A stretch of 64,000 nucleotides of DNA, taken from contig NZ_VMNH01000004.1 in assembly GCF_007625115.1 (NCBI RefSeq), positions 62,001-126,000 of the forward strand. The letters are read 5' to 3'. The position numbers and the translations under genes were made by a program. This document shows, piece after piece, positions 1 through 64,000 of the stretch. Source of the DNA: Sedimenticola selenatireducens. Lineage in GTDB: Bacteria; Pseudomonadota; Gammaproteobacteria; Chromatiales; Chromatiaceae. Positions within the stretch are counted from its first letter, which is position 1; every line of letters begins with the position of its first letter. A model generated the notes under the pieces. That model saw nothing but the letters and a program-made list of their open reading frames with translations, had not been told where the DNA came from and made no database searches.

Positions 1-380
1 GTGTTTTTTACTGGTTACCCAAATGGACCGGGCATATGTATGACGAAAAACTCGCCAAGATTTTTTTCTGGGTTAACGTAATAGGTTTCAACCTGACATT
101 CTTCCCGCAACACTTCCTAGGCCTGGCGGGCATGCCACGGCGAATCATTGATTACAATGTAATGTTCACTGAGTTCAATGTAGTCTCAAGTATTGGCGCT
201 ATGATATTCGGATTCAGCCATCTATTACTGCTCTACATTGTCATTAAGACCATTCGCGGAGGAGAGAAGGCAACCGCACAAGTTTGGGAAGGCGCAAAAG
301 GACTGGAGTGGGAAGTACCCTCACCACCCCCCTTCCACACCTGGGAGACACCCCCTTCTATCAAACAGGAGCAACAGTGA
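1..380 (+). CDS. ctaD: aa3-type cytochrome c oxidase subunit I, C-terminal part (partial)
   Basis: This is the 3' end of the catalytic subunit of the aa3-type oxidase, which passes electrons from cytochrome c to oxygen and pumps protons across the inner membrane. The reading frame is open from base 3. The residues VFYWLPKWTGHMYDEKL and FFPQHFLGLAGMPRR are hallmark subunit I sequence just before helices XI and XII. Two hydrophobic helices follow, then a cytoplasmic Pro-rich tail (PSPPPFHTWETPP). The heme and CuB ligands lie upstream, outside the window. The stop overlaps the GTG start of the next small gene, so the two are probably translationally coupled. Confidence 0.97.
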   Translation, partial: VFYWLPKWTGHMYDEKLAKIFFWVNVIGFNLTFFPQHFLGLAGMPRRIIDYNVMFTEFNVVSSIGAMIFGFSHLLLLYIVIKTIRGGEKATAQVWEGAKGLEWEVPSPPPFHTWETPPSIKQEQQ

Positions 381-517
381 ATTCACCACAGGACGATCTC
401 AGACGAAAGAATGTTCGATTAGCCCTGATATTGGCTGGCTTTGCGCTGATCGTGCTGATCACTGCATTCCCCTTTTGGCAAAACATTTTTAAAGTTTTGG
501 GAAGTGCGGTTAAGTGA
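377..517 (+). CDS. small single-span cytochrome oxidase assembly protein
   Basis: A 46-residue protein starts at a GTG that overlaps the ctaD stop (GTGA) and ends in another GTGA overlap with ctaG. A longer reading from base 284 would lie inside ctaD and is unlikely. It has a short charged N-terminus (NSPQDDLRRKN) and one hydrophobic helix (about residues 13-33) ending in FPFWQNIFK. Small proteins of this kind between subunit I and CtaG are annotated in other proteobacteria as cytochrome oxidase small assembly proteins. That role here is inferred from position and size; no catalytic residues are visible. Confidence 0.8.
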   Translation: MNSPQDDLRRKNVRLALILAGFALIVLITAFPFWQNIFKVLGSAVK

Positions 518-1095
518 GCGATGCTGATCTGACACAAAAAAAACGGCGCACAGTCTGGTGGCTGTCGTTTTTAGTGTTAGGCATGTTTGGCTTTGGGTTT
601 GCCCTTGTACCGCTCTACGATTTGCTCTGCCAAGTAACCGGTATTCAATCCGTCAATATTCGCAGTACAGGGAGTGCAAATGCGCCTTATGCTGCTAACT
701 TAAAAGGCGTCAATGAATCACGTTTTATCACTATTAAGTTTGATGCTTCTGTCCATCCCAATCTACCCTGGGAGTTTGCACCTGTGGTGAGAAACTTAAG
801 AGTCAACCCCGGCAAACAGTATCAAGTCAACTTCTCGGCCCATAATAGAAGCAGCAGTGAAGTCACGGGGCAGGCCATACCCAGCGTTGCACCCTGGCAG
901 GCTACCGGGCATCTGAATAAATTAGAGTGCTTCTGTTTTAATCAACAGACTTTGGCAGGCGGAGAATCGGTAGAGATGCCATTGCGATTCATGATCTCCC
1001 CAGATCTTCCCAAGGAGATTAGCTCGTTAACCCTCTCATACAGTCTTATGAAAATGGAAAAGCCCGTAGTAGTGCAGGATAAAGCAAAAGGTTAA
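514..1095 (+). CDS. ctaG: CtaG/Cox11 copper chaperone for CuB insertion
   Basis: CtaG is a membrane-anchored copper chaperone that delivers copper to the CuB site of subunit I. The 193-residue product has one N-terminal membrane helix (about 14-33) followed by a beta-rich periplasmic domain. The copper-binding CFCF motif is at Cys139 and Cys141, with a further conserved Cys39 just after the membrane helix (LYDLLCQVTG). Length matches the family. The GTG start overlaps the stop of the preceding 46-residue gene. It sits in the standard place between subunits I and III, which supports a role in the aa3 enzyme rather than the cbb3 enzyme. Confidence 0.96.
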   Translation: MSDADLTQKKRRTVWWLSFLVLGMFGFGFALVPLYDLLCQVTGIQSVNIRSTGSANAPYAANLKGVNESRFITIKFDASVHPNLPWEFAPVVRNLRVNPGKQYQVNFSAHNRSSSEVTGQAIPSVAPWQATGHLNKLECFCFNQQTLAGGESVEMPLRFMISPDLPKEISSLTLSYSLMKMEKPVVVQDKAKG

Positions 1096-1123
1096 CTGTA
1101 TTTAACTAACAGGACAGCGACTT

Positions 1124-1996
1124 ATGTCATCCACAGATCAACACACTACTTACTTTATACCAGACCCTAGCCCTTGGCCGATTATTGGGATGGTATCGCT
1201 GTTAGTCACCTTATTTGGTGCCGTATTGGCAATGAATGGTGTCGTCGTCGGAAAGTTCATCGTCTTTGGTGGACTGCTGCTCTTTGCCTATCTGTTATTC
1301 GGTTGGTTTCGAGATGTCATTTCCGAAAATCTATCCGACAAATACAACGCACAGGTCGATCGTTCGTTCCGAATGGGCATGTTCTGGTTTATCGCCTCTG
1401 AAGTGTTTTTCTTTCTGGCCTTCTTCGGCGCACTCTTTTACATACGCAATATCGCACTCCCCTGGTTAGGCGGTGAAGGCTATCTTGGCGCAACAAAAGA
1501 GATTCTCTACAACCAGTTTGAATCAGCATGGCCAAGCCATGGGCCAGGGCAGCTCGGCGGAGAATTTATCCCGATGGGCGCATGGGGAATCCCCGCCATC
1601 AATACCTTTTTATTGCTCTCAAGTGGCGCCACAATAACCTGGGCTCACTGGGGACTCAAACAGGACAACCAAAAAACATTGGTACGCGGTCTAATGGCCA
1701 CCATTGCACTGGGGCTACTCTTTGTTGCATTTCAGGCGTATGAGTACATTCACGCCTATGAGGCACTCAACCTTACACTGCAATCGGGTGTCTACGGCTC
1801 AACCTTTTATATGCTGACAGGATTCCACGGCTTTCATGTGACAATGGGAGCCATCATGCTCATGGCCATTCTGGGCAGAAGCATGAAAGGTCATTTCAGC
1901 GCCCATAACCATTTTGCCTTTGAGGCTGTTGCCTGGTATTGGCATTTTGTGGATGTTGTCTGGTTAGGCCTGTTTATCTTTGTCTACTGGTTCTAA
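1124..1996 (+). CDS. ctaE: cytochrome c oxidase subunit III
   Basis: Structural subunit III of the aa3-type oxidase, which stabilises subunit I and helps proton uptake. The 290-residue protein has about seven membrane helices. Recognisable family segments are the EVFFFLAFFGALFY helix, GFHGFHVTMGA and the C-terminal WYWHFVDVVWLGLF with its conserved His and Asp. AGGACA lies about eight bases before the ATG. It follows ctaG by 28 bases, so it probably shares the ctaD-ctaG transcript. Ten bases separate its stop from that of a convergent small gene, with no obvious terminator between them. Confidence 0.97.
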   Translation: MSSTDQHTTYFIPDPSPWPIIGMVSLLVTLFGAVLAMNGVVVGKFIVFGGLLLFAYLLFGWFRDVISENLSDKYNAQVDRSFRMGMFWFIASEVFFFLAFFGALFYIRNIALPWLGGEGYLGATKEILYNQFESAWPSHGPGQLGGEFIPMGAWGIPAINTFLLLSSGATITWAHWGLKQDNQKTLVRGLMATIALGLLFVAFQAYEYIHAYEALNLTLQSGVYGSTFYMLTGFHGFHVTMGAIMLMAILGRSMKGHFSAHNHFAFEAVAWYWHFVDVVWLGLFIFVYWF

Positions 1997-2006
1997 TTTC
2001 AGAGAA

Positions 2007-2222
2007 TCAAAGGCCGTGTGGCTGAAGTATGCCCGCGAGGTAACCCAGAATCAGTAAGAAAAAGAGTACGAAAGAGAGCACTATGCGAATGGTAAGCGCC
2101 CTGACCACGCGGGTTCTGTCACTCTTTCCATCATCTTTTGACAGGTAATACATACCTTGAAAAAGCGAGAATACAATAAAGATGAGCACCAGTATTACCG
2201 GCAGTTTGATAAATATATCCAT
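2007..2222 (-). CDS. DUF2909-type twin-transmembrane small protein
   Basis: A 71-residue protein with two hydrophobic helices (about 6-26 and 44-64) around a short charged loop containing YLSKDDGKSDRTR. This fits the twin-transmembrane DUF2909 family, usually found between subunit III and SURF1 genes and read in the opposite direction, as here. The ATG at 2222 is chosen because the upstream extension to 2321 is not hydrophobic and would overlap the start of the SURF1 gene. Its function is unknown. The conserved position suggests a part in oxidase assembly, but that is inference. Confidence 0.82.
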   Translation of the reverse strand: MDIFIKLPVILVLIFIVFSLFQGMYYLSKDDGKSDRTRVVRALTIRIVLSFVLFFLLILGYLAGILQPHGL

Positions 2223-2301
2223 AGCGTTTTGTATCCTCCGTGTGAATTTAAGTGGAGGCGCGAAACAGCAGTGCGTGCCCATGTACCTACTATAGACCGC
2301 T

Positions 2302-3033
2302 ATGGCAATCCCGGCATTCAATTTTCAACCACGGCTTATTCCGTCTCTGCTCATTTTAGGTGTGATGCTGCCCCTCTTTTTGAGTCTGGGGATTTGGCAA
2401 ATCGATCGCGCCCAGCAAAAACGCACACTGGCCAATACCATGGAGACTCGGCGTAAACTGCCGCCAGAGATGTTACAGCAAAAGAAAATTAGTGCAGACG
2501 AACTTGAGTTTCGCACCCTCACTGTCACTGGCCACTTTGTACCGGAAAAACAGATCATAATCAGCAATCGAAAATATCTTGGGAAGCCCGGATTTCACAT
2601 CATTACACCCTTACAGATTGAAGGAAGTACTCGTCATATCCTGATTAATCGTGGGTGGGTAGCGGGAACAGGATCAAGTTTACCTGCCATTGAAACACCA
2701 ACACATATCATCACATTGACGGGTGAAATCAACATTCCCTCTGCCCCAGCGATTGAACTGGAATTTGATAAGCACGCCTCGAGCCTGTGGCCATTTCTAA
2801 CGCTGAATAATTTTGCAAGCTGGTCTAACCTTGAGATCACTCCGTTTATTATGCTGCTCTCAGCAAACTCACCACATGGTTTCGTCCGAAGCTGGGAGAG
2901 CGCTCGTCCCGGAGAGGGTATGCACCTTGGCTATGCAACACAGTGGTTTGCTTTTGCACTCCTTGCCTTTCTGCTCTGGTTGAAGCTCTCATTAACACGA
3001 ACCAACTCCATTGCGTCCGGGGTATCCAGATGA
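2302..3033 (+). CDS. SURF1-family cytochrome oxidase assembly protein
   Basis: SURF1/Shy1 proteins help insert or retain heme a in subunit I. The 243-residue product has the family layout: an N-terminal membrane helix (about 12-31) ending in LGIWQIDRAQQKR, a periplasmic domain with RTLTVTGHFVPEKQ and ILINRGWVAG, and a C-terminal membrane helix preceded by HLGYATQWFAF. No strong ribosome-binding site is visible before the ATG. Its stop overlaps the start of the next gene by four bases (ATGA), so it is coupled to the SCO-like gene downstream. Confidence 0.95.
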   Translation: MAIPAFNFQPRLIPSLLILGVMLPLFLSLGIWQIDRAQQKRTLANTMETRRKLPPEMLQQKKISADELEFRTLTVTGHFVPEKQIIISNRKYLGKPGFHIITPLQIEGSTRHILINRGWVAGTGSSLPAIETPTHIITLTGEINIPSAPAIELEFDKHASSLWPFLTLNNFASWSNLEITPFIMLLSANSPHGFVRSWESARPGEGMHLGYATQWFAFALLAFLLWLKLSLTRTNSIASGVSR

Positions 3034-3662
3034 CAGAAACCCTGCGTAGAACACCAGCCCCTGTGTCACTCATTCTGCTGATATTAGTATTTGGTCTGCC
3101 ACCCGCTGCGGGCTGGCTCTTTATCAGCAATCCGCAGTGGTTGCCAGATCGACATAAAAATCGCGGTACATTAATTTCACCCCCCAGACCATTGAATGAG
3201 CTGATCTTAAAAGACACCAAGAACAGAAACTTTGACTGGGCGAACCTGAGTGGACACTGGACGCTGGCATCCTACAACAAAGGGGGGTGTGAGTCGGCCT
3301 GCCAACAGCAGCTCCATGAAATTCAACAAATCAGGCGTGCTGTAGGCGGCGAGCGCGTTCGAATAGAGCGGATGCTGATACAGAATGCACCCTCCGATCC
3401 ACAGATCCTTGCACAATTGGCCGACCAAACAAAAGGCATGCACCTGTTGTTTCTGGAATCGGATAACCAGCACACATTCAATAAGCTGTTTTCCGTTGCC
3501 GGGGTTCACTCCGACGGCGCTATCTTCTTGATTGACCCCAATGGCATGCTAATGATGGGGTATGGTGCGAAAAACAGTTCAAAAGATATTTTGAAAGATC
3601 TCGAAATACTGCTTAAAGCATCCAGTAACTGGACAAAAGGAGTCAATAATGGCCACGGGTGA
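3030..3662 (+). CDS. membrane-anchored SCO-like thioredoxin-fold protein of the oxidase cluster
   Basis: Homologues of this 210-residue protein are usually left as hypothetical in cytochrome oxidase clusters. It has one N-terminal membrane helix (about 12-33) and a periplasmic domain with features of SCO copper chaperones: a CX3C pair at Cys87 and Cys91 (GGCESACQQQL) and His160 just before SDGAIFLIDPNG. This mirrors the CxxxC and the His-Ser before the last strand of the true SCO protein encoded at 7025-7708. The start overlaps the SURF1 stop and its end overlaps the heme O synthase start by 14 bases. A role in CuA loading or thiol reduction is inferred. Confidence 0.78.
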   Translation: MTETLRRTPAPVSLILLILVFGLPPAAGWLFISNPQWLPDRHKNRGTLISPPRPLNELILKDTKNRNFDWANLSGHWTLASYNKGGCESACQQQLHEIQQIRRAVGGERVRIERMLIQNAPSDPQILAQLADQTKGMHLLFLESDNQHTFNKLFSVAGVHSDGAIFLIDPNGMLMMGYGAKNSSKDILKDLEILLKASSNWTKGVNNGHG

Positions 3663-4569
3663 AATCTCCCTGCAAGACGATAGAACGATTACCTGGCGAC
3701 GTTATTATGAGATGACCAAACCCAAGGTGGTGTTATTGATTGCCTTTACTGCGTTGGTTGGCATGCTCCTATCCACACCTGGAGCCGTTCCGCTCCAACC
3801 GCTTATATTTGGCCTTGTGGGTATATCCCTTGCGGCGGCTAGTGGTGCAGTTATTAACCACATTCTGGACCAACGCATAGATGCCCTGATGGAACGCACA
3901 CACCGCAGACCTCTGCCCAGTGGACATATGGATAATCCACACGCCGTCAGTTTTGCGTTACTGCTGGCCGTCGCCGCCATGCTCATGTTGGGAACCCAAG
4001 TCAACTTGCTAACAGCCGGACTGACGTTTCTGGCACTGATCGGCTACGCATTCATCTATACCCTCTATCTCAAACGAAATACCCCGCAAAACATTGTGTG
4101 GGGGGGGCTCGCCGGAGCCGCACCGCCTCTACTCGGATGGTGCGCAATCACCAACAATGTTCCGCTGGAAGCCTTTCTGCTGTTGATGATTATCTTTATC
4201 TGGACCCCGCCCCACTTCTGGCCACTCGCCATCCACCGCCAGAAAGAGTATGCCCGCGCCAATATCCCGATGCTGCCTATTACCCATGGCGTGGCCTTTA
4301 CCAAGCAACAGATCCTACTCTATAGCCTGATGCTGTTAGCGGTATCCTTGATGCCATTCATGATCCACATGAGCGGCTATATCTATCTACTGGGTGCCGT
4401 AATCCTTGGCGTAATGTTTATTGGACATGCCTTCAAACTCTGGCGCAGCAGCGACAACAAGCATGCAATGAAGACCTTTGGTTTCTCCATTGTCTATCTG
4501 AGCCTGCTATTTACACTGCTATTGGTCGATCACTACCTGGTGATCTATTTCCCTGGGTTGGGATCATGA
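3649..4569 (+). CDS. ctaB: protoheme IX farnesyltransferase (heme O synthase)
   Basis: Integral membrane prenyltransferase that adds a farnesyl group to heme b to give heme O, the precursor of heme A. The 306-residue protein has about nine membrane helices and the UbiA-type aspartate motif in NHILDQRIDALMERTHRRPL, followed by LYLKRNTPQNIVWGGLAGA. AAAGGAG precedes the ATG by six bases, and the start lies inside the end of the SCO-like gene. Its stop overlaps that of the convergent oxidase-like gene by six bases. With ctaA at 6006 it supplies heme A to the aa3 enzyme. Confidence 0.97.
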   Translation: MATGEISLQDDRTITWRRYYEMTKPKVVLLIAFTALVGMLLSTPGAVPLQPLIFGLVGISLAAASGAVINHILDQRIDALMERTHRRPLPSGHMDNPHAVSFALLLAVAAMLMLGTQVNLLTAGLTFLALIGYAFIYTLYLKRNTPQNIVWGGLAGAAPPLLGWCAITNNVPLEAFLLLMIIFIWTPPHFWPLAIHRQKEYARANIPMLPITHGVAFTKQQILLYSLMLLAVSLMPFMIHMSGYIYLLGAVILGVMFIGHAFKLWRSSDNKHAMKTFGFSIVYLSLLFTLLLVDHYLVIYFPGLGS

Positions 4570-5931
4570 GGCCTCTGTAGCGGAGTTCTCAGGGCCTTTC
4601 ATAAACGCCCTGAGCATAATCCAGACAAAGAGTATTCCGCCTATTACTGCCAACAGGCCGCCAATACCCATCACACCCATGGCCAGTTTAGCGCTGAGAC
4701 TCTCTAGTCCTTGCGCTGCTCCGGCGGTCTTACGCTGAATACCCATAAATCCGGAAACGGCTAAACCACCGACATGCAGGATCTGTCCAACACCATAGAT
4801 AATCGGTTGTGCCGCAGCTAATCGTCCCGTAACAGCCGCATATCCCAGCTTTGGTAACAGCATATAGGCAAACCCCATAAGCGCCAGTGTTACACCGACT
4901 ATGGAACCATGATAATGCGCGGGGATGACGGTATTGATGCCAGTGATCATCATGGCAATCAAACCACCCAAACCAAACAACAATAACGACATCCACAGCG
5001 CCATGCGCAAAGGTCGGGCCTCTTCCATGAGATCGTGACGATTTTGAAACAGGCTATAGATCACCAGTAATCCAACAGGAATAGCGGGGAAACCACCCCC
5101 ATATTGCATCAACTGGGTAAAAGCAATGCGCATCTCAGCAGAGACAGGATCATAACGCGCATAGATAACCACAACCCAGAGCAGAGGCAGCAGTCCCAGC
5201 AACACCAATCCATTAATAATGATCGGCCTAACAGGAAGTCGAGCTCCACTGGCTGCCAACAGCAGTAACCAGGCCAGCAACAGCAATTGGGTATAGGCGA
5301 ACTGCAATACGTGCCCGGCACCCCAGAAAAGATATTCGTAGTAGGCTGCCCCATCCAACTCTGTGGGCATACTGATCCAGGTGTAGATCAGGACAATTAT
5401 GGCTGTGGCGCAGGCAACCGCTACGGTAAAAGCAGCAATTCTGACCAAACCATTAGGCTCGTTAAATAGTTTTCGTTGCCGAACCTGACTCAGCAACAGT
5501 ACAAGCCGAAGTGCAACACCTATACCCACCAGCCCCAACGCGCCAAAGAAAAGCGGACGCTGCAATACCGGCACATAGTTATTCATCAGTGGAGCACCGC
5601 TCCCATAGAATGCCGCCAGTGCAATACCTACCGTTCCAGCCAGCATCAACAGATAAGCGGCAAACGCAAGACCCGTTCGTTGTCCCCCATCATAGGCCAG
5701 CGACCAGACCACTCCCGCCATAGCCAAAAACCAGATCAAAACAGATTGATCCACATGAACAACCAATGCAGTGCGGAAAAAATCGATCCAGGGAAAAAAC
5801 TGCTCCATACCGGGCGAACGGGAGAGTACCAACAAGATCGCAAACAGACCGGCAATAGCTAAGGCAAGCACGCCAAGTTGCAGCCAGCGCCTTGTCTCGC
5901 GCTGCTGAGTAACACTCAATGGTCCAAGCAC
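4564..5931 (-). CDS. diverged heme-copper oxidase subunit I-like protein lacking the paired CuB histidines
   Basis: A 455-residue, roughly 12-helix membrane protein of the heme-copper oxidase superfamily. Visible ligand candidates are His59 in helix II (VVHVDQSVLIW), His207 in helix VI (FWGAGHVLQFAYTQ) and the His339-x-His341 pair in helix X (IPAHYHGSIVG). These match the low-spin heme pair, the high-spin heme ligand and one CuB ligand. The consecutive HH expected in helix VII, present in CcoN of this window as AHHLQYT, is absent; that stretch reads FTQLMQYGGGFPAIP. The helix VI tyrosine and glutamate signatures of A-type oxidases are also missing. It lies between the two heme-synthesis genes on the opposite strand. 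Oxygen reduction is doubtful; heme sensing, heme handling or a different redox reaction are possible. Confidence 0.72.
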   Translation of the reverse strand: MLGPLSVTQQRETRRWLQLGVLALAIAGLFAILLVLSRSPGMEQFFPWIDFFRTALVVHVDQSVLIWFLAMAGVVWSLAYDGGQRTGLAFAAYLLMLAGTVGIALAAFYGSGAPLMNNYVPVLQRPLFFGALGLVGIGVALRLVLLLSQVRQRKLFNEPNGLVRIAAFTVAVACATAIIVLIYTWISMPTELDGAAYYEYLFWGAGHVLQFAYTQLLLLAWLLLLAASGARLPVRPIIINGLVLLGLLPLLWVVVIYARYDPVSAEMRIAFTQLMQYGGGFPAIPVGLLVIYSLFQNRHDLMEEARPLRMALWMSLLLFGLGGLIAMMITGINTVIPAHYHGSIVGVTLALMGFAYMLLPKLGYAAVTGRLAAAQPIIYGVGQILHVGGLAVSGFMGIQRKTAGAAQGLESLSAKLAMGVMGIGGLLAVIGGILFVWIMLRAFMKGPENSATEAS

Positions 5932-6005
5932 TTGTATCCCATCCCTTTCACCTATATAAACATATAACCTATCACAACATTAGGCCCTTCACCGCACCCT
6001 TTGGT

Positions 6006-7028
6006 ATGCAGATTAATTCACTGATACAAGCTCGGTTTGCTCTTTGGGTAACGCTACTGGCCCTGGTGGTTATTCTGTTAGGGGCCTATGTTCGTTTGTC
6101 TGATGCAGGACTTGGCTGCCCAGACTGGCCCGGTTGCTACGGAAAGCTGATTGTACCTTCATCAGAAGCCGAGATCGCTTCCGCCAATACCATCTATCCG
6201 CACAGGCCACTGGAAACCGACAAGGCTTGGAAAGAGATGGTACACCGCTATCTAGCGAGCACACTGGGCCTCTGTATTCTTGCTTTGGCTGTTATTGCAC
6301 TGCGGCGACGGGATCAGGCTGGGCAGCCTCTACTAGTCCCATGGACATTGGCGTTGCTTGTTGCCCTCCAAGGTGCCCTCGGCATGTGGACGGTAACCCT
6401 ACAGGTCAAACCCATCATTGTAACGGCTCACCTGTTAGGTGGGCTGGCGACAATAGCCCTGCTCTGGATACTGACACTAAAGCTGTACAGTCCATCCATT
6501 AATCCTTATGTCATCTACCACAACCGCCGACTGCTTTGGCTAAGTCGGTTTGGCGTAGTTATTCTCTTGATGCAAATTCTTTTAGGCGGCTGGACAAGCA
6601 CTAACTACGCTGCCATCGGATGCACGGACTTCCCCACCTGCCATAGCGGGCAATGGTGGCCCACACTCGCAATGAAAGAAGCCTTTACCCTGTGGCATGG
6701 TACAGACATAAACTTTGAGTATGGCATTCTGAGTGCTGAAGCGAGGACTACCATTCATATGATGCATCGGCTTGGGGCCTTGGCTACAGCACTCTATCTA
6801 TCAATCCTGTGCATCACGCTCTATCGAATCGGCAGGGCAACTATCACACATAAGATGGCGTGGGTAATTGGTCTATTACTATCATTGCAAGTAGGGTTGG
6901 GGATCACCAATGTCCTTGGTCATTTACCCTTACCTATTGCAGTCGCACACAACGGTGTCGCGGCACTTTTACTGCTAACCTTACTTACACTTAATTGGCA
7001 GCTAAAGCGCGCGTACACGATGGGATGA
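6006..7028 (+). CDS. ctaA: heme A synthase (COX15/CtaA)
   Basis: Converts heme O to heme A by oxidising a ring methyl group, in the inner membrane. The 340-residue product has about eight helices in two halves, each with paired histidines (MVHRYLAS, TAHLL, MMHRLGAL, VAHNG) and extracytoplasmic cysteine loops, GLGCPDWPGCYGK and CTDFPTCHSG. The ATG at 6006 is preferred over an upstream start at 5919, because the latter adds 29 polar residues and overlaps the divergent oxidase-like gene. Its stop overlaps the start of the SCO gene (ATGA). Confidence 0.96.
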   Translation: MQINSLIQARFALWVTLLALVVILLGAYVRLSDAGLGCPDWPGCYGKLIVPSSEAEIASANTIYPHRPLETDKAWKEMVHRYLASTLGLCILALAVIALRRRDQAGQPLLVPWTLALLVALQGALGMWTVTLQVKPIIVTAHLLGGLATIALLWILTLKLYSPSINPYVIYHNRRLLWLSRFGVVILLMQILLGGWTSTNYAAIGCTDFPTCHSGQWWPTLAMKEAFTLWHGTDINFEYGILSAEARTTIHMMHRLGALATALYLSILCITLYRIGRATITHKMAWVIGLLLSLQVGLGITNVLGHLPLPIAVAHNGVAALLLLTLLTLNWQLKRAYTMG

Positions 7029-7708
7029 AGTCAATGCGATCAATAAACAAAGCACAGGGTCACTCATCCAACAAAGCCTTTATTCTTGTTGCTGTGATTG
7101 CTGTCGCCCTGGGCATTACGGCCAACCTATTTCTGAAATCGCCGAAAGAAGACGCCCGTAATACCGCACCCCTTCAGATCAGCAGTGGCACGCTGATTCC
7201 CAATCCGCGCCCTCTATTGCCCTTTTCACTCACGGATCATAGTGGCAAAAATTTTTCCCATGAAACGATCAAGGGACACTGGCAATTGCTCTCTTTTGGC
7301 TACACTCACTGTCCAGATATCTGCCCAACCACACTGGCGATGCTTGCCCGAGTCGATGATCAAATAAACAAGCATACGCCAAACCCCAACATTCAGACCG
7401 CCTTTATCTCTATTGATCCTCAGAGAGATACGGTTGAGAAGCTGGCAAACTATATGCCGTATTTTAACCCCCGTTTTCTGGGCGTTACCGGAACCACCCC
7501 CGAACTGGAAAATCTGACCAGGCAATTGGGCGTGCTCTACGCGCGTGTCGAAACCGACGGAAGCGTTTTGGACTACTTGATGGATCACTCGAGCACCATC
7601 ATACTGCTCAACCCCAAGGGGGAATATCAGGCCGTTTTCAGCGCCCCCCACGCTGCAAACCAAATAGCAGAAGACCTGATCAGGATTACATCCTCCTGGT
7701 CTGAGTGA
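7025..7708 (+). CDS. SCO1/SenC-family copper chaperone and thiol reductase
   Basis: SCO proteins mature the CuA centre of cytochrome oxidase. The 227-residue product has an N-terminal membrane anchor (about 18-37) and a thioredoxin-fold domain. It carries the metal-binding CxxxC at Cys96 and Cys100 (GYTHCPDICPTTL), the DPQRDT loop and the copper-ligand His188 in LMDHSSTIILL. The start chosen overlaps the ctaA stop; an in-frame ATG at 7034 is a possible alternative. It is the canonical SCO of the locus, the second beside the cryptic SCO-like protein at 3030. Confidence 0.95.
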   Translation: MKSMRSINKAQGHSSNKAFILVAVIAVALGITANLFLKSPKEDARNTAPLQISSGTLIPNPRPLLPFSLTDHSGKNFSHETIKGHWQLLSFGYTHCPDICPTTLAMLARVDDQINKHTPNPNIQTAFISIDPQRDTVEKLANYMPYFNPRFLGVTGTTPELENLTRQLGVLYARVETDGSVLDYLMDHSSTIILLNPKGEYQAVFSAPHAANQIAEDLIRITSSWSE

Positions 7709-7730
7709 GTTGCGGTATAGTAGCGAGATC

Positions 7731-8411
7731 ATGGAACAGCTCCTCCCTTACTTCAGTGCCTTTATCGTCGGACTGCTTGGCGGTGTTCACTGCATTGGCA
7801 TGTGTGGTGGAATCGTCGGAGCCCTCACTTTTGGCCTTCCGGAAAAAAAACGCCAATCGTTCGCCTCATTACTCCCCTTTCAGCTCGCCTACAATTTTGG
7901 CCGTCTACTCAGCTATGTGATAGCCGGTGCCATTATGGGTGGACTTGGCATGCTGTTGGCTGAGCTGATACCCATACAGATCGCTCAACGTACGCTGCTA
8001 TTCATAGCCGGTATCTTCATGGTGTTGTTAGGGCTCTATCTTTCCGGTTGGTGGATGATTCTGAATCGGGTAGAACGTATCGGGGGCATACTCTGGAAAA
8101 AAATCGAACCCTACGGACGCAAACTGATGCCGGTTCAGACACCTATGCAGGCACTCGGTATTGGCATGATTTGGGGCTGGGTGCCCTGTGGACTGGTCTA
8201 CACCATGCTGATAAACGCGGTCTCGTCAGGAGGAGCAGCCGAGGGCGCTGCGCTGATGTTCGCCTTTGCTTTAGGGACACTCCCCAACCTACTCGCGATA
8301 GGGCTGTTAGCCGGTGCGGCAGCGCGGCTTGCGCGTTCAGAAATTGCCCGCAAGTTCGCCGGTGTAACCGTTATTCTGTTTGGAATTTATACGCTTTGGA
8401 ACGCACTCTGA
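7731..8411 (+). CDS. sulfite exporter TauE/SafE-like (DsbD_2-type) membrane protein
   Basis: A 226-residue protein with about six membrane helices. It starts with FIVGLLGGVHCIGMCGGIV, a His-Cys-Gly-Met-Cys motif typical of the TauE/SafE-like or DsbD_2 proteins that accompany cbb3 oxidase and copper-handling genes, and has a matching GMIWGWVPCGLVYTML in the second half. The two halves look like an internal duplication with one metal- or thiol-type motif each. The ATG at 7731 is used rather than a TTG at 7710. Copper transport or cytochrome c biogenesis is the likely role, from family and context only. Confidence 0.8.
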   Translation: MEQLLPYFSAFIVGLLGGVHCIGMCGGIVGALTFGLPEKKRQSFASLLPFQLAYNFGRLLSYVIAGAIMGGLGMLLAELIPIQIAQRTLLFIAGIFMVLLGLYLSGWWMILNRVERIGGILWKKIEPYGRKLMPVQTPMQALGIGMIWGWVPCGLVYTMLINAVSSGGAAEGAALMFAFALGTLPNLLAIGLLAGAAARLARSEIARKFAGVTVILFGIYTLWNAL

Positions 8412-8415
8412 TCGG

Positions 8416-8946
8416 TTAAGAGTCAATCAGCGTCTTCTCTTCAATAATCTTAATATCGGGATTTGGGTACAGCTTGATCATTCGATCTGGCAGTTTATAT
8501 TGTGCCGCCTGATGCAGGGCGTCAGACTCCATTAGAATCAGCACCAACACGGTCACCATCACAGGTAGCACACCCAGCCCACCAATCAAGGCAATGACCG
8601 CCACCTCTTTCATACCGAAATAGGTAAAGCCAACCCACCCCAGTAAAGCAATGATACCTAACAGCAACAGCATCAGGATAAAAACCCGGCTGCGGCCTGC
8701 GCAGAGTTGCCAATGACACATCACATACCAGGGATCACTCTTTTTTGATTTATTGGCACGCCAGAGGGTGTAACACAGCAACAGAAGAGAAACTACGGGA
8801 ACCATAGCCAGTGGTTGCCAGTATGATCGCACCAAACCCAGTGAGGCGATAAACCAGAGAATATGGTTACCCACAAGATTGGTCAGAAAAATCTCATGGG
8901 GTATCTTGGATTGTTTGCTCTCTTGTTCACTGATCTCAAACTTCAT
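8416..8946 (-). CDS. uncharacterised four-helix membrane protein
   Basis: Not recognised. The 176-residue product has four predicted membrane helices: two in the first half (around residues 28-66) and two after residue 88 (about 88-110 and 116-138). They are joined by a positively charged loop with RANKSKKSDPWYVMCHW. The C-terminal 35 residues are soluble (LHQAAQYKLPDRMIKLYPN). The ATG at 8946 is preferred to a start six codons upstream. It ends a few bases after the convergent TauE/SafE-like gene and lies between the two oxidase loci, so a link to respiration is possible but unproven. Confidence 0.65.
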   Translation of the reverse strand: MKFEISEQESKQSKIPHEIFLTNLVGNHILWFIASLGLVRSYWQPLAMVPVVSLLLLCYTLWRANKSKKSDPWYVMCHWQLCAGRSRVFILMLLLLGIIALLGWVGFTYFGMKEVAVIALIGGLGVLPVMVTVLVLILMESDALHQAAQYKLPDRMIKLYPNPDIKIIEEKTLIDS

Positions 8947-9000
8947 GCCGCCACTCCTCGTCAAGCGCTTTAAAATATCACTTGCTGGAGTAAAAATATA

Positions 9001-9162
9001 TCAGGGCTGATCTTGATTTTTCTTTTTCTCCCTTGATCGAGAATAAAAATAGATCACCAGGTTCTTGGAACCGAACATCACCGCAACAAAGGCCAGTCCG
9101 ATTAAAAAGCCGAACCAGGGCTGATCTTTAAGTATATTGATAAACCAGAGTGTATTACCCAT
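9001..9162 (-). CDS. small single-span membrane protein, unknown function
   Basis: A 53-residue protein with one clear membrane helix (WFGFLIGLAFVAVMFG) and a basic C-terminus (YFYSRSREKKKNQDQP), so the tail is probably cytoplasmic. The ATG at 9162 is chosen because the upstream extension to 9240 is polar and unlike the rest. It sits about 50 bases upstream of the 176-residue membrane protein gene on the same strand, so the two may be cotranscribed. No family was recognised. Confidence 0.55.
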   Translation of the reverse strand: MGNTLWFINILKDQPWFGFLIGLAFVAVMFGSKNLVIYFYSRSREKKKNQDQP

Positions 9163-9294
9163 AAGTAGCGCGCCATATTCACGTGAATCATTGTCACGTA
9201 GAATAGCAACCCTACAAACCCGAGTGACATGACAATTCACAACGCAACAGGATAGTTATCTCCTCTACATAGAGACTATCAGATAGGTAATAAA

Positions 9295-9960
9295 GTGGAC
9301 CGAAAGATTCTTCTCAGCATATTGGCCATCAGCTTAATTGCACTGGCTGCCGCGATCCTGTTACCCGGGGGCCGCACGGTCAATGAAAATCCCAAACTTC
9401 CCTGGATCGTACAGATAGATAGCCAGGGCAAACTGTCGGTGTTTGGAATAACCTTGGGCGAGAGCACTCTCGAACAAGCACGTGAAAGCTTCCAGGATCA
9501 AGGGAAAGCCAACCTTTTTTTAACCCCTGAGAATCGGTATGTTGTGGAGGTCTATTTTCAACGTCTCTATCTCAGTGGCATACGGGCCGATATCGTGTTG
9601 AATATGGAATTGCCAGAGATGCTGGCAAAGCAGATGTTTGAACGGGGTGAACGAATCAGCAAAATGGGAAATGGCACCCGTAAGGTCGAACTCTCTAATG
9701 AGGATATGGCAACACTGGCAAATGAGCGGATTCGTTATATTACCTATTTACCCGCGGTTGATCTTGAAGAGTTGTTGATTGCAAAACGATTCGGTGAGCC
9801 GGAGAGCAAAGCATCAGAGCCCGAGTCAACGATTACTCACTGGCTCTATCCCTCCAAAGGCATGGATATTGCCGTCAATCCAGAGGGGAAAGAGGTGATT
9901 CAGTATGTCAATCCAAGTGACTATTCTAAAGTGCTAAAACCACTGCAACTCAGTAACTGA
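9295..9960 (+). CDS. membrane-anchored periplasmic protein, unknown function
   Basis: A 221-residue protein starting at GTG. The N-terminus is a signal anchor (KILLSILAISLIALAAAILL) and the rest is soluble and probably periplasmic. It includes GKLSVFGITLGESTLEQA, a segment resembling proteins that recognise a weak repeated alpha/beta unit, and a C-terminal part with HWLYPSKGMDIAVNPEGKE. It lies between minus-strand genes and converges on the 104-residue gene, meeting it end to end at 9960/9961. No enzymatic motif was seen. Position between aa3 and cbb3 loci suggests a respiratory accessory role, but this is only context. Confidence 0.65.
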   Translation: MDRKILLSILAISLIALAAAILLPGGRTVNENPKLPWIVQIDSQGKLSVFGITLGESTLEQARESFQDQGKANLFLTPENRYVVEVYFQRLYLSGIRADIVLNMELPEMLAKQMFERGERISKMGNGTRKVELSNEDMATLANERIRYITYLPAVDLEELLIAKRFGEPESKASEPESTITHWLYPSKGMDIAVNPEGKEVIQYVNPSDYSKVLKPLQLSN

Positions 9961-10275
9961 TTACTCTGACAGCTCGTCTTTCACATAGCGCTTCACGAAA
10001 TTAAAACCATTCAGCGTAGTGACTAACAGCCAAAAGAGGATAATAACAGCTAGCACTATGACCAACGCACTGATTGAAGGAAAGAAGAACACGGCGACAA
10101 TCGTTATAAAGCCTACTAACAACAAAATAACGATGGCGCGTTTTCGCATCCCCTGCATGACCCCTTCGGCCTGGGCACGGGTAGTTACTCCAGCCTCAAT
10201 CAATGATCGGCGTAGGGAATCGTAACTACCCTGCTTTTTCTGTTCAACACGCCCGAATGGATCATTCAGATTCAT
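9961..10275 (-). CDS. two-helix membrane protein translationally coupled to ccoS
   Basis: A 104-residue protein that starts in a four-base overlap (ATGA) with the ccoS stop, making it the last gene of the ccoGHIS transcript. A polar N-terminal half (DPFGRVEQKKQGSYDSLRR, then EAGVTTRAQAEGVMQGMRK) is followed by two adjacent membrane helices (about 46-66 and 70-88). No known domain was recognised. The tight coupling to ccoS suggests a role in cbb3 oxidase maturation or stability, which is an inference. Confidence 0.7.
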   Translation of the reverse strand: MNLNDPFGRVEQKKQGSYDSLRRSLIEAGVTTRAQAEGVMQGMRKRAIVILLLVGFITIVAVFFFPSISALVIVLAVIILFWLLVTTLNGFNFVKRYVKDELSE

Positions 10276-10496
10276 GATCGCTTTTCCTCTTCAGGTGGCT
10301 GATCGGATTCAGTCAATTTTTCCTCATCTACTGAGGCATTCTGATGATGCTCCGTTAAATCATCATCCATCAGAATACGATTCGCCTCCCCTTCCAGGTC
10401 TTCAAACTGTCCGCTTCGGGCAGCCCAGAAAAAAACCGCCACACCGACCAGGCCCAGAATTAACATGCCTGGGATCAAACCATAGATCACATCCAT
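10272..10496 (-). CDS. ccoS: cbb3 oxidase maturation protein CcoS
   Basis: Small single-span protein needed for cofactor insertion in cbb3 oxidase. The 74-residue product has one helix (about 7-26) directly followed by the family signature FFWAARSGQFEDLEG and an acidic tail. The ATG at 10496 gives the usual MDVIYGLIPGM start; an upstream start would add six residues (MRRSRS). It follows ccoI by 31 bases and overlaps the next gene by four bases. The tail after residue 40 is unusually acidic and Gln/Glu-rich (SDQPPEEEKRS). Confidence 0.95.
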   Translation of the reverse strand: MDVIYGLIPGMLILGLVGVAVFFWAARSGQFEDLEGEANRILMDDDLTEHHQNASVDEEKLTESDQPPEEEKRS

Positions 10497-10527
10497 ACTG
10501 CGGCTCCTGCGCATTCATTCACCAGCA

Positions 10528-13011
10528 TTAGCGTATACCTCTGAATAGGGTGCGTATCCGCGCCGCATTGCCAATCACCAGCAGAGAGCTGATCGGCATT
10601 GATATCGCCGCCACCAATGGGGTGACCAAGGCAGACATCGCCAAGGGAATCATAATAATATTATACGCGATAGAGAGCCCAATATTCTGCCGGATTGTGC
10701 GCAGGGTTCTACGGGATAGTGCCGAAGCCAGGCGTACCTTATCCAGTTCATTACTCATTAGCACAATATCGGCACTGGCAATCGAGACATCCGTACCCGA
10801 GCCCAAGGCGATGCCGACATCAGCACGCACCAGTGCAGGGGCATCATTGACACCGTCCCCTACCATGGCCACGCGTTGACCATGTTGTTGTAGTTGATCA
10901 ATCACCTGATCTTTCTGCTCCGGTAGCACTTCCGCAATGACAGGCATGCCGCCTAGCCGTTGCGCTATCGCCTCAGCTGTTGCTTGCCTGTCACCACTGA
11001 GCATCGAAAGCTTCATACCTGAAGCCTTTAGATCCGACACCAATCCTGCAGCGTCCTGCCTGATCGGATCTTCAACACCGATCAACGCAACCTCTTTATC
11101 ATTGATCGCACAACGTATTGAACCCACCCCAAGCTTATCCAGCTCACTGGCCGCCTGCTCAAGATCAGATTGCATCTCCACACCGTTCTGCACTAACCAG
11201 GTGTGGTTACCTATCAACACCGTCTCACCCTCTACTTGAGCAGAGACGCCATAGCCGGGACGATTTACAAACTCACTCACCTGAAACTGATTCCGCTTTA
11301 CACCGATCAACTCGGCACAATTAACCAAGGCTTCAGCAATAGAGTGTTCTGAAAATTGCTCCACCGCCAGCAACTGCCCAAGCAGTTTGCGTGCTGTCTC
11401 AGGTGGAGTTTCACCCGGCATCCAAACCTGTCTCCCCATCTGTAGAGAAGTCACTTGCATCTGCCCTTTTGTTAACGTCCCGGTTTTATCAAATACAAAG
11501 TGATCAATGGATGAAAAACGCTCTAGCACATCGCCATTTCTGATCAAGATGCCATAGCGCGCGCCGAGCCCGGTAGCCACTGCAATTGACATGGGTGTTG
11601 CCAAACCAAACGCGCAGGGACAGGTGATGATCAAAACGGCTGTTGCCGCCATCAGCGCGAGTTCAAAATCAGTATCCCACCACCAGAAGAATGTTGCACA
11701 GGCCAACCCAATGGTAATAGCGACAAACCAGGGGACAATGCGATCAGCCACACACTGTATTGGCGCCTTACTCGCCTGGGCCTCTTCCACCAGTCGAATG
11801 ATGCGACCTAAGGCACTGTCCTTGAGTAACCCAGTCACACTCACTTGCAGTGCACCATGTCCATTGATGGTTCCCGCCGATACAGACATATCTGGCCCCT
11901 TCTGGACCGACACCGACTCCCCCGTCAGCATGGACTCATCAACAGCGCTATGACCCTCAACGATCAAGCCATCGACAGGAACACGCTCACCCGGCCTCAC
12001 CAATACCCGATCGCCCTGTTTAACAGATCGGATCGGAACGACTTTCTCGCCCTCCGGGATTAACAGGGTCGCTACCCGGGGTTGCAGATCAAGTAAGCGT
12101 TGAGTTGATGCCACAGCTTGTCGTTTCGATATCGCCTCTAAATAACGCCCGACCAAAATGACGAAAATGAAATTGACCACCGTGTCGTAATAGACTTCCG
12201 CCGTACCAGACCCACTCAGCATGACATAGATAGAGTAGAGATAAGTGATACTGGCCCCGATCGCTATTGGCACATCCATACCGAGATGAAGATGCCGCAA
12301 ACCAGACCAGGCCCCTTTAAAAAAGGGGTAACCTGAATAGATCAACGTCGGTGTCGCAAGAGCAAATCCGACCCACTGAAACAGGGTGCGAAACTCGCCT
12401 TTATCGGCACCACTGTAGAGAGCAATGGAGATCCACAGCAAGTTCATCATGGTGAACCCGGCAAATCCCATACGATAAAGCAAATGTCTATTTTCCAGCC
12501 TGAGGCGATCCTCTGCCGCTTCAGGATCATAGGGCACGGCCGCATAGCCGATCTGCCCCAACCTGCGAATAATCGCTGAGAGCTTCAATCGGCTGTTGTC
12601 CCAGGTGACATGGAGACGCCGGCCGGTAAGATTAACCCGTGCGGCTTTTACACCGGCAAGATTAAGCAATGAGTGTTCAATCAACCAGACACAAGCGGCA
12701 CAATGAATCCCATCAACCAACAAGTGGATATCACGTATCTGCCCCAGATCATCAACAAATTCCTCCTGAACCTCATCCATATCGTACAGGGCAAGTTCTT
12801 TGGGGAGATCAGGCGGTGGGGCGAGCTGGGTACCGTCATACATCCGTTGATAGAAACCTTCAAGCCCGGATGCATAAATGGCCTCACAGACAGACTTGCA
12901 CCCATTACAGCAGAAGCTCTGCTGCTTCCCTTTAATTTCAGCCGTCACCTCTTCGCTTGCCTCTATAGGCAAGGTACAGTGAAAACAGGCCTTGGGGGAT
13001 TCAGCGCTCAA
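10528..13011 (-). CDS. ccoI: CcoI/FixI copper-transporting P1B-type ATPase
   Basis: Copper-exporting P-type ATPase that supplies copper for CuB of cbb3 oxidase. The 827-residue protein begins with a Cys-rich N-terminus (CFHCTLP, FCCNGCKSVC), then a heavy-metal domain with CAAC (DGIHCAACVWLI). The ATPase core has TGES, the membrane CPC motif (ITCPCAFGLATP), the phosphorylated DKTGTLT and GDGVNDAPA. The nucleotide-domain HP motif normally written SEHP reads SEHSIAEAL here, so the proline is replaced by serine. It is followed by ccoS and preceded by ccoH. Confidence 0.97.
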   Translation of the reverse strand: MSAESPKACFHCTLPIEASEEVTAEIKGKQQSFCCNGCKSVCEAIYASGLEGFYQRMYDGTQLAPPPDLPKELALYDMDEVQEEFVDDLGQIRDIHLLVDGIHCAACVWLIEHSLLNLAGVKAARVNLTGRRLHVTWDNSRLKLSAIIRRLGQIGYAAVPYDPEAAEDRLRLENRHLLYRMGFAGFTMMNLLWISIALYSGADKGEFRTLFQWVGFALATPTLIYSGYPFFKGAWSGLRHLHLGMDVPIAIGASITYLYSIYVMLSGSGTAEVYYDTVVNFIFVILVGRYLEAISKRQAVASTQRLLDLQPRVATLLIPEGEKVVPIRSVKQGDRVLVRPGERVPVDGLIVEGHSAVDESMLTGESVSVQKGPDMSVSAGTINGHGALQVSVTGLLKDSALGRIIRLVEEAQASKAPIQCVADRIVPWFVAITIGLACATFFWWWDTDFELALMAATAVLIITCPCAFGLATPMSIAVATGLGARYGILIRNGDVLERFSSIDHFVFDKTGTLTKGQMQVTSLQMGRQVWMPGETPPETARKLLGQLLAVEQFSEHSIAEALVNCAELIGVKRNQFQVSEFVNRPGYGVSAQVEGETVLIGNHTWLVQNGVEMQSDLEQAASELDKLGVGSIRCAINDKEVALIGVEDPIRQDAAGLVSDLKASGMKLSMLSGDRQATAEAIAQRLGGMPVIAEVLPEQKDQVIDQLQQHGQRVAMVGDGVNDAPALVRADVGIALGSGTDVSIASADIVLMSNELDKVRLASALSRRTLRTIRQNIGLSIAYNIIMIPLAMSALVTPLVAAISMPISSLLVIGNAARIRTLFRGIR

Positions 13012-13162
13012 CAGGTATCACTCCCTTAAGCCGCAGATTCCCTATGCCACTCACTAGCAAAAGGGGAATCTAAGACAAAAGATTTCAATTAGTAATTGGC
13101 ATGATACCAGCCAGATGGTGTAACGAGAAAAAAACAGCCCGGCGAAGATGACTTAACCAAGA

Positions 13163-13657
13163 TCACTTGACCCCGGCACTGATTCGATGCGACTGGTTAT
13201 ATTCATCATCGCCCTGTTTTGCACTGACGAGAATATCCCACACACCAAGGTTAGGAAAGCTGATTTCGGCCTCATAAACCCCCGAATCAATCACCTGCAT
13301 TGGAACAGAAAAATCCAGGTCTACATTCGCAGGACGATAGGCATAAAAGGTGACTGAATCAGGAGATACGGGGTAACCCTGCTTATCGACTATTTTGATA
13401 CTAAAACGCGCCGGGACAGCCACATCAACAAACTCTGGAGCCTTTATCTTCATCTTCCAACCCGGATTACGGGCCTGACGCTTCAGCATGTTTTTTTCAT
13501 AATCCTGGCCACGCTCATAATAATCATCCACAACCAAGCCAGGATTTCGATCAATGGCAAGATAGATCATGACAAAGTTTGCCATAACAAAAACCACCAA
13601 TAAACCAATCCACCCCAGTACCCAGGGATTACGCCAAGGCGATTGCTTCTCTGTCAT
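13163..13657 (-). CDS. ccoH: cbb3 oxidase assembly protein CcoH (FixH family)
   Basis: FixH-family protein that associates with and stabilises the cbb3 complex. The 164-residue product starts MTEKQSPWRNPWVLG, has one membrane helix (about 15-36), and then the signature PGLVVDDYYERGQDYEKN before a periplasmic beta domain. The ATG at 13657 is used; longer readings overlap the spacer after ccoG. It lies between ccoG (61 bases upstream) and ccoI (151 bases downstream). The ccoH-ccoI spacer holds only a weak eight-base inverted repeat (13035-13081). Confidence 0.93.
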   Translation of the reverse strand: MTEKQSPWRNPWVLGWIGLLVVFVMANFVMIYLAIDRNPGLVVDDYYERGQDYEKNMLKRQARNPGWKMKIKAPEFVDVAVPARFSIKIVDKQGYPVSPDSVTFYAYRPANVDLDFSVPMQVIDSGVYEAEISFPNLGVWDILVSAKQGDDEYNQSHRISAGVK

Positions 13658-13718
13658 CTCAATCACTTTCTCATCTCTACTCAATTCCTCACTCGCAAAC
13701 AGGCGGGTGAAGTGACTA

Positions 13719-15149
13719 TTATTTCGGACCAATGAACACGCTGATGCGTTCACTTTTTAATTTAGTACCACTGCTATCCGTAGCCTCTGCATAAAAGGTC
13801 AACGGCTGTGATTCTGTTTTAATATTCTCTCGGGGTATTCTCACGAAAACCGTTCGAGGTGTTACCATGCCTTTCCGGGCACTCACCGGCTCATCCGTAC
13901 CCACAACCACAATACCGTCAATACCTGAAGCGGTAATGGTGACATCCAGCTTCTCCGTCATCTTGTTTAGCACCTTGATGACATATTTATTCTGCACCGA
14001 TCCATCACTCTGCAATACATAAAGCGGCTGCCTGGAGTGGATGACCTTAATTTCGATGGCATCCAGAGAAGCCATGCCATAACCGATACCGGCAAGCGAG
14101 AATAGTAGAACTAAACTGTAAATCCAGACACGCGGACGCTTTAGCAGAGGGCGCTCCTCCTTGCCGTTCAACACATCCAGGGATTCATAACGTATCAACC
14201 CTTTAGGACGATCGAGCTTTTCCATTACCGCATCACAGGCATCGATGCAGAGTGCACATGTTATGCACCCTTCCTGCTGTCCATGGCGAATATCAACGCC
14301 CGTCGGACAGACAGCGACACACTGATTGCAATCGACACAATCGCCCGTGGTGCGCTCCGCGTCCTTCACCCCTTTCTTGACGCGTCCACGCGGTTCACCA
14401 CGATGAAAATCATAAGTTGGAACCGCCGTTGTATTGTCAACCATAACACCCTGGATACGGGCATAGGGACATAACCAGAAACAGGTCTGCTCTCTGAGGT
14501 AGCCGGCAAGACCATAGGTACCACCAATAAAAAGCAGAATTGTCACACCCGCCGTAATACCCAGGTTAAAACTGAATATATCTGCCCATAATTGATAGAC
14601 ATCAATAAACCAGGCAACAAAGGAAATACCGGTTAATGCAGAGACCACCAACCAGATCGCGTGTTTGGTGACCTTGATACGTAGCTTGGTAAAATTGAGT
14701 GCACCCTGGTCGAGCTTTATGCGCTTTTGCGGTGGACCTTCAAGCTTCTCCTCAACCCAGGTAAAAACATCGGTCCAAACCGTTTGAAAACAGAAGAACC
14801 CACACCATACACGCCCTGCAAGGGCGGTTATAACAGCCAGCAGTATGGCAAAGAACAGTAACAACAGTGAGAGCATCCAGAAATCTTGCGGCAGGATAGT
14901 CACACCGAGCAGATGAAACTGACGATGCGGGATATCGAAAAGAATGGCCTGACGATCATCCCAACGAAGATAAGGCACCAGAAAGAACGGAACCCATACC
15001 AGACTGGCGATCCACTTCAACGCGCGCCAGGTACCCGGTATACGCTTCGCATGAATCTTCTCTTCACCCGTGTTGATCTTCCAGTGGATCGCCTCCGCAT
15101 ACAATTCATCGACTACAGCATCATGCTTTGATTGTGGACTGTTGCTCAA
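13719..15149 (-). CDS. ccoG: cbb3 oxidase accessory iron-sulfur protein CcoG (RdxA/FixG)
   Basis: Membrane iron-sulfur protein, described in the literature as a cupric reductase for cbb3 assembly. The 476-residue product has about five membrane helices, two 4Fe-4S motifs (CVDCNQCVAVCP and CITCALCIDACD) and a C-terminal periplasmic Ig-like domain. The start is a TTG at 15149, eight bases after a strong GAGGAG at 15158-15163; this matches family length better than the 496-residue reading. A ten-codon open frame with its own GGAAGG ends six bases upstream, so translation may be coupled to it. Confidence 0.94.
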   Translation of the reverse strand: MSNSPQSKHDAVVDELYAEAIHWKINTGEEKIHAKRIPGTWRALKWIASLVWVPFFLVPYLRWDDRQAILFDIPHRQFHLLGVTILPQDFWMLSLLLLFFAILLAVITALAGRVWCGFFCFQTVWTDVFTWVEEKLEGPPQKRIKLDQGALNFTKLRIKVTKHAIWLVVSALTGISFVAWFIDVYQLWADIFSFNLGITAGVTILLFIGGTYGLAGYLREQTCFWLCPYARIQGVMVDNTTAVPTYDFHRGEPRGRVKKGVKDAERTTGDCVDCNQCVAVCPTGVDIRHGQQEGCITCALCIDACDAVMEKLDRPKGLIRYESLDVLNGKEERPLLKRPRVWIYSLVLLFSLAGIGYGMASLDAIEIKVIHSRQPLYVLQSDGSVQNKYVIKVLNKMTEKLDVTITASGIDGIVVVGTDEPVSARKGMVTPRTVFVRIPRENIKTESQPLTFYAEATDSSGTKLKSERISVFIGPK

Positions 15150-15154
15150 CGAGA

Positions 15155-15187
15155 TTACTCCTCTGCTACACACAGCGATTGCTTCAT
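15155..15187 (-). other. possible leader peptide ORF before ccoG
   Basis: A ten-codon frame (MKQSLCVAEE) opens at ATG 15187 behind GGAAGG, and its TAA at 15155-15157 is six bases before the ccoG TTG start. The ccoG ribosome-binding site GAGGAG lies inside its last codons, so translating this frame could expose or block the site. Such short frames also arise by chance. Confidence 0.3.
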
Positions 15188-15300
15188 ATATCCTTCCAAT
15201 ATGGAACAAACAGCTTCAAGATTTCGTGTAACAGTCTACTGAAAGGAAGGGTATTAAAAAATGCGATTTATCAATATTCAAACTGAATTATATCACCAAT

Positions 15301-15322
15301 AAAAAAGGGGGTTCACCCCCCT
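15301..15322 (-). terminator. Rho-independent terminator after the ccoNOQP group
   Basis: GGGGG-TTCA-CCCCC (15307-15320) is followed, on the minus strand, by six T residues (A residues at 15301-15306). It lies 28 bases after the stop of the 41-residue gene and separates the ccoNOQP transcript from ccoG. Confidence 0.75.
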
Positions 15323-15349
15323 CTTTATGCGTCTTTAATAATCCAGACG

Positions 15350-15475
15350 CTACTCTTTGTGGGACTGAGCATCCTTATCGATCTGCTGTTTTATCTTCAC
15401 GCCGATATAACCTACGATCACCAAACAAAGTACCACTGCGACAATCGCCGCTACCGCTACTGCATCCACATTCAT
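15350..15475 (-). CDS. 41-residue single-span membrane protein downstream of ccoP
   Basis: A short gene with a very good ribosome-binding site (GGGGAGGT, five bases before the ATG). The product begins MNVDAVAVAAIVAVV and consists of one membrane helix (about residues 4-25) and a polar tail with KIKQQIDKDAQSHKE. It is the last gene before the strong terminator, so it probably belongs to the ccoNOQP transcript. It is not CcoQ, which is encoded at 16390, nor CcoM-like by any signature I can confirm. A small accessory subunit of the cbb3 oxidase is a reasonable guess. Confidence 0.65.
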   Translation of the reverse strand: MNVDAVAVAAIVAVVLCLVIVGYIGVKIKQQIDKDAQSHKE

Positions 15476-15557
15476 CGTATACCTCCCCAGATACTGATTA
15501 CTTGAATGTTGCTACTGCATGGGGCACAGACCCCATGCAGCATGGCTCGGCTATCGC

Positions 15558-16400
15558 TTATTGGCCACCACCGAGTTTGTATACATAAACCGCCAACTTC
15601 TTGATCTCATCTTTCGACAGACGATCGCCAAACTTAGGCATAACAGCATTACGAGACATCGGATCAGACGTATCATTCACACCGTGCTTGATGGTCAACT
15701 TGACACTGGCCAATTGATCCTCTTCCGCAAAGCGCCACACAGAGTCTGTGAGATTAGCTGAACCCAGCGCCTGCATACCCTTACCATCCGGACCATGACA
15801 GGCGAAACAGGCCTTACTCATGAACAGGGGCTCAGCAGTAGGATTGCCGGACATAATCGCAGTCGCCAACTTGTCAACTTCCTCATCAGAGAGCAACTTG
15901 GCATGAGAAGGCATGACACCCATACGGCCATTGGCGATGGTCTGCTCCAGGACCTCAACAGAACCACCATACAGCCAGTCATCATCCGCAATAACCGGAT
16001 AACCAGGACCACCCTGTCCACCTGCACCATGACAGGCCGCGCAGTTATCACCAAACAGTACCTTGGCAGAAGCGACCGTGTAGCTGGAAAGACCCTCATC
16101 AGCAAGAATCTCTTTTGCAGTCATGCCTTTCAGCTTGGCTTCAAATTCGCCACGAACCATCTCGACTTCATCAAGACCCTCTTTGTACTCACCTATCTGG
16201 GTCCAGCCCATAACACCCTTGGTAAAACCCGAAAGTCCAGGAATCATCGGGTAGAGAATCGCATAACCAATCACCCAAAGGATGGATGCCCAGAAGGCGA
16301 TCATCCACCAGCGAGGTGCTGGGTTGTCGAGTTCTCGCAGATTATCGTCCCAGATATGTCCGGTGTTATTTTCACCGGGAAAAGGATTGTTATCCGCCAT
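15558..16400 (-). CDS. ccoP: cbb3-type cytochrome c oxidase subunit III (CcoP, diheme cytochrome c)
   Basis: Diheme c-type subunit that receives electrons for the cbb3 oxidase. The 280-residue protein has one N-terminal membrane helix (about 33-51) and two cytochrome c domains with CXXCH motifs at Cys120-His124 (CAACHG) and Cys198-His202 (CFACHG). The N-terminus NNTGHIWDDNLRELDNPAPRW is typical of CcoP. It overlaps the end of ccoQ by 11 bases. Length is slightly shorter than many CcoP proteins but both heme domains are complete. Confidence 0.97.
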   Translation of the reverse strand: MADNNPFPGENNTGHIWDDNLRELDNPAPRWWMIAFWASILWVIGYAILYPMIPGLSGFTKGVMGWTQIGEYKEGLDEVEMVRGEFEAKLKGMTAKEILADEGLSSYTVASAKVLFGDNCAACHGAGGQGGPGYPVIADDDWLYGGSVEVLEQTIANGRMGVMPSHAKLLSDEEVDKLATAIMSGNPTAEPLFMSKACFACHGPDGKGMQALGSANLTDSVWRFAEEDQLASVKLTIKHGVNDTSDPMSRNAVMPKFGDRLSKDEIKKLAVYVYKLGGGQ

Positions 16401-16593
16401 TTTTATCTCCGCTATTTATCTGTTCGTCGTCATCCAGAGGGATATGCTTCTGTTTTTCGAAGTGCTCCCGCTTGTTTGGACGCAATACATAAACATATAG
16501 ACCAAGCATTAACAGGAAGATGACCACGGTTAGGATGGTGCCCACCCAGTCGTTGGTGGTCATCGCCTGTAAGTCAGTAGAAAAATAGTCCAT
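16390..16593 (-). CDS. ccoQ: cbb3 oxidase subunit IV (CcoQ/FixQ)
   Basis: Small subunit that stabilises the cbb3 complex. The 67-residue product has one membrane helix (about 16-36), then the signature YVLRPNKREHFEKQ, followed by an acidic tail. The ATG at 16593 lies four bases after the ccoO stop and its end overlaps ccoP, giving the standard N-O-Q-P order. Confidence 0.93.
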   Translation of the reverse strand: MDYFSTDLQAMTTNDWVGTILTVVIFLLMLGLYVYVLRPNKREHFEKQKHIPLDDDEQINSGDKNGG

Positions 16594-16597
16594 AAGA

Positions 16598-17290
16598 CTA
16601 TTCACGATAGACCTTGCTTTCGTCCAGCTTGACCATCGTTCCAAGCACCTGGAGGAATGCGACTACAGCATCCTCTTCGGTCTTGCCCTTGAGAAGTGCA
16701 GGCGCAGCTTCAATATCAGCGTCAGTGTATGGAACACCGATGCGCTGCATACCGAGCATGTGCGATTGCATCGTCTCACCATCTAACTCTGCATGTTGTA
16801 GCCAAGGATAGTTAGGCATGACCGACTCAGGCACAACAGAGCGGGGCGCACGCAGATGCTTGCGATGCCAGTCATCGGAGTATTTTCCACCCAGTCGAGC
16901 AACGTCAGGTCCAGTACGTTTGGAACCCCATTGGAATGGGTGATCGTACATAGACTCAGAAGCCAGCGAGTAGTGACCATAGCGTTCCTTTTCATCACGG
17001 AAGGGACGAATCATCTGTGAGTGACAGAGATAGCAACCCTCACGTACATAGATGTCACGTCCAGCCAATTCCAAAGCGGAATAGGGACGCATACCATCGC
17101 CAGGTTTATGATCGCTCAACGCCTGTTCGGTTTTACGCTGCCACAAAATTTCCGGATGCTGGTTGTACTCCATGGTGCTCTTCAGATAGAACAGCGGCAC
17201 AATTTCAACGAGACCACCCACACTGAGCACCAATGCTGTAACAATCAGCATGGCCCAGATGTTTCTTTCCATTTTTTCTTGCATAGCCAT
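16598..17290 (-). CDS. ccoO: cbb3-type cytochrome c oxidase subunit II (CcoO, monoheme cytochrome c)
   Basis: Monoheme c-type subunit of the cbb3 oxidase. The 230-residue protein has an N-terminal membrane helix (about 10-35) and one heme-binding motif, CYLCH, at Cys86-His90 followed by SQMIRPF. Two in-frame ATGs compete for the start: 17290 (used here) and 17284. The gene begins 13 bases after the ccoN stop. No truncation or missing ligand was noticed. Confidence 0.97.
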
Positions 17291-17303
17291 TTTTATACTC
17301 CCC

Positions 17304-18743
17304 TTATGCAGTAGCCGCAGCGGTTGCGGTGCGTGCCTGCTGCACGCTACCCTGAGCATTAGCTTGAATCACTGTCATGATGACATTGATCAGCATCAGT
17401 GCTACGCCCGACAGGAAGACCATGCCGCCAATGGCGCGCATAGCATAGTAGGGATGCATCGATTCAACAGACTCAGCAAAGGTATAGGCCAAGGTGCCAT
17501 ACTCATCATAAGCACGCCACATCAGACCTTGCATAATTCCAGATACCCACATGGCAACGATGTATATCACGGTACCGATGGTTGCAGTCCAGAAATGAGC
17601 ATTGATCAGACTGGTAGACCACATCTGCACATGGAAAACTTTGGTCATCAGGTGATAGATCGCGCCAATACCTACCATGGCAACCCAACCCAATGCGCCA
17701 GAGTGAACGTGACCAACCGTCCAGTCGGTGTAATGAGAGAGCGCATTCACGGTCTTGATTGACATGACCGGACCTTCGAAGGTGGACATGGCATAGAAGG
17801 CCAGTGACATGATCAGGAAGCGCAGGACATAGTCAGTACGCAGTTTGTCCCAGGCACCGGAGAGCGTCATCATACCGTTAACCGCACCACCCCAGGACGG
17901 GATGATCATGGCCAAGGAGATAGCCGCACCCAATGACCCCGTCCAGTCAGGTAGCGCCGTATACTGCAGATGATGCGCACCCAGCCAGACATAACCGAAC
18001 ATCAACGCCCAGAAGTGAATTACTGAAAGACGATAAGAGTAGACAGGGCGACCTGCCTGCTTCGGTACGAAGTAATACATGATACCGAGGAAGCCCGCTG
18101 TCAGATAGAAACCAACCGCGTTATGGCCCCACCACCACTGAATCATCGCATCCTGCACACCCGAGAAAATGGAGTAGGATTTAAACATGCCGACCGGTAT
18201 TGCCAGGCTGTTCACAACGTGCAGATAGGTAATCATGATCATCATGCCGAGGAAGAACCAGTTCGACACATAGATGTGCGAGCTCTTGCGGTTTGCAATC
18301 GTCATAATGAAGTTGATGGTGTAAGAGAGCCATACCACCGCAATGGCAATATCGATCGGCCACTCCAGTTCAGCGTACTCTTTACCACTGGTAAGACCCA
18401 ATGGCAGGGTGATAACCGCAGAAACGATAATCAGATTCCAACCAATGAAAGTAAACCAGGCCAGCTTATTACTCCAAAGACGGACACCGCAGGTACGTTG
18501 TACCGAGTAGAAAGCGGTCGCCATCAAAACGCAGCCGCCAAAGGCAAAGATCACTGCATTAGTATGGAGTGGACGCAGGCGCCCGAACGTGATGTACGGT
18601 AAATCAAAATTGAGCACCGGCCAGGCCAACTCCGAGGCGATATACACCCCGACGGTAGCGCCTACCAACAGGTAGACTGTAGCCATGACGGTGAACCAGC
18701 GTACAACTCCCAGGTCGTACTTCTGTTCAGCTACGGCGTCCAT
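17304..18743 (-). CDS. ccoN: cbb3-type cytochrome c oxidase subunit I (CcoN)
   Basis: Catalytic subunit of the high-affinity cbb3 oxidase, with about 12 membrane helices in 479 residues. All expected ligands are visible: His60 (RPLHTNAV), His207 in helix VI (WWWGHNAVG), the cross-linkable Tyr251 and CuB pair His257-His258 ([13 protein letters not shown]), and the heme pair His345 and His347 ([10 protein letters not shown]). The start codon follows AAGGGGGG. It is the first gene of the group and lies about 200 bases downstream of an FNR/ANR-type box. It is a useful reference for the diverged oxidase-like protein at 4564. Confidence 0.98.
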
Positions 18744-18996
18744 GAACCCCCCTTACGTAACAAAGTTAAAAAAAATTACCAGACTCTGATATTCAAACCT
18801 GACTCTTTATCAGGTTATTCCCCAAAATTGGGCTTATAAGACACTGATAAGTGATATTTGTCAAGTCAAAATATGCGCTTTATCAGTCAAAAATAATATA
18901 TAACTCGTTGTTTAACAAGGATTTTATACTACACTACAAGGAAATGATCTATATCAATGAAAAAGCAGATTAGTTAATTCTTATCTTTCCTGCAGA
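18744..18996. promoter_or_regulatory. ccoN upstream region with candidate sigma70-type promoter
   Basis: A 253-base AT-rich spacer between ccoN and sfsA, both on the minus strand, with no gene. On the minus strand it holds a TTGACA at about 18859-18864 followed after 17 bases by TCTTAT (four of six matches to the -10 consensus), and the FNR-type site at 18944-18957. Which promoter drives ccoN is not decided by the sequence alone. Confidence 0.4.
18944..18957. promoter_or_regulatory. FNR/ANR-type binding site upstream of ccoN
   Basis: TTGAT-ATAG-ATCAT on the minus strand matches the FNR/ANR consensus TTGAT-N4-ATCAA at nine of ten positions. An AT-rich -10-like TATAAA lies about 25 bases downstream toward ccoN. 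FNR-family control of cbb3 oxidase genes under low oxygen is well known in other bacteria; here it is inferred. Confidence 0.65.
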
Positions 18997-19722
18997 TCAC
19001 TCAGCCAATTCATCTGCAGTCAGACTAAAGGGAATTGGTTGGCCTACACTCATCGCTTTTGTCGAAATATCAACACCATAAGCCATCACCTCCAAACCGT
19101 AATGCACGGCTTCTTCCAGAATATCCGCATAAACAGGGTCAATCGCCCTAGCGGGTGAAAGCTGATTGATTCCAGTGTGCGCTACATTATAGTAGAGAAT
19201 TGCGCGGCCACCTGCCTTGATCACGGACATTAATTCCCGTAAATGTTTACTACCACGTGCCGTAACCGCATCCGGAAAATACCCCTGCCCTCCCTCACCC
19301 ATCAAGGTCACGTTTTTGACCTCAACATAGCAATCGGGTCGATCTTGCCCAGTCAGCAGCAAATCAATGCGGCTCTTTTCCTCACCGTAGGGACGCTCCG
19401 TCTGAATACCACTATAACCGCTAAGCGCAGGGATTTGATCTGACTGTATCGCTTCTTTAACCAGATGATTCGCCAGACCTGTATCAATGCAGGCGAGAAA
19501 CCGACCTTCAACCTCAACCAATTCCCATCGATATCTAAGCTTACGGCTGGGTGAAGTAACATCGCTGACCCAAACTCTGCTGCCAGGTTCGGCGCAATTT
19601 CTCATGGAACCAGTATTAGGACAATGGGCAATGACTTCTGACCCGTCTACGAGTCGTATGTCGGCAAGAAAACGCTTGTAGCGTCGGATCAGCCGCCCTT
19701 CCAGTAGATCCGGGAGTATCAT
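18997..19722 (-). CDS. sfsA: SfsA-family sugar fermentation stimulation protein
   Basis: SfsA was described in E. coli as stimulating maltose metabolism and binding DNA; the fold has nuclease-like features but the molecular role is unsettled. The 241-residue product begins MILPDLLEG, then RRYKRFLADIRL, and contains CPNTGSMRNC, ERPYGEEKSRIDLLL and CYVEVKNVTL, all family blocks. The ATG at 19722 is preferred to a start 12 codons upstream because it matches the usual N-terminus. It stands alone between ccoN and the peroxiredoxin gene. Confidence 0.93.
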   Translation of the reverse strand: MILPDLLEGRLIRRYKRFLADIRLVDGSEVIAHCPNTGSMRNCAEPGSRVWVSDVTSPSRKLRYRWELVEVEGRFLACIDTGLANHLVKEAIQSDQIPALSGYSGIQTERPYGEEKSRIDLLLTGQDRPDCYVEVKNVTLMGEGGQGYFPDAVTARGSKHLRELMSVIKAGGRAILYYNVAHTGINQLSPARAIDPVYADILEEAVHYGLEVMAYGVDISTKAMSVGQPIPFSLTADELAE

Positions 19723-19868
19723 GACGCCTGTCCTCCGGCAAATTGGATGCAGGCTCAATGTCCTTCAAGCCCTTGTAGATCTCGACCACTCAGCACAGTG
19801 AGCAGGTCATTTTAGATAACGCACAACCCAAACGGATTGGTAGATAACGCTAGAGGAGTAGCGCATCA

Positions 19869-19892
19869 AGGGCCGCATTGTTATGCGGCCCT
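19869..19892 (-). terminator. perfect 10-bp hairpin after the peroxiredoxin gene
   Basis: AGGGCCGCAT-TGTT-ATGCGGCCCT lies 28 bases past the peroxiredoxin stop. It has no run of T residues right after it, so it is a weak intrinsic terminator or an RNA-processing hairpin. Confidence 0.45.
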
Positions 19893-19919
19893 CAACACAA
19901 AACGACAAGAACCCAAAAA

Positions 19920-20516
19920 CTAGAGGGTCTCTGCATGCTCTGCCAGATACTCAGCCACACCTTCAGTGGAACCCTTCATACCCGCTTCACCCTGCTTCCA
20001 ACCCGCCGGACAAACCTCACCATGCTCTTCGGTGAACTGCAGCGCATCAACCATACGCAGCATCTCATCGATGTCACGACCCAGAGGCAGGTTATTAACC
20101 ACCTGATGCTGAACCACACCCTCTTTATCAATCAGGAAAGAGCCGCGCAGGGCAATACCTGGACCGGTAGTCATATCATAAGCAGCCGTCACCTCTTTAG
20201 AGATATCTGCGACCAACGGGTATTGAACATTACCAATACCGCCATTATTGATTGCGGTATTCTTCCAGGCCAGATGGGAGAAGTGTGAGTCAATAGAGAC
20301 ACCAATCACCTCAACATTGCGCTTTTTAAACTCTTCCAGGCGATGGTTAAAGGCGATCAGCTCCGATGGACAGACAAAGGTGAAGTCCAGTGGATAGAAA
20401 AACATCACCACATACTTTCCTTTGTAGTTGGAGAGTGTCAGCTCTTCAAAAGAGTTATCAGGCATAACAGCCATGGCGGTGAAATCAGGTGCTTGTTTCG
20501 CTACGAGTACACTCAT
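19920..20516 (-). CDS. typical 2-Cys peroxiredoxin (AhpC/Prx1 type)
   Basis: Thiol peroxidase that reduces hydrogen peroxide and organic peroxides. The 198-residue protein has the peroxidatic Cys49 in FYPLDFTFVCPSE and the resolving Cys170 in EVCPAGW, with the usual 2-Cys spacing. The length and C-terminal tail fit the Prx1/AhpC group. No AhpF-type reductase lies nearby, so reduction probably uses thioredoxin. It sits next to the superoxide reductase gene, so together they could remove superoxide and the peroxide that its reduction makes. Confidence 0.95.
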   Translation of the reverse strand: MSVLVAKQAPDFTAMAVMPDNSFEELTLSNYKGKYVVMFFYPLDFTFVCPSELIAFNHRLEEFKKRNVEVIGVSIDSHFSHLAWKNTAINNGGIGNVQYPLVADISKEVTAAYDMTTGPGIALRGSFLIDKEGVVQHQVVNNLPLGRDIDEMLRMVDALQFTEEHGEVCPAGWKQGEAGMKGSTEGVAEYLAEHAETL

Positions 20517-20608
20517 TCTATGTCTCCAATTTTGTCTATGTTTATTGTCTTAAAAAGGTAATCTTCTCTGCTTGAATACAGAAAATTGTATATCTGTTTA
20601 CCCGGCAA

Positions 20609-20998
20609 TCAGGCAACCGCGACCTCTACCGGATCACTCTCCCACAGGCCATGCTTTGTGCAGTAAGCCATAGCACTCAATTTCAACTTGCTCGAGGTTG
20701 GAACAACACTGAAGGTTACCTCTGCATTACCCTTAGCGCCATTTCCACCCAGCGAACCCGGGGGGAAACTGGCTTCAGCTAACAGCGTCTGCCCATTATA
20801 GAGCTGAACGGAACGAATATAATGATCATGGTCATCAGGATGGGCATATTCATTACCCATGCGAACAGTTACTTTAAATACTTCCCCTTGATTGGCCTGT
20901 TCAGCACAATGAATAAAGGGCGAATGACGATCGATATAGTCCTTTTTAGCCTCTTTTTCGACCTGGTCAATATCAATATAGCGGTTTATTACAGGCAT
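20609..20998 (-). CDS. class II superoxide reductase (neelaredoxin type)
   Basis: Non-heme iron enzyme that reduces superoxide to peroxide without making oxygen. In 129 residues the iron ligands can be read with the spacing of known class II enzymes: His25 (DRHSPF), His53 (YAHPDD), His59 (DHYI), and Cys113 with His116 in CTKHGLWES. The N-terminal rubredoxin-like domain of class I is absent. The glutamate two residues before the first ligand in many homologues is Asp23 here. It is divergent from an XRE-cupin regulator and next to a peroxiredoxin gene, suggesting a superoxide and peroxide defence group. Confidence 0.88.
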   Translation of the reverse strand: MPVINRYIDIDQVEKEAKKDYIDRHSPFIHCAEQANQGEVFKVTVRMGNEYAHPDDHDHYIRSVQLYNGQTLLAEASFPPGSLGGNGAKGNAEVTFSVVPTSSKLKLSAMAYCTKHGLWESDPVEVAVA

Positions 20999-21062
20999 CT
21001 ATTCTTACCTCTCAATAGATTTTTTTATTTTCCATAAGAACCAGATGGATTATCTCGTTCAT

Positions 21063-21127
21063 CAACATTTATGTTGTCATTTTGTCTTTGCCCTTGCTAT
21101 TTGTCAACAAAAAAAACAAAATAGCAA
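21063..21127. promoter_or_regulatory. two inverted repeats between superoxide reductase and XRE-cupin genes
   Basis: CAACAT-TT-ATGTTG (21063-21076) is a perfect palindrome. A second, imperfect pair (TTGCTATTTGT at 21094-21104 and ACAAAATAGCAA at 21116-21127) spans an A-rich centre. They lie in the divergent spacer, so either could be an operator for the adjacent regulator. No protein-binding evidence is available from the sequence. Confidence 0.45.
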
Positions 21128-21175
21128 CAATCTTGTTCTTATATCATCATGCTTGTAACGCGAGGAATCGTCTGG

Positions 21176-21730
21176 ATGATCAGTAACCTTGTCGGAAACC
21201 GGATCAGAGAGTTGCGCGCCCGACGCAATATCACCCAACAGCAATTGGCGGATACTGCCAACATCCCCCGTGCCACGCTGGCAACCATAGAAAAGGATGA
21301 GTCCAATCCCAGCTTGGCAGCGGTCTACAAGATTGCGGTGGCGCTAAACTGCACCATTGATGATCTGCTAGAAAAACAACATGACCGGGTGGAAATGATT
21401 AGAGATGCCGATATGGGCCGAGTGGAATCAGGCGATGGAAACTATCGGGCCACTACAGTCTCACCCATGACTAACCCCGCCTACAGTCAGCAGATATTTA
21501 CCCTAAAAGCTAAATCAACCTATGTAGGTAAACCACACCCACCCGGAAGTGAGGAGTATCTGCATATTCTGAACGGATCGCTCACGCTTGAGGTAGCAGG
21601 ACAGCATATTCCCCTAAGCAAAGGAGACAGCGCACATTTCAAGGGAAATATCGGCCACAGTTATCACAACACTGGAAAAAACACTGTGCAAGGCATCGTT
21701 ACCATCATTGCATTTTCAGAGTCTGGTTGA
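21176..21730 (+). CDS. XRE-family HTH regulator with C-terminal cupin domain
   Basis: A 184-residue transcription regulator. The N-terminal helix-turn-helix (about 8-62) contains RELRARRNITQQQLADTANI and TLATIEKDESNPSL. The C-terminal cupin (about 95-184) has HPPGSEEYLHILNGSL and the glycine-rich GDSAHFKGNIGHSY. Such HTH-cupin proteins often sense a small ligand through the cupin. The start at 21176 is preferred to 21149 because GAGGAA lies eight bases before it. It is divergent from the superoxide reductase gene, which it may control along with itself; the effector is unknown. Confidence 0.88.
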   Translation: MISNLVGNRIRELRARRNITQQQLADTANIPRATLATIEKDESNPSLAAVYKIAVALNCTIDDLLEKQHDRVEMIRDADMGRVESGDGNYRATTVSPMTNPAYSQQIFTLKAKSTYVGKPHPPGSEEYLHILNGSLTLEVAGQHIPLSKGDSAHFKGNIGHSYHNTGKNTVQGIVTIIAFSESG

Positions 21731-21824
21731 TCAATACGTTTGCTAACCGTCCCATGGCTGTCCGGCGCATAAACCGAATCAATTGACACAAATACCCCAG
21801 AAATAAAACCGCTGCTAATGCCAT

Positions 21825-22406
21825 TCAAACAAACGAATGCCAAGCCGCAAACAATCCAAATCCTATAAACATCACTCCACTGATCCTATGCAACCAGTGT
21901 ATTGGTAAACGTTGCAACAGCGTTCGACCGGCCCAGACGCCCAACGCCGACGTGAACGCCAATGCTACCGTGGCGCCGGCCCAGACGGGAAGAGGCGCCA
22001 AACTACCCGCCAGCGCAGCCACTGCAATCTGGGTCTTATCCCCAAACTCGGCTACAAAAATCAATAGAAAAGTCGTAAAAAATATGCCACGACTCGCTTT
22101 CTCCTTTACATCCGTTGCTTCTTCAGCATTTGCGCTATACAACGCGTGAACACCAAAACCACAAAAAAGAACGGCAACGACACCGGCCATGACCCTTTCA
22201 GGAACCCAAGCCGCCACGCTAGCACCAAACAGAACCGCTAGAATATTGAGTAGGGTAAATGCTGTTACAGCACCTAATAATACTGGCCAGTGTCGATGTC
22301 GAGCCGCCAGGGTCATACAGACTAATTGGCTCTTATCACCAAGCTCTGCCAATGAAATCAGTGCTGAGGTTGACAGAAAAGCGGAGAGTGTCTCGAAGGT
22401 AATCAT
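21825..22406 (-). CDS. GDT1/TMEM165 (UPF0016) family cation transporter, probably Mn export
   Basis: A 193-residue membrane protein with about six helices in two repeated halves. Each half carries the family motif E-x-G-D-K-[S/T]: ELGDKSQ at residues 21-27 and EFGDKTQ at residues 120-126. Bacterial members have been shown to export manganese, and eukaryotic members handle Mn and Ca. No yybP-ykoY manganese riboswitch was recognised in the 80 bases upstream. It is convergent with the XRE-cupin regulator gene, about 95 bases apart. Confidence 0.88.
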   Translation of the reverse strand: MITFETLSAFLSTSALISLAELGDKSQLVCMTLAARHRHWPVLLGAVTAFTLLNILAVLFGASVAAWVPERVMAGVVAVLFCGFGVHALYSANAEEATDVKEKASRGIFFTTFLLIFVAEFGDKTQIAVAALAGSLAPLPVWAGATVALAFTSALGVWAGRTLLQRLPIHWLHRISGVMFIGFGLFAAWHSFV

Positions 22407-22656
22407 CTGCCGATTATACCCTGTAGTAATACTTCAGTTCGTAAAATGTGCCTGTTAAACCACCCCTACCAATCCTGTTCTTTTCCACCCATATGGAATG
22501 GATGTACTAGACTAGTGATAAGGATTTATTGGCCACATCAACTTAAAAACCATGTCACGGGGGAATCAGTCAAGATCTGAAAAACTATCAACAATAGGAT
22601 ACGCACAGATCTTCATTTAGGCACGGCTTGGGTGCTTATAGCAAAGGAGGTCAGTT

Positions 22657-23721
22657 TTGAATAAGACGGCATCATTCAAAGTGGACTACTACCAGTATCT
22701 TCAACCCAATGGAGAACCGGAGGGTGAACTGCCACCACTGGCAGATGATACGAAAACCATACATGCACTTTACCGAAACATGCTGTTCACCCGTCTCTAC
22801 GATGAACGGGCGGTCAACTTACAGCGTACTGGGCAGATAGGCACATTCGCCTCATCACTGGGTCAAGAGGCAATCGGTGCAGGCGTGGGGCATGCCATGC
22901 AGCCCAACGACATTATCACACCCAGTTTTCGTGAGAGCGGTGCCCTCTTCTTTCGAGGATTCCGAGTGTATGACCTGCTGCTCTACTGGGGTGGAGACGA
23001 ACGGGGCATGAGCAATCCTGAAGTAGGGGATGACTTCCCTATCTGTGTGCCCATCTCAACCCATGCCACCCATGCTGCCGGCGCCGCCTTTGCTGTTAAA
23101 TATCGTAAAGAGCCTCGAGTGGTGGTCTGTATCCTGGGTGATGGCGGTACATCAAAGGGCGACTTCTATGAAGCGATCAACCTGGCTGGTGTCTGGAACC
23201 TTCCCCTGGTATTTGTCATCAACAATAACCAGTGGGCCATCTCCGTTCCCCGAGCCATGCAATCAAAAACCGAAACCCTGGCACAGAAGGCGATTGCAGC
23301 GGGTATTCCAGGCATTCAGATTGATGGTAATGATCCGATCGCGGTACGTCACCATGTTGCCGAAGCCATCGAAAACGCGCGTAGCGGTGGCGGGCCTACG
23401 CTGATTGAGGCCATTAGTTACCGACTCTGTCATCACACCACAGCGGATGATGCCACCCGGTATCGCAGTGATGAAGAGTTAGAGGCCCAGCGCAAGTTTG
23501 ATCCGATACCACGGCTAAAGGTGTTCATGAACCAACGCGGCATCTGGTCTGATGATCAGGAAAAACAACTGCTGGCACAATGCAAAGACGACATTGAGAA
23601 AGAGGTAAGGCTATATCTTGATAGCGAACCCCAGGCACCTTCAAGCATGTTTGATTCACTCTATGCTGAACTGCCCGATGAACTGACCAACCAACGTCAG
23701 TCTCTACTGGGCAAGGAGTGA
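22657..23721 (+). CDS. pyruvate/2-oxoacid dehydrogenase E1 component, alpha subunit
   Basis: Alpha subunit of a heterotetrameric thiamine diphosphate E1, which decarboxylates pyruvate or a related 2-oxoacid. The 354-residue product contains the ThDP motif GDGGTSKGDFYEAIN ending in NNN, plus CHHTTADDATRYR near the regulatory loop. The start is a TTG at 22657, six bases after a strong AAAGGAGG (22643-22650); no better start is visible. It heads a three-gene operon with E1 beta (four-base gap) and E2. The substrate cannot be fixed from the sequence; pyruvate is most likely, with branched-chain acids or acetoin possible. Confidence 0.95.
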   Translation: MNKTASFKVDYYQYLQPNGEPEGELPPLADDTKTIHALYRNMLFTRLYDERAVNLQRTGQIGTFASSLGQEAIGAGVGHAMQPNDIITPSFRESGALFFRGFRVYDLLLYWGGDERGMSNPEVGDDFPICVPISTHATHAAGAAFAVKYRKEPRVVVCILGDGGTSKGDFYEAINLAGVWNLPLVFVINNNQWAISVPRAMQSKTETLAQKAIAAGIPGIQIDGNDPIAVRHHVAEAIENARSGGGPTLIEAISYRLCHHTTADDATRYRSDEELEAQRKFDPIPRLKVFMNQRGIWSDDQEKQLLAQCKDDIEKEVRLYLDSEPQAPSSMFDSLYAELPDELTNQRQSLLGKE

Positions 23722-23725
23722 CATC

Positions 23726-24706
23726 ATGTCAGACATCACAATGATCGATGCCGTGAATCTGGCGATGCATTATGAGATGAACCAGGACCCCGCAATGGTG
23801 GTCCTCGGCGAAGACATCGGTATTAATGGCGGCGTGTTTCGCGCTACGGTTGGATTACTGGATAAATTCGGCCAAGAGCGCGTGCTGGATACCCCCTTGG
23901 CAGAAAATATGATCGCCGGTATCGCGGTGGGTATGGCAGCGCAGGGGCTTCATCCTGTGGCAGAGATTCAGTTCATGGGCTTCATCTATCCCGCCATAGA
24001 CCAGATGATCAGCCATGCCGGACGCCTGCGTAATCGTACCCGCGGTCGTCTCAGTTGTCCGATGGTGTTAAGGGCGCCCTATGGCGGCGGCATACACGCC
24101 CCAGAGCATCACTCTGAAAGCACCGAGGCGATGTTTGCCCATATCCCTGGCTTGCGCGTCGTGATCCCCTCCTCTCCAGCCAGGGCGTATGGACTGCTAC
24201 TGGCGGCTATTCGAGATCCGGACCCGGTGGTATTTTTGGAACCCAAGCGGGTCTATCGCCTGATGAAACAATCGGTAAAAGACAACGGCGAAGCACTGCC
24301 GCTAGATACCTGTTTCGTGCTACGTCCCGGTAATGACATCACGTTGGTCAGTTGGGGGGCCATGTTGCATGAAACACAGCTCGCCGCCGAACAACTGGCA
24401 ACAGAAGGGGTTGAGGCCGAGGTGATCGACCTGGCAACCATCAAGCCTATCGACATGGAAACCATTCTGGAATCGGTTGGCCGCACCGGGCGCTGCGTCA
24501 TCGTGCAAGAGGCCGCCCGCACCTGCAGTGTCGGCTCGGAAATTTCCGCCCGTCTGGCAGAAGAGGGTCTGATGTCGCTATTCGCACCCATACGCCGGGT
24601 ATCCGGCTACGATACCGTCATGCCGATGTTCCGGCTGGAAAAATACTACATGCCCAGCACCGAACGCATCATTCAAGCGGTCAGAGAGACCTTGGAGTAT
24701 GCATGA
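23726..24706 (+). CDS. pyruvate/2-oxoacid dehydrogenase E1 component, beta subunit
   Basis: Beta subunit of the same E1. The 326-residue protein begins with MIDAVNLAMHYEMNQDPAM and has GEDIGINGGVF, LDTPLAENMIAGIAVGMA, GGIHAPEHHSES and a C-terminal transketolase-like domain. It follows the alpha gene after four bases and overlaps E2 by four bases (ATGA), so the three genes are cotranscribed. Alpha and beta as separate chains indicate the heterotetrameric type rather than the single-chain AceE type of E. coli. Confidence 0.95.
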   Translation: MSDITMIDAVNLAMHYEMNQDPAMVVLGEDIGINGGVFRATVGLLDKFGQERVLDTPLAENMIAGIAVGMAAQGLHPVAEIQFMGFIYPAIDQMISHAGRLRNRTRGRLSCPMVLRAPYGGGIHAPEHHSESTEAMFAHIPGLRVVIPSSPARAYGLLLAAIRDPDPVVFLEPKRVYRLMKQSVKDNGEALPLDTCFVLRPGNDITLVSWGAMLHETQLAAEQLATEGVEAEVIDLATIKPIDMETILESVGRTGRCVIVQEAARTCSVGSEISARLAEEGLMSLFAPIRRVSGYDTVMPMFRLEKYYMPSTERIIQAVRETLEYA

Positions 24707-25839
24707 AACTATTCAATTTACCCGATCTTGGCGAAGGACTTCAGGAAGCGGAGATCGTCTCCTGGCAGGTTAAACCGGGTGATGAGGTGACACAGGGACA
24801 ACTGCTGCTCTCTGTAGAGACCGCCAAGGCCATCGTGGAGATACCCTCTCCGGAGGCCGGTATCATCACTAAAACATTTGGTGATGATGGGGACATTATT
24901 CAAGTCGGTGATCCACTGGTTGAATTCAAGGTGGAAGGTGCGACCGAATCCCCTACTTCACCTATAAAACCAGTCAAGCAGGACAGTGGCACGGTGGTCG
25001 GAGAGGTCAAGAGTGGCTCACAGGTCATCGAAGAAAAAGCGGCCCGCCTGGGTGTAAATCAGAGCAGTGGCGCCAAAGCCACACCGGCTGTCAGGGCACT
25101 GGCCAAACAACTCGATGTGGATCTCTCCATTGTGACCCCCACTGGCCCCAAAGACACCATCACCGCCGGGGATGTGCAGCGGGTTGCCAAGATCCTGGCA
25201 GAGGTTGGCCCCATGGAGTTGCTACGGGGTGTGCGTCGCGCCATGGCTCGCAGCATGGCACAAGCCCATGCCGAAGTTGTACCGGTGACACTCTGCGATG
25301 TGGTCGATATACAGCACTGGAAGACAGACGAAGATTTTACCGTTCGACTGATCCAGGCGATCCTCGCCGCCTGTGAAGCGGAACCTTCCCTTAACGCCTG
25401 GTACGACGCCCACGCCGTAGGCCGGCGACTGCTCAAGAAGGTCCACCTGGGTATTGCCGTCGATACAACTGATGGGCTCTTCGTCCCAGTTATCTCAGAC
25501 GTTGGGCAATACTCAACCGCACAACTGCGTATACGTTTGAATGATCTGAAAAAATCCGTTTCAGATCGATCCATACCGGCAGATCAACTTCGGGGAAACA
25601 CCTTTACCCTATCCAACTTCGGCACCATTGCCGGACGCCATGCCAATCCCATTGTCATACCGCCCACCGTGGCTATATTGGGTGCAGGTCTCTGTTATGA
25701 CGCTGTCGTACCGGTTGACGGAAAACCCGCCGTGCATCGACTGTTACCACTGTCACTCACCTTTGATCATAGAGCAGTCACAGGCGGTGAGGCAGGACGC
25801 TTCTTGGCTGCTTTGATAAAGGAGCTTGGCGACAAATAA
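24703..25839 (+). CDS. dihydrolipoamide acyltransferase (E2 component)
   Basis: E2 core of the 2-oxoacid dehydrogenase complex, moving the acyl group from lipoate to coenzyme A. In 378 residues it has one lipoyl domain with Lys42 (VETAKAIVEIPSP), a peripheral subunit-binding domain (about 125-160, ATPAVRALAKQLDV) and the catalytic domain. The active-site motif usually written HRxxDG reads FDHRAVTGGEA (His356, Thr360), with threonine where aspartate is expected. No E3 lipoamide dehydrogenase gene follows; a tag gene on the other strand comes next, so E3 must be elsewhere. Confidence 0.94.
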   Translation: MKLFNLPDLGEGLQEAEIVSWQVKPGDEVTQGQLLLSVETAKAIVEIPSPEAGIITKTFGDDGDIIQVGDPLVEFKVEGATESPTSPIKPVKQDSGTVVGEVKSGSQVIEEKAARLGVNQSSGAKATPAVRALAKQLDVDLSIVTPTGPKDTITAGDVQRVAKILAEVGPMELLRGVRRAMARSMAQAHAEVVPVTLCDVVDIQHWKTDEDFTVRLIQAILAACEAEPSLNAWYDAHAVGRRLLKKVHLGIAVDTTDGLFVPVISDVGQYSTAQLRIRLNDLKKSVSDRSIPADQLRGNTFTLSNFGTIAGRHANPIVIPPTVAILGAGLCYDAVVPVDGKPAVHRLLPLSLTFDHRAVTGGEAGRFLAALIKELGDK

Positions 25840-25860
25840 GGCAAGAAGAGAGCAAACAAC

Positions 25861-25893
25861 AATGGATTAAACAGATTATTTGATTAATCCATT
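25861..25893. terminator. AT-rich inverted repeat between convergent E2 and tag genes
   Basis: AATGGATTAA (25861-25870) and TTAATCCATT (25884-25893) form a 10-bp stem in the 85-base spacer between two convergent genes. No T-run follows on either strand, so termination is only a possibility. Confidence 0.35.
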
Positions 25894-25924
25894 ACACCAC
25901 TTGCGTCAATGATCAAGCGATCAA

Positions 25925-26536
25925 TCAGCTACCCGGTCGTTTGAAGCGCTTGCGTGCGCGCCCAACCTTATCCCTGATCACACAACCCTCGACATGATCA
26001 TTGATCAAACCCATGGCTTGCATGAAAGCATAGACTGTAGTGGGTCCAACAAATTTCCAACCCCGTTTCTTCAGATCCTTAGACAACGCGATTGATTCCA
26101 CTGATGTAGAAGCCGACTGCGGTTCCGCAAGCTGTTTTGCATCAGGTTCAAAACGCCAGATATAAGCCGACAGTGAGCCTTCCTGTTTAACCAACTCCTT
26201 TGCTCGCTGGGCATTATTAATTACTGCTTCGATCTTTCCGCGATGCCGGACGATCCCTTCGTCTTTAAGCAAGCGCTCAACGTCTTTCTGGGTATAACGA
26301 GCAACCTTGTTAAAATCAAAATGCTGAAATGCCTTACGAAAGTTTTCACGCTTGGCCAGGATGGTGCGCCAACTCAGACCCGACTGAAAACTTTCGAGAC
26401 ACAACTTCTCAAACAGCCGCTGGTCATCACTTACCGGATATCCCCATTCAGTATCGTGATAATCAAAAAACTCCGGAGCGGCACCACACCAAAGACAGCG
26501 GAGCCTTCCATCTGGACCTTCTATCATTGAACTCAT
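25925..26536 (-). CDS. tag: DNA-3-methyladenine glycosylase I
   Basis: Removes 3-methyladenine from alkylated DNA in base excision repair. The 203-residue protein contains the family blocks CLWCGAAPEFFDYHDTEWG, LCLESFQSGLSW and RHRGKIEAVINNA. The zinc site expected for Tag can be read: Cys14 and His27 near the N-terminus and the His-x3-Cys of LINDHVEGCV near the C-terminus. The ATG at 26536 follows AGGGAAT; an ATG three codons later is possible. It stands alone. Confidence 0.95.
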   Translation of the reverse strand: MSSMIEGPDGRLRCLWCGAAPEFFDYHDTEWGYPVSDDQRLFEKLCLESFQSGLSWRTILAKRENFRKAFQHFDFNKVARYTQKDVERLLKDEGIVRHRGKIEAVINNAQRAKELVKQEGSLSAYIWRFEPDAKQLAEPQSASTSVESIALSKDLKKRGWKFVGPTTVYAFMQAMGLINDHVEGCVIRDKVGRARKRFKRPGS

Positions 26537-26634
26537 AGCGTTATTCCCTGAATTACAAATTAGACGTTAACGACCAGTTTAGAAGCTAATACACCTTTCT
26601 TCCATAAATAGACACTTACAGGTGGCTATAAAAG

Positions 26635-26760
26635 ATGCAGACGCCCAATATAACCATCCCCCCCTCGGAGGCAGGAGATACTGCAGCCATATCGATTGAG
26701 AAGTTGGGATCATCACTTAGCAAACTGCGATCAACCTATGTAATGCTGGACATATATTGA
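26635..26760 (+). CDS. possible 41-residue orphan peptide
   Basis: An ATG frame behind a modest AGGTGG (nine-base spacing) encodes a 41-residue product beginning MQTPNITIPPSEAGDTAAIS and containing EKLGSSLSKLRSTYVM. It has no membrane helix and no recognised family. It could be a remnant of a larger gene or a chance frame. Confidence 0.25.
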   Translation: MQTPNITIPPSEAGDTAAISIEKLGSSLSKLRSTYVMLDIY

Positions 26761-26979
26761 AATCAATGCGAGTTAGTGGGCATCCATGTTTATTTACTGG
26801 CAGTCACAAATCAAATCAGGAAGGTATTGACTCTGACCCAAAAAAATATGATGCCCCAGTTTGAATTGCCAACAAAGTATATAACCAGATCTACGTTACT
26901 GCCTTCCCAGCGATTAAGGACGACATGATCATTACCAGATGCGTCGACAGTTTTTACTTGTAGTCGAAAGACAAGTTGG

Positions 26980-27001
26980 GTGGGCACAAAGACGTGCCCA
27001 C
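26980..27001. repeat. REP-like palindrome
   Basis: GTGGGCAC-AAAGAC-GTGCCCAC is a perfect 8-bp stem within TTGGGTGGGCAC...GTGCCCACGCG. The GGGTGGGCAC...GTGCCCAC arrangement resembles dispersed intergenic palindromes common in proteobacterial genomes. Only one such copy is in the window, so repetitiveness is not shown here. Confidence 0.45.
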
Positions 27002-27168
27002 GCGAGTAGGCTATTAACCGCCTTGATTAGACCAACACGGCAATATGTAGGTATGGGGAAGGTGTTCAGCATCCTGCCAGAGAGGATAATCCCTAATTTT
27101 TCGATAGGCTATCAAAGAACCGGGCTTGGGGGAATCAGTTCCATGCATAGACTGATCGTTCGCTCACC

Positions 27169-29445
27169 TCAATCATCAGTGGCGCATGCTTCAGAAACAG
27201 ACTCCATTGATAGCTGTAGAATCTTGGTGAATTCATCTGCCGGTACGGGACGACTGTAATAGAAACCCTGCACTTCATCACAGGCTTCTGATTTCAGAAA
27301 GGCTTCCTGTGCATCTGTCTCGACACCTTCGGCGATGACTTCCAGTTGCAGGCTTTTTCCAAGCACGATTACGGCTCGAACAATGGCTTCGCTGTTCTTG
27401 TCATTGGGGATGTCTTTTACAAATGAGCGATCTACTTTCAGTTTATTGATGGGTAGGATTTTCAAATAACTGAGTGAGGAATAACCGGTACCGAAATCAT
27501 CGATTGCCAGTGTAACGCCCAGCTCTTTGAGTGCACGCAGCGTGGAGATCGCCTCCTCTGCCTGCCGCATGATAAAGCTCTCTGTTATCTCCAACTCAAG
27601 GTACATTGGATCTAGACTGGTTGCTTCCAGAACGCGCTTTACCGTATGCACAATATCGCCGTGTTGCACTTGCTGGCCGGCCACATTGACGCCCATTCTG
27701 GGCAAGTCTAACCCGTCATCATGCCAAGTTTTGATCTGCCTGCACGCCTCATAAAGTACCCACTCCCCAATAGGAAGAATCAGTCCTGTGCTTTCAGCCA
27801 ATGGTATAAACCTGTCCGGCGAGACCAAACCCAACTCTTTGTTTTGCCAACGTATCAATGCCTCCGCACCAATCAGTTTACCTGTATTGAGTGCATATTG
27901 TGGCTGATAGAAGAGTTGGAATTCATCCTGCCCCAGCGCCTTCCGTAACTGATTTTCCAGATACAACCGTTCAAGTGCGGCGCTGGTCAGGGCTTGCGTG
28001 TAAAAACAGTAGCACCCCTTCCCTTTATCTTTTGCCTGATGCATTGCGGCATCTGCGTTCTTGACCAGACTGGTAACATCATCACCATCATCGGGATAGA
28101 GGCTAATACCTATACTGGCACTGACATGAAGCTCATGATGGTCAATATTGAACGGTGATGCATAGGCCGCTAAAATATTACTGGCGAGTATTGCCACGCT
28201 TTCTGTATCGACAATATCTTCCAGAATAATAGAAAATTCATCGCCGGCAATACGTGCAACGGTATCCTCATCCCGCACCACCTGGTCCAGACGATCAGCC
28301 GCCACCTTCAAAACCTTGTCGCCAACTGGATGGCCTAATCCTTCGTTGATGGATTTAAAATTATCCAAATCCAAAAACATGACCGCGACCTGCGTCTTGT
28401 TACGATGTGCCCTCTGTATCGCGTGTTCTAATCGATCATTCAGCAGATGACGATTGGGCAGGCCTGTCAACACATCATGATGGGCAAGATACTCAATACG
28501 TTCCTGGGACTGTTTAATATTGCTGATGTCGGAGACAATGGATACATAATTGGTAATGCGACCACGCTCATCGCTCACAGCACTGATAGTAAGCCAAGCG
28601 GGATAGAGATCGCCATTTTTACGGCGGTTTATAATTTCACCACGCCACTGTTTTTTGGAATTGATTGAATTCCACATCGCTTGGTAAAACGCGTCATCCT
28701 GCTGCTGCGATCGCCAGGTCCGAGGTGTATTACCCAGCAGTTCATCTTCTGCATATCCACTGATATCACAAAAAGCCTGATTTACCGCCACAACCTTTAT
28801 CGCTGCATCCGTGATTACCACACCCTCAGTCACATGCATAAAGATGCTAGATGCCTGTCGTAACTTATCTTCACCCTCTTTACGTGCAGTGATATCCAGA
28901 TTGGTTGAACGCACGCCTGTCTGTTTTCCCTGTTCATCATAGATAGGCATACAGATATGATTGATCCATTTGATACGACCGTCTACCGTTCTCAGCCGGA
29001 TATCAAAACTGTCGTTAGCGCCCCCTTCGTTGACGCTATGTACATGGTTTTGCCACAGGGGAAGATCTTCCGGGTAAATCAGTTGATCCATCAGACTCGG
29101 ACGACGGTAGAAGTCATCGACAGAGTATCCCGTTATCTCAGCACACGACGGTGAGACATAGTCATAAACGCCATCCACTCTACGCAGATAGACAAACTCC
29201 TGTGCTTGATCGGCAATGGCACGAAACTGCTCACTGGTTACCTGAAGCGCTTTACGTAGGGTAAAGAGATAACCGACTAAAGTGCCGACTGCCAGTGCTA
29301 CGAGTGTGGGAACGACATAGGTAGAAGGTTTCACCAGACCATACGCGACGAAACCATGAAGTGTGGAAACCGTCCAGAAACAGAAAAGGGCCACCGGAAT
29401 AGTGATGTGATAATACCGGTGTGTTTTTTGCGCTCTCGTTAGCAT
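27169..29445 (-). CDS. membrane PAS-PAS-GGDEF-EAL cyclic-di-GMP protein
   Basis: A 758-residue signalling protein for cyclic-di-GMP turnover. Two N-terminal membrane helices (about 14-35 and 43-62) are followed by two PAS domains with PAC segments (about 72-190 and 200-312). The diguanylate cyclase domain (about 318-480) has AGDEF at residues 400-404 and an inhibitory I-site RDED at 391-394. The phosphodiesterase domain (about 495-745) has EALIRW, ELEITES and DDFGTGYSSL. Both catalytic sites look intact, so net direction of activity is open. The PAS domains may sense redox state or a ligand. It stands alone, with no partner gene beside it. Confidence 0.95.
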   Translation of the reverse strand: MLTRAQKTHRYYHITIPVALFCFWTVSTLHGFVAYGLVKPSTYVVPTLVALAVGTLVGYLFTLRKALQVTSEQFRAIADQAQEFVYLRRVDGVYDYVSPSCAEITGYSVDDFYRRPSLMDQLIYPEDLPLWQNHVHSVNEGGANDSFDIRLRTVDGRIKWINHICMPIYDEQGKQTGVRSTNLDITARKEGEDKLRQASSIFMHVTEGVVITDAAIKVVAVNQAFCDISGYAEDELLGNTPRTWRSQQQDDAFYQAMWNSINSKKQWRGEIINRRKNGDLYPAWLTISAVSDERGRITNYVSIVSDISNIKQSQERIEYLAHHDVLTGLPNRHLLNDRLEHAIQRAHRNKTQVAVMFLDLDNFKSINEGLGHPVGDKVLKVAADRLDQVVRDEDTVARIAGDEFSIILEDIVDTESVAILASNILAAYASPFNIDHHELHVSASIGISLYPDDGDDVTSLVKNADAAMHQAKDKGKGCYCFYTQALTSAALERLYLENQLRKALGQDEFQLFYQPQYALNTGKLIGAEALIRWQNKELGLVSPDRFIPLAESTGLILPIGEWVLYEACRQIKTWHDDGLDLPRMGVNVAGQQVQHGDIVHTVKRVLEATSLDPMYLELEITESFIMRQAEEAISTLRALKELGVTLAIDDFGTGYSSLSYLKILPINKLKVDRSFVKDIPNDKNSEAIVRAVIVLGKSLQLEVIAEGVETDAQEAFLKSEACDEVQGFYYSRPVPADEFTKILQLSMESVSEACATDD

Positions 29446-29791
29446 AGGGAATACTTCGGGGAGAACTTACTTAGGAAGCTGGTGTGACGCAATGAACTAA
29501 AACTCCCCTTATGAGCCTATTTAAGTGACATGTATCATCCCTAACTATTAATTCCTATCAGGATAATCCCTTATTCATTGCAAGGCAATTTACACATTAA
29601 ATTGCTCGGATATCGATCGTACTCTTGTAATCGGAAATATACAGTTAAAACATCTTATTGTTTTATCTATATTTTTTATGCGTATTGCAGCGCATGATGT
29701 TAATTCAAGTCCGCGCATAATTTTTCACCTAGGTATACCATTAAGCAAACGAAGGATTTTACCATGGCAACCTGGAGTAATTACTAAGATC
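29446..29791. promoter_or_regulatory. AT-rich divergent spacer upstream of the fatty-acid hydroxylase gene
   Basis: About 345 bases between the divergent GGDEF-EAL gene and the hydroxylase gene, rich in A and T, probably holding promoters for both. No clear operator was found. A seven-codon frame with a good ribosome-binding site lies at its end (29763-29786). Confidence 0.35.
29763..29786 (+). other. possible seven-codon leader frame before the hydroxylase gene
   Basis: ATG GCA ACC TGG and so on (MATWSNY, then TAA) lies seven bases after GAAGGA, and its stop is five bases before the ATG at 29792. The hydroxylase start itself has only a distant GGAG inside this frame, so translational coupling is conceivable. 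It may also be chance. Confidence 0.25.
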
Positions 29792-30655
29792 ATGAACTGG
29801 AACAGTTTCATCCTCGGCAATGAGATACCAATCAGACTGATTTTTTTCTTTGGCATGTTACTGGCCGTTGCCCTGTGGGAGATCAAATCACCTCGAAGAA
29901 AATTGACCCAACCCAAGACAATGCGCTGGCTAAATAATCTCGGCCTGACCTTTCTCAACTCATTGGTCTTGCGGCTGCTCTTTCCCGCGGCTGCTGTGGG
30001 TGTCGCCCTCTTTGCGCAGCAACAAGGGTGGGGATTGTTCAATTATTACCAGATACCACTGGTTCTTTCTGCGGTAATCACCGTCATCCTGATGGACGGG
30101 GTTATCTATCTGCAACATGTCATGGTGCATGCGGTGCCGCTGTTATGGCGACTGCATCGTGTGCATCACGCGGACATGGATTACGACGTGACAACGGGTG
30201 CCCGCTTTCATCCCATCGAGATTGTGCTTTCGATGCTGATCAAGTTTGCCACTATTTTGCTATTGGGGCCGCCTGTGGTTGGCGTGATAATTTTTGAGAT
30301 ACTGCTCAATGCAACGGCCATGTTTAATCATGGCAATCTGAAACTTCCAGTTGCTGTCGATAAGGTATTACGACTGTTTGTTGTGACACCGGACATGCAT
30401 CGTGTACATCACTCTGTAGAGGATGATGAAACCAACAGCAACTTCGGTTTTAACCTTCCCTGGTGGGACAGGCTGTTTGGCACTTACAAGGCACAACCCC
30501 GTGCTGGCCATGAAGGGATGACTATCGGTATTGACCACTTTCGTGATCCCAGCAAGGTTGAACGGATTGGGGGCATGCTCATGCTGCCCTTTAGCGGAGA
30601 CAGCGCCAGTTATACGATCAATAGACGCAGCTGGAGAAAGCCGACAGATGAGTAG
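29792..30655 (+). CDS. sterol desaturase/fatty acid hydroxylase family protein
   Basis: A 287-residue integral membrane di-iron enzyme family member. Its eight-histidine signature is visible as HVMVH (HX3H), HRVHH (first HX2HH), then NHGN and a second HRVHH followed by SVEDDETNSNFG. Several hydrophobic helices precede the first histidine box. The substrate is unknown; family members hydroxylate or desaturate lipids, sterols or hopanoid-like compounds. The ATG at 29792 is preferred because it begins MNWNSFILGNE just before the first helix; a longer reading from 29678 adds polar residues. Its end abuts a convergent gene. Confidence 0.86.
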   Translation: MNWNSFILGNEIPIRLIFFFGMLLAVALWEIKSPRRKLTQPKTMRWLNNLGLTFLNSLVLRLLFPAAAVGVALFAQQQGWGLFNYYQIPLVLSAVITVILMDGVIYLQHVMVHAVPLLWRLHRVHHADMDYDVTTGARFHPIEIVLSMLIKFATILLLGPPVVGVIIFEILLNATAMFNHGNLKLPVAVDKVLRLFVVTPDMHRVHHSVEDDETNSNFGFNLPWWDRLFGTYKAQPRAGHEGMTIGIDHFRDPSKVERIGGMLMLPFSGDSASYTINRRSWRKPTDE

Positions 30656-31720
30656 CTATAAGCGTTGCCCATGCTGTCTCACGCTACTGTTGTCATCCAA
30701 TCGCGCCATGATCGACCGGCTACGCTTCCAGAAACGACGCAGTGCTGATCGGTCTATTTGGTACTGCCGACCATTACAGGTATAGAGGAGAATACGATCA
30801 ACCTTTCCATTTTTTATCCCGTCAATCAGAGGAGCCAGCCAATCATCAAGTGCAACCATCTCATTTCGCCAACGGTCTGGATCTGCACAGAGAACGGAGC
30901 GTTGCAAGCGATCGACATGTACCAGCACCTCTCCCTCTAAGTCATAGAGTGTGGCGGCCTCTTCAGGACTATCACTGATGGAGAGATTTGTTGCGCGGGC
31001 TAATCCCAGTAACAAGGGGTCCCGCCCATACAAGGCAGTGATTGAGGTTGCACAACGTGCGGCAAGTTGGCCACCCCCAGAAATCCACAGCCCACTGATA
31101 GCCCCTTTCCCTTCAGACTCTCGGCGGTCATTAATTTCCGCTGTGTAGAAGAGCATCTGAATCTCATTCAGCACGCCATGCCATTTGATGCCCTCTTCAC
31201 CCTCTGGTAAAAACAGATCCATGTTGCGACCAAAGACATCCGTCAATTCATAGGTCTTCAGATCCGGTTTTGATTCCAGCGGCAGATACCAACGGTGGAG
31301 GTGCAATGGATCGATACACCACCCCTCTTCAGTAAAATGTGCATTGAACAGTTCAGCCAGCGCGCTTGCTTCTGCCTCAGTGAAGCCCAAGTCTTCAACA
31401 TCAAATACCAACAGTCTGTCTTGATCAGGTCTAAGATAGACTGGACTTAGCTGAAGCCAGTAGCGTTCATCGACACTGCCGCCATCACCTATCCGTCGAT
31501 AGGCCGCCGTAGGCAGATTAGATTTCTCATCTGCACTGATTCCAAAAAGATTGAACAGCGTAGACTCAAGATCTTTACCAGGATGTTTTACCTGATGGCC
31601 TTTTGCAAACAACCGTTCCAGATGGGGCAAACGAAGCTCGCCTCCCAACTGGTCTAGAGCAGGCATAGGTCCAAGTAAACCGGGGACAATCAAATGAATG
31701 TTCAGTGCCGCTTTTTTCAT
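30656..31720 (-). CDS. RpfE-type (COG4255-like) protein, phosphoglycerate mutase-related
   Basis: A 354-residue cytosolic protein that resembles the family often annotated as regulatory protein RpfE type, distantly related to cofactor-independent phosphoglycerate mutases. Recognisable segments are HLIVPGLLGPMPALDQL near the N-terminus, YWLQLSPVYLRPDQDRLLVFD in the middle and WISGGGQLA later. The metal ligands of active mutases are not clearly present, so enzyme activity is doubtful. The gene ends one base from the convergent hydroxylase gene. Members are often found next to recJ, but here the upstream neighbour is the homoserine dehydrogenase gene. Confidence 0.72.
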   Translation of the reverse strand: MKKAALNIHLIVPGLLGPMPALDQLGGELRLPHLERLFAKGHQVKHPGKDLESTLFNLFGISADEKSNLPTAAYRRIGDGGSVDERYWLQLSPVYLRPDQDRLLVFDVEDLGFTEAEASALAELFNAHFTEEGWCIDPLHLHRWYLPLESKPDLKTYELTDVFGRNMDLFLPEGEEGIKWHGVLNEIQMLFYTAEINDRRESEGKGAISGLWISGGGQLAARCATSITALYGRDPLLLGLARATNLSISDSPEEAATLYDLEGEVLVHVDRLQRSVLCADPDRWRNEMVALDDWLAPLIDGIKNGKVDRILLYTCNGRQYQIDRSALRRFWKRSRSIMARLDDNSSVRQHGQRL

Positions 31721-31730
31721 GGCTATCCAG

Positions 31731-31783
31731 TAAAAATAAAAAGGCCGTGGATCAACGTCTTTTTAACGTTATATCCACGGCCT
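31731..31783 (-). terminator. Rho-independent terminator after homoserine dehydrogenase
   Basis: An 11-bp stem (31742-31752 with 31773-31783, AGGCCGTGGAT/ATCCACGGCCT) is followed on the minus strand by a T-rich run (31731-31741). It lies 19 bases past the hom stop. The loop contains a further small AACGT/ACGTT stem. Confidence 0.8.
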
Positions 31784-31802
31784 CACGATCATACAACAGG
31801 GA

Positions 31803-33116
31803 TCAGCCTTCAAGCTGCTCCATTCGAATACGCATGACATTTCCGGTGACTGAGGGAAGGGCTTCGATCTTGCTGATCGCCTCATTCATCTGTCGCTCCA
31901 GTACTTCATGGGTCAGCATAATCAGCGAAACCTGGGTATCACCCTCGGCAGGCTCTTTCTGTTGGATCGCCTCAATGCTGATCGCTGAATCGGCCAGAAT
32001 ACGGGTAATCTCCGCCATCACGCCCAACTCATCCGCCACCTGCATGCGCAGATAGTAGGCCGTCTCCACATCATCCATGCCGAGTATCTGCAGATCAGAC
32101 AACTCATTGGGCTGGAACGCCAGATGCGGGACACGATTCTCTGGGTCCGTGGTCAGGGCACGCACGACATCGACTACATCAGCCACCACCGCAGAGGCCG
32201 TCGGCTCAGCCCCCGCACCCGCACCGTAGTAAAGCGTGGGACCGACAGCATCACCCTTCACCAACACGGCATTCATCACACCATCAACATTGGCGATCAG
32301 ACGACGCTCAGGAATCAACGTGGGATGTACCCGCATCTCGATGCCTTTGGCGGTCTTATGGGCTATACCCAGATGCTTAATGCGATAACCCAACTCTTCA
32401 GCAAACACCACATCTTGACGTTCGATGCGGGTGATGCCTTCCGTGTAGGTCTTGTCAAACTGCAACGGAATGCCAAAGGCAATGGAGCTGAGAATGGTCA
32501 GCTTGTGAGCGGCGTCGATACCTTCGACATCGAAGGTAGGATCGGCTTCTGCGTAGCCCAAGGCCTGCGCCTCGGCTAGGACATCATCGAAATCCCGGCC
32601 CTTGTCACGCATTTCGCTGAGAATAAAGTTACCGGTGCCATTGATAATACCGGCAACCCACTCGATCTGGTTGGCTGCCAAGCCTTCACGAATCGCCTTG
32701 ATAATGGGTATACCACCTGCCACACCCGCCTCAAAGGCAACCGTCACCCCATTCGCCTGAGCCGCTGCAAAAATCTCGTTGCCGTGCATGGCGATCAATG
32801 CCTTATTGGCGGTGACGACATGTTTGCCGTTCTCAATTGCCTTGAGCACCAACTCCAATGCAGGCGAGTAACCCCCAATCAGTTCGATGACAATCTCAAT
32901 CTCAGGATTGTTGACTACTTGAAAGGCATCATCGGTGATCTCTATCTGGTCGAGACCATTGATAGATTCCGCATTGAATTCGCGCGCTGCCGCATGGGTG
33001 ATTCGAATACCACGACCTGCCCGACGGGCAATCTCAGCCGCATTGCGGGTCAACACATTGACCGTACCGCCACCTACCGTACCTAAACCCAATAAACCTA
33101 CTTTGACCGGTTCCAA
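31803..33116 (-). CDS. hom: homoserine dehydrogenase
   Basis: Reduces aspartate semialdehyde to homoserine with NAD(P)H, on the way to threonine and methionine. The 437-residue protein has a Rossmann fold (VKVGLLGLGTVGGGTVN), the catalytic blocks VTANKALIA, GVAGGIPIIKAI and INGTGNFILSEM, and a C-terminal ACT domain (about 355-435) that probably binds threonine for feedback. The start is taken as TTG at 33116, eight bases after GGAG, giving the usual EPVKVG N-terminus; a TTG at 33131 adds five residues. It is downstream of the aminotransferase gene on the same strand. No thrC follows. Confidence 0.95.
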   Translation of the reverse strand: MEPVKVGLLGLGTVGGGTVNVLTRNAAEIARRAGRGIRITHAAAREFNAESINGLDQIEITDDAFQVVNNPEIEIVIELIGGYSPALELVLKAIENGKHVVTANKALIAMHGNEIFAAAQANGVTVAFEAGVAGGIPIIKAIREGLAANQIEWVAGIINGTGNFILSEMRDKGRDFDDVLAEAQALGYAEADPTFDVEGIDAAHKLTILSSIAFGIPLQFDKTYTEGITRIERQDVVFAEELGYRIKHLGIAHKTAKGIEMRVHPTLIPERRLIANVDGVMNAVLVKGDAVGPTLYYGAGAGAEPTASAVVADVVDVVRALTTDPENRVPHLAFQPNELSDLQILGMDDVETAYYLRMQVADELGVMAEITRILADSAISIEAIQQKEPAEGDTQVSLIMLTHEVLERQMNEAISKIEALPSVTGNVMRIRMEQLEG

Positions 33117-33172
33117 AACACTTTCTCCCAAAACTTTTCACTTCAGAGCACTGCTGCTCTATGAAGACATTT

Positions 33173-34381
33173 TCACGCTTCCGCCAGTTTGGCGTCTTTA
33201 CGAATCATCTCACGAATGCCGCGTACGGCCTGTCTAGTTCGATGTTCGTTCTCAATCAGACCAAAGCGCACATAATCATCACCGTGCTGGCCAAAGCCAA
33301 TACCGGGCGCAACAGCCACTTTTGCTTCCAGCAACACTTTCTTGGAAAACTCCAAAGAACCCATTGCCAGGTACTGCTCAGGAATTTTTGCCCAGACAAA
33401 CATGGTAGCCTTAGGTTTTTCTACCTGCCATCCCGCGGCGTTCAAACCGTCACAAAGAACATCACGACGACGTTGATACATGTCGCGTATCTCCTTTACG
33501 CAATCCTGCGGCCCTTCCAGCGCATGAATAGCGGCTACTTGTATCGGTGTAAACATGCCGTAATCCAGATAGGATTTCATTCTGGCCAATGCCGCCACCA
33601 AGGCCTTGTTTCCACACATGAAGCCAACACGCCAACCCGGCATGTTGTAACTCTTCGAGAGTGAGAAAAACTCTACAGCGATATCTTCTGCACCTTTTAC
33701 TTGCAGGATTGATGGCGCCACATAACCATCGAAGGCGATGTCCGCATAGGCCAGGTCATGCACCACCCATATATTGTTCTGGCGGGCGATATCAATCACT
33801 TTCTCAAAGAACTCCAGATCCACACACTGCCCGGTAGGGTTGCCCGGAAAGTTAAGCACCAACATTTTTGGCTTGGGCCATGAATCGATAATTGCCTCTT
33901 CCAGTTTATCAAAGAAGTCAACATCGGGTACCAGGGGGACATGGCGAATATCAGCACCGGCGATGACAAACCCATAGGGATGTATCGGGTAGGCAGGGTT
34001 TGGCACCAACACAGAATCACCTGGCCCCAAGCAGGCCAACGACAAGTGGGCCAGCCCCTCTTTGGAGCCGATGGTGACTATCGCCTGAGACTCAGGATCG
34101 AGCGTCACATCAAAGCGTTTTTTGTACCAGCTACAGATCGCCTTGCGTAGACGAGGTATACCACGGGACATGGAATAGCGGTGTGTATCCTTGCGCTGGG
34201 CCGCCTCAACCAATTTATCCACGATATGCTGTGGGGTCGGTTGATCGGGATTTCCCATGCCGAAATCGATAATATCTTCGCCCCTCGCTCGCGCCGCCGC
34301 CTTCAAATCATTTACGATATTGAAAACATAGGGCGGTAAGCGTTTGATTCTGCTGAAATCTTCCATCTCGGGCGTTGACAC
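33173..34381 (-). CDS. alaC: alanine-type aminotransferase (AlaC-like, PLP-dependent)
   Basis: Fold-type I aminotransferase, 402 residues, similar to the AlaC/YfdZ group that makes alanine from pyruvate and glutamate. Recognisable blocks are [31 protein letters not shown], the PLP-lysine region [17 protein letters not shown] and the C-terminal RFGLIEN with the carboxylate-binding Arg. The start is a GTG at 34381 after AGGT; an ATG five codons later is possible. It lies 57 bases upstream of hom, so they are probably cotranscribed, as in many gammaproteobacteria. Confidence 0.9.
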
Positions 34382-34529
34382 TGGGACCTCGTTTACTTCA
34401 TTGATTCAATGGGTGGAAAAAAGGGTTTAACGTAACCGAGCGACGACAGCCATGTCAATGTAATAAACTGTCAACTAAGGGGAATTTATTCTTTTTGCAG
34501 GGATTGCCGCAGCCTGCTATCTTGCCCCC

Positions 34530-34901
34530 ATGAAATTTTCAGTGGCCGATCAATCTATAGGAAACATCATTCAAGCCTACACCGATGAGAGTGTGATGGT
34601 GAATGGTGTAAAGTTCACCCGCAGCCTGGTCATCATGGCTGAGCAAATCATCCCCGATTGGAAACCGGAATCCTTTGAGGGACTGACAGAAGCCGACTTC
34701 GTCTCCATTCTCGAAATGCGACCTGACCTGGTGGTACTTGGCACAGGCCCAAAGCAGCAATTCCCCATGCCGGCCCTTTATCAATCACTCACAAATGCCG
34801 GTATTGGTGTTGAGGTAATGAACACCCCTGCCGCCTGCCGGACCTACAATATCCTGACATCCGAGGGACGTAAGGTCATTGCTGCCCTGCTGTTTGGCTA
34901 G
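34530..34901 (+). CDS. Mth938-like domain (DUF498/Xcc1710-like) protein
   Basis: A 123-residue single-domain protein of the Mth938/Xcc1710-like family, which includes the NDUFAF3-type assembly factors of complex I. Family features are VNGVKFTRSLVIM, RPDLVVLGTGPKQQFP and MNTPAACRTYNILTSEGR. No catalytic residues are known. It is divergent from the aminotransferase gene and leads a group of small plus-strand genes. A role in respiratory complex assembly is possible by family but is not shown here. Confidence 0.85.
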   Translation: MKFSVADQSIGNIIQAYTDESVMVNGVKFTRSLVIMAEQIIPDWKPESFEGLTEADFVSILEMRPDLVVLGTGPKQQFPMPALYQSLTNAGIGVEVMNTPAACRTYNILTSEGRKVIAALLFG

Positions 34902-34940
34902 AGTCATCGTCCCACTTATCATTATCACCCAGGCAATCAG

Positions 34941-35558
34941 ATGAACACCATACTCATTGACCAACGGTCAATCACCCCATCTAAAGTGGTCTGCATTGGT
35001 CGAAATTATGTCGATCATGCGAAAGAATTGGATAATGAGGTGCCGACCTCTCCGGTCATCTTTCTAAAACCCAACTCCGCCATCTGCGACGAATTGTATG
35101 CAGGTGATGTCCAGCCGTTACATTATGAAGGCGAGATCGCCTTGCTTATCATGGCTGGAATAATAGCGGGTGTGGGATTCGGTCTTGACCTGACCAACCG
35201 TGAAGTTCAGAACGAACTGAAGAGCAAGGGCCTTCCCTGGGAACGCGCCAAGGCATTCAATCGTGCTGCCGTTTTCAGTCAGTTTGTTTCACTGAATGAC
35301 CCCGTGGAGACATTGAGACTTGAGCTAACCATCAATGGCGCACTTACCCAGCAAGGTGGATATGATCTGATGATCTTCAAGCCCGGTTATCTCGTTGAAG
35401 AGATCTCTCGCTCATTCACGCTTGAGGATGGCGACATCATCATGACCGGCACACCCAAAGGTGTAGGTGCATTCAAGCAGGGCGACCATTTTGTCGGCAG
35501 CATCTATTCAGGGGATAAACTGCTGATTTCCCAGGAATGGATAGCCCGCCAGGAGTAG
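34941..35558 (+). CDS. fumarylacetoacetate hydrolase (FAH) family protein
   Basis: A 205-residue metal-dependent hydrolase or decarboxylase of the FAH family, close in size to FAHD1/YcgM types. Blocks include VCIGRNYVDHAKEL, HYEGEIALLI with the metal-binding glutamates, LDLTNREVQNELK and IMTGTPKGVG. Family members act on acylpyruvates or oxaloacetate. Substrate here is unknown. It is followed after three bases by a hotdog thioesterase gene, so the two are likely cotranscribed. Confidence 0.9.
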   Translation: MNTILIDQRSITPSKVVCIGRNYVDHAKELDNEVPTSPVIFLKPNSAICDELYAGDVQPLHYEGEIALLIMAGIIAGVGFGLDLTNREVQNELKSKGLPWERAKAFNRAAVFSQFVSLNDPVETLRLELTINGALTQQGGYDLMIFKPGYLVEEISRSFTLEDGDIIMTGTPKGVGAFKQGDHFVGSIYSGDKLLISQEWIARQE

Positions 35559-35561
35559 GCC

Positions 35562-36023
35562 ATGACAGCGGATGCGAAAGCCCTCTATCCACTCGACGGA
35601 ATCCAATCGATCCTTGAAAAACTTCCTCATGTTGAGGCACTTGGCCTGACAGCCATTGAACTCAATCGAGGCTCCTGCCTGTTTAAAGTAGACTATGCAC
35701 CACATCTGGTAGGCAATATTGAGTCAGGCGTTATTCACGGCGGGGTCATCACCACTCTACTTGACAGCGCAGGGGGAGCAGCCGCATTCACCGTGGTCCC
35801 TGCGGGCGCTTCAGTTGCCACGCTGGATTTGCGTATTGATTATCTAACACAGGCGGACAGGGAACGCTCAATCCTTGGCTTTGCTGAGTGCTATCGGCAA
35901 ACCCAGCACATCGTATTTGTAAAGGGGCATGCCTATCACGAGTCACGCGATGACCCAATTGCCCATTTTGTTGCCAGCTTCATGGTCGGCTCTGTAGGAT
36001 TCTCCCCTAATGCAAAACAGTAA
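35562..36023 (+). CDS. PaaI-family hotdog thioesterase, first copy
   Basis: A 153-residue hotdog-fold thioesterase. The helix after the central strand carries VIHGGVITTLLDSAGGAAAF, with the Gly-Gly and Asp of the PaaI group, and RIDYLTQADRERSILG follows. PaaI-type proteins hydrolyse acyl-CoA thioesters, often aromatic. It is 14 bases overlapped by a second, related gene. Substrate cannot be predicted from the sequence. Confidence 0.87.
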   Translation: MTADAKALYPLDGIQSILEKLPHVEALGLTAIELNRGSCLFKVDYAPHLVGNIESGVIHGGVITTLLDSAGGAAAFTVVPAGASVATLDLRIDYLTQADRERSILGFAECYRQTQHIVFVKGHAYHESRDDPIAHFVASFMVGSVGFSPNAKQ

Positions 36024-36459
36024 TACTTCTCTTTTTGATCAAGTGATGCAGCTGAAGGCAGACCAGGAGTTTGCCGCTATCAGCGCCCTGATTCCTTACA
36101 GTGCTTTTGTCGGTTTTGAGTTGCAGGTTGATGCGCAGGGATTACTGACCATCTTGCGTGGTAAGCGCAGTAACATCGGTAATACAACGATTCCGGCAGT
36201 ACATGGTGGCGTGGTGGGCGCTTTGCTGGAACACGCGGGCGTGATGCACATCATACATGCCTGCGACATCAGCCGCTTTCCCAAGATCATCAATATCTCA
36301 GTAGACTATCTTCGTCCGTGCATTGGAAACCAGGACACTTTTGCCCGAGGCTATCTGATCAAGCAAGGGAGAAGCGTATCAAATGTACGGATTGAGGCGT
36401 GGCAATCTGATCAGCAGCGGCCCGTGGCTGCTGCCCATGCGCACTTTCTGATGGGTTAA
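36010..36459 (+). CDS. PaaI-family hotdog thioesterase, second copy
   Basis: A 149-residue paralogue of the preceding gene, with the same layout: PAVHGGVVGALLEHAGVMHI aligns with the HGG helix of the first copy, but Glu replaces the catalytic Asp position. SVDYLRPCIGNQDTFARG matches the next strand. The start overlaps the upstream gene by 14 bases. Two tandem hotdog proteins may form a hetero-oligomer, an inference from organisation alone. It ends 14 bases from convergent purF. Confidence 0.86.
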   Translation: MQNSNTSLFDQVMQLKADQEFAAISALIPYSAFVGFELQVDAQGLLTILRGKRSNIGNTTIPAVHGGVVGALLEHAGVMHIIHACDISRFPKIINISVDYLRPCIGNQDTFARGYLIKQGRSVSNVRIEAWQSDQQRPVAAAHAHFLMG

Positions 36460-36473
36460 TCCCTGCCCGTTTG

Positions 36474-37988
36474 TTATTGGTTGTTGTGTAACCCAATCAC
36501 CACATCACTGGAAGAACTCTTATCCTGCTTGGCTGAATCATTGCGAATCAGTTCAAGCTGTTCAAGATATTGTGGACTAACGTCTCCGGTCACATACTGA
36601 CCGTCAAAAACAGCCGTATCAAATCGCTTAACGACAGACTTATCCTCTTTCTTAACGGCTGAGATCAAATCCTCAAGATCCTGGAAGATAAGACGGTCTG
36701 CGCCGATGATCTCCTGCACCTCTTCCACCGTACGGTTGTATGCCACCAACTCATGGGCAGAGGGCATATCAATGCCATACACATTGGGGTGCTTCACTGG
36801 CGGTGAAGCAGATGCGAAGTAGACTTTTTCAGCACCGGCCTCTCGGGCCATCTGAACGATCTGCTGCGAAGTGGTACCCCGCACGATAGAGTCATCCACC
36901 AACATGACCCGCTTACCTTTAAACTCAGAATCGATTGCATTCAGTTTTTGTCTGACCGATTTCTTTCTTACTTGCTGTCCAGGCATGATGAAGGTACGGC
37001 CAATATAACGGTTCTTAATGAAGCCCTCGGCATACTCCACCCCGAGCGCCGTAGCCAAAGCCAAAGCCGCGGTACGACTGGTATCGGGGATTGGAATCAC
37101 AACATCAATATCATGATCAGGCCAGATACGCTTGATCTTTCCTGCCAGTTTGCTGCCCATTCTGGAGCGGGCTTTGTGGACAAAGATATTATCAATGATT
37201 GAATCAGGACGAGCGAAATAAACAAATTCAAAAATGCAGGGGGTATGCTCGGTATTAGCGGCACAGACACAGCTATGCAACTTGCCATTCATGTCAATAA
37301 AGATCGCCTCACCCGGAGCGAGATCCCGTACCCGCTCGAAGTCCTGAGAATCCAGCGCCACACTCTCAGAGGCGACCATGTATTCCGTACCAAGGTCAGT
37401 TTCACGCTTGCCAAAGACGATCGGACGGATACCATGAGGATCGCGGAACGCCACCATGCCATAGCCAATGATCATCGCTACAGCCGCATAACCACCACGG
37501 GAGCGTCTGTGCACAGCAGCAACGGCCTTAAACACATCATTCGCATCAATTCTTAACTTGCCCAGACTATGCAACTCATGGGCAAATACATTCAACAATA
37601 CTTCTGAATCAGAAGAGGTGTTGATATGACGCAGATCTTCGCGATAGAGATCACCCTGCAACTCATCCGCATTGGTTAGATTGCCGTTATGGGCCAGCGT
37701 AATGCCATAAGGTGAATTGACGTAGAAAGGTTGCGCTTCTGCCGAGGATGAACTGCCCGCTGTAGGATAGCGAACATGTGCGATGCCCATGTTGCCTTTC
37801 AGATTTATCATGTGCTCTGTACGGAACACATCACGGGCCAAACCATTGTCCTTACGCAAATACAGCTTTCTGCCATCCATTGTGACAATGCCAGCGGCAT
37901 CCTGACCGCGATGCTGCAACACAAGTAACGCTTCATAGAGCGCCTGGTTGACTGGACTACGCCCAAAAACTCCGACAATACCGCACAT
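36474..37988 (-). CDS. purF: amidophosphoribosyltransferase
   Basis: First committed enzyme of purine synthesis, making phosphoribosylamine from PRPP and glutamine. The 504-residue protein starts MCGIVGVFG, with the nucleophile Cys2 after Met removal, followed by a class II glutamine amidotransferase domain ([11 protein letters not shown]). The C-terminal PRTase domain has the PRPP loop [14 protein letters not shown]. It is the last gene of the leuC-to-purF block and follows cvpA by 43 bases, as in E. coli and Pseudomonas. Confidence 0.97.
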
Positions 37989-38031
37989 GATCTATCTACC
38001 CTTGAGAGTCGTCTCAATCGCTGATTAAGAG

Positions 38032-38520
38032 TTAAATGAACTTAAACTTCTCACCAATATCCGCAGGTAGCAGCTGCTTTAACCAGACTGCCAACTCTTG
38101 GAAATATCCGATCAGTTGTGACTCCTTCCACCAAGGATCGTTTGGAAAGGGGGTTAACCCTGCCAGTAATACCAGTATTGCTACTAGTATAGCTCCCCTC
38201 GCTGCTCCAAAGAGAATACCAATCATTCTGTCGGTGCCGCTTAGACCTGTTTTATCGACCAGCTGACCAACTAAAAAATTGACTAATGCGCCCAGCATGA
38301 GCGTCGCAATAAACAGGATGAGGAACGCGGCACCAAGACGTACCGATGGCACTGTAAACCAATCCAATTGCAGTGCTAACTCACGGAAAAAGGTCCAGGC
38401 AACCCAAAAGGCAAGTACCCAAACAGCTAATGACAGGGCCTCTCTGACAAATCCGCGGACCAGACTGATGACCGCAGATAAACCGATAATGCCTAGAATG
38501 ACGTAATCAATCCAGATCAT
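38032..38520 (-). CDS. cvpA: CvpA-family membrane protein
   Basis: A 162-residue inner-membrane protein with about four helices, beginning MIWIDYVILGIIGLSAVIS and carrying VRGFVREALSLAVWVLAFW, typical of CvpA. It is required for colicin V production in E. coli and linked to envelope stress resistance; mechanism is unclear. It lies just upstream of purF, the classical arrangement. Confidence 0.94.
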   Translation of the reverse strand: MIWIDYVILGIIGLSAVISLVRGFVREALSLAVWVLAFWVAWTFFRELALQLDWFTVPSVRLGAAFLILFIATLMLGALVNFLVGQLVDKTGLSGTDRMIGILFGAARGAILVAILVLLAGLTPFPNDPWWKESQLIGYFQELAVWLKQLLPADIGEKFKFI

Positions 38521-38659
38521 TCAATACATTCTCATCTGTACTAGAAAGCGCCAACTATTCATTTGGGAATTTTTATCATGATTGAACGGTTAATTTTATC
38601 AGAGGCTTAGCTACAGCAGAAGCACTTAATCCTGCTGAAACATTTGAAACACTCCTGCC

Positions 38660-39256
38660 TCAGGGATAGGACTTAATAGAACCCTTCAAATCTAATGACT
38701 TAAGATCTTTATTTAGACTAGCAAGCATCTTCTCCGCGAGCTTGCGATCAATCTCAGGCCCGACCTTCACTCTGAAGAGCGTCTTCCCATCCACATCCGC
38801 CTGTTCCATGAAAGCGGCATATTTCATCTCTCTGATCTGGGTGACCAGTTTTTCAGCATTTTCTCTGCTTGAGAAGCTACCCACCTGGACAACCCAGGCG
38901 GTCAAGCCCACTCGTGGCTCCACAGCGGGGGAATCCGTTTCCGGCTTCTCAACGACTGTATCTTGTGACACATCGGGTACGGGTGTAGTGACTGGCTTTT
39001 CACTGACTGTGGATTGAGCAGGCCTTTTTAGTGGGACGATTTCAGGACGGCGCTCTACCGGAGGTGTTGCCAAATTTTCATCCGCGGAAGGTATGACGCG
39101 CGATGAATACTCACGTTCTGGCTTGGGCGGGATATTGGTCTTATAGATACCCGTCTCAATGACCGGGTCATCATCCAGCAACATAGGAACAAATATCACT
39201 ACCAGCGATACCAGGACGGTCGCGCCAACCAATCGTCTCTTTAATCCTTCATCCAC
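38660..39256 (-). CDS. dedD: SPOR-domain protein DedD
   Basis: Cell-division protein that binds peptidoglycan at the septum. The 198-residue product has one N-terminal membrane helix (about 7-26), a Pro/Val/Glu-rich linker and a C-terminal SPOR domain (about 120-198) starting TAWVVQVGSFSSRENAEKLV. Located between folC and cvpA as in related genomes. The 139-base gap to cvpA shows no gene. Confidence 0.92.
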   Translation of the reverse strand: MDEGLKRRLVGATVLVSLVVIFVPMLLDDDPVIETGIYKTNIPPKPEREYSSRVIPSADENLATPPVERRPEIVPLKRPAQSTVSEKPVTTPVPDVSQDTVVEKPETDSPAVEPRVGLTAWVVQVGSFSSRENAEKLVTQIREMKYAAFMEQADVDGKTLFRVKVGPEIDRKLAEKMLASLNKDLKSLDLKGSIKSYP

Positions 39257-39367
39257 GTTGAATGCCCTTTGCTGATATCCAGAGGAACCTCATTATAGGG
39301 ATGGATGCACTTGGCATTCCAGGCCTAAACAGAATATTTGGTATTGTACCCGGTTACCCTGCAAATT

Positions 39368-40630
39368 TCAGAGCAAGGGCATCACATCGCCAACACTGTA
39401 GAAAGAACCAAAAACCACAATTCGATCGCCTTCCCCAGCTGCCGTTTTTGCGGAACTGAAGGCCTCCGTCACATGCTCAAAGCTGTGTCGTTGTGCAGAT
39501 TCAATCCCTTGCGACTGCAGGATATCCTCCAGTTGTTCAAGAGTTGCAGCTCTTGCTGTGTTGATGGGATACAGATACCACTGATCAATACGTGGCGACA
39601 TGATTTTCACCACTTCAGCAATCTGTTTATCCGCCAGCATAGAGAATACTGCAATAGTCTTCCCATGACAGAACATATCCCCCAGATTCTCAGCCAACGC
39701 GGTGGCCGCCTGGGCATTATGCGCAACATCAAGAATCACTACTGGATCCCGGCCGGTCACTTGATACCGACCTGGAAGCTTCGCCTCCTGCAAACCATAC
39801 CGGACAGCACGCTGATCCAGTGGTAACTCCAGGCGCAGGCACTCCAACGCCATCAACGCGGCAGAAGCGTTCTGCAGTTGAAACCGCCCACGCATATTGG
39901 GAAGCGGCAGTGAATGCCGAGGATGCTCATGATGTAACCAGTCCCAGCCCTGATCCTGTGTGCGCCAACGGTAATCAATCCCGGCCATTAGCAACACCGC
40001 ACCGGCCTCTTCTGCCGTTTTCTGTATCGTAGAGGGCATATCCAGATCAGCAAAAATAACCGGCTTATCTCTGCGCATAATACCGGCCTTTTCGACAGCA
40101 ATGGCTTCACGAGTCGAACCCAGCCAAGAGGTGTGATCAATATCCACAGTTGTAATCACCGCAACATCCGGATCAATGATATTGACCGCATCCAGACGCC
40201 CGCCAAGCCCAACCTCCAAAACCGCCACGTCCAGTCCAGCTGCAGCAAAGAGCCGCAAAGCAGCCAAGGTGCCAAATTCAAAATAGGTGAGTGAGATATC
40301 ACCGCGGGCCTGATCGACATCGGCAAAGGCTTGGCAGATTTGCTCATCGCTAGCCGGTTCGCCATCGATCATGATGCGTTCGTTATAACGCATTAAATGC
40401 GGTGAGGTATAGCATCCAACACGATAACTGGCAGATCTCAGGATCGTATCAAGGAACGCGACACAGGAGCCTTTTCCGTTGGTCCCTGCGACAGTAATGA
40501 TCTTGCAATTCAATGACTTGGTTGCAAGCTTTTCCCAGACTGCCCGAACCCTTTCAAGGCCCAACTCAATCTCTTCTGGATGCAGCGTGGACTGCCATTC
40601 AAGCCAGTCCTGAAGATTAGAAAATCGCAT
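39368..40630 (-). CDS. folC: bifunctional folylpolyglutamate/dihydrofolate synthase
   Basis: Mur-ligase family enzyme that makes dihydrofolate and adds glutamates to folate. The 420-residue protein has the P-loop VAGTNGKGSCVAF, LEVGLGGRLDAVN and, in the C-terminal domain, PVVILDVAHNAQA. It lies between accD and dedD, the standard order. The start is the ATG at 40630. No internal disruption was seen. Confidence 0.95.
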   Translation of the reverse strand: MRFSNLQDWLEWQSTLHPEEIELGLERVRAVWEKLATKSLNCKIITVAGTNGKGSCVAFLDTILRSASYRVGCYTSPHLMRYNERIMIDGEPASDEQICQAFADVDQARGDISLTYFEFGTLAALRLFAAAGLDVAVLEVGLGGRLDAVNIIDPDVAVITTVDIDHTSWLGSTREAIAVEKAGIMRRDKPVIFADLDMPSTIQKTAEEAGAVLLMAGIDYRWRTQDQGWDWLHHEHPRHSLPLPNMRGRFQLQNASAALMALECLRLELPLDQRAVRYGLQEAKLPGRYQVTGRDPVVILDVAHNAQAATALAENLGDMFCHGKTIAVFSMLADKQIAEVVKIMSPRIDQWYLYPINTARAATLEQLEDILQSQGIESAQRHSFEHVTEAFSSAKTAAGEGDRIVVFGSFYSVGDVMPLL

Positions 40631-40658
40631 CTGTTTTTTATCGATGAAATAGTATGTA

Positions 40659-40679
40659 CCCCCCGCAATATTCGGGGGG
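40659..40679 (-). terminator. GC-rich hairpin between accD and folC
   Basis: CCCCCCG-CAATATT-CGGGGGG lies 48 bases past the accD stop and 29 bases before folC. The T-rich stretch expected for an intrinsic terminator is not directly after it, so it may be a pause or processing site. Confidence 0.4.
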
Positions 40680-40727
40680 AGAAGCTAGTCAAGAATAGAC
40701 AGGCCGACCAGACTCAAACCGCTTGAA

Positions 40728-41633
40728 TCACTCTTCAACTGGTGGCGCTATTAGTATCTCTGACTGTTCAGACACCGGCTTTGGCTGATGAGTCAGGATA
40801 CTGAGGAGATCAGCCAGCTTATCGCGCATTTCGCGCCGATCCATAATCATGTCCAGCGTACCATGATCAAGCAAGAACTCACTGCGCTGGAACCCTTCTG
40901 GCAACGTTTCTCTAACTGTTTGCTCAATCACGCGAGGCCCGGCAAAACCAATCAACGCATTGGGTTCAGCAATATTCAGGTCACCCAGCATCGCAAAGCT
41001 GGCCGATACACCACCTGTTGTTGGATCTGTAAGCACAGAGATATAGGGGATTCCTTGTTGGCGCATCTTATTGAGTGCTGCACTGGTTTTCGCCATCTGC
41101 ATCAGTGAGAAGAGCGACTCTTGCATACGTGCGCCGCCACTGGCGGAAAAACAGATAAACGGAATGCGCTGTTCAAGCGAGATATTCACCCCTTGGACAA
41201 ACTTCTCCCCTACCACTGACCCCATTGATCCGCCCATAAAGCTGAACTCAAAGGCCGCAGAGACCACCTTTAATCCCTTCAAGGTGCCCTGCATCACGAT
41301 CAAAGCATCTTTTTCACCCGTGCTTTTTTGTGCCTGGATGAGTCGGTCTCGGTATTTCTTGCTGTCTTTGAACTTCAGGGGATCTGCAGGTGCAAGATCA
41401 GCAGCCACTTCATGAAGCGACTCCGGATCAAGAAAGGCCGCAAGACGCTTGCGGGCGCCAATACGATTATGATGCGTGCACTTGGGGCAAACGTCCAGAT
41501 TGCGTTCCATTTCTGCACGATAGAGCACGGCCCCGCAACCGGGACACTTTGTCCAGAGTCCCTCTGGGACACCGCGTTTGCTCCCGCCTTCCGTACGAAT
41601 ACGGCTTGGCATCAACTTTTCAAACCAACTCAT
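40728..41633 (-). CDS. accD: acetyl-CoA carboxylase carboxyltransferase subunit beta
   Basis: Beta subunit of the carboxyltransferase that makes malonyl-CoA for fatty acid synthesis. The 301-residue protein has an N-terminal zinc ribbon ([18 protein letters not shown] then CPKC) and a crotonase-fold domain with [18 protein letters not shown] and [18 protein letters not shown]. Length and motifs match E. coli AccD. It is downstream of trpA and upstream of folC. Confidence 0.97.
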
Positions 41634-41712
41634 GGTAACAATCCCGTTTGTACTATTTTTTGATTCTCAGAGGGGCCATATTCCGTCCGGACAGCACACC
41701 CCTTAATATACC

Positions 41713-42519
41713 CTAAACCAGGTCGATAGCCTGACGCATGGCGGTAAGGATCTGTGCGATAGCCGGGGCAATTTCATCCGGACGGTCACTCAACTCTTCC
41801 ATCCTTTTCACCAGCACACTCCCGACGATCACGGCATCCCCAACCTGGGCCACTGCCTGGGCTTTTTCGGCGCTGTTAATGCCAAATCCGACACCCACTG
41901 GCAAGGCTGTGTGTTTGCGAATCTGTGCCGTCTTGGCGGCCACCTCGCCAATGGCCATGTGACTCGAGCCTGTTATGCCTTTTACCGAGACATAATAGAC
42001 AAAACCACTGGCTGCATCACAGATGCGCTGCATACGCTCATCACTGCTGGTCGGTGCCAACAGAAAAATGGGATCGATATCCTTGGGTTTAATAGCCGCC
42101 AACAGATCGTCCGCCTCTTCCGGCGGTAAATCAACTGTTAACAGGCCATCGACACCCGCGTTTTGTGCCGCCAAGGCAAAGGTCTCATACCCCATTACTT
42201 CAACGGGATTCAGATACCCCATTAACACGACCGGCGTGTCTGCATCGCTCTCTCGAAACTGACTCACCATTGCCAACACATCGTGCAAGCTAACGCCATG
42301 TTCCAGCGCCCGCTCACTGGCACGCTGAATAACCGGGCCATCGGCCATGGGATCAGAGAATGGCACACCCAACTCAATAATATCAGCACCGGCTTCTACC
42401 ATGGCATGCATCAAAGGCACGGTTACTTCAGGCCCAGGATCACCTGCCGTCACAAAAGGGATCAAAGCAACCCGGCTTTTCTCTTCCAACTGCTTGAAAC
42501 GCTGACTGATCCTGCTCAT
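41713..42519 (-). CDS. trpA: tryptophan synthase subunit alpha
   Basis: Cleaves indoleglycerol phosphate to indole, which is channelled to the beta subunit. The 268-residue TIM barrel has the catalytic Glu in [17 protein letters not shown] and Asp in [11 protein letters not shown]. Its ATG overlaps the trpB stop by four bases, so the two subunits are translated together. The active-site loop after strand 6 is present (SVKGITGSS). Confidence 0.97.
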
Positions 42520-43733
42520 ATCTTCAATCCATCCAGTGCGGCTACAGTATGCATATCTTTATCACCTCGACCAGAGAGATTCACCAGGATTGTTTGGCCC
42601 TGATCCATCTCGCGTGCCAATTTCAAGGCATAGGCAATGGCATGACTCGATTCCAATGCTGGAATAATGCCTTCCACCCGGGTCAGGGTATGGAAGGCCG
42701 CTAAGGCTTCATCATCCGTCGCTGCAACATAGTTGGCACGACCAATATCTTTCAGCCAGGCGTGTTCGGGGCCAACACCCGGATAATCGAGTCCTGCGGA
42801 GATAGAATGCGTCTCAATGATCTGGCCATTGGCATCCTCCATCAGGTAAGTACGATTTCCGTGCAATACACCTGGCGTTCCCGCACACAGTGGCGCGGCA
42901 TGTCGTCCCGTATCGAGCCCATCACCCGCTGCCTCGACTCCGTATATTTTCACGGTCTCATCATTCAGGAAGGGGTAAAAGAGACCGATCGCATTCGAGC
43001 CTCCACCGACACAAGCCACCAGGGCATCAGGCAAGGCTCCTGTCTGGCGTTGCATCTGCTCGCGAGCCTCACGTCCAATAATCGCTTGGAAATCTCGCAC
43101 CATGGCGGGGTAAGGGTGAGGGCCAGCAACCGTTCCAATAATGTAAAAAGTATTGTCTACATTGGTGACCCAATCCCGCATGGCCTCGTTCAAGGCATCT
43201 TTTAGGGTTTTCGATCCTGACGATACCGATTCAACCTTGGCACCCAGGAGCTTCATGCGGTAGACATTGGCTTCTTGGCGGGCAATATCGACCTCACCCA
43301 TGTAAACGACACACTCCAGCCCCAATCTAGCCGCAACAGTCGCCGTAGCCACGCCATGCTGTCCGGCGCCTGTTTCAGCAATAATGCGCTGCTTACCCAT
43401 ACGCTTCGCCAGCAACGCCTGACCAATCGTGTTATTTACCTTGTGCGCACCTGTGTGGTTGAGATCTTCCCGCTTGAGGTAGATTTGTGCCCCGCCATTC
43501 TCGCGACTCAATCTTTCAGCATGATAAACCGGTGAAGGTCTTCCAACGTAGTTGGCCAGATCGGCATCCAGCTCGGCCAGAAAAGTCTCATCTTGCATAT
43601 ACTTTTCGTAAGCCACACGAAGCTCATCCAGCGGCTCCATGAGGGTTTCAGACACAAACAGTCCACCATAGGGGCCAAAATGGCCTCGTGAATCTGGCAT
43701 GCTGGTGAAATCAATCGGTTTCTCGGTTGGCAC
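42516..43733 (-). CDS. trpB: tryptophan synthase subunit beta
   Basis: PLP enzyme that joins indole and serine to make tryptophan. The 405-residue protein has the PLP lysine in [20 protein letters not shown], the phosphate-binding GGGSNAIG and a C-terminal SGRGDKD. The GTG at 43733 is chosen because GAGGAG lies six bases upstream and the length fits E. coli TrpB; it overlaps the end of trpF by 23 bases. Longer readings start inside trpF. Confidence 0.96.
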
Positions 43734-44343
43734 GCTCAACTCCTCGCATGAATGCCTTGATTTTCGTGTGATCCTTAATACCTTTCGCCTGCTCGACGCC
43801 ACCACTCACATCCACGGCATAAGGCTTAACCTGGTGAATAGCTGATTCAACATTATCGGGCGATAGGCCGCCCGCCAGAATGATTCTCTCACGCAAGCTG
43901 GACGGTATGCGCTGCCACTCAAAAGTCTCACCTGTACCACCCGGAGTGCCCTTCTGATAACTATCCAAAAGCAGCCCTGAGGCGGATGCAAACTGCTTAT
44001 CCAGATCAAGCAGATCAACATCCGGCCGCATCCTTACCGCTTTGATATAGGGACACCCCGAGGCCTCGCACATTTGTGCTGTCTCATCACCGTGAAACTG
44101 GATGAGATCCAGGCGGACCTGTGCCAGTGCTTCGGTTAATTCATCCTGAGTTGGATTCACAAACAGACCAACAACCGAGACAAAAGGGGGCAGATCTTTA
44201 ACAATTTGAGCCGCCTGAGTGATCGTAACCGCTCGAGGGCTGGGTGGGTAAAATACCAAACCAATCGCATCCGCACCCGCAGTGATTGCCGCCATGGCAT
44301 CTTCGGTGCGAGTAATTCCGCATATTTTGACCCGGGTTCTCAT
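43711..44343 (-). CDS. trpF: phosphoribosylanthranilate isomerase
   Basis: Isomerises phosphoribosylanthranilate in tryptophan synthesis. The 210-residue TIM barrel starts [17 protein letters not shown] with the catalytic Cys of KICG, then QFHGDE and the C-terminal VDVSGGVE. It is followed directly by trpB. The remaining trp genes (trpEDC) are not in the window, the split arrangement usual in Pseudomonas-type genomes. Confidence 0.96.
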
Positions 44344-44483
44344 AGAAGGCCTAACAATACAGGATAGTGCTTGGATGAGAAAGATTGTACCTGTTCTCGA
44401 AAGAGAATTAATCCCCAAAAAAAACCGAGCCGTCAATTGATTCGTAAGCCGATATCAGAATCAATCAAGTTTGCCCGAGTGCA

Positions 44484-45254
44484 TTACACTTTCGATGCCG
44501 ATGGAAGCCCAAATTCTGCAGGATAGTCAACATCAACCAGATAAAGTCCCTGGGGAGGTGCGGTCACACCACCCAATGTCCGATCTCGATGATCCAGCAC
44601 CTCCCGACTCCACTCCACCGGCTGATCTCCCCGCCCTATAGTCATCAACACACCGGCGATGTTACGCACCATGTGGTGAAGAAAGGCATTGGCAGTAATC
44701 TCAATGACCACCCGATCATTGATGCGATTTACAATAAGGTTCGTCACTGTGCGGACGGGGCTTTTGGCCTGACAACCTATGGCCCGGTATGAGGAGAAAT
44801 CATGGGTACCAACGAGCGATTCGGCTGCCTGCTGCATCCGCACTTCATCCAGCACATGGTGAATCCAGACAGCACGATCCCGCCATATCGCTGACCGAGT
44901 GGGTCGATTCAATATCACATAGCGATAACTACGACTGGTTGCGGAAAACCGCGCATGGAACTCGTCAGAAACCTCATGCACCCAGTTGATATTCACATCA
45001 TCCGGCAGATTCACATTAGTTCCCAACACCCAGCCTCGCAAAGAGCGAACAGCTGGCGTGTCGAAGTGAATAACTTGCCCTTCGCCGTGTACCCCGGTAT
45101 CGGTTCTCCCAGCACAAAACACTCGCACCGGATGGGCGGCGACCTTGCCCAAAGCCTGTTCGATCTGTTGCTGGACAGAGCGGACCCCGGACTTTTGTAG
45201 CTGCCATCCATGATATGAGGATCCATCGTACTCCACACCCATCGCCAACCGCAT
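44484..45254 (-). CDS. truA: tRNA pseudouridine(38-40) synthase
   Basis: Makes pseudouridine at positions 38-40 of the tRNA anticodon stem. The 256-residue product begins MRLAMGVEYDGSSYHGWQ and carries the catalytic Asp in CAGRTDTGVHGEGQ. The ATG at 45254 follows GAAGGG by seven bases; a start five codons upstream is less likely. It lies between fimV and trpF, the conserved order in this group. Confidence 0.96.
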   Translation of the reverse strand: MRLAMGVEYDGSSYHGWQLQKSGVRSVQQQIEQALGKVAAHPVRVFCAGRTDTGVHGEGQVIHFDTPAVRSLRGWVLGTNVNLPDDVNINWVHEVSDEFHARFSATSRSYRYVILNRPTRSAIWRDRAVWIHHVLDEVRMQQAAESLVGTHDFSSYRAIGCQAKSPVRTVTNLIVNRINDRVVIEITANAFLHHMVRNIAGVLMTIGRGDQPVEWSREVLDHRDRTLGGVTAPPQGLYLVDVDYPAEFGLPSASKV

Positions 45255-45342
45255 ATCATTACCCTTCATTAGGTATAGCCAATCTTTTAAGACACCATTG
45301 CCACTCTATCTGTAGTCGGTGGTATCTGCCGATCAGAATAAC

Positions 45343-45367
45343 AAAAAAGGCGCACCGAAGTGCGCCT
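45343..45367 (-). terminator. Rho-independent terminator after fimV
   Basis: On the minus strand an 8-bp GC-rich stem closes on a TTCG tetraloop (AGGCGCAC-TTCG-GTGCGCCT at 45348-45367) and is followed by TTTTTTG. It lies 24 bases past the fimV stop and separates it from truA. Confidence 0.85.
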
Positions 45368-45390
45368 CTTCAACTCAGAGAGTCAGTATA

Positions 45391-48240
45391 TCAGGACAAC
45401 TTGTCCAGCAGCGCTTGTGCCTCTTGCTGCTGCCCTTCATTCCCCTCTTTCAACACCTCTTCCAGAATACTGCGCGCACCATCGGCGTCTTCCATATCCA
45501 CGTAGGCACGAGCCAGATCCAGCTTGGTGTTGTTCTCATCCGTCAGGTCATCGCCAGATTCGCCTATCTGGTATTCAGTGCCATCATCCTCATCCAGATC
45601 ATCCAGAGAGAACGAATCACCCAATTCCAGAGGTTGATCATCAACCTGATCAAGTTCAAGCGAATCAAAAGTTTGAGAATCAGTCCCTTCCATCGGTGCC
45701 GAATCACTGAAATCAATCACGGCATCACCTAACTGTTCAGCCTCTGAATCAGCATCAAGACGCAGATCATCCAATTCCGCACTCTCCAGTGGATCTTCAA
45801 TTGAGAAGGCGCTCTCCTCATCCAGTAAGCCATCGGTATCCAGCTCACTCAATGTCATATCAAATTCTGAAGACGCCTCATCGACGCTCTCTTCAGGTGA
45901 AACCAGACTCAGGTCGGTATCGGCATCCAGCGTGAGGCTGTCGCTCTCTTCCACAGAGAGTACTTCGTCCTCGCTCTTTTCAACATCAAGATCCGTATCC
46001 AAATCCAGATCACCGAGACCGGAGAATTCAGATGAGTCATCAAAATCCAGCGAGGCGATCGACTCAAGCTCTTCAGTCTTGTCCGAATCAATCAGATCAA
46101 CTGTGGTAGACACCTCATCTAAGCCCAGTTCATTGTCGAGGCCAAGTTCATCTTCCAGTGAGGCCAGCTCATCATCATCAAAATCTGCCGATCCACCTGC
46201 AGCGAATAGCGCATGGCCCGCCGCCAACTGGGCACCCATCGTGACCACTTTACCCCAAGCTTCTGGATCCTTTTGATCAAGTCCTTCTGCCGAGGTCGAC
46301 TCAGCCAACGCGACGAAGGCATCCTTATCCTTCGTGGCATAAAGTATCTCAAACAATTTATGCTTCAGTTCAGTCCGTTCAGGGAACTTGTCGATGGCCT
46401 GTCGAATCAACTCTTCAGCCTGTTGATAGCGCCCATAGGCGATATAGACATCCGCCTCTGCCAGCGGATCTACTTCGCCTGTCTCGTCTTGGAGGGCATC
46501 AATGTCACTGGGCGAGAAATCACTCAGGAATGAAGTCTCTTCTGTCGGATGTGAAACCGGCTCCTGCGGCGTCGTATCCGTTACCTGCTCGGAGTCATTG
46601 TCGTCAATGGTGCTGATCAGGATACTCTCCTGGAAATCTGCACTATTGGAACGGCGACGGCTGATGGCTACCCAGAGCAGTGCCAGCAAGACAACAACAC
46701 CCGCCACGGCAACACCCAACATAGTGGTGTCACCAGCAATCATATCCAGCAAACCCTCTTCTTCTGCAGGAGTTGCAGGTGGTGTTATCGGTTTTACTGC
46801 AGGCTCTGGCTCAACAACGGCCGGGGCCTGCTCCTCTGCAACGATGGGCGATTCTTCCTTAGCCTCATCCGCCATAACGGGTGAGTCAGTTTGTGGGGGA
46901 GCGGCCTCAGTTTGCTCGGTGGATTGATCAATCGAGAGATCTTTAATAATACTCTCTTTCTCACTCTCTTCAGCCGCGGCAGGCATCGGCTCATCTTGGG
47001 CCGTCGCCTCTTCAGATTCGACCATTACTGGTGAATCTGTGGCACCGTCCTGTACGGCATCTGCGACGATTTCAGGCGATGCTGCTTCTTCAGTCGCACC
47101 ACCCAAATTCTCCTGCAGCTTGGCCAACTGTTCACTCTTGAGTGTCAGCAGTCGCTGTAGATCTTCGAGCTGTGATTCCAGATCACCGACACGCGAACGT
47201 ACATTTTCAGCCTCTTGTAGAGCGGCCTGCTTGGCCTCCTCAGAAACAATCAGCTCCTGTTTTAGCTGCTCGAGCACTTCACCCTGATCAGCCCCTTCAC
47301 TGGGACCTGCTGCGCCATCCCCACTGGGACGCGCTGAAGCAATCTTCAATTCAGCCTGGGGTTCAGGAGCACTCTCAGCGGGCATGTTGCTGCCCATTGA
47401 TTCACTGACTGGCTGCTCATCTGCCGCCATTTCTGTCGGTTTACTATCAGCCTGCCACTCCTGTAACTGCTCACGATAGGCATTGGCCGCTTCGCGCTTA
47501 TTGAGGTCCATAACCTCATCGGCCTTGGGAATGCGCAGGACTTGACCCACTTTCAGATTATTGATGTTTTCGTTTATAAAAGCCTGTGGATTAGCACGTT
47601 GTAGCGCGATCATCATCTGCTGCATGCTGGCACCATCAGTGCGAACCTGCTTGGCAATACCCCATAAAGTATCGTTACGTTTGGTTGGACCGTATTCACT
47701 TACGCTGGCTGAACCCGCCCAGGAAACATCGGAGGGTGCAACGGCGGATCGTGGGGTAGGTGCAGTGGGTTGGCTTGCAGCAATTCGCTGTTGGCGCTTC
47801 TGCTGCATGGGAGCAGCTTGTACAGGTGCAGGTCGTCGATCCAATGTTACTGGCGGATCCAAAAGCACTGTGTACTCACGAAGTAGCTTGCCTTTCGGCC
47901 AATTGACCTCAATAAGGAAGTTCAGGAAAGGCTCACGAATAGGGTCACGACTGGAAACCTGGATGATGGTTTTGCCATCTACGGTCTGGTCCGCCTGAAA
48001 ACGCAGTTTACTGAGAATAAATGGACGCTCTATCCCTGAACGACGAAAGGCCTCGGGAGTAGCAAGATTGACCTTGATATCTCCAACCTCATCCTTATCC
48101 ACCGACAACAGAGCGATTTCCGCATCAAGATATTGATTTAATGCAGATTTCAGCTGGATATCCCCCAAACCTACGGCCTGTGCGCCGAGTGGTGAAATAC
48201 CCAATACCAAGGCCACAGCCAAGGATAATTTACGAACCAT
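45391..48240 (-). CDS. fimV: FimV-type polar peptidoglycan-binding protein with LysM domain
   Basis: Large pilus and polar-assembly protein, 949 residues. An N-terminal signal sequence (MVRKLSLAVALVLGISPLGA) is followed by a periplasmic region, a LysM domain (about 190-240, NDTLWGIAKQV...VGQVLRIP), a coiled-coil around residues 315-375 and a Pro/Glu-rich linker. A membrane helix follows (LGVAVAGVVVLLALLWVAI), then a very acidic cytoplasmic region of several hundred residues and a C-terminal TPR-like FimV domain (TKLDLARAYVDMEDADGARS). The ATG at 48240 follows GGAGGGGGAGAC; an upstream start adds 21 residues. It lies between asd and truA as in Pseudomonas. Confidence 0.94.
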   Translation of the reverse strand: MVRKLSLAVALVLGISPLGAQAVGLGDIQLKSALNQYLDAEIALLSVDKDEVGDIKVNLATPEAFRRSGIERPFILSKLRFQADQTVDGKTIIQVSSRDPIREPFLNFLIEVNWPKGKLLREYTVLLDPPVTLDRRPAPVQAAPMQQKRQQRIAASQPTAPTPRSAVAPSDVSWAGSASVSEYGPTKRNDTLWGIAKQVRTDGASMQQMMIALQRANPQAFINENINNLKVGQVLRIPKADEVMDLNKREAANAYREQLQEWQADSKPTEMAADEQPVSESMGSNMPAESAPEPQAELKIASARPSGDGAAGPSEGADQGEVLEQLKQELIVSEEAKQAALQEAENVRSRVGDLESQLEDLQRLLTLKSEQLAKLQENLGGATEEAASPEIVADAVQDGATDSPVMVESEEATAQDEPMPAAAEESEKESIIKDLSIDQSTEQTEAAPPQTDSPVMADEAKEESPIVAEEQAPAVVEPEPAVKPITPPATPAEEEGLLDMIAGDTTMLGVAVAGVVVLLALLWVAISRRRSNSADFQESILISTIDDNDSEQVTDTTPQEPVSHPTEETSFLSDFSPSDIDALQDETGEVDPLAEADVYIAYGRYQQAEELIRQAIDKFPERTELKHKLFEILYATKDKDAFVALAESTSAEGLDQKDPEAWGKVVTMGAQLAAGHALFAAGGSADFDDDELASLEDELGLDNELGLDEVSTTVDLIDSDKTEELESIASLDFDDSSEFSGLGDLDLDTDLDVEKSEDEVLSVEESDSLTLDADTDLSLVSPEESVDEASSEFDMTLSELDTDGLLDEESAFSIEDPLESAELDDLRLDADSEAEQLGDAVIDFSDSAPMEGTDSQTFDSLELDQVDDQPLELGDSFSLDDLDEDDGTEYQIGESGDDLTDENNTKLDLARAYVDMEDADGARSILEEVLKEGNEGQQQEAQALLDKLS

Positions 48241-48342
48241 GTCTCCCCCTTCCATACCCGCTTCCCTTATTAATTCAGATAGGAAAATCCGGAAAATACC
48301 CACATCATAGAATGGACTTAATATTTGTTGCCTAACTATAGC

Positions 48343-49368
48343 TTACAAATAGTCTTTTTCCAAAATTTCAGCAATCTGAATAGTGTTAAGTGCCGCACCC
48401 TTTCTGACATTATCTGACACAATCCACAGATTTAGCCCTCTTGGATGAGAAATATCCTCCCGAATCCGCCCGACAAAGACACCATCTTGTCCAGCTGATT
48501 CGGTTACCGGGGTGGGATATCCGCCCTCCTCCCGGGTATCCATCACAACCACACCTGAGGCCTTTTCTAATAAGGACCGCGCCTGTTCAGCGCTGATTTT
48601 TTCCCGGGTCTCAATATGCACTGCCTCCGAGTGCCCGAAGAATACCGGTACACGAACTGCGGTGGGATTCACCTGGACCCGCTTATCCCCAAGAATTTTT
48701 TGCGTTTCCCAGACCATCTTCATCTCTTCACGGGTATAACCGTTCTCCATGAATTGGTCGATTTGTGGTAACACATTGAAGGCGATCTGCTTGGGATAGA
48801 CGGCTGGCTTGATCGATTGTCCATTGAGCAACCGGGCAGTCTGCCCCGCCAACTCCTCGACCGCGCGGCTACCTGAACCGGAGACTGCCTGATAGGTACA
48901 TACATTGATGCGTTCGATCCCAACGGCATCATAAATCGGCTTCAGGGCAACCATCATCTGGATGGTTGAACAGTTGGGATTGGCGATAATCCCCCGTGCC
49001 GGGTAATCCGCAATCGCGCCAGGATTGACCTCTGGCACCACCAGCGGCACATCCTCTTCATAGCGAAATTGTGATGTATTATCGATAACGACACAGCCCG
49101 CCTCAACCGCTTTTGGGGCATATTCTGCTGATATAGCTGCACCCGCAGAGAACAAGGCCAGCTGAACTTTACTGAAGTCAAAGTCAGCCAGATCTCGCAC
49201 AACCAAATGCTTATCACCATATGCCACGCGCTTGCCTACGGAGTGCTCACTGGCCAGCGCATGGACCTCACCGGCGGGAAAGGACCTCTCTGACAGAATG
49301 GAGAGCATCGCCTCACCAACGGCCCCCGTAGCCCCGACAACAGCAATATTCAATTTATTTTCAGTCAC
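48343..49368 (-). CDS. asd: aspartate-semialdehyde dehydrogenase, first copy
   Basis: NADPH-dependent reduction of aspartyl phosphate to aspartate semialdehyde, feeding lysine, threonine and methionine synthesis. The 341-residue protein starts NIAVVGATGAVGEAML and has the catalytic Cys133 in GIIANPNCSTIQMM and a His in the C-terminal half (RVPVFFGHSEAVHIE). This resembles the shorter Gram-positive/Usg-like branch of the family, but unlike E. coli Usg it keeps the cysteine. A second, E. coli-type copy lies immediately upstream. Confidence 0.93.
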   Translation of the reverse strand: MTENKLNIAVVGATGAVGEAMLSILSERSFPAGEVHALASEHSVGKRVAYGDKHLVVRDLADFDFSKVQLALFSAGAAISAEYAPKAVEAGCVVIDNTSQFRYEEDVPLVVPEVNPGAIADYPARGIIANPNCSTIQMMVALKPIYDAVGIERINVCTYQAVSGSGSRAVEELAGQTARLLNGQSIKPAVYPKQIAFNVLPQIDQFMENGYTREEMKMVWETQKILGDKRVQVNPTAVRVPVFFGHSEAVHIETREKISAEQARSLLEKASGVVVMDTREEGGYPTPVTESAGQDGVFVGRIREDISHPRGLNLWIVSDNVRKGAALNTIQIAEILEKDYL

Positions 49369-49384
49369 TTGGTTTATCCCATAA

Positions 49385-49436
49385 ATAACAAAGGGAGCCG
49401 GTTCAGCAGCACATCCTGGCTGCTGAACCGGCTCCC
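49385..49436 (-). terminator. strong 18-bp stem terminator between the two asd genes
   Basis: GGGAGCCGGTTCAGCAGC (49393-49410) pairs perfectly with 49419-49436, and a T-rich run (TTTGTTATTT) follows on the minus strand. It lies 22 bases past the upstream asd stop. The unusually long perfect stem is noteworthy. Confidence 0.8.
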
Positions 49437-49457
49437 GGTCTAGTCTCTGGTGCTCTG

Positions 49458-50573
49458 TTACGCCTGCAGAAGTATACGCAGCATACGACGCAATGGCTCA
49501 GCGGCGCCCCATAACAACTGATCACCGACTGTAAATGCGGAGAGGTATTCACCTCCCATCGCCATTTTGCGCAGACGACCGACCGGCACACTCAATGTAC
49601 CGGTAGCGACTGTAGGCGTCAGTTCTTTAACCGTAATCTCCCGATCATTGGGGATCACTTTGACCCAGTCATTGGCTGAAGCAAGCATTCCCTGGATCTC
49701 GTCCATAGGGATATCGCTCTTCAATTTGATGGTCAGGGCCTGACTGTGACAGCGCATGGCACCAATTCGGACGCAGAGTCCGTCGATCGGAACAGGATTA
49801 TTACTACGACCAAGAATCTTGTTGGTCTCAACCCCGCCTTTCCACTCTTCGCGACTCTGGCCATTCGGCAGCTGGGTATCGATCCAGGGAATCAGGCTGC
49901 CTGCCAACGGCACACCAAAGCAATCCGTGGGGAAGCTGTCACCACGCATGGCCGCAGCCACTTGACGATCGATATCCAGAATAGCGGAGGCAGGATCATC
50001 CAATAGTGTTTTGACTGAAGCATGGGCCGCACCCATCTGACTCAGTAGCTCGCGCATGTTTTTGGCGCCCGCACCAGAGGCAGCCTGATAGGTCATGGCG
50101 GTTGCCCACTCAACCTGATCAGCATTAAACAGACCACCCAGGGCCATTAGCATCAGACTGACAGTGCAGTTGCCACCGATGAAATCCTTCGCACCCGATG
50201 CCAGGGCATCCTGAATCACATTCAGGTTGACCGGATCGAGAATAATGACGCTATCCTCTTCCATGCGCAGTGCAGAAGCGGCATCAATCCAGTAACCCTG
50301 CCAACCTGTACCACGCAGATCCTTATAGACCTGCTTGGTGTAATCCCCACCCTGGCAAGAGATGATGGCATCCATCGCCTTCAACTCTTCAATATCACTG
50401 GCGTCTTTCAACGCAGGTATTGGCTTTCCAATATCCGGACCGCCCTGACCCACCTGTGAGGTGGTGAAAAAGACTGGCTCATCAATTAGATCGAAATCAT
50501 TCTCTGCCAGCATCCGTTCCATCAGAACGGACCCCACCATGCCACGCCAACCTACAAAACCAACCCGTTTCAT
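49458..50573 (-). CDS. asd: aspartate-semialdehyde dehydrogenase, second copy (E. coli Asd type)
   Basis: A 371-residue paralogue with the E. coli-type N-terminus [21 protein letters not shown] and the catalytic Cys136 in [14 protein letters not shown], equivalent to Cys135 of E. coli. It contains [15 protein letters not shown] and [15 protein letters not shown] with the expected Arg and His. The ATG at 50573 is preferred to a start three codons upstream. It is downstream of leuB and upstream of the other asd copy. Two adjacent functional-looking copies suggest different cofactor or pathway preferences. Confidence 0.95.
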
Positions 50574-50627
50574 TGCTATCACCTATATAAAATAAATTAC
50601 TTCACTGCCCAAACGGCGAACGCGTGC

Positions 50628-51710
50628 TCAGCCTTCCCGTAGCGCCTTGACTACTGCATCACCCATCGCTTCGGTGCCGACCTTTTCGGTACCCTCTGAG
50701 TAGATATCCGGAGTCCGCAGACCCTGATCCAATGCACTGTTAACCGCCTTCTCAACCTGATCGGCCATTGCTGACTCATTCAATGAGTAGCGCAGCATCA
50801 TGGCAACTGAGAGGATAGTTGCCAACGGATTGGCGACGCCCTTCCCAGAGATATCAGGTGCAGAACCGTGAATTGGCTCGTACATGCCCTTGCCGTGCTC
50901 ATCCAGTGAAGCCGAGGGCAGCATTCCGATAGAGCCTGTCAGCATGGAGGCACAATCTGAAAGGATGTCACCAAACATGTTGGTGGTAACCATCACATCG
51001 AACTGTTTCGGCGCACGCACCAGCTGCATGGCAGCGTTATCCACATACATATGTGAAAGCGCTACTTCTGGATAATCTGCACCAACCTTGGTGGCCACAT
51101 CGCGCCACATCTCGGTACACTCCAGCACATTGGCCTTATCCACAGAGCAGAGGCGCTTGTTGCGCTTCATGGCGATATCCATCGCAACACGTACAATGCG
51201 ATCAACTTCAGATTCGCGATAGACCAGGGTGTTGAAGCCCTCTTTTTCGCCATTTTCCAGCTCACGAATACCCCGTGGCTGACCAAAATAGATACCACCG
51301 GTCAACTCACGGACAATCATGATATCCAGACCTGACACCACTTCTGGCTTCAAGGTTGATGCACCGGCCAGCTGTGGATAGAGAATAGCGGGACGCAGGT
51401 TGGCAAACAGGCCCAACTCTTTACGAATACCCAACAATCCCTTCTCTGGACGCACAGAAATATCCAGCGGCTCCCACTTGGGACCACCCACTGCACCCAG
51501 AAGTACAGCATCGGCTTCTTTCGCCAGATCGATCGTTGCCTGGGGCAACGGATGACCCGCTGCATCATAGGCCGCACCACCGATCAACGCCTCATCCATC
51601 TCGATATCCAGACCAAAGTCGTCGCGTAGACAGGCCAACACCTTGACGGCCCCCGTTACGATCTCTTGTCCAATACCATCACCCGGCAATACCAATATAT
51701 TTTTGCTCAT
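50628..51710 (-). CDS. leuB: 3-isopropylmalate dehydrogenase
   Basis: Oxidises and decarboxylates 3-isopropylmalate in leucine synthesis. The 360-residue protein has [24 protein letters not shown], the arginine-rich [18 protein letters not shown] and [14 protein letters not shown]. It follows leuD after a 95-base spacer that holds a palindrome. Length matches the family. Confidence 0.97.
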
Positions 51711-51756
51711 GTTTTAACCTTTGTTCTGTAATTCAATAAATATTCTTCACTGCACT

Positions 51757-51788
51757 GGGGTCGGAGTTGACACATCGACTCCGACCCC
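51757..51788. repeat. palindrome between leuD and leuB
   Basis: GGGGTCGGAGT (51757-51767) and ACTCCGACCCC (51778-51788) form an 11-bp stem that can extend to 14 pairs over the loop. It resembles the GGGGTC(A/G)GAG dispersed palindromes of many gammaproteobacteria. No T-run follows toward leuB, so it is not a typical terminator. Confidence 0.5.
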
Positions 51789-51805
51789 TTCGATGCTATC
51801 TGGGT

Positions 51806-52450
51806 TCAGGCCTCACCAAAGATCCAGGGCGCCCGCGCTCTGCGCTGCTGCTCAAAGGCGGTAATCTCGTCACTGTGGCGCAGGGTGAGTCCAATGTCAT
51901 CCAAGCCTTCCAACAGACAGTGCTTGCGGAACTCATCCACCTCGAAAGCGATCACATCACCACCAGCAAGTGTCAGGGTCTGGGCCTCAAGATCAACGGC
52001 AATCTGTAATGCCTGCTCACCCGTCGCCTTAGCGAACAATCCATCTATCTGTGCGCTTGACAGCTTTATAGGCAAAATGCCGTTTTTAAAGCAGTTGTTG
52101 AAAAATATATCTGCAAAACTGGGAGCCAGAATGACTTTGAAACCAAAATCTTCTAATGCCCATGGCGCATGTTCGCGCGATGACCCACAACCAAAATTCT
52201 CCCGTGCCAACAACACCTGGGCGCCAGAGTAACGCGGATCATTCAGCACAAAGACCTCATTCAATGGACGGTTGGTACAGTCCATATCAGGTTCACCGTG
52301 ATCCAAATAGCGCCACTCATCAAACAGATAAGGGCCAAAACCGGTGCGTTTGATGGATTTAAGAAACTGCTTTGGAATGATGGCGTCTGTATCCACATTA
52401 GAGCGATCCAATGGGGCCACAACACCGGTAAATGACTTGAATGCTTCCAT
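51806..52450 (-). CDS. leuD: 3-isopropylmalate dehydratase small subunit
   Basis: Small subunit that works with LeuC to isomerise isopropylmalate. The 214-residue protein begins [20 protein letters not shown], with [10 protein letters not shown] and [15 protein letters not shown], the substrate-binding motif of aconitase-type small subunits. Its start overlaps the leuC stop by one base. Confidence 0.96.
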
Positions 52451-53853
52451 TAGAGCTCCCTCACATCAACAAAATGACCGGTTACTGCCGCTGCAGCCGC
52501 CATAGCAGGACTGACCAGATGGGTGCGCCCCCCCTGGCCCTGGCGTCCCTCAAAGTTACGATTTGAAGTAGAGGCACAACGCTCACCCGGCTTCAAACGG
52601 TCAGCATTCATAGCCAAACACATGGAGCAACCGGGCTCACGCCACTCAAATCCGGCCTCGATAAAGATCTTGTCCAGACCTTCCTCTTCTGCCTGTTGCT
52701 TGACCAGGCCCGTACCAGGAACCACCAACGCCTGCACAATACCTGCGGCAACCTTGCGACCCTTGGCCACTTCAGCAGCAGCACGTAAATCCTCAATACG
52801 ACCGTTAGTGCATGAACCGATAAACACATGATCTGGCTTGATCTCCACCAGAGGGGTTCCTGCCTCCAGGCCCATGTATTGCAACGCGCGACGCATACCA
52901 TCGGCTTTAGTCGCATCGGGCTCACGCTCAGGATCTGGGACTACACCACCGATCGGCAGCACCATCTCGGGAGAAGTACCCCAGGTCACTTGTGGCTCGA
53001 TCTCTGTGGCATCGATACGCAACACCTGATCAAACTCGGCACCTTCATCAGAATGAAGCCCACGCCAGACGGCTACAGCCTGATCCCACACCTCCCCTTT
53101 CGGCGCAAACGGACGACCTTTAAGATAATTGATGGTGGTGTTATCCACAGCGACGATGCCCGCACGGGCTCCCGCCTCAATGGCCATATTACAAACAGTA
53201 AGTCGGCCTTCCATGCTCAGGGCTTGTATCGCCTGGCCACCGAATTCAATCACATAGCCTGTTCCGCCAGCGGTACCCAACACACCGATGATTTTCAATA
53301 CGATATCTTTGGCGGTGACACCCGGCCCGACCTGACCATCCACACTCACCAGCATCGACTTGGATTTCTTCTGGATCAGTGTCTGGGTTGCCAGCACATG
53401 CTCTACTTCAGAAGTGCCAATACCAAACGCCAGTGCACCAAAAGCGCCATGGGTGGCCGTATGGGAGTCACCACAAACAACCGTCATACCTGGAAGGATC
53501 AGCGCTTGTTCAGCACCCATCACATGAACCACGCCCTGCCGAACATCTGACATACCGAATTCGGTAATACCAAACTCTTCGCAGTTACGGTCCAAGGTCT
53601 CGACCTGTAGTCGAGCAATAGGATCATCAATACCGTTAACACGACCCAGTGTAGGCACGTTGTGATCAGGGGTTGCAATGGTCGCACTGGTACGCCAGGG
53701 CTTGCGGCCAGTGATGCGCAGACCTTCAAAGGCCTGGGGAGAAGTCACCTCATGCACCAGCTGCCGATCTATATAGAGAAGCGTAGTGCCGTCTTCATCG
53801 GTTCGCACCACATGGTCCTGCCAAATCTTGTCGTAAAGTGTTTTTGCGCTCAT
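52450..53853 (-). CDS. leuC: 3-isopropylmalate dehydratase large subunit
   Basis: Large subunit with a 4Fe-4S cluster that converts 2- to 3-isopropylmalate. The 467-residue protein starts [16 protein letters not shown]. The cluster cysteines are in FIGSCTNGR and CSMCLAMN, and [17 protein letters not shown] is the aconitase signature. The ATG at 53853 is preferred to one 14 codons upstream. It is the first gene of the leuCDB group and divergent from a LysR gene. Confidence 0.97.
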
Positions 53854-53900
53854 TGTTCTGCCACCTATTAATGGAGGCGAAAGGATAAACCTCACTCAAA

Positions 53901-53932
53901 TATAAAACAAATTCATCTTTTTTATGTTTATA
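53901..53932. promoter_or_regulatory. inverted repeat between leuC and the LysR regulator
   Basis: TATAAAACA (53901-53909) and TGTTTATA (53925-53932) form an imperfect pair in the 123-base divergent spacer. LysR regulators bind dyad sites of this kind at divergent promoters, so it is a candidate operator for leuCDB control. No leucine leader peptide or attenuator was found before leuC. Confidence 0.4.
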
Positions 53933-53976
53933 ATTCTCTACAGGAATACATAATCGCTGGGGCTAAGGAAACGACT

Positions 53977-54849
53977 TTGGATATCAATGAGTTAAAGGCA
54001 TTTCTGGCAGTGGCTGAAACTGAATCTTTTTCGCTGGCAGGTGAACAGTTGCACCTGACCCAACCTGCCGTGAGTAAACGGGTTGCAGCCCTTGAGCAGG
54101 AACTGAACACTCGGCTGTTTGATCGTATAAGCCGTAAAATCAGTCTCACCGAAGCAGGTAGGCAGCTGTTACCCAGAGCGCAACAAATGCTATATGAACT
54201 GGAAGATATCCGACGCAGCATTTCAAATCTCACCGGAGAAGTCAGCGGCACACTGACCATGGCGACCAGTCACCACATTGGGTTGCGCAGGCTACCACCA
54301 GCACTGAAGCATTACAGCCGTCGCTACCCTCAGGTTCAACTGGATATTCGTTTCATGGATTCAGAAACCGCCTGCAGCGCCGTCCAGCACGGCAGTCTCG
54401 AGCTGGCCATTGTCACCCTGCCCACCGAACCGCTGACCAATCTCACCACCCTACCTATCTGGCATGACCCACTGCTATTTGTAGTCTCCCGAGAGCATCC
54501 ACTGGCCAATCGCAAACGAGTCTTGCTGGCAGACCTGGCCAGCTATCCTGCGGTACTGGTTGCTCAAGGAACCTATACCCGACGTATTTTAGAACAGGCG
54601 CTGGAACCGTTGGGTCTTCGTCTTAAGATTGGCATGGCAACCAACTACTTCGAAACCCTTAAGATGATGGTTTCTATCGGCCTCGGCTGGAGCTTGCTTC
54701 CCGAATCGATGACTCATGATCCAGAGCTAAAGATAATGGATATAGCAGAACTGCGGTTGAGTAGGACACTCGGCGCTGTCACTCACACCAATCGATCACT
54801 CTCCAACGCGGCTCGTGCGATGGTCGAAGCCTGCTTGGCCAATAAATAA
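53977..54849 (+). CDS. LysR-family transcription regulator divergent from leuCDB
   Basis: A 290-residue regulator with an N-terminal winged helix (about 1-60, LHLTQPAVSKRVAALEQELN, LFDRISRKISLTEAG) and a periplasmic-binding-like effector domain. The start is a TTG at 53977, six bases after AAGGAA; the residues that follow are the usual MDINELKAFL. Divergence from leuC suggests it controls leucine biosynthesis, perhaps with isopropylmalate as effector. It is not identifiable as LeuO by sequence alone. A short stem TTGCC/GGCAA followed by TTTTT lies just past its stop (54867-54894) as a weak terminator. Confidence 0.88.
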   Translation: MDINELKAFLAVAETESFSLAGEQLHLTQPAVSKRVAALEQELNTRLFDRISRKISLTEAGRQLLPRAQQMLYELEDIRRSISNLTGEVSGTLTMATSHHIGLRRLPPALKHYSRRYPQVQLDIRFMDSETACSAVQHGSLELAIVTLPTEPLTNLTTLPIWHDPLLFVVSREHPLANRKRVLLADLASYPAVLVAQGTYTRRILEQALEPLGLRLKIGMATNYFETLKMMVSIGLGWSLLPESMTHDPELKIMDIAELRLSRTLGAVTHTNRSLSNAARAMVEACLANK

Positions 54850-54921
54850 CCGCGAGAAGAGTAGACTTGCCGGGATCCGTACTTGGCAACTTTTTCTAAC
54901 TTAATCGAACTGCGGGCCCAC

Positions 54922-55575
54922 TCAAGCGGTCGGACTGTTTTTGGTACACCATACGGCAGCTTCAAGGCGGGTTCGAAGATTAAGCTTTTTCAGCAAATGT
55001 TTAACATGAACCTTGATGGTCCCTTCCGTAATATCCAGTTCCCGCGCAATCTGCTTGTTACTCATACCGGTAGAGATGAGATTAAGAATTTCTTCTTCCC
55101 TATTGGTCAATCCCGCTTCGTTGGGTGTTTTTGGTCGTCCATCGTCGCGTAAAGCTCGAGCCAATAACTCAGTCAAACTATCGGTAATGGTCAATCGACC
55201 TGATGCGGCAATCTGAATATGTTCCAGTACACTCTCGGGTTCCATATCCTTCAATAAATAACCATCCGCACCAAGACGCAGGGCATCTGTCACATCACTC
55301 TCATTATTGGAAACCGTCAACATCACTACGTAACTTTCGAGGTTTGTCTGCTTGAGTGCTTTCAGGGTTTCCAGTCCGTCCATACCTTTCATGTTTAGAT
55401 CAAGCAGTATCAACTCTGGCCGTAGCGTTAACGCTTTCGATAGACCTTCCTCACCGGATGAGGCTTCCGCGATGAGGCGCAGGCTTTGATCCATACCAAT
55501 CAAATCAGCCAAACCCTTCCGAAACAGGGGATGGTCATCAATGATTAGAATTGAAATGGGTTTCTCTCTACTCAT
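54922..55575 (-). CDS. narL: NarL-family nitrate response regulator
   Basis: Response regulator of the NarX-NarL pair. The 217-residue protein has a receiver domain with acidic Asp13/Asp14, phosphorylated Asp59 (LILLDLNMKGMDGLE) and a C-terminal LuxR helix-turn-helix (about 150-210, LTNREEEILNLISTGMSNK). Its start overlaps the narX stop (ATGA). In known systems NarL activates nar operons in response to nitrate; the position beside narK and narG agrees. Confidence 0.93.
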   Translation of the reverse strand: MSREKPISILIIDDHPLFRKGLADLIGMDQSLRLIAEASSGEEGLSKALTLRPELILLDLNMKGMDGLETLKALKQTNLESYVVMLTVSNNESDVTDALRLGADGYLLKDMEPESVLEHIQIAASGRLTITDSLTELLARALRDDGRPKTPNEAGLTNREEEILNLISTGMSNKQIARELDITEGTIKVHVKHLLKKLNLRTRLEAAVWCTKNSPTA

Positions 55576-57530
55576 AACGCCTTTAGATCCACTTTATCGC
55601 TGACAAGATTATTTTCATTTTTTGTAGCCATGAATTCAAATACCACCTGCGTACCACTACCCTCTGCAGGTTCAACACTGATTGACCCGCCAAGACTCCT
55701 CACACGCTCATCCATGATGGCCAAACCATAATGTCTAGAACGCTCGGGGGCAGAAGGTATACCACATCCATCATCAATAATGCTGACACGGATCGGCATT
55801 TCACCCCCCCCCGTCAGAGTTACCCGAGCATGCTTGGCACCTGAGTGACGGATAACATTGGACAGCGCTTCACGAATCACCTGCAAGACATGTATCTCTT
55901 CATTTTCACTTAGCTGCATGCCATGCAGATCAAATTCGAGCTTTATAGAAATATCCGAACGAACCTGATACTCATGAACGGTATCTTCCAGTGCCTGCAG
56001 CAACCCCCGATCATCTACCTTGAGTCGGAACGTCGTAAGCAACTCACGCAGTTGGCGATAGGCACTGTTTAAGCCTTCGCGTATCTCCTGAACAACTTTT
56101 TGAATTTCCGCCTCATCACGCTGTTGTTTTAACGTCATATCCAGTCGACTCACCTGGATCTTTAAATAAGAGAGTGACTGGGCCAATGAATCATGTAACT
56201 CGCGGGCAATAACGCCCCTTTCCTCGTGCAGAGCCAAACGGCGATTAAAGCTCGTCCGATAGGCCACGCCGATGGCCGCACCAATATGATCAGCCACTGC
56301 TTCCAGTAACTGTTTTTGCCAAACCTTAAGCAGGGTACCCTCGGGGATAGCAATAAAAAGAATACCATGCTGTTCATCCTGATCACGGATGGGAATAGAG
56401 AGCACTCGCCGTACCGATTGATCGAGCTCTTTCCACTCTTTAATCTGCGTCCCCTGCTGATGCATACACTCCTTACAGTGATCTGTGCTACAGATTGTTC
56501 CGCCCTGGGGTCTACTGGAGGCGAGTGTAAATACCTCTTCACTCATAGATTTAGCCAGACAGATATTACCTGGACCAAAACCCACCACCTGCTCAATATC
56601 TTTCAGCAGCTCTTCATAGGTCTGAGCAGATATATGCGTATCGTTCAGGCGACTGGTTGTTTTATACAACAACTCCAACGAACGATTGCTCCGCTCCAAA
56701 TCTGTGGTCTTTTCACGCACCCGTTCTTCCAGATCGGCATACATCTTGGATAGATCGTCAGCCATACCATTGAAGGCACTACCCAGTTGTCCCAATTCAT
56801 CATTGTGTTCATGTTTTACCCGCACGGAGAAATCCCCCCTTCTGGCAAACATGGAAAAACGCAGTAAATCACGCAGGGGGGGCAAAACGACGGCTTGTAC
56901 CAAATACATGGTATAGAAAACCATGCCGAGGGTTAGGAACAGTGAATTGATCTGAATGACACGCAACCAGCGAATCTTTGATTCAGCCCCCTCTTCAAGC
57001 TGTTTAACCAGATTGTCAATATCAGATACAAATCGATCAACAATAGAGACATATCGCTCACGAATATTTCTCTGTGTTGTCAGCCAGAGCAGTTTGTCAT
57101 CTTTATGTACGGGCAATGCATCTCTGTTTTTAGGCGCAACCAAACCCACGTAAACATTCAAGACAGGTTTAATTTTCTTGTGCCACTGAAGATTAATACG
57201 GTTATAGGACTTTCTAAGAGCGTGCTCCGCCTCATCGGGGATCACGGTAGTGAGTCGGGGATTAGTCAGACGCTGTTCGAATTCGCGAACCAGATCATCC
57301 GTAAGCTTCCAATACAATTCCTGATCAATATTCGCTTGATAAACCAGCCGTGTAGCGATCCGATACGACTGCATACGCAGGGTGCCTGCCTGATTAATCG
57401 CTGCGGCGTGCCCTTGAGTCATCTCCTCGATAATGACCGACCCCAACATGGTGAGAAACCCCAGCAGGGTAATGATCGCCATGGAGAGGCCCATACGAAG
57501 GACAATGGAATTTTTAAACTGCTGAGCCAT
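55572..57530 (-). CDS. narX: NarX-type nitrate/nitrite sensor histidine kinase
   Basis: Sensor kinase of the nitrate response, 652 residues. Two membrane helices (about 12-34 and 195-219) flank a periplasmic domain with the P-box INQAGTLRMQSYR (residues 45-57), known to contact nitrate in NarX/NarQ. A HAMP domain follows (about 220-275), then a GAF-like linker with a cysteine group (CSTDHCKECMH) as seen in NarX. The HisKA_3 phospho-acceptor His446 is in RELHDSLAQSL, and an ATPase domain ends the protein. The ATG at 57530 is used; a GTG one codon upstream is possible. It is divergent from narK. Confidence 0.94.
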   Translation of the reverse strand: MAQQFKNSIVLRMGLSMAIITLLGFLTMLGSVIIEEMTQGHAAAINQAGTLRMQSYRIATRLVYQANIDQELYWKLTDDLVREFEQRLTNPRLTTVIPDEAEHALRKSYNRINLQWHKKIKPVLNVYVGLVAPKNRDALPVHKDDKLLWLTTQRNIRERYVSIVDRFVSDIDNLVKQLEEGAESKIRWLRVIQINSLFLTLGMVFYTMYLVQAVVLPPLRDLLRFSMFARRGDFSVRVKHEHNDELGQLGSAFNGMADDLSKMYADLEERVREKTTDLERSNRSLELLYKTTSRLNDTHISAQTYEELLKDIEQVVGFGPGNICLAKSMSEEVFTLASSRPQGGTICSTDHCKECMHQQGTQIKEWKELDQSVRRVLSIPIRDQDEQHGILFIAIPEGTLLKVWQKQLLEAVADHIGAAIGVAYRTSFNRRLALHEERGVIARELHDSLAQSLSYLKIQVSRLDMTLKQQRDEAEIQKVVQEIREGLNSAYRQLRELLTTFRLKVDDRGLLQALEDTVHEYQVRSDISIKLEFDLHGMQLSENEEIHVLQVIREALSNVIRHSGAKHARVTLTGGGEMPIRVSIIDDGCGIPSAPERSRHYGLAIMDERVRSLGGSISVEPAEGSGTQVVFEFMATKNENNLVSDKVDLKAL

Positions 57531-57820
57531 CACCGGATCTTAGCTTGATGAAAGGGGGGGTACAATCAAGGTCTTTAGGTATACCACCTTAAAGTTGGCC
57601 GCCGCACCAGCGTATACCAACCACCCGCCTCAATTAATATTTTTCACTTATTTTACAGCTCGTTAGGAAATATACCACCACTACCTCTTTGGTGGTATTC
57701 CTACTATTTCAGTCTGGAATAACCCCACTTTTATTACCATTAATTAAGTATAGACTCCAGGCCACACTCAAAAAGTGGCTGGTTCTTCTCAATAATTTGT
57801 ATCTACAGGTATTGAAAAAC
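57531..57820. promoter_or_regulatory. narX-narK divergent control region with repeated TATACCACC words
   Basis: A 290-base spacer without a gene. It has TATACCACC at 57580-57588, TATACCAACC at 57613-57622, TATACCACC at 57671-57679 and the reverse-oriented GGTGGTAT at 57691-57698, forming an inverted pair. TACCTCT (57682-57688) matches the NarL heptamer TACYNMT and lies within that pair. These are candidate NarL sites; no clear FNR box was found. A TATAGA at about 57749 may be a -10 for narK. Confidence 0.5.
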
Positions 57821-59260
57821 ATGGCAAGTCAGCAAAGAAAAGCAATCTCCGTGCTGAGCATGAACACCATCGCCTTTACTGCATGTTTTGCAGTCTGGGT
57901 CATGTTCTCCATCATCGGCATCCCCATCAAACAACTGCTCACCCTGAATGACACCCAATTTGGCTTGCTTATCGCCACTCCCATCCTGACCGGCTCACTG
58001 GTCCGACTGCCGGTAGGTATGCTGACCGATAAGTTTGGTGGTCGCATCGTCTATTTTATCCTGATGTGCGCCATGATCCTGCCCCTTTGGTTTATTGGCG
58101 ATGCCACGAAATATTGGCAGTTCTTAGTACTCGGTCTGTTTGTCGGTATCGCCGGCGCTTCCTTCTCTGTAGGTATCGCCTACACCGCACGCTGGTTCCC
58201 CAAAGAGAAACAGGGTTTTGCCATGGGTATCTTCGGTGCAGGTAATGCCGGTGCTGCCCTCACCAAGTTTGTTGCTCCAACCCTAGTGGTTTCCTACGGC
58301 TGGACTATGGTTCCCAAGGTCTATGCAGTGGCCATGGCCGTAGTCGTGATCCTGTTCTGGATGTTCACTTATGAGGATCCAGAACATAAGGTAGCCAAAA
58401 CCGTCACCATCAGAGAGCAGTTACAGGCACTCAAAGATCCGAAGGTCTGGAAATACTGCCAATACTACTCACTGGTATTCGGCGGCTTCGTCGGTCTGTC
58501 ACTGTGGATGACCAAGTACTACATCAACGAATACGGCTTTGATCTGACCCATGCTGCGCTGCTGGCCGCTATCTTTGTTCTGCCTTCCGGTGTTATTCGC
58601 GCACTGGGTGGCTGGTTCTCAGACAAGTATGGTGCTTACAAAGTCACCTGGTGGGTCATGTGGATCTCCTGGATCTGCCTGTTCTTCATGTCATATCCAC
58701 AGACGGCACTGACCATCAAGACCATTAATGGTCCCGTTACCCTGGATCTTGGTTTGAATGTCTGGGTCTTTACCGCGCTGCTGTTCATTGTCGGTATCGC
58801 CTGGGGCTTTGGTAAGGCATCTGTCTTTAAGTTCCTGTCAGACGAATACCCCGACAACATTGGCGTCATCTCTGGCATCGTCGGTCTGGCCGGCGGCATG
58901 GGCGGCTTCCTGCTCCCCATCATGTTCGGCGCCATGAAAGATATCACTGGCGTCAACTCCACCGTCTTCATGCTGCTCTACGGCGCTACCTGCGTCTCGT
59001 TGATCTGGATGCACTACACCTTCGCCAAAGAGCATCAGGAACAGGATATGGAGATCGCCAAGGAACATGCCGTGGATGAGTATGTTAAGAACCACGAATG
59101 TCCTGAAGAGTACGCCGCAGCGAAAGCGGCCGTCGAGCAGGCTCATCTGCTGGAAGAGTTAATCGAGAAATATACCGAATCAAAAGAGAAGGCAAGACTT
59201 GAAGCCGATGCGATGCGCATGCGTCAGATCAAGGCGTCAAACGTTGACACACTGGAATAA
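57821..59260 (+). CDS. narK1: nitrate/nitrite transporter of the MFS (NarK1-like) with a long cytoplasmic tail
   Basis: Twelve-helix transporter moving nitrate in and nitrite out. The 479-residue protein starts MASQQRKAISVLSMNT and has the nitrate signature motifs FGAGNAGAALTKFV and GLAGGMGGFLLPIMFG. The last membrane helix ends near residue 400; an extra tail of about 79 residues follows (AKEHQEQDMEIAKEH, then KAAVEQAHLLEELIEKY), highly charged and possibly coiled-coil, which is longer than in E. coli NarK. The ATG at 57821 is preferred over one 44 codons upstream because it gives a normal N-terminus. Next gene is a second NarK. Confidence 0.92.
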   Translation: MASQQRKAISVLSMNTIAFTACFAVWVMFSIIGIPIKQLLTLNDTQFGLLIATPILTGSLVRLPVGMLTDKFGGRIVYFILMCAMILPLWFIGDATKYWQFLVLGLFVGIAGASFSVGIAYTARWFPKEKQGFAMGIFGAGNAGAALTKFVAPTLVVSYGWTMVPKVYAVAMAVVVILFWMFTYEDPEHKVAKTVTIREQLQALKDPKVWKYCQYYSLVFGGFVGLSLWMTKYYINEYGFDLTHAALLAAIFVLPSGVIRALGGWFSDKYGAYKVTWWVMWISWICLFFMSYPQTALTIKTINGPVTLDLGLNVWVFTALLFIVGIAWGFGKASVFKFLSDEYPDNIGVISGIVGLAGGMGGFLLPIMFGAMKDITGVNSTVFMLLYGATCVSLIWMHYTFAKEHQEQDMEIAKEHAVDEYVKNHECPEEYAAAKAAVEQAHLLEELIEKYTESKEKARLEADAMRMRQIKASNVDTLE

Positions 59261-59314
59261 AAACGCACTGAAAATTATTGATTTAAGTAGTAACAATAAA
59301 ATAGAGAGGCAATT

Positions 59315-60919
59315 ATGTCTGATTTGAAAAAATGGGATGTCGAAGACACCCAATTCTGGGAATCTGAGGGTAAGCGGATCGCAAACCGTAACCTCTGGAT
59401 CTCAATTCCCAGTCTGCTGTGTGGCTTCGCCATCTGGTTGTACTGGGGCATTATCACAGTACAGATGCTTAACCTGGGCTTTCCTTTTGCCAAGTCTGAG
59501 CTGTTCACACTGGCCGCGATCGCAGGCCTGACGGGGGCAACGCTGCGCATTCCCAGCAGCTTCTTCATCCGTATCGCGGGTGGTCGTAACACCATCTTCT
59601 TTACCACTGCCCTGTTGATGATTCCGGCCATCGGTACCGGCTTCGCGCTGCAGGACAAGGACACCCCACTCTGGGTATTTCAGGGTCTGGCGTTCCTCTC
59701 CGGCTTTGGCGGCGGTAACTTCGCCTCGTCAATGTCCAACATCAGCTTCTTCTTCCCGAAACGTCAGCAGGGTCTGGCGCTGGGTCTGAATGCTGGCTTG
59801 GGTAATGCGGGTGTAACCACCATGCAGATCCTGGTCCCTCTGGTAATGACCTTTGGTATTTTCGGCGGTGAGCCGATGATCCTGGAAAACACCTCAGGCA
59901 CCCTGATCGGCAAGATTCCCGCTGGTACCGAGAGTTATATCCATAATGCCGGTTTTGTCTGGTTGTTCCTGTTGATCCCACTGGCATTCGCGGGTTGGTT
60001 CGGTATGAACAACATCCGGACGGAAGAGGTATCGCCACACATTGGATCACCTATCGGCGCCATGGCCAAGATTACCGCCATGCTGCTGATCGGATTCATT
60101 ACTGCCGCTATTGGCCTCTACATTATCCTGCCAGCACCAACTGGTTTAGGTGCACCTGGATGGGTCAAGTGGCCAGTCATTGCCGGTATCCTGTTCGGTA
60201 CCGTCATGCTGATGAAGCTGATCCCTGGCGATATCAAGCCGAATCTGAAACGTCAGTTCAAGATCTTCAGCAATAAGCACACCTGGATCATGAGTGTGAT
60301 CTACACGATGACCTTCGGTAGCTTCATCGGTTACTCCGCCGGGTTCGCGTTGGCCATCAAAGTGGTCTTCGGCTACCAGCACCTGATGGTCAACGGAGTC
60401 CTGACCCATGACGTGGTCAATGCGAACGGTCCTTCCGCACTGATGTACGCCTGGATGGGACCTTTCATCGGCGCCCTGATTCGTCCGGTCGGCGGCTGGA
60501 TTGCTGATAAGGTGGGTGGTGCCAAAGTCACCCAGATCGTATCTATCATTATGATCGCAAGCGCGTTTGGCGTGGCCTACTTCCTGAAGGCAGCCTACGC
60601 CTCCACCACACCAGAAGAGTTCTTTGTACCCTTCCTGATCCTGTTCCTGGTGCTGTTCGCAGCAACCGGCATCGGTAACGGCTCCACCTTCCGCACCATT
60701 GCTATGGTGTTTGATAAGGAACAGGCAGGCCCCGCACTGGGCTGGACCTCTGCGGTGGCCGCCTATGGTGCATTCATCATTCCTAAGGTGTTTGGTGAAC
60801 AGATCAAGGCCGCCACACCGGAAAATGCCCTGTATGGATTTGCCGCATTCTACTTCGTCTGCCTGGTCATCAACTGGTGGTACTACCTGGGTCCGAAGCG
60901 TGAGTACGACAATCCTTAA
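59315..60919 (+). CDS. narK2: nitrate/nitrite transporter of the MFS (NarK2-like)
   Basis: A second twelve-helix MFS nitrate or nitrite transporter, 534 residues. It has GLNAGLGNAGVTTMQIL as the first nitrate signature and GIGNGSTFRTIAMVF near the second position, so it diverges from narK1. The region AGTESYIHNAGFVW after helix 5 to 6 is an inserted loop. RBS AGAGAGGC precedes the ATG. The paired NarK1-NarK2 arrangement is known from denitrifiers, in which one acts as nitrate/proton symporter and the other as nitrate/nitrite antiporter. Assignment to each copy is inferred. Confidence 0.92.
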   Translation: MSDLKKWDVEDTQFWESEGKRIANRNLWISIPSLLCGFAIWLYWGIITVQMLNLGFPFAKSELFTLAAIAGLTGATLRIPSSFFIRIAGGRNTIFFTTALLMIPAIGTGFALQDKDTPLWVFQGLAFLSGFGGGNFASSMSNISFFFPKRQQGLALGLNAGLGNAGVTTMQILVPLVMTFGIFGGEPMILENTSGTLIGKIPAGTESYIHNAGFVWLFLLIPLAFAGWFGMNNIRTEEVSPHIGSPIGAMAKITAMLLIGFITAAIGLYIILPAPTGLGAPGWVKWPVIAGILFGTVMLMKLIPGDIKPNLKRQFKIFSNKHTWIMSVIYTMTFGSFIGYSAGFALAIKVVFGYQHLMVNGVLTHDVVNANGPSALMYAWMGPFIGALIRPVGGWIADKVGGAKVTQIVSIIMIASAFGVAYFLKAAYASTTPEEFFVPFLILFLVLFAATGIGNGSTFRTIAMVFDKEQAGPALGWTSAVAAYGAFIIPKVFGEQIKAATPENALYGFAAFYFVCLVINWWYYLGPKREYDNP

Positions 60920-60934
60920 TGTTTTGAGTTGAAA

Positions 60935-61006
60935 GGGTCTGGAGCAGACCCACCATCCACACGTGCCTTGCTCATGCGGATACTTACCCCCCAACGGGTC
61001 TGCTCC
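60935..61006. repeat. nested palindromes between narK2 and narG
   Basis: GGGTCTG-GAG-CAGACCC (60935-60951) is a perfect palindrome, and its second half GGAGCAGACCC (60941-60951) also pairs with GGGTCTGCTCC at 60996-61006. It could be a partial terminator, a processing site or a REP-like element in front of narG. Confidence 0.45.
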
Positions 61007-61067
61007 AACTTATATGCAGTTTTAGTTAATAGCACGTTAATGCGACATGCTTAGAGGAGATACACAA

Positions 61068-64000
61068 TGAGCCACTTTCTTGACCGCCTGAGGTTCTTTA
61101 AGAAGGTCCAAGGGACCTTCTCCAAGGGCCACGGTATAGTGACTAATGAAGATCGTCAGTGGGAAGATACTTATCGGAACCGCTGGCGCCATGACAAGGT
61201 GGTACGTTCCACCCATGGTGTGAACTGTACCGGTGGTTGTTCCTGGAAGATCTATGTCAAGAACGGTCTGGTTGCCTACGAAATGCAGCAGACCGATTAT
61301 CCCGAGACCCGCCCCGACCTGCCTAACCACGAACCTCGTGGTTGTCAGCGTGGAGCCTCTTTCTCCTGGTACCTCTATAGCCCGCACCGCATCAAATACC
61401 CATTGGTACGTGGACGTCTGGTTGACCTCTATCGCGCTGAGCGTAAGAGTGGCAAAGACCCCGTAGAAGCATGGGAAGCGATTCAGGCTGACCCTGCCAA
61501 GCGTAAGAGCTATACCGCTGTGCGTGGCCTGGGTGGATTCGTTCGTTCCAACTGGGAAGAGCTGACCGAGATCATCGCAGCAGCCAACGTCTACACCATC
61601 AAGAAATGGGGCCCGGACCGTATCTACGGCTTCTCACCTATTCCTGCCATGTCCATGATCAGCTATGCCGCAGGTTCACGTTATCTCTCTCTGATTGGTG
61701 GCGCTTGCGGTTCGTTCTACGACTGGTACTGTGATCTGCCTGCCGCCTCTCCGCAGGTTTGGGGTGAACAGACTGACGTACCAGAAGCGGCTGACTGGTA
61801 TAACTCCAAGTACATCATCATCTGCGGTGCTAACTTGCCGATGACCCGTACCCCGGATGCTCACTTTGCTATCGAGTCTCGCTACAACGGCACCAAGATT
61901 GTCTCTATGGCGCCTGACTATGCAGAGTTCGTAAAATTTGCTGATCTCTGGATGCCTGTCAAACAAGGCACTGATGCTGCAGCCTTCATGTCTATGGGCC
62001 ATGTGGCACTGAATGAGTTCCACATTAAGAAACAGGACCCCTACTTCCAGGAATACGTGCGCACCTATACCGATATGCCGATGCAGGTCATGTTGCGTAA
62101 AGACGGTGATCGCTATGTCTCTGGACGTTTCTTGCGTGCGACTGACTTTGACAAGAACCTGGGCGAAGACAATAACCCTGAGTGGAAGACCGTTGTCTAT
62201 GACTCCACCACCAACAGCTATGTTGTACCTAATGGCTCTGTTGGCTTCCGTTGGGGCGAAGATGGCAAGTGGAACCTGCTACCCAAAAATGCAGCCACCC
62301 AGGCCGATATCGAAGCCGAGCTAACCTGTATCGACAATCGCGATGACGTCGTCAGTGTCGCCTTCCCTCACTTTGCTGAAGGTGAAGATGACACCCTGCT
62401 GCGTAACATCCCGGTTCGTAAACTGAAACTGGCGTCAGGCGAAGAGGTATTCGTTACCTCCGTATTCGACATGATGGTTTCCCAGTACGGTATTGATCGT
62501 GGCCTGGGTGACAACCTGGCAACCTCTTATGATGATGCCAGCGTCGCTTATACCCCTGCTTGGGGTTCAAAGGTTACCGGTATCAAAACCGCTGACCTGA
62601 TTCGTACCGGTCGCGAGTTTGCCGAGAACGCTTCCAAGACCCGCGGTAAATCCATGGTCATCATGGGTGCGGCGATTAACCACTGGTATCACAACGACCT
62701 TGGCTATCGCAGTATCATGAACATCCTGCACATCTGTGGTTGTGTTGGTCAAACCGGTGGTGGTTGGGCTCACTATGTAGGCCAGGAAAAACTGCGTCCA
62801 CAAGCGGGTTGGGCACCCATCGCGTTCGCACTCGATTGGCACCGTCCACCGCGTCACATGAACAGCACCACCTACTGGTACTTCCATACCGATCAGTGGC
62901 GTTATGAGAAAGTAGAGGCGGACAACATCCTCGGCTCTACCGCACAAGCCAAGTATCGTGGTTACCAGATTGGCGACTACAACGTGGTTTCACAACGTCT
63001 GGGTTGGTTGCCATCAGCACCTCACTTCAACAAGAATCCACTGGATATCGTCAAGGCGGCTGAAGCAAACGGCGCAACAGATGAGGCCGGTGTATCCCAG
63101 TACATGACAGAACAGTTGAAGAGCGGTGATCTCTCCTTTGCTATTGAAGATATCGATGCGGAAGAGAACCATCCACGCAACCTGTTTGTCTGGCGTGCCA
63201 ACCTGATCGGCTGTTCCGCTAAAGGCCATGAGTACTTCCTCAAGCATCTGCTGGGCGCACAGAACGGCGTTATGCAGGAAGGCACTCAAGGTGCTACCTG
63301 CAAAGAGATCAAATGGCACGAGAAAGCGCCGATTGGTAAATTGGATCTGATGGTGGATATCAACTTCCGCCTCAACTCCACGGGTGCTTATTCCGACATC
63401 ATTCTGCCTACCGCTACCTGGTACGAGAAGGCTGACCTGAACACCACCGACATGCATCCTTTCGTGCATCCGCTGGGCAAAGCGGTGGATCCCGCGTTTG
63501 AGTCAAAGTCTGACTGGCAGATCTTCATGCGCGTTGCCAAGAAGTTCTCTGAGATTGCAGAGAAGCATCTGGGTACCGTGAAGGATGTTGTCTCCCTGCC
63601 TATGCAGCACGACTCACCCATGGCGCTGGCTCAACCCTATGGTGAAGTCAAAGATTGGAAGCGTGGCGAATGTGACCTGATCCCAGGTAAGACTGCTCCG
63701 CTGTTCAAGGTCGTTGAACGTGACTACCCCAACACCTACAAGAAGTACACCTCTGTAGGTCCGTTGATGAACAAGCTCGGCAACAACATCAAGGGTATCG
63801 ACTGGAATACCGATCTCGAGATCGAACAGTTGAAGACCCACAACGGTGTTATCACCGAGGAAGGTATCTCCAAAGGTCTGCCTTCACTGCTGGAAGACGT
63901 ACAGGTGTGTGACACCGTTCTGATGATGGCACCAGAGACCAACGGCGAAGTCGCCCACAAGTCCTGGTCCGCCCTCTCCAAGAAGACCGGTATTAACCAC
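61068..64000 (+). CDS. narG: respiratory nitrate reductase alpha subunit (partial, runs off the end)
   Basis: Catalytic molybdenum subunit of membrane-bound nitrate reductase, reducing nitrate to nitrite on the cytoplasmic side. The frame is open for 977 codons to the window end; the full family length is about 1,250. It starts MSHFLDRLRFFKKVQGTFSK, a remnant Tat-like N-terminus. The FS0 iron-sulfur ligands are His and Cys in STHGVNCTGGCSWK and Cys in HEPRGCQRGAS. The molybdenum ligand Asp is in GSFYDWYCDLP. The ATG at 61068 follows AGAGGAG. The beta, delta and gamma subunits should lie beyond the window. Confidence 0.98.

Follow-up and report, generated by a model that had tools for sequence, protein, structure and literature searches.

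The 64,000-nucleotide stretch of DNA analysed here (the window) carries an aa3 oxidase gene cluster which, according to Pfam and NCBIfam matches, runs in the order CtaD end, CtaG, COX3, SURF1, a PA0111-like gene, ctaB, the open reading frame (ORF) at 4564–5931, ctaA and SCO. This ORF starts at a GTG codon, encodes 455 residues on the reverse strand, and is convergent with ctaB and divergent from ctaA:

2302–3033, forward strand: SURF1 gene of the same aa3 cluster (PF02104)
3649–4569, forward strand: ctaB, heme O synthase (TIGR01473, 326 bits)
4564–5931, reverse strand: copper-less protein resembling subunit I of heme-copper oxidases (HCOs), 455 residues, 12 predicted membrane helices (Pfam COX1, AlphaFold2 model, fold matches)
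5919–7028, forward strand: ctaA, heme A synthase (PF02628, 257 bits)

The ORF overlaps the longest possible ctaA ORF by 13 bases; judged from the sequence, the true ctaA start is likely the ATG at 6006, which would leave an upstream region of about 74 bp common to both genes. Promoter and terminator scans around the locus gave signals that did not rise above those of shuffled sequence, and a plasmid search returned no matches. The nearest named relatives of the protein come from Sedimenticola strains, the best three at 75–76% identity, and the gammaproteobacterial source genome (4.03 Mb) contains four COX1 matches, none of which scores as eNOR-like.

The initial annotation had recognised an HCO-like subunit here, and this identification holds: the ORF is real, the product matches Pfam COX1 (PF00115) with 45 bits, above the curated cut-off of 34.8, and its predicted fold is that of subunit I. 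Two other family members score just below the cut-off (33.7–33.9), and one member encoded next to ccsA (L054) gave no COX1 match at 1e-3; NCBIfam models returned no matches for the window protein. An AlphaFold2 model computed from an input alignment of 18 relatives (pLDDT 81, pTM 0.88) shows 12 long helices, as in HCO subunit I. These membrane helices fill the whole protein and an extra domain is absent, for which reason the heme-dependent sensor proposed in the annotation is not favoured; its other two proposals, a heme-transfer factor and a redox protein with new chemistry, stay candidates.

Comparison of the model with the PDB supported this assignment. The best Foldseek match listed is a ba3 oxidase (E 8.1e-08, TM about 0.75 of the query), and the 50 VIA matches listed, which include aa3, ba3, cbb3 and cNOR enzymes, have Z scores of 25.9–28.3 over 399–426 residues (aa3 28.3, cNOR 27.5, cbb3 27.2). 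Among the matches listed by the two programs (50 each), the titles are those of oxidases, oxidase supercomplexes or NOR. Identity to ba3 in the structural alignments is 18–21%; a phmmer search of the PDB with the single window sequence gave no matches, and a profile of the family reached 7deg, presumably a B-type oxidase (E 0.0061), in an alignment that pairs the histidines of helices VI and X.

The window protein contains six histidines (59, 207, 299, 339, 341 and 386). To place them, we aligned 112 family members, comprising 106 of the main branch, five encoded beside ccsA (CcsA-linked) and L132, with L146 left out as an eNOR-type subunit, and a control set of 39 HCO rows in five classes, in which the eNOR-type entries L131 and L197 are one gene. 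All of the following positions are on the reverse strand:

5755–5757, reverse strand: His59, helix II, low-spin heme ligand position (112/112 family rows; His in every control HCO class)
5311–5313, reverse strand: His207, helix VI, first CuB ligand position (112/112 family rows)
5299–5301, reverse strand: Phe211, position of the active-site Tyr of O2 reductases or Gln of eNOR
5161–5166, reverse strand: Ile256-Tyr257, site of the absent CuB His-His pair (aligned with the His-His of eNOR-type proteins)
5092–5121, reverse strand: FTQLMQYGGG, residues 271–280, helix VIII
4909–4917, reverse strand: His339-Tyr-His341, helix X, high-spin and low-spin heme ligand positions (111/111 untruncated family rows)
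4774–4776, reverse strand: His386, helix XI (104/105 main-branch members; 0/13 CcsA-linked members)
4729–4734, reverse strand: Arg400-Lys401 (Arg and Lys in 111/111 untruncated rows)

The alignment confirmed that His59, His207, His339 and His341 occupy expected places, as the initial annotation had stated. Its claim that the protein keeps the heme ligands stands for His59, His339 and His341, but His207 falls at a CuB ligand position and not at that of a heme ligand. By alignment, the family has the bis-His low-spin heme site of HCOs (His59 and His341) together with the proximal histidine of the high-spin heme (His339). Arg400-Lys401 lies at what we take to be the heme-propionate Arg pair of HCOs, and the position reads Arg-Arg in the A-type and eNOR-type controls.

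It is the CuB site that names and defines the heme-copper superfamily, and the family described here has the HCO scaffold yet fails at exactly this site. Fold and superfamily are known; of the three histidines of the CuB/FeB site, one is kept, since His207 corresponds to a CuB ligand. The helix VII His-His pair is missing from all 112 aligned family members, as the annotation had claimed for the window protein, whereas the control HCOs carry it: it lies within the stretch corresponding to window residues 252–262 in 8/8 A-type, 6/6 C-type, 2/2 cNOR and 2/2 B-like rows, and exactly at 256–257 in 21/21 eNOR-type rows by column count. Because the pair of the control HCOs aligns at this site, its loss is neither chance nor gross misalignment. 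The window's own CcoN has the pair at residues 257–258, also as annotated. The decamer FTQLMQYGGG, in contrast, had been mistaken for the replacement of the pair; it belongs to helix VIII, and the real site is Ile256-Tyr257, near the end of helix VII (residues 236–259 in the model). Adjacent histidines occur nowhere within window residues 248–264 in the 112 rows, which rules out a pair shifted nearby; elsewhere in the core, a His-His occurs in three of the 112. The annotation's picture of paired hemes lacking a proper CuB has sequence-level support across the whole family.

The second catalytic feature of HCOs, a helix VI Tyr or the Glu/Gln/Asn/Asp of NORs, is also lacking in nearly all main-branch members: at this helix VI position, the only one considered, the 106 main-branch proteins have Phe (101), Tyr (4) or Leu (1), against Tyr in 8/8 A-type and Gln in 21/21 eNOR-type controls. 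In C-type HCOs, the catalytic Tyr sits elsewhere in the protein. Neither the Gln at +4 of the helix VI His nor the His-His pair that mark eNOR is present, Phe211 and Ile256-Tyr257 being found instead. Gln210 is invariant in 112/112 aligned rows, although absent from the more distant CcsA-linked L166, and residue 257 in the main branch is Tyr in 61, His in 25 and Phe in 10 of 106. The residue classes found at the catalytic helix VI position of HCOs are tabulated in PMC8756737, in the part of that source considered here, which gives Gln as the eNOR residue. The name eNOR-type for the enzyme neighbouring some family loci accordingly rests on its helix VI sequence GHSSQQ, which has Gln at the place of the Tyr of O2 reductases; the nearest solved relatives of this eNOR-type subunit are ba3 oxidases.

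Our sampling stays within Pseudomonadota, with one set of genomes from the window's class and one from the phylum. Profile matches were obtained in 51 of the 369 genomes searched for the class and in 60 of the 398 searched for the phylum, in some cases through eNOR-type subunits only; a member scoring above 120 bits is present in 46 of the 369, and G094 has a CcsA-linked member at 85 bits. In a maximum-likelihood tree built with a quick method, the family forms one clade (SH-aLRT 100) on a long stem and, among the HCO classes sampled, has the eNOR-type subunits as its sister group (SH-aLRT 99 for the joint branch). Given several flagged long branches and the small number of B-type sequences, the finer order of the tree is unsure and the place of the family relative to B-type enzymes unsettled. 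The CcsA-type group of the tree also holds L132, L160 and L165, none of which is CcsA-linked by neighbourhood.

The 95 stretches that we fetched contain 92 family loci, whose neighbourhoods we surveyed. At 40 loci, ctaA lies within 2.5 kb without an eNOR cluster or a cytochrome b-ferredoxin (CytbFd) gene, accompanied at 17 of them by ctaB; a further two have CytbFd and ctaA, and 16 lie at the end of an eNOR cluster, nine of these with ctaA within 9 kb. The remaining loci have CytbFd only (4), ctaB only (5), A-type COX1 only (2), a position beside ccsA (13) or none of the expected neighbours (10). All 16 eNOR clusters encode subunit I, subunit II and a cytochrome b-ferredoxin-FlpD fusion, and most also SCO (15), a small protein (15) and a heme O synthase-like gene (13). 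Locus counts are not independent: many loci (L001–L033, mostly) are close relatives, L031 and L055 represent one and the same gene, and of the 26 genomes described below in which ctaA is adjacent, 14 come from a single family. L157 and L158 are separate pieces within a single genome.

Of the 46 genomes in the class sample with a member above 120 bits, 41 have CtaA, against 196 of the 323 others (p 1e-4, kinship ignored); adding G094 gives 41/47 against 196/322 (p 3e-4, kinship ignored), and leaving out the four genomes that have only the CcsA-type gives 41/43 against 196/322 (p 2e-6, kinship ignored). These four are G094 and G299, G368 and G397, the latter being three of the five without CtaA. 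A main-branch member without a detected CtaA occurs in G247 and G291 of the class and in G469 outside it. Of the 50 genomes outside the class in which a main-branch member occurs, 49 also encode CtaA; when every match is counted, CtaA is missing from 6 of 59 phylum genomes (the 60 profile-matched genomes minus the window's own). The gene is absent from most CtaA genomes (196 of 237 in the class sample), which makes it at most an optional partner and not a general requirement.

Outside the class, ctaA lies within 400 bp at 28 of 53 loci, in 26 of 50 genomes, which strengthens the heme-related role that the initial annotation had proposed from the position between ctaB and ctaA. This count began from 54 loci in 51 genomes, from which G746, belonging to the window's class, was removed; 21 lower-scoring rows (about 110–380 bits: second copies, CcsA-linked members and fragments) and rows below 100 bits are left out. 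At 16 of the 28 loci, all of family code f207, the genes are codirectional with the family gene first; at the other 12 (f205, f211, f215, f217 and f222), they are divergent. A third order, with ctaA upstream and codirectional, is seen at L028 and L029, two close relatives. The existence of three gene orders suggests that linkage to ctaA was selected rather than inherited as one arrangement. At L121, the family gene and ctaA are neighbours, followed by what appears by eye to be a 5-aminolevulinate synthase-like gene, and no oxidase markers other than the family gene were matched in the 18 kb fetched.

The side branch keeps different company. At the 13 ccsA loci, ccsA is on the same strand as the family gene in 12 and on the opposite strand in L166, and the fetched stretches also encode ResB, a multiheme cytochrome and a TPR protein (12 loci each), an NHL-repeat protein (10, the match in L155 being distant) and a TlpA-like protein (5). 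CcsA-linked members keep His59, His207, His339 and His341. His386, on which the initial annotation was silent, is nearly invariant in the main branch (104 of 105) and absent from all 13 CcsA-linked members, so that the residue largely tracks the partner; it is also present in L160, beside A-type COX1, and absent from L132 and L165, which have neither context.

Frequent adjacency to ctaA makes a role in making or delivering heme, rather than in O2 respiration, probable. Without CuB and without the Tyr, Gln or Glu, the known mechanisms of O2 and NO reduction are unavailable to the HCO fold, and judged from its residues the family protein is unlikely to have either activity. Our leading reading, which we hold tentatively and at somewhat less than even odds, is that the gene product, related to HCO subunit I, carries two hemes but no copper and acts in the membrane as a heme-maturation partner of CtaA. 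It would bind one heme through His59 and His341 and the other through His339. In HCOs, the histidine at the 207 position faces the second heme; freed from copper, His207 might close the sixth position of that heme or gate it. The protein could then link the quinone pool to CtaA by electron transfer, or hold heme O or A between CtaA and the oxidase, with His386 possibly forming part of a surface or pocket for heme O/A or for CtaA. Within this reading, we rank the redox partner above heme holding, because two close hemes without a catalytic metal are what an electron-transfer cytochrome is built from, and because the side branch is encoded with CcsA/ResB, a system in which heme likewise has to stay reduced. 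Points against a CtaA partnership are the 10 of 92 loci without any expected neighbour and the linkage to eNOR clusters, which fits respiratory electron transfer equally well.

This linkage makes a respiratory shuttle a real rival, since members at the end of eNOR clusters share their cluster with the cytochrome b-ferredoxin-FlpD fusion in 16/16 cases. The protein would then be a quinol-oxidising diheme cytochrome feeding eNOR, aa3 or periplasmic multiheme cytochromes, the last in keeping with the multiheme cytochrome gene in 12 of 13 CcsA-linked clusters. We consider this rather unlikely: loci such as L121 pair the gene with ctaA while oxidase genes are absent nearby, and in the window's own genome no COX1 match scores as eNOR-like and a search for the cytochrome b-ferredoxin fusion, run without a positive control, came up empty. 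A heme chaperone, for which we see perhaps one chance in several, would be a dead look-alike of subunit I that takes heme O or A from CtaA and hands it to subunit I of the oxidase or eNOR, much like SURF1. Its fold and heme ligand positions are the same as those of the final acceptor, its neighbours include ctaA, ctaB and SURF1, and SURF1 itself is suggested, in the part of PMC9145763 considered, to store heme A transiently and chaperone its insertion; against this, the window cluster already holds a SURF1 gene, and the CcsA-linked branch belongs with c-type cytochrome maturation. The heme of that pathway is heme B.

Reaction with gases was also considered. An open high-spin heme, together with His207, Gln210 and Tyr/His257, might react with NO, O2 or H2S in a copper-free enzyme or scavenger, as the retention of His207 and Gln210 in every aligned row, the Tyr or His at position 257 in 86 of 106 main-branch proteins and the kinship with eNOR would allow. 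Such a function seems improbable given the Phe in 101 of 106 at the active-site Tyr/Gln/Glu position, the absence of a second conserved set of metal ligands, and the loss of Gln210 in the divergent L166. A decaying or non-functional oxidase subunit, to which the lost CuB ligands could point, is scarcely credible, as at least 95% conservation is found at 24 polar or aromatic positions, heme ligands included, across the 106 main-branch proteins; a pseudogene is ruled out by this family-wide conservation.

Extending the preferred reading, a copper-free HCO lineage would have become the dedicated redox partner of CtaA, giving or taking up the electrons involved in the oxidation of heme O, perhaps to allow heme A synthesis at very low oxygen, with a sister branch doing likewise for CcsA/ResB maturation, so that an old respiratory fold would serve as a general electron shuttle of heme maturation; we regard this wider scenario as speculative and, on balance, doubtful. 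We know of no settled electron source or destination for the bacterial heme A synthase, and if the protein serves CtaA, it offers a handle on this question. More generally, the scaffold seems usable without its catalytic metal, to judge from a conserved branch in which CuB has gone and all heme ligand positions remain, and a protein flagged automatically as COX1 in such genomes need not be a terminal oxidase. Among the literature matches listed, we found none that describes a subunit I branch lacking CuB, though work on NOR diversity or on the CtaA crystal structure may contain such a description; nor is such a protein described in the parts considered of PMC9145763 (oxidase assembly factors), PMC12808453 and PMC8239418 (heme A synthase neighbourhoods), or PMC3772326, PMC8756737, PMC4013037 and PMC8835132.

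Among known systems, the closest of the sampled HCO classes is the eNOR-type subunit I, which has the same heme ligand positions and a Gln three residues after the helix VI His, and is encoded in the same cluster as the family gene at 16 of 92 loci. The family protein differs from it in lacking the His-His pair, in having Phe rather than Gln at +4 and Arg-Lys rather than Arg-Arg, and in its length of about 455 against about 570 residues. B-type (ba3) subunit I, the best Foldseek match listed (TM about 0.75 of the query), is set apart by its CuB pair and active-site Tyr, both absent from the family protein, and by an identity of only 18–21%. SURF1 resembles the family protein in being encoded in the same cluster near ctaA and ctaB and in its proposed role of holding heme A (PMC9145763, in the part considered), but belongs to a different Pfam family and has a separate gene in the window cluster. 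Finally, the side branch is connected to CcsA/ResB (System II) cytochrome c maturation by its position next to ccsA at 13 of 92 loci; the ligand pattern of the family protein, however, is that of HCOs, and its gene is separate from both ccsA and resB.

Next to SURF1 in the aa3 oxidase cluster of the window lies a gene whose product resembles the PA0111 family.
Window 2943-3662, + strand: PA0111-family-like protein, a weak match (46.7 bits versus a cut-off of 230).
This reading frame also has a sub-threshold match to SCO1 and overlaps the end of SURF1; its true start probably lies further downstream. The longest reading frame of the heme A synthase gene ctaA, from 5919, begins within the divergent copper-less subunit I gene; translation more likely starts from the ATG at 6006.

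A divergent arrangement of the two genes was also found in L121, a stretch fetched from another genome.
L121, 8200-12042: divergent pair of copper-less gene and ctaA, with the next gene.
The gene following the pair resembles, as judged by eye, 5-aminolevulinate synthase, and a search of the 18 kb stretch with oxidase markers gave no match beyond the copper-less gene itself. Six further family members (L127, L129, L130, L135, L141 and L149) had no usual neighbour within the distances applied, as far as the fetched flanks of ~4.6-8.5 kb reach.

At two loci, L152 and L160, the family gene adjoins an A-type COX1, with ctaA not nearby.
L160, 7453-8940: family gene, second copy in genome G179.
The L160 protein retains His386, the helix XI histidine, and sits on a long branch in the tree.

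We also observed a recurring gene cluster centred on ResB, CcsA and a multiheme cytochrome. Copper-less subunit I belongs to it as well, with NHL-repeat, TPR and TlpA-like genes present in some cases.
L054, L133, L134, L154-L156, L159, L161-L164, L166 and L167: loci of this cluster.

Another neighbour is a fusion protein that combines cytochrome b with 4Fe-4S motifs and an FlpD domain. In L028 and L029, where no eNOR was found, ctaA and the copper-less gene come after the gene for this fusion. Clusters of eNOR, the NO reductase type nearest to the family in the tree among the classes sampled, encode such a fusion near copper-less subunit I.
L048, 6862-8541: cytochrome b/4Fe-4S/FlpD fusion, with homologues in eNOR clusters.
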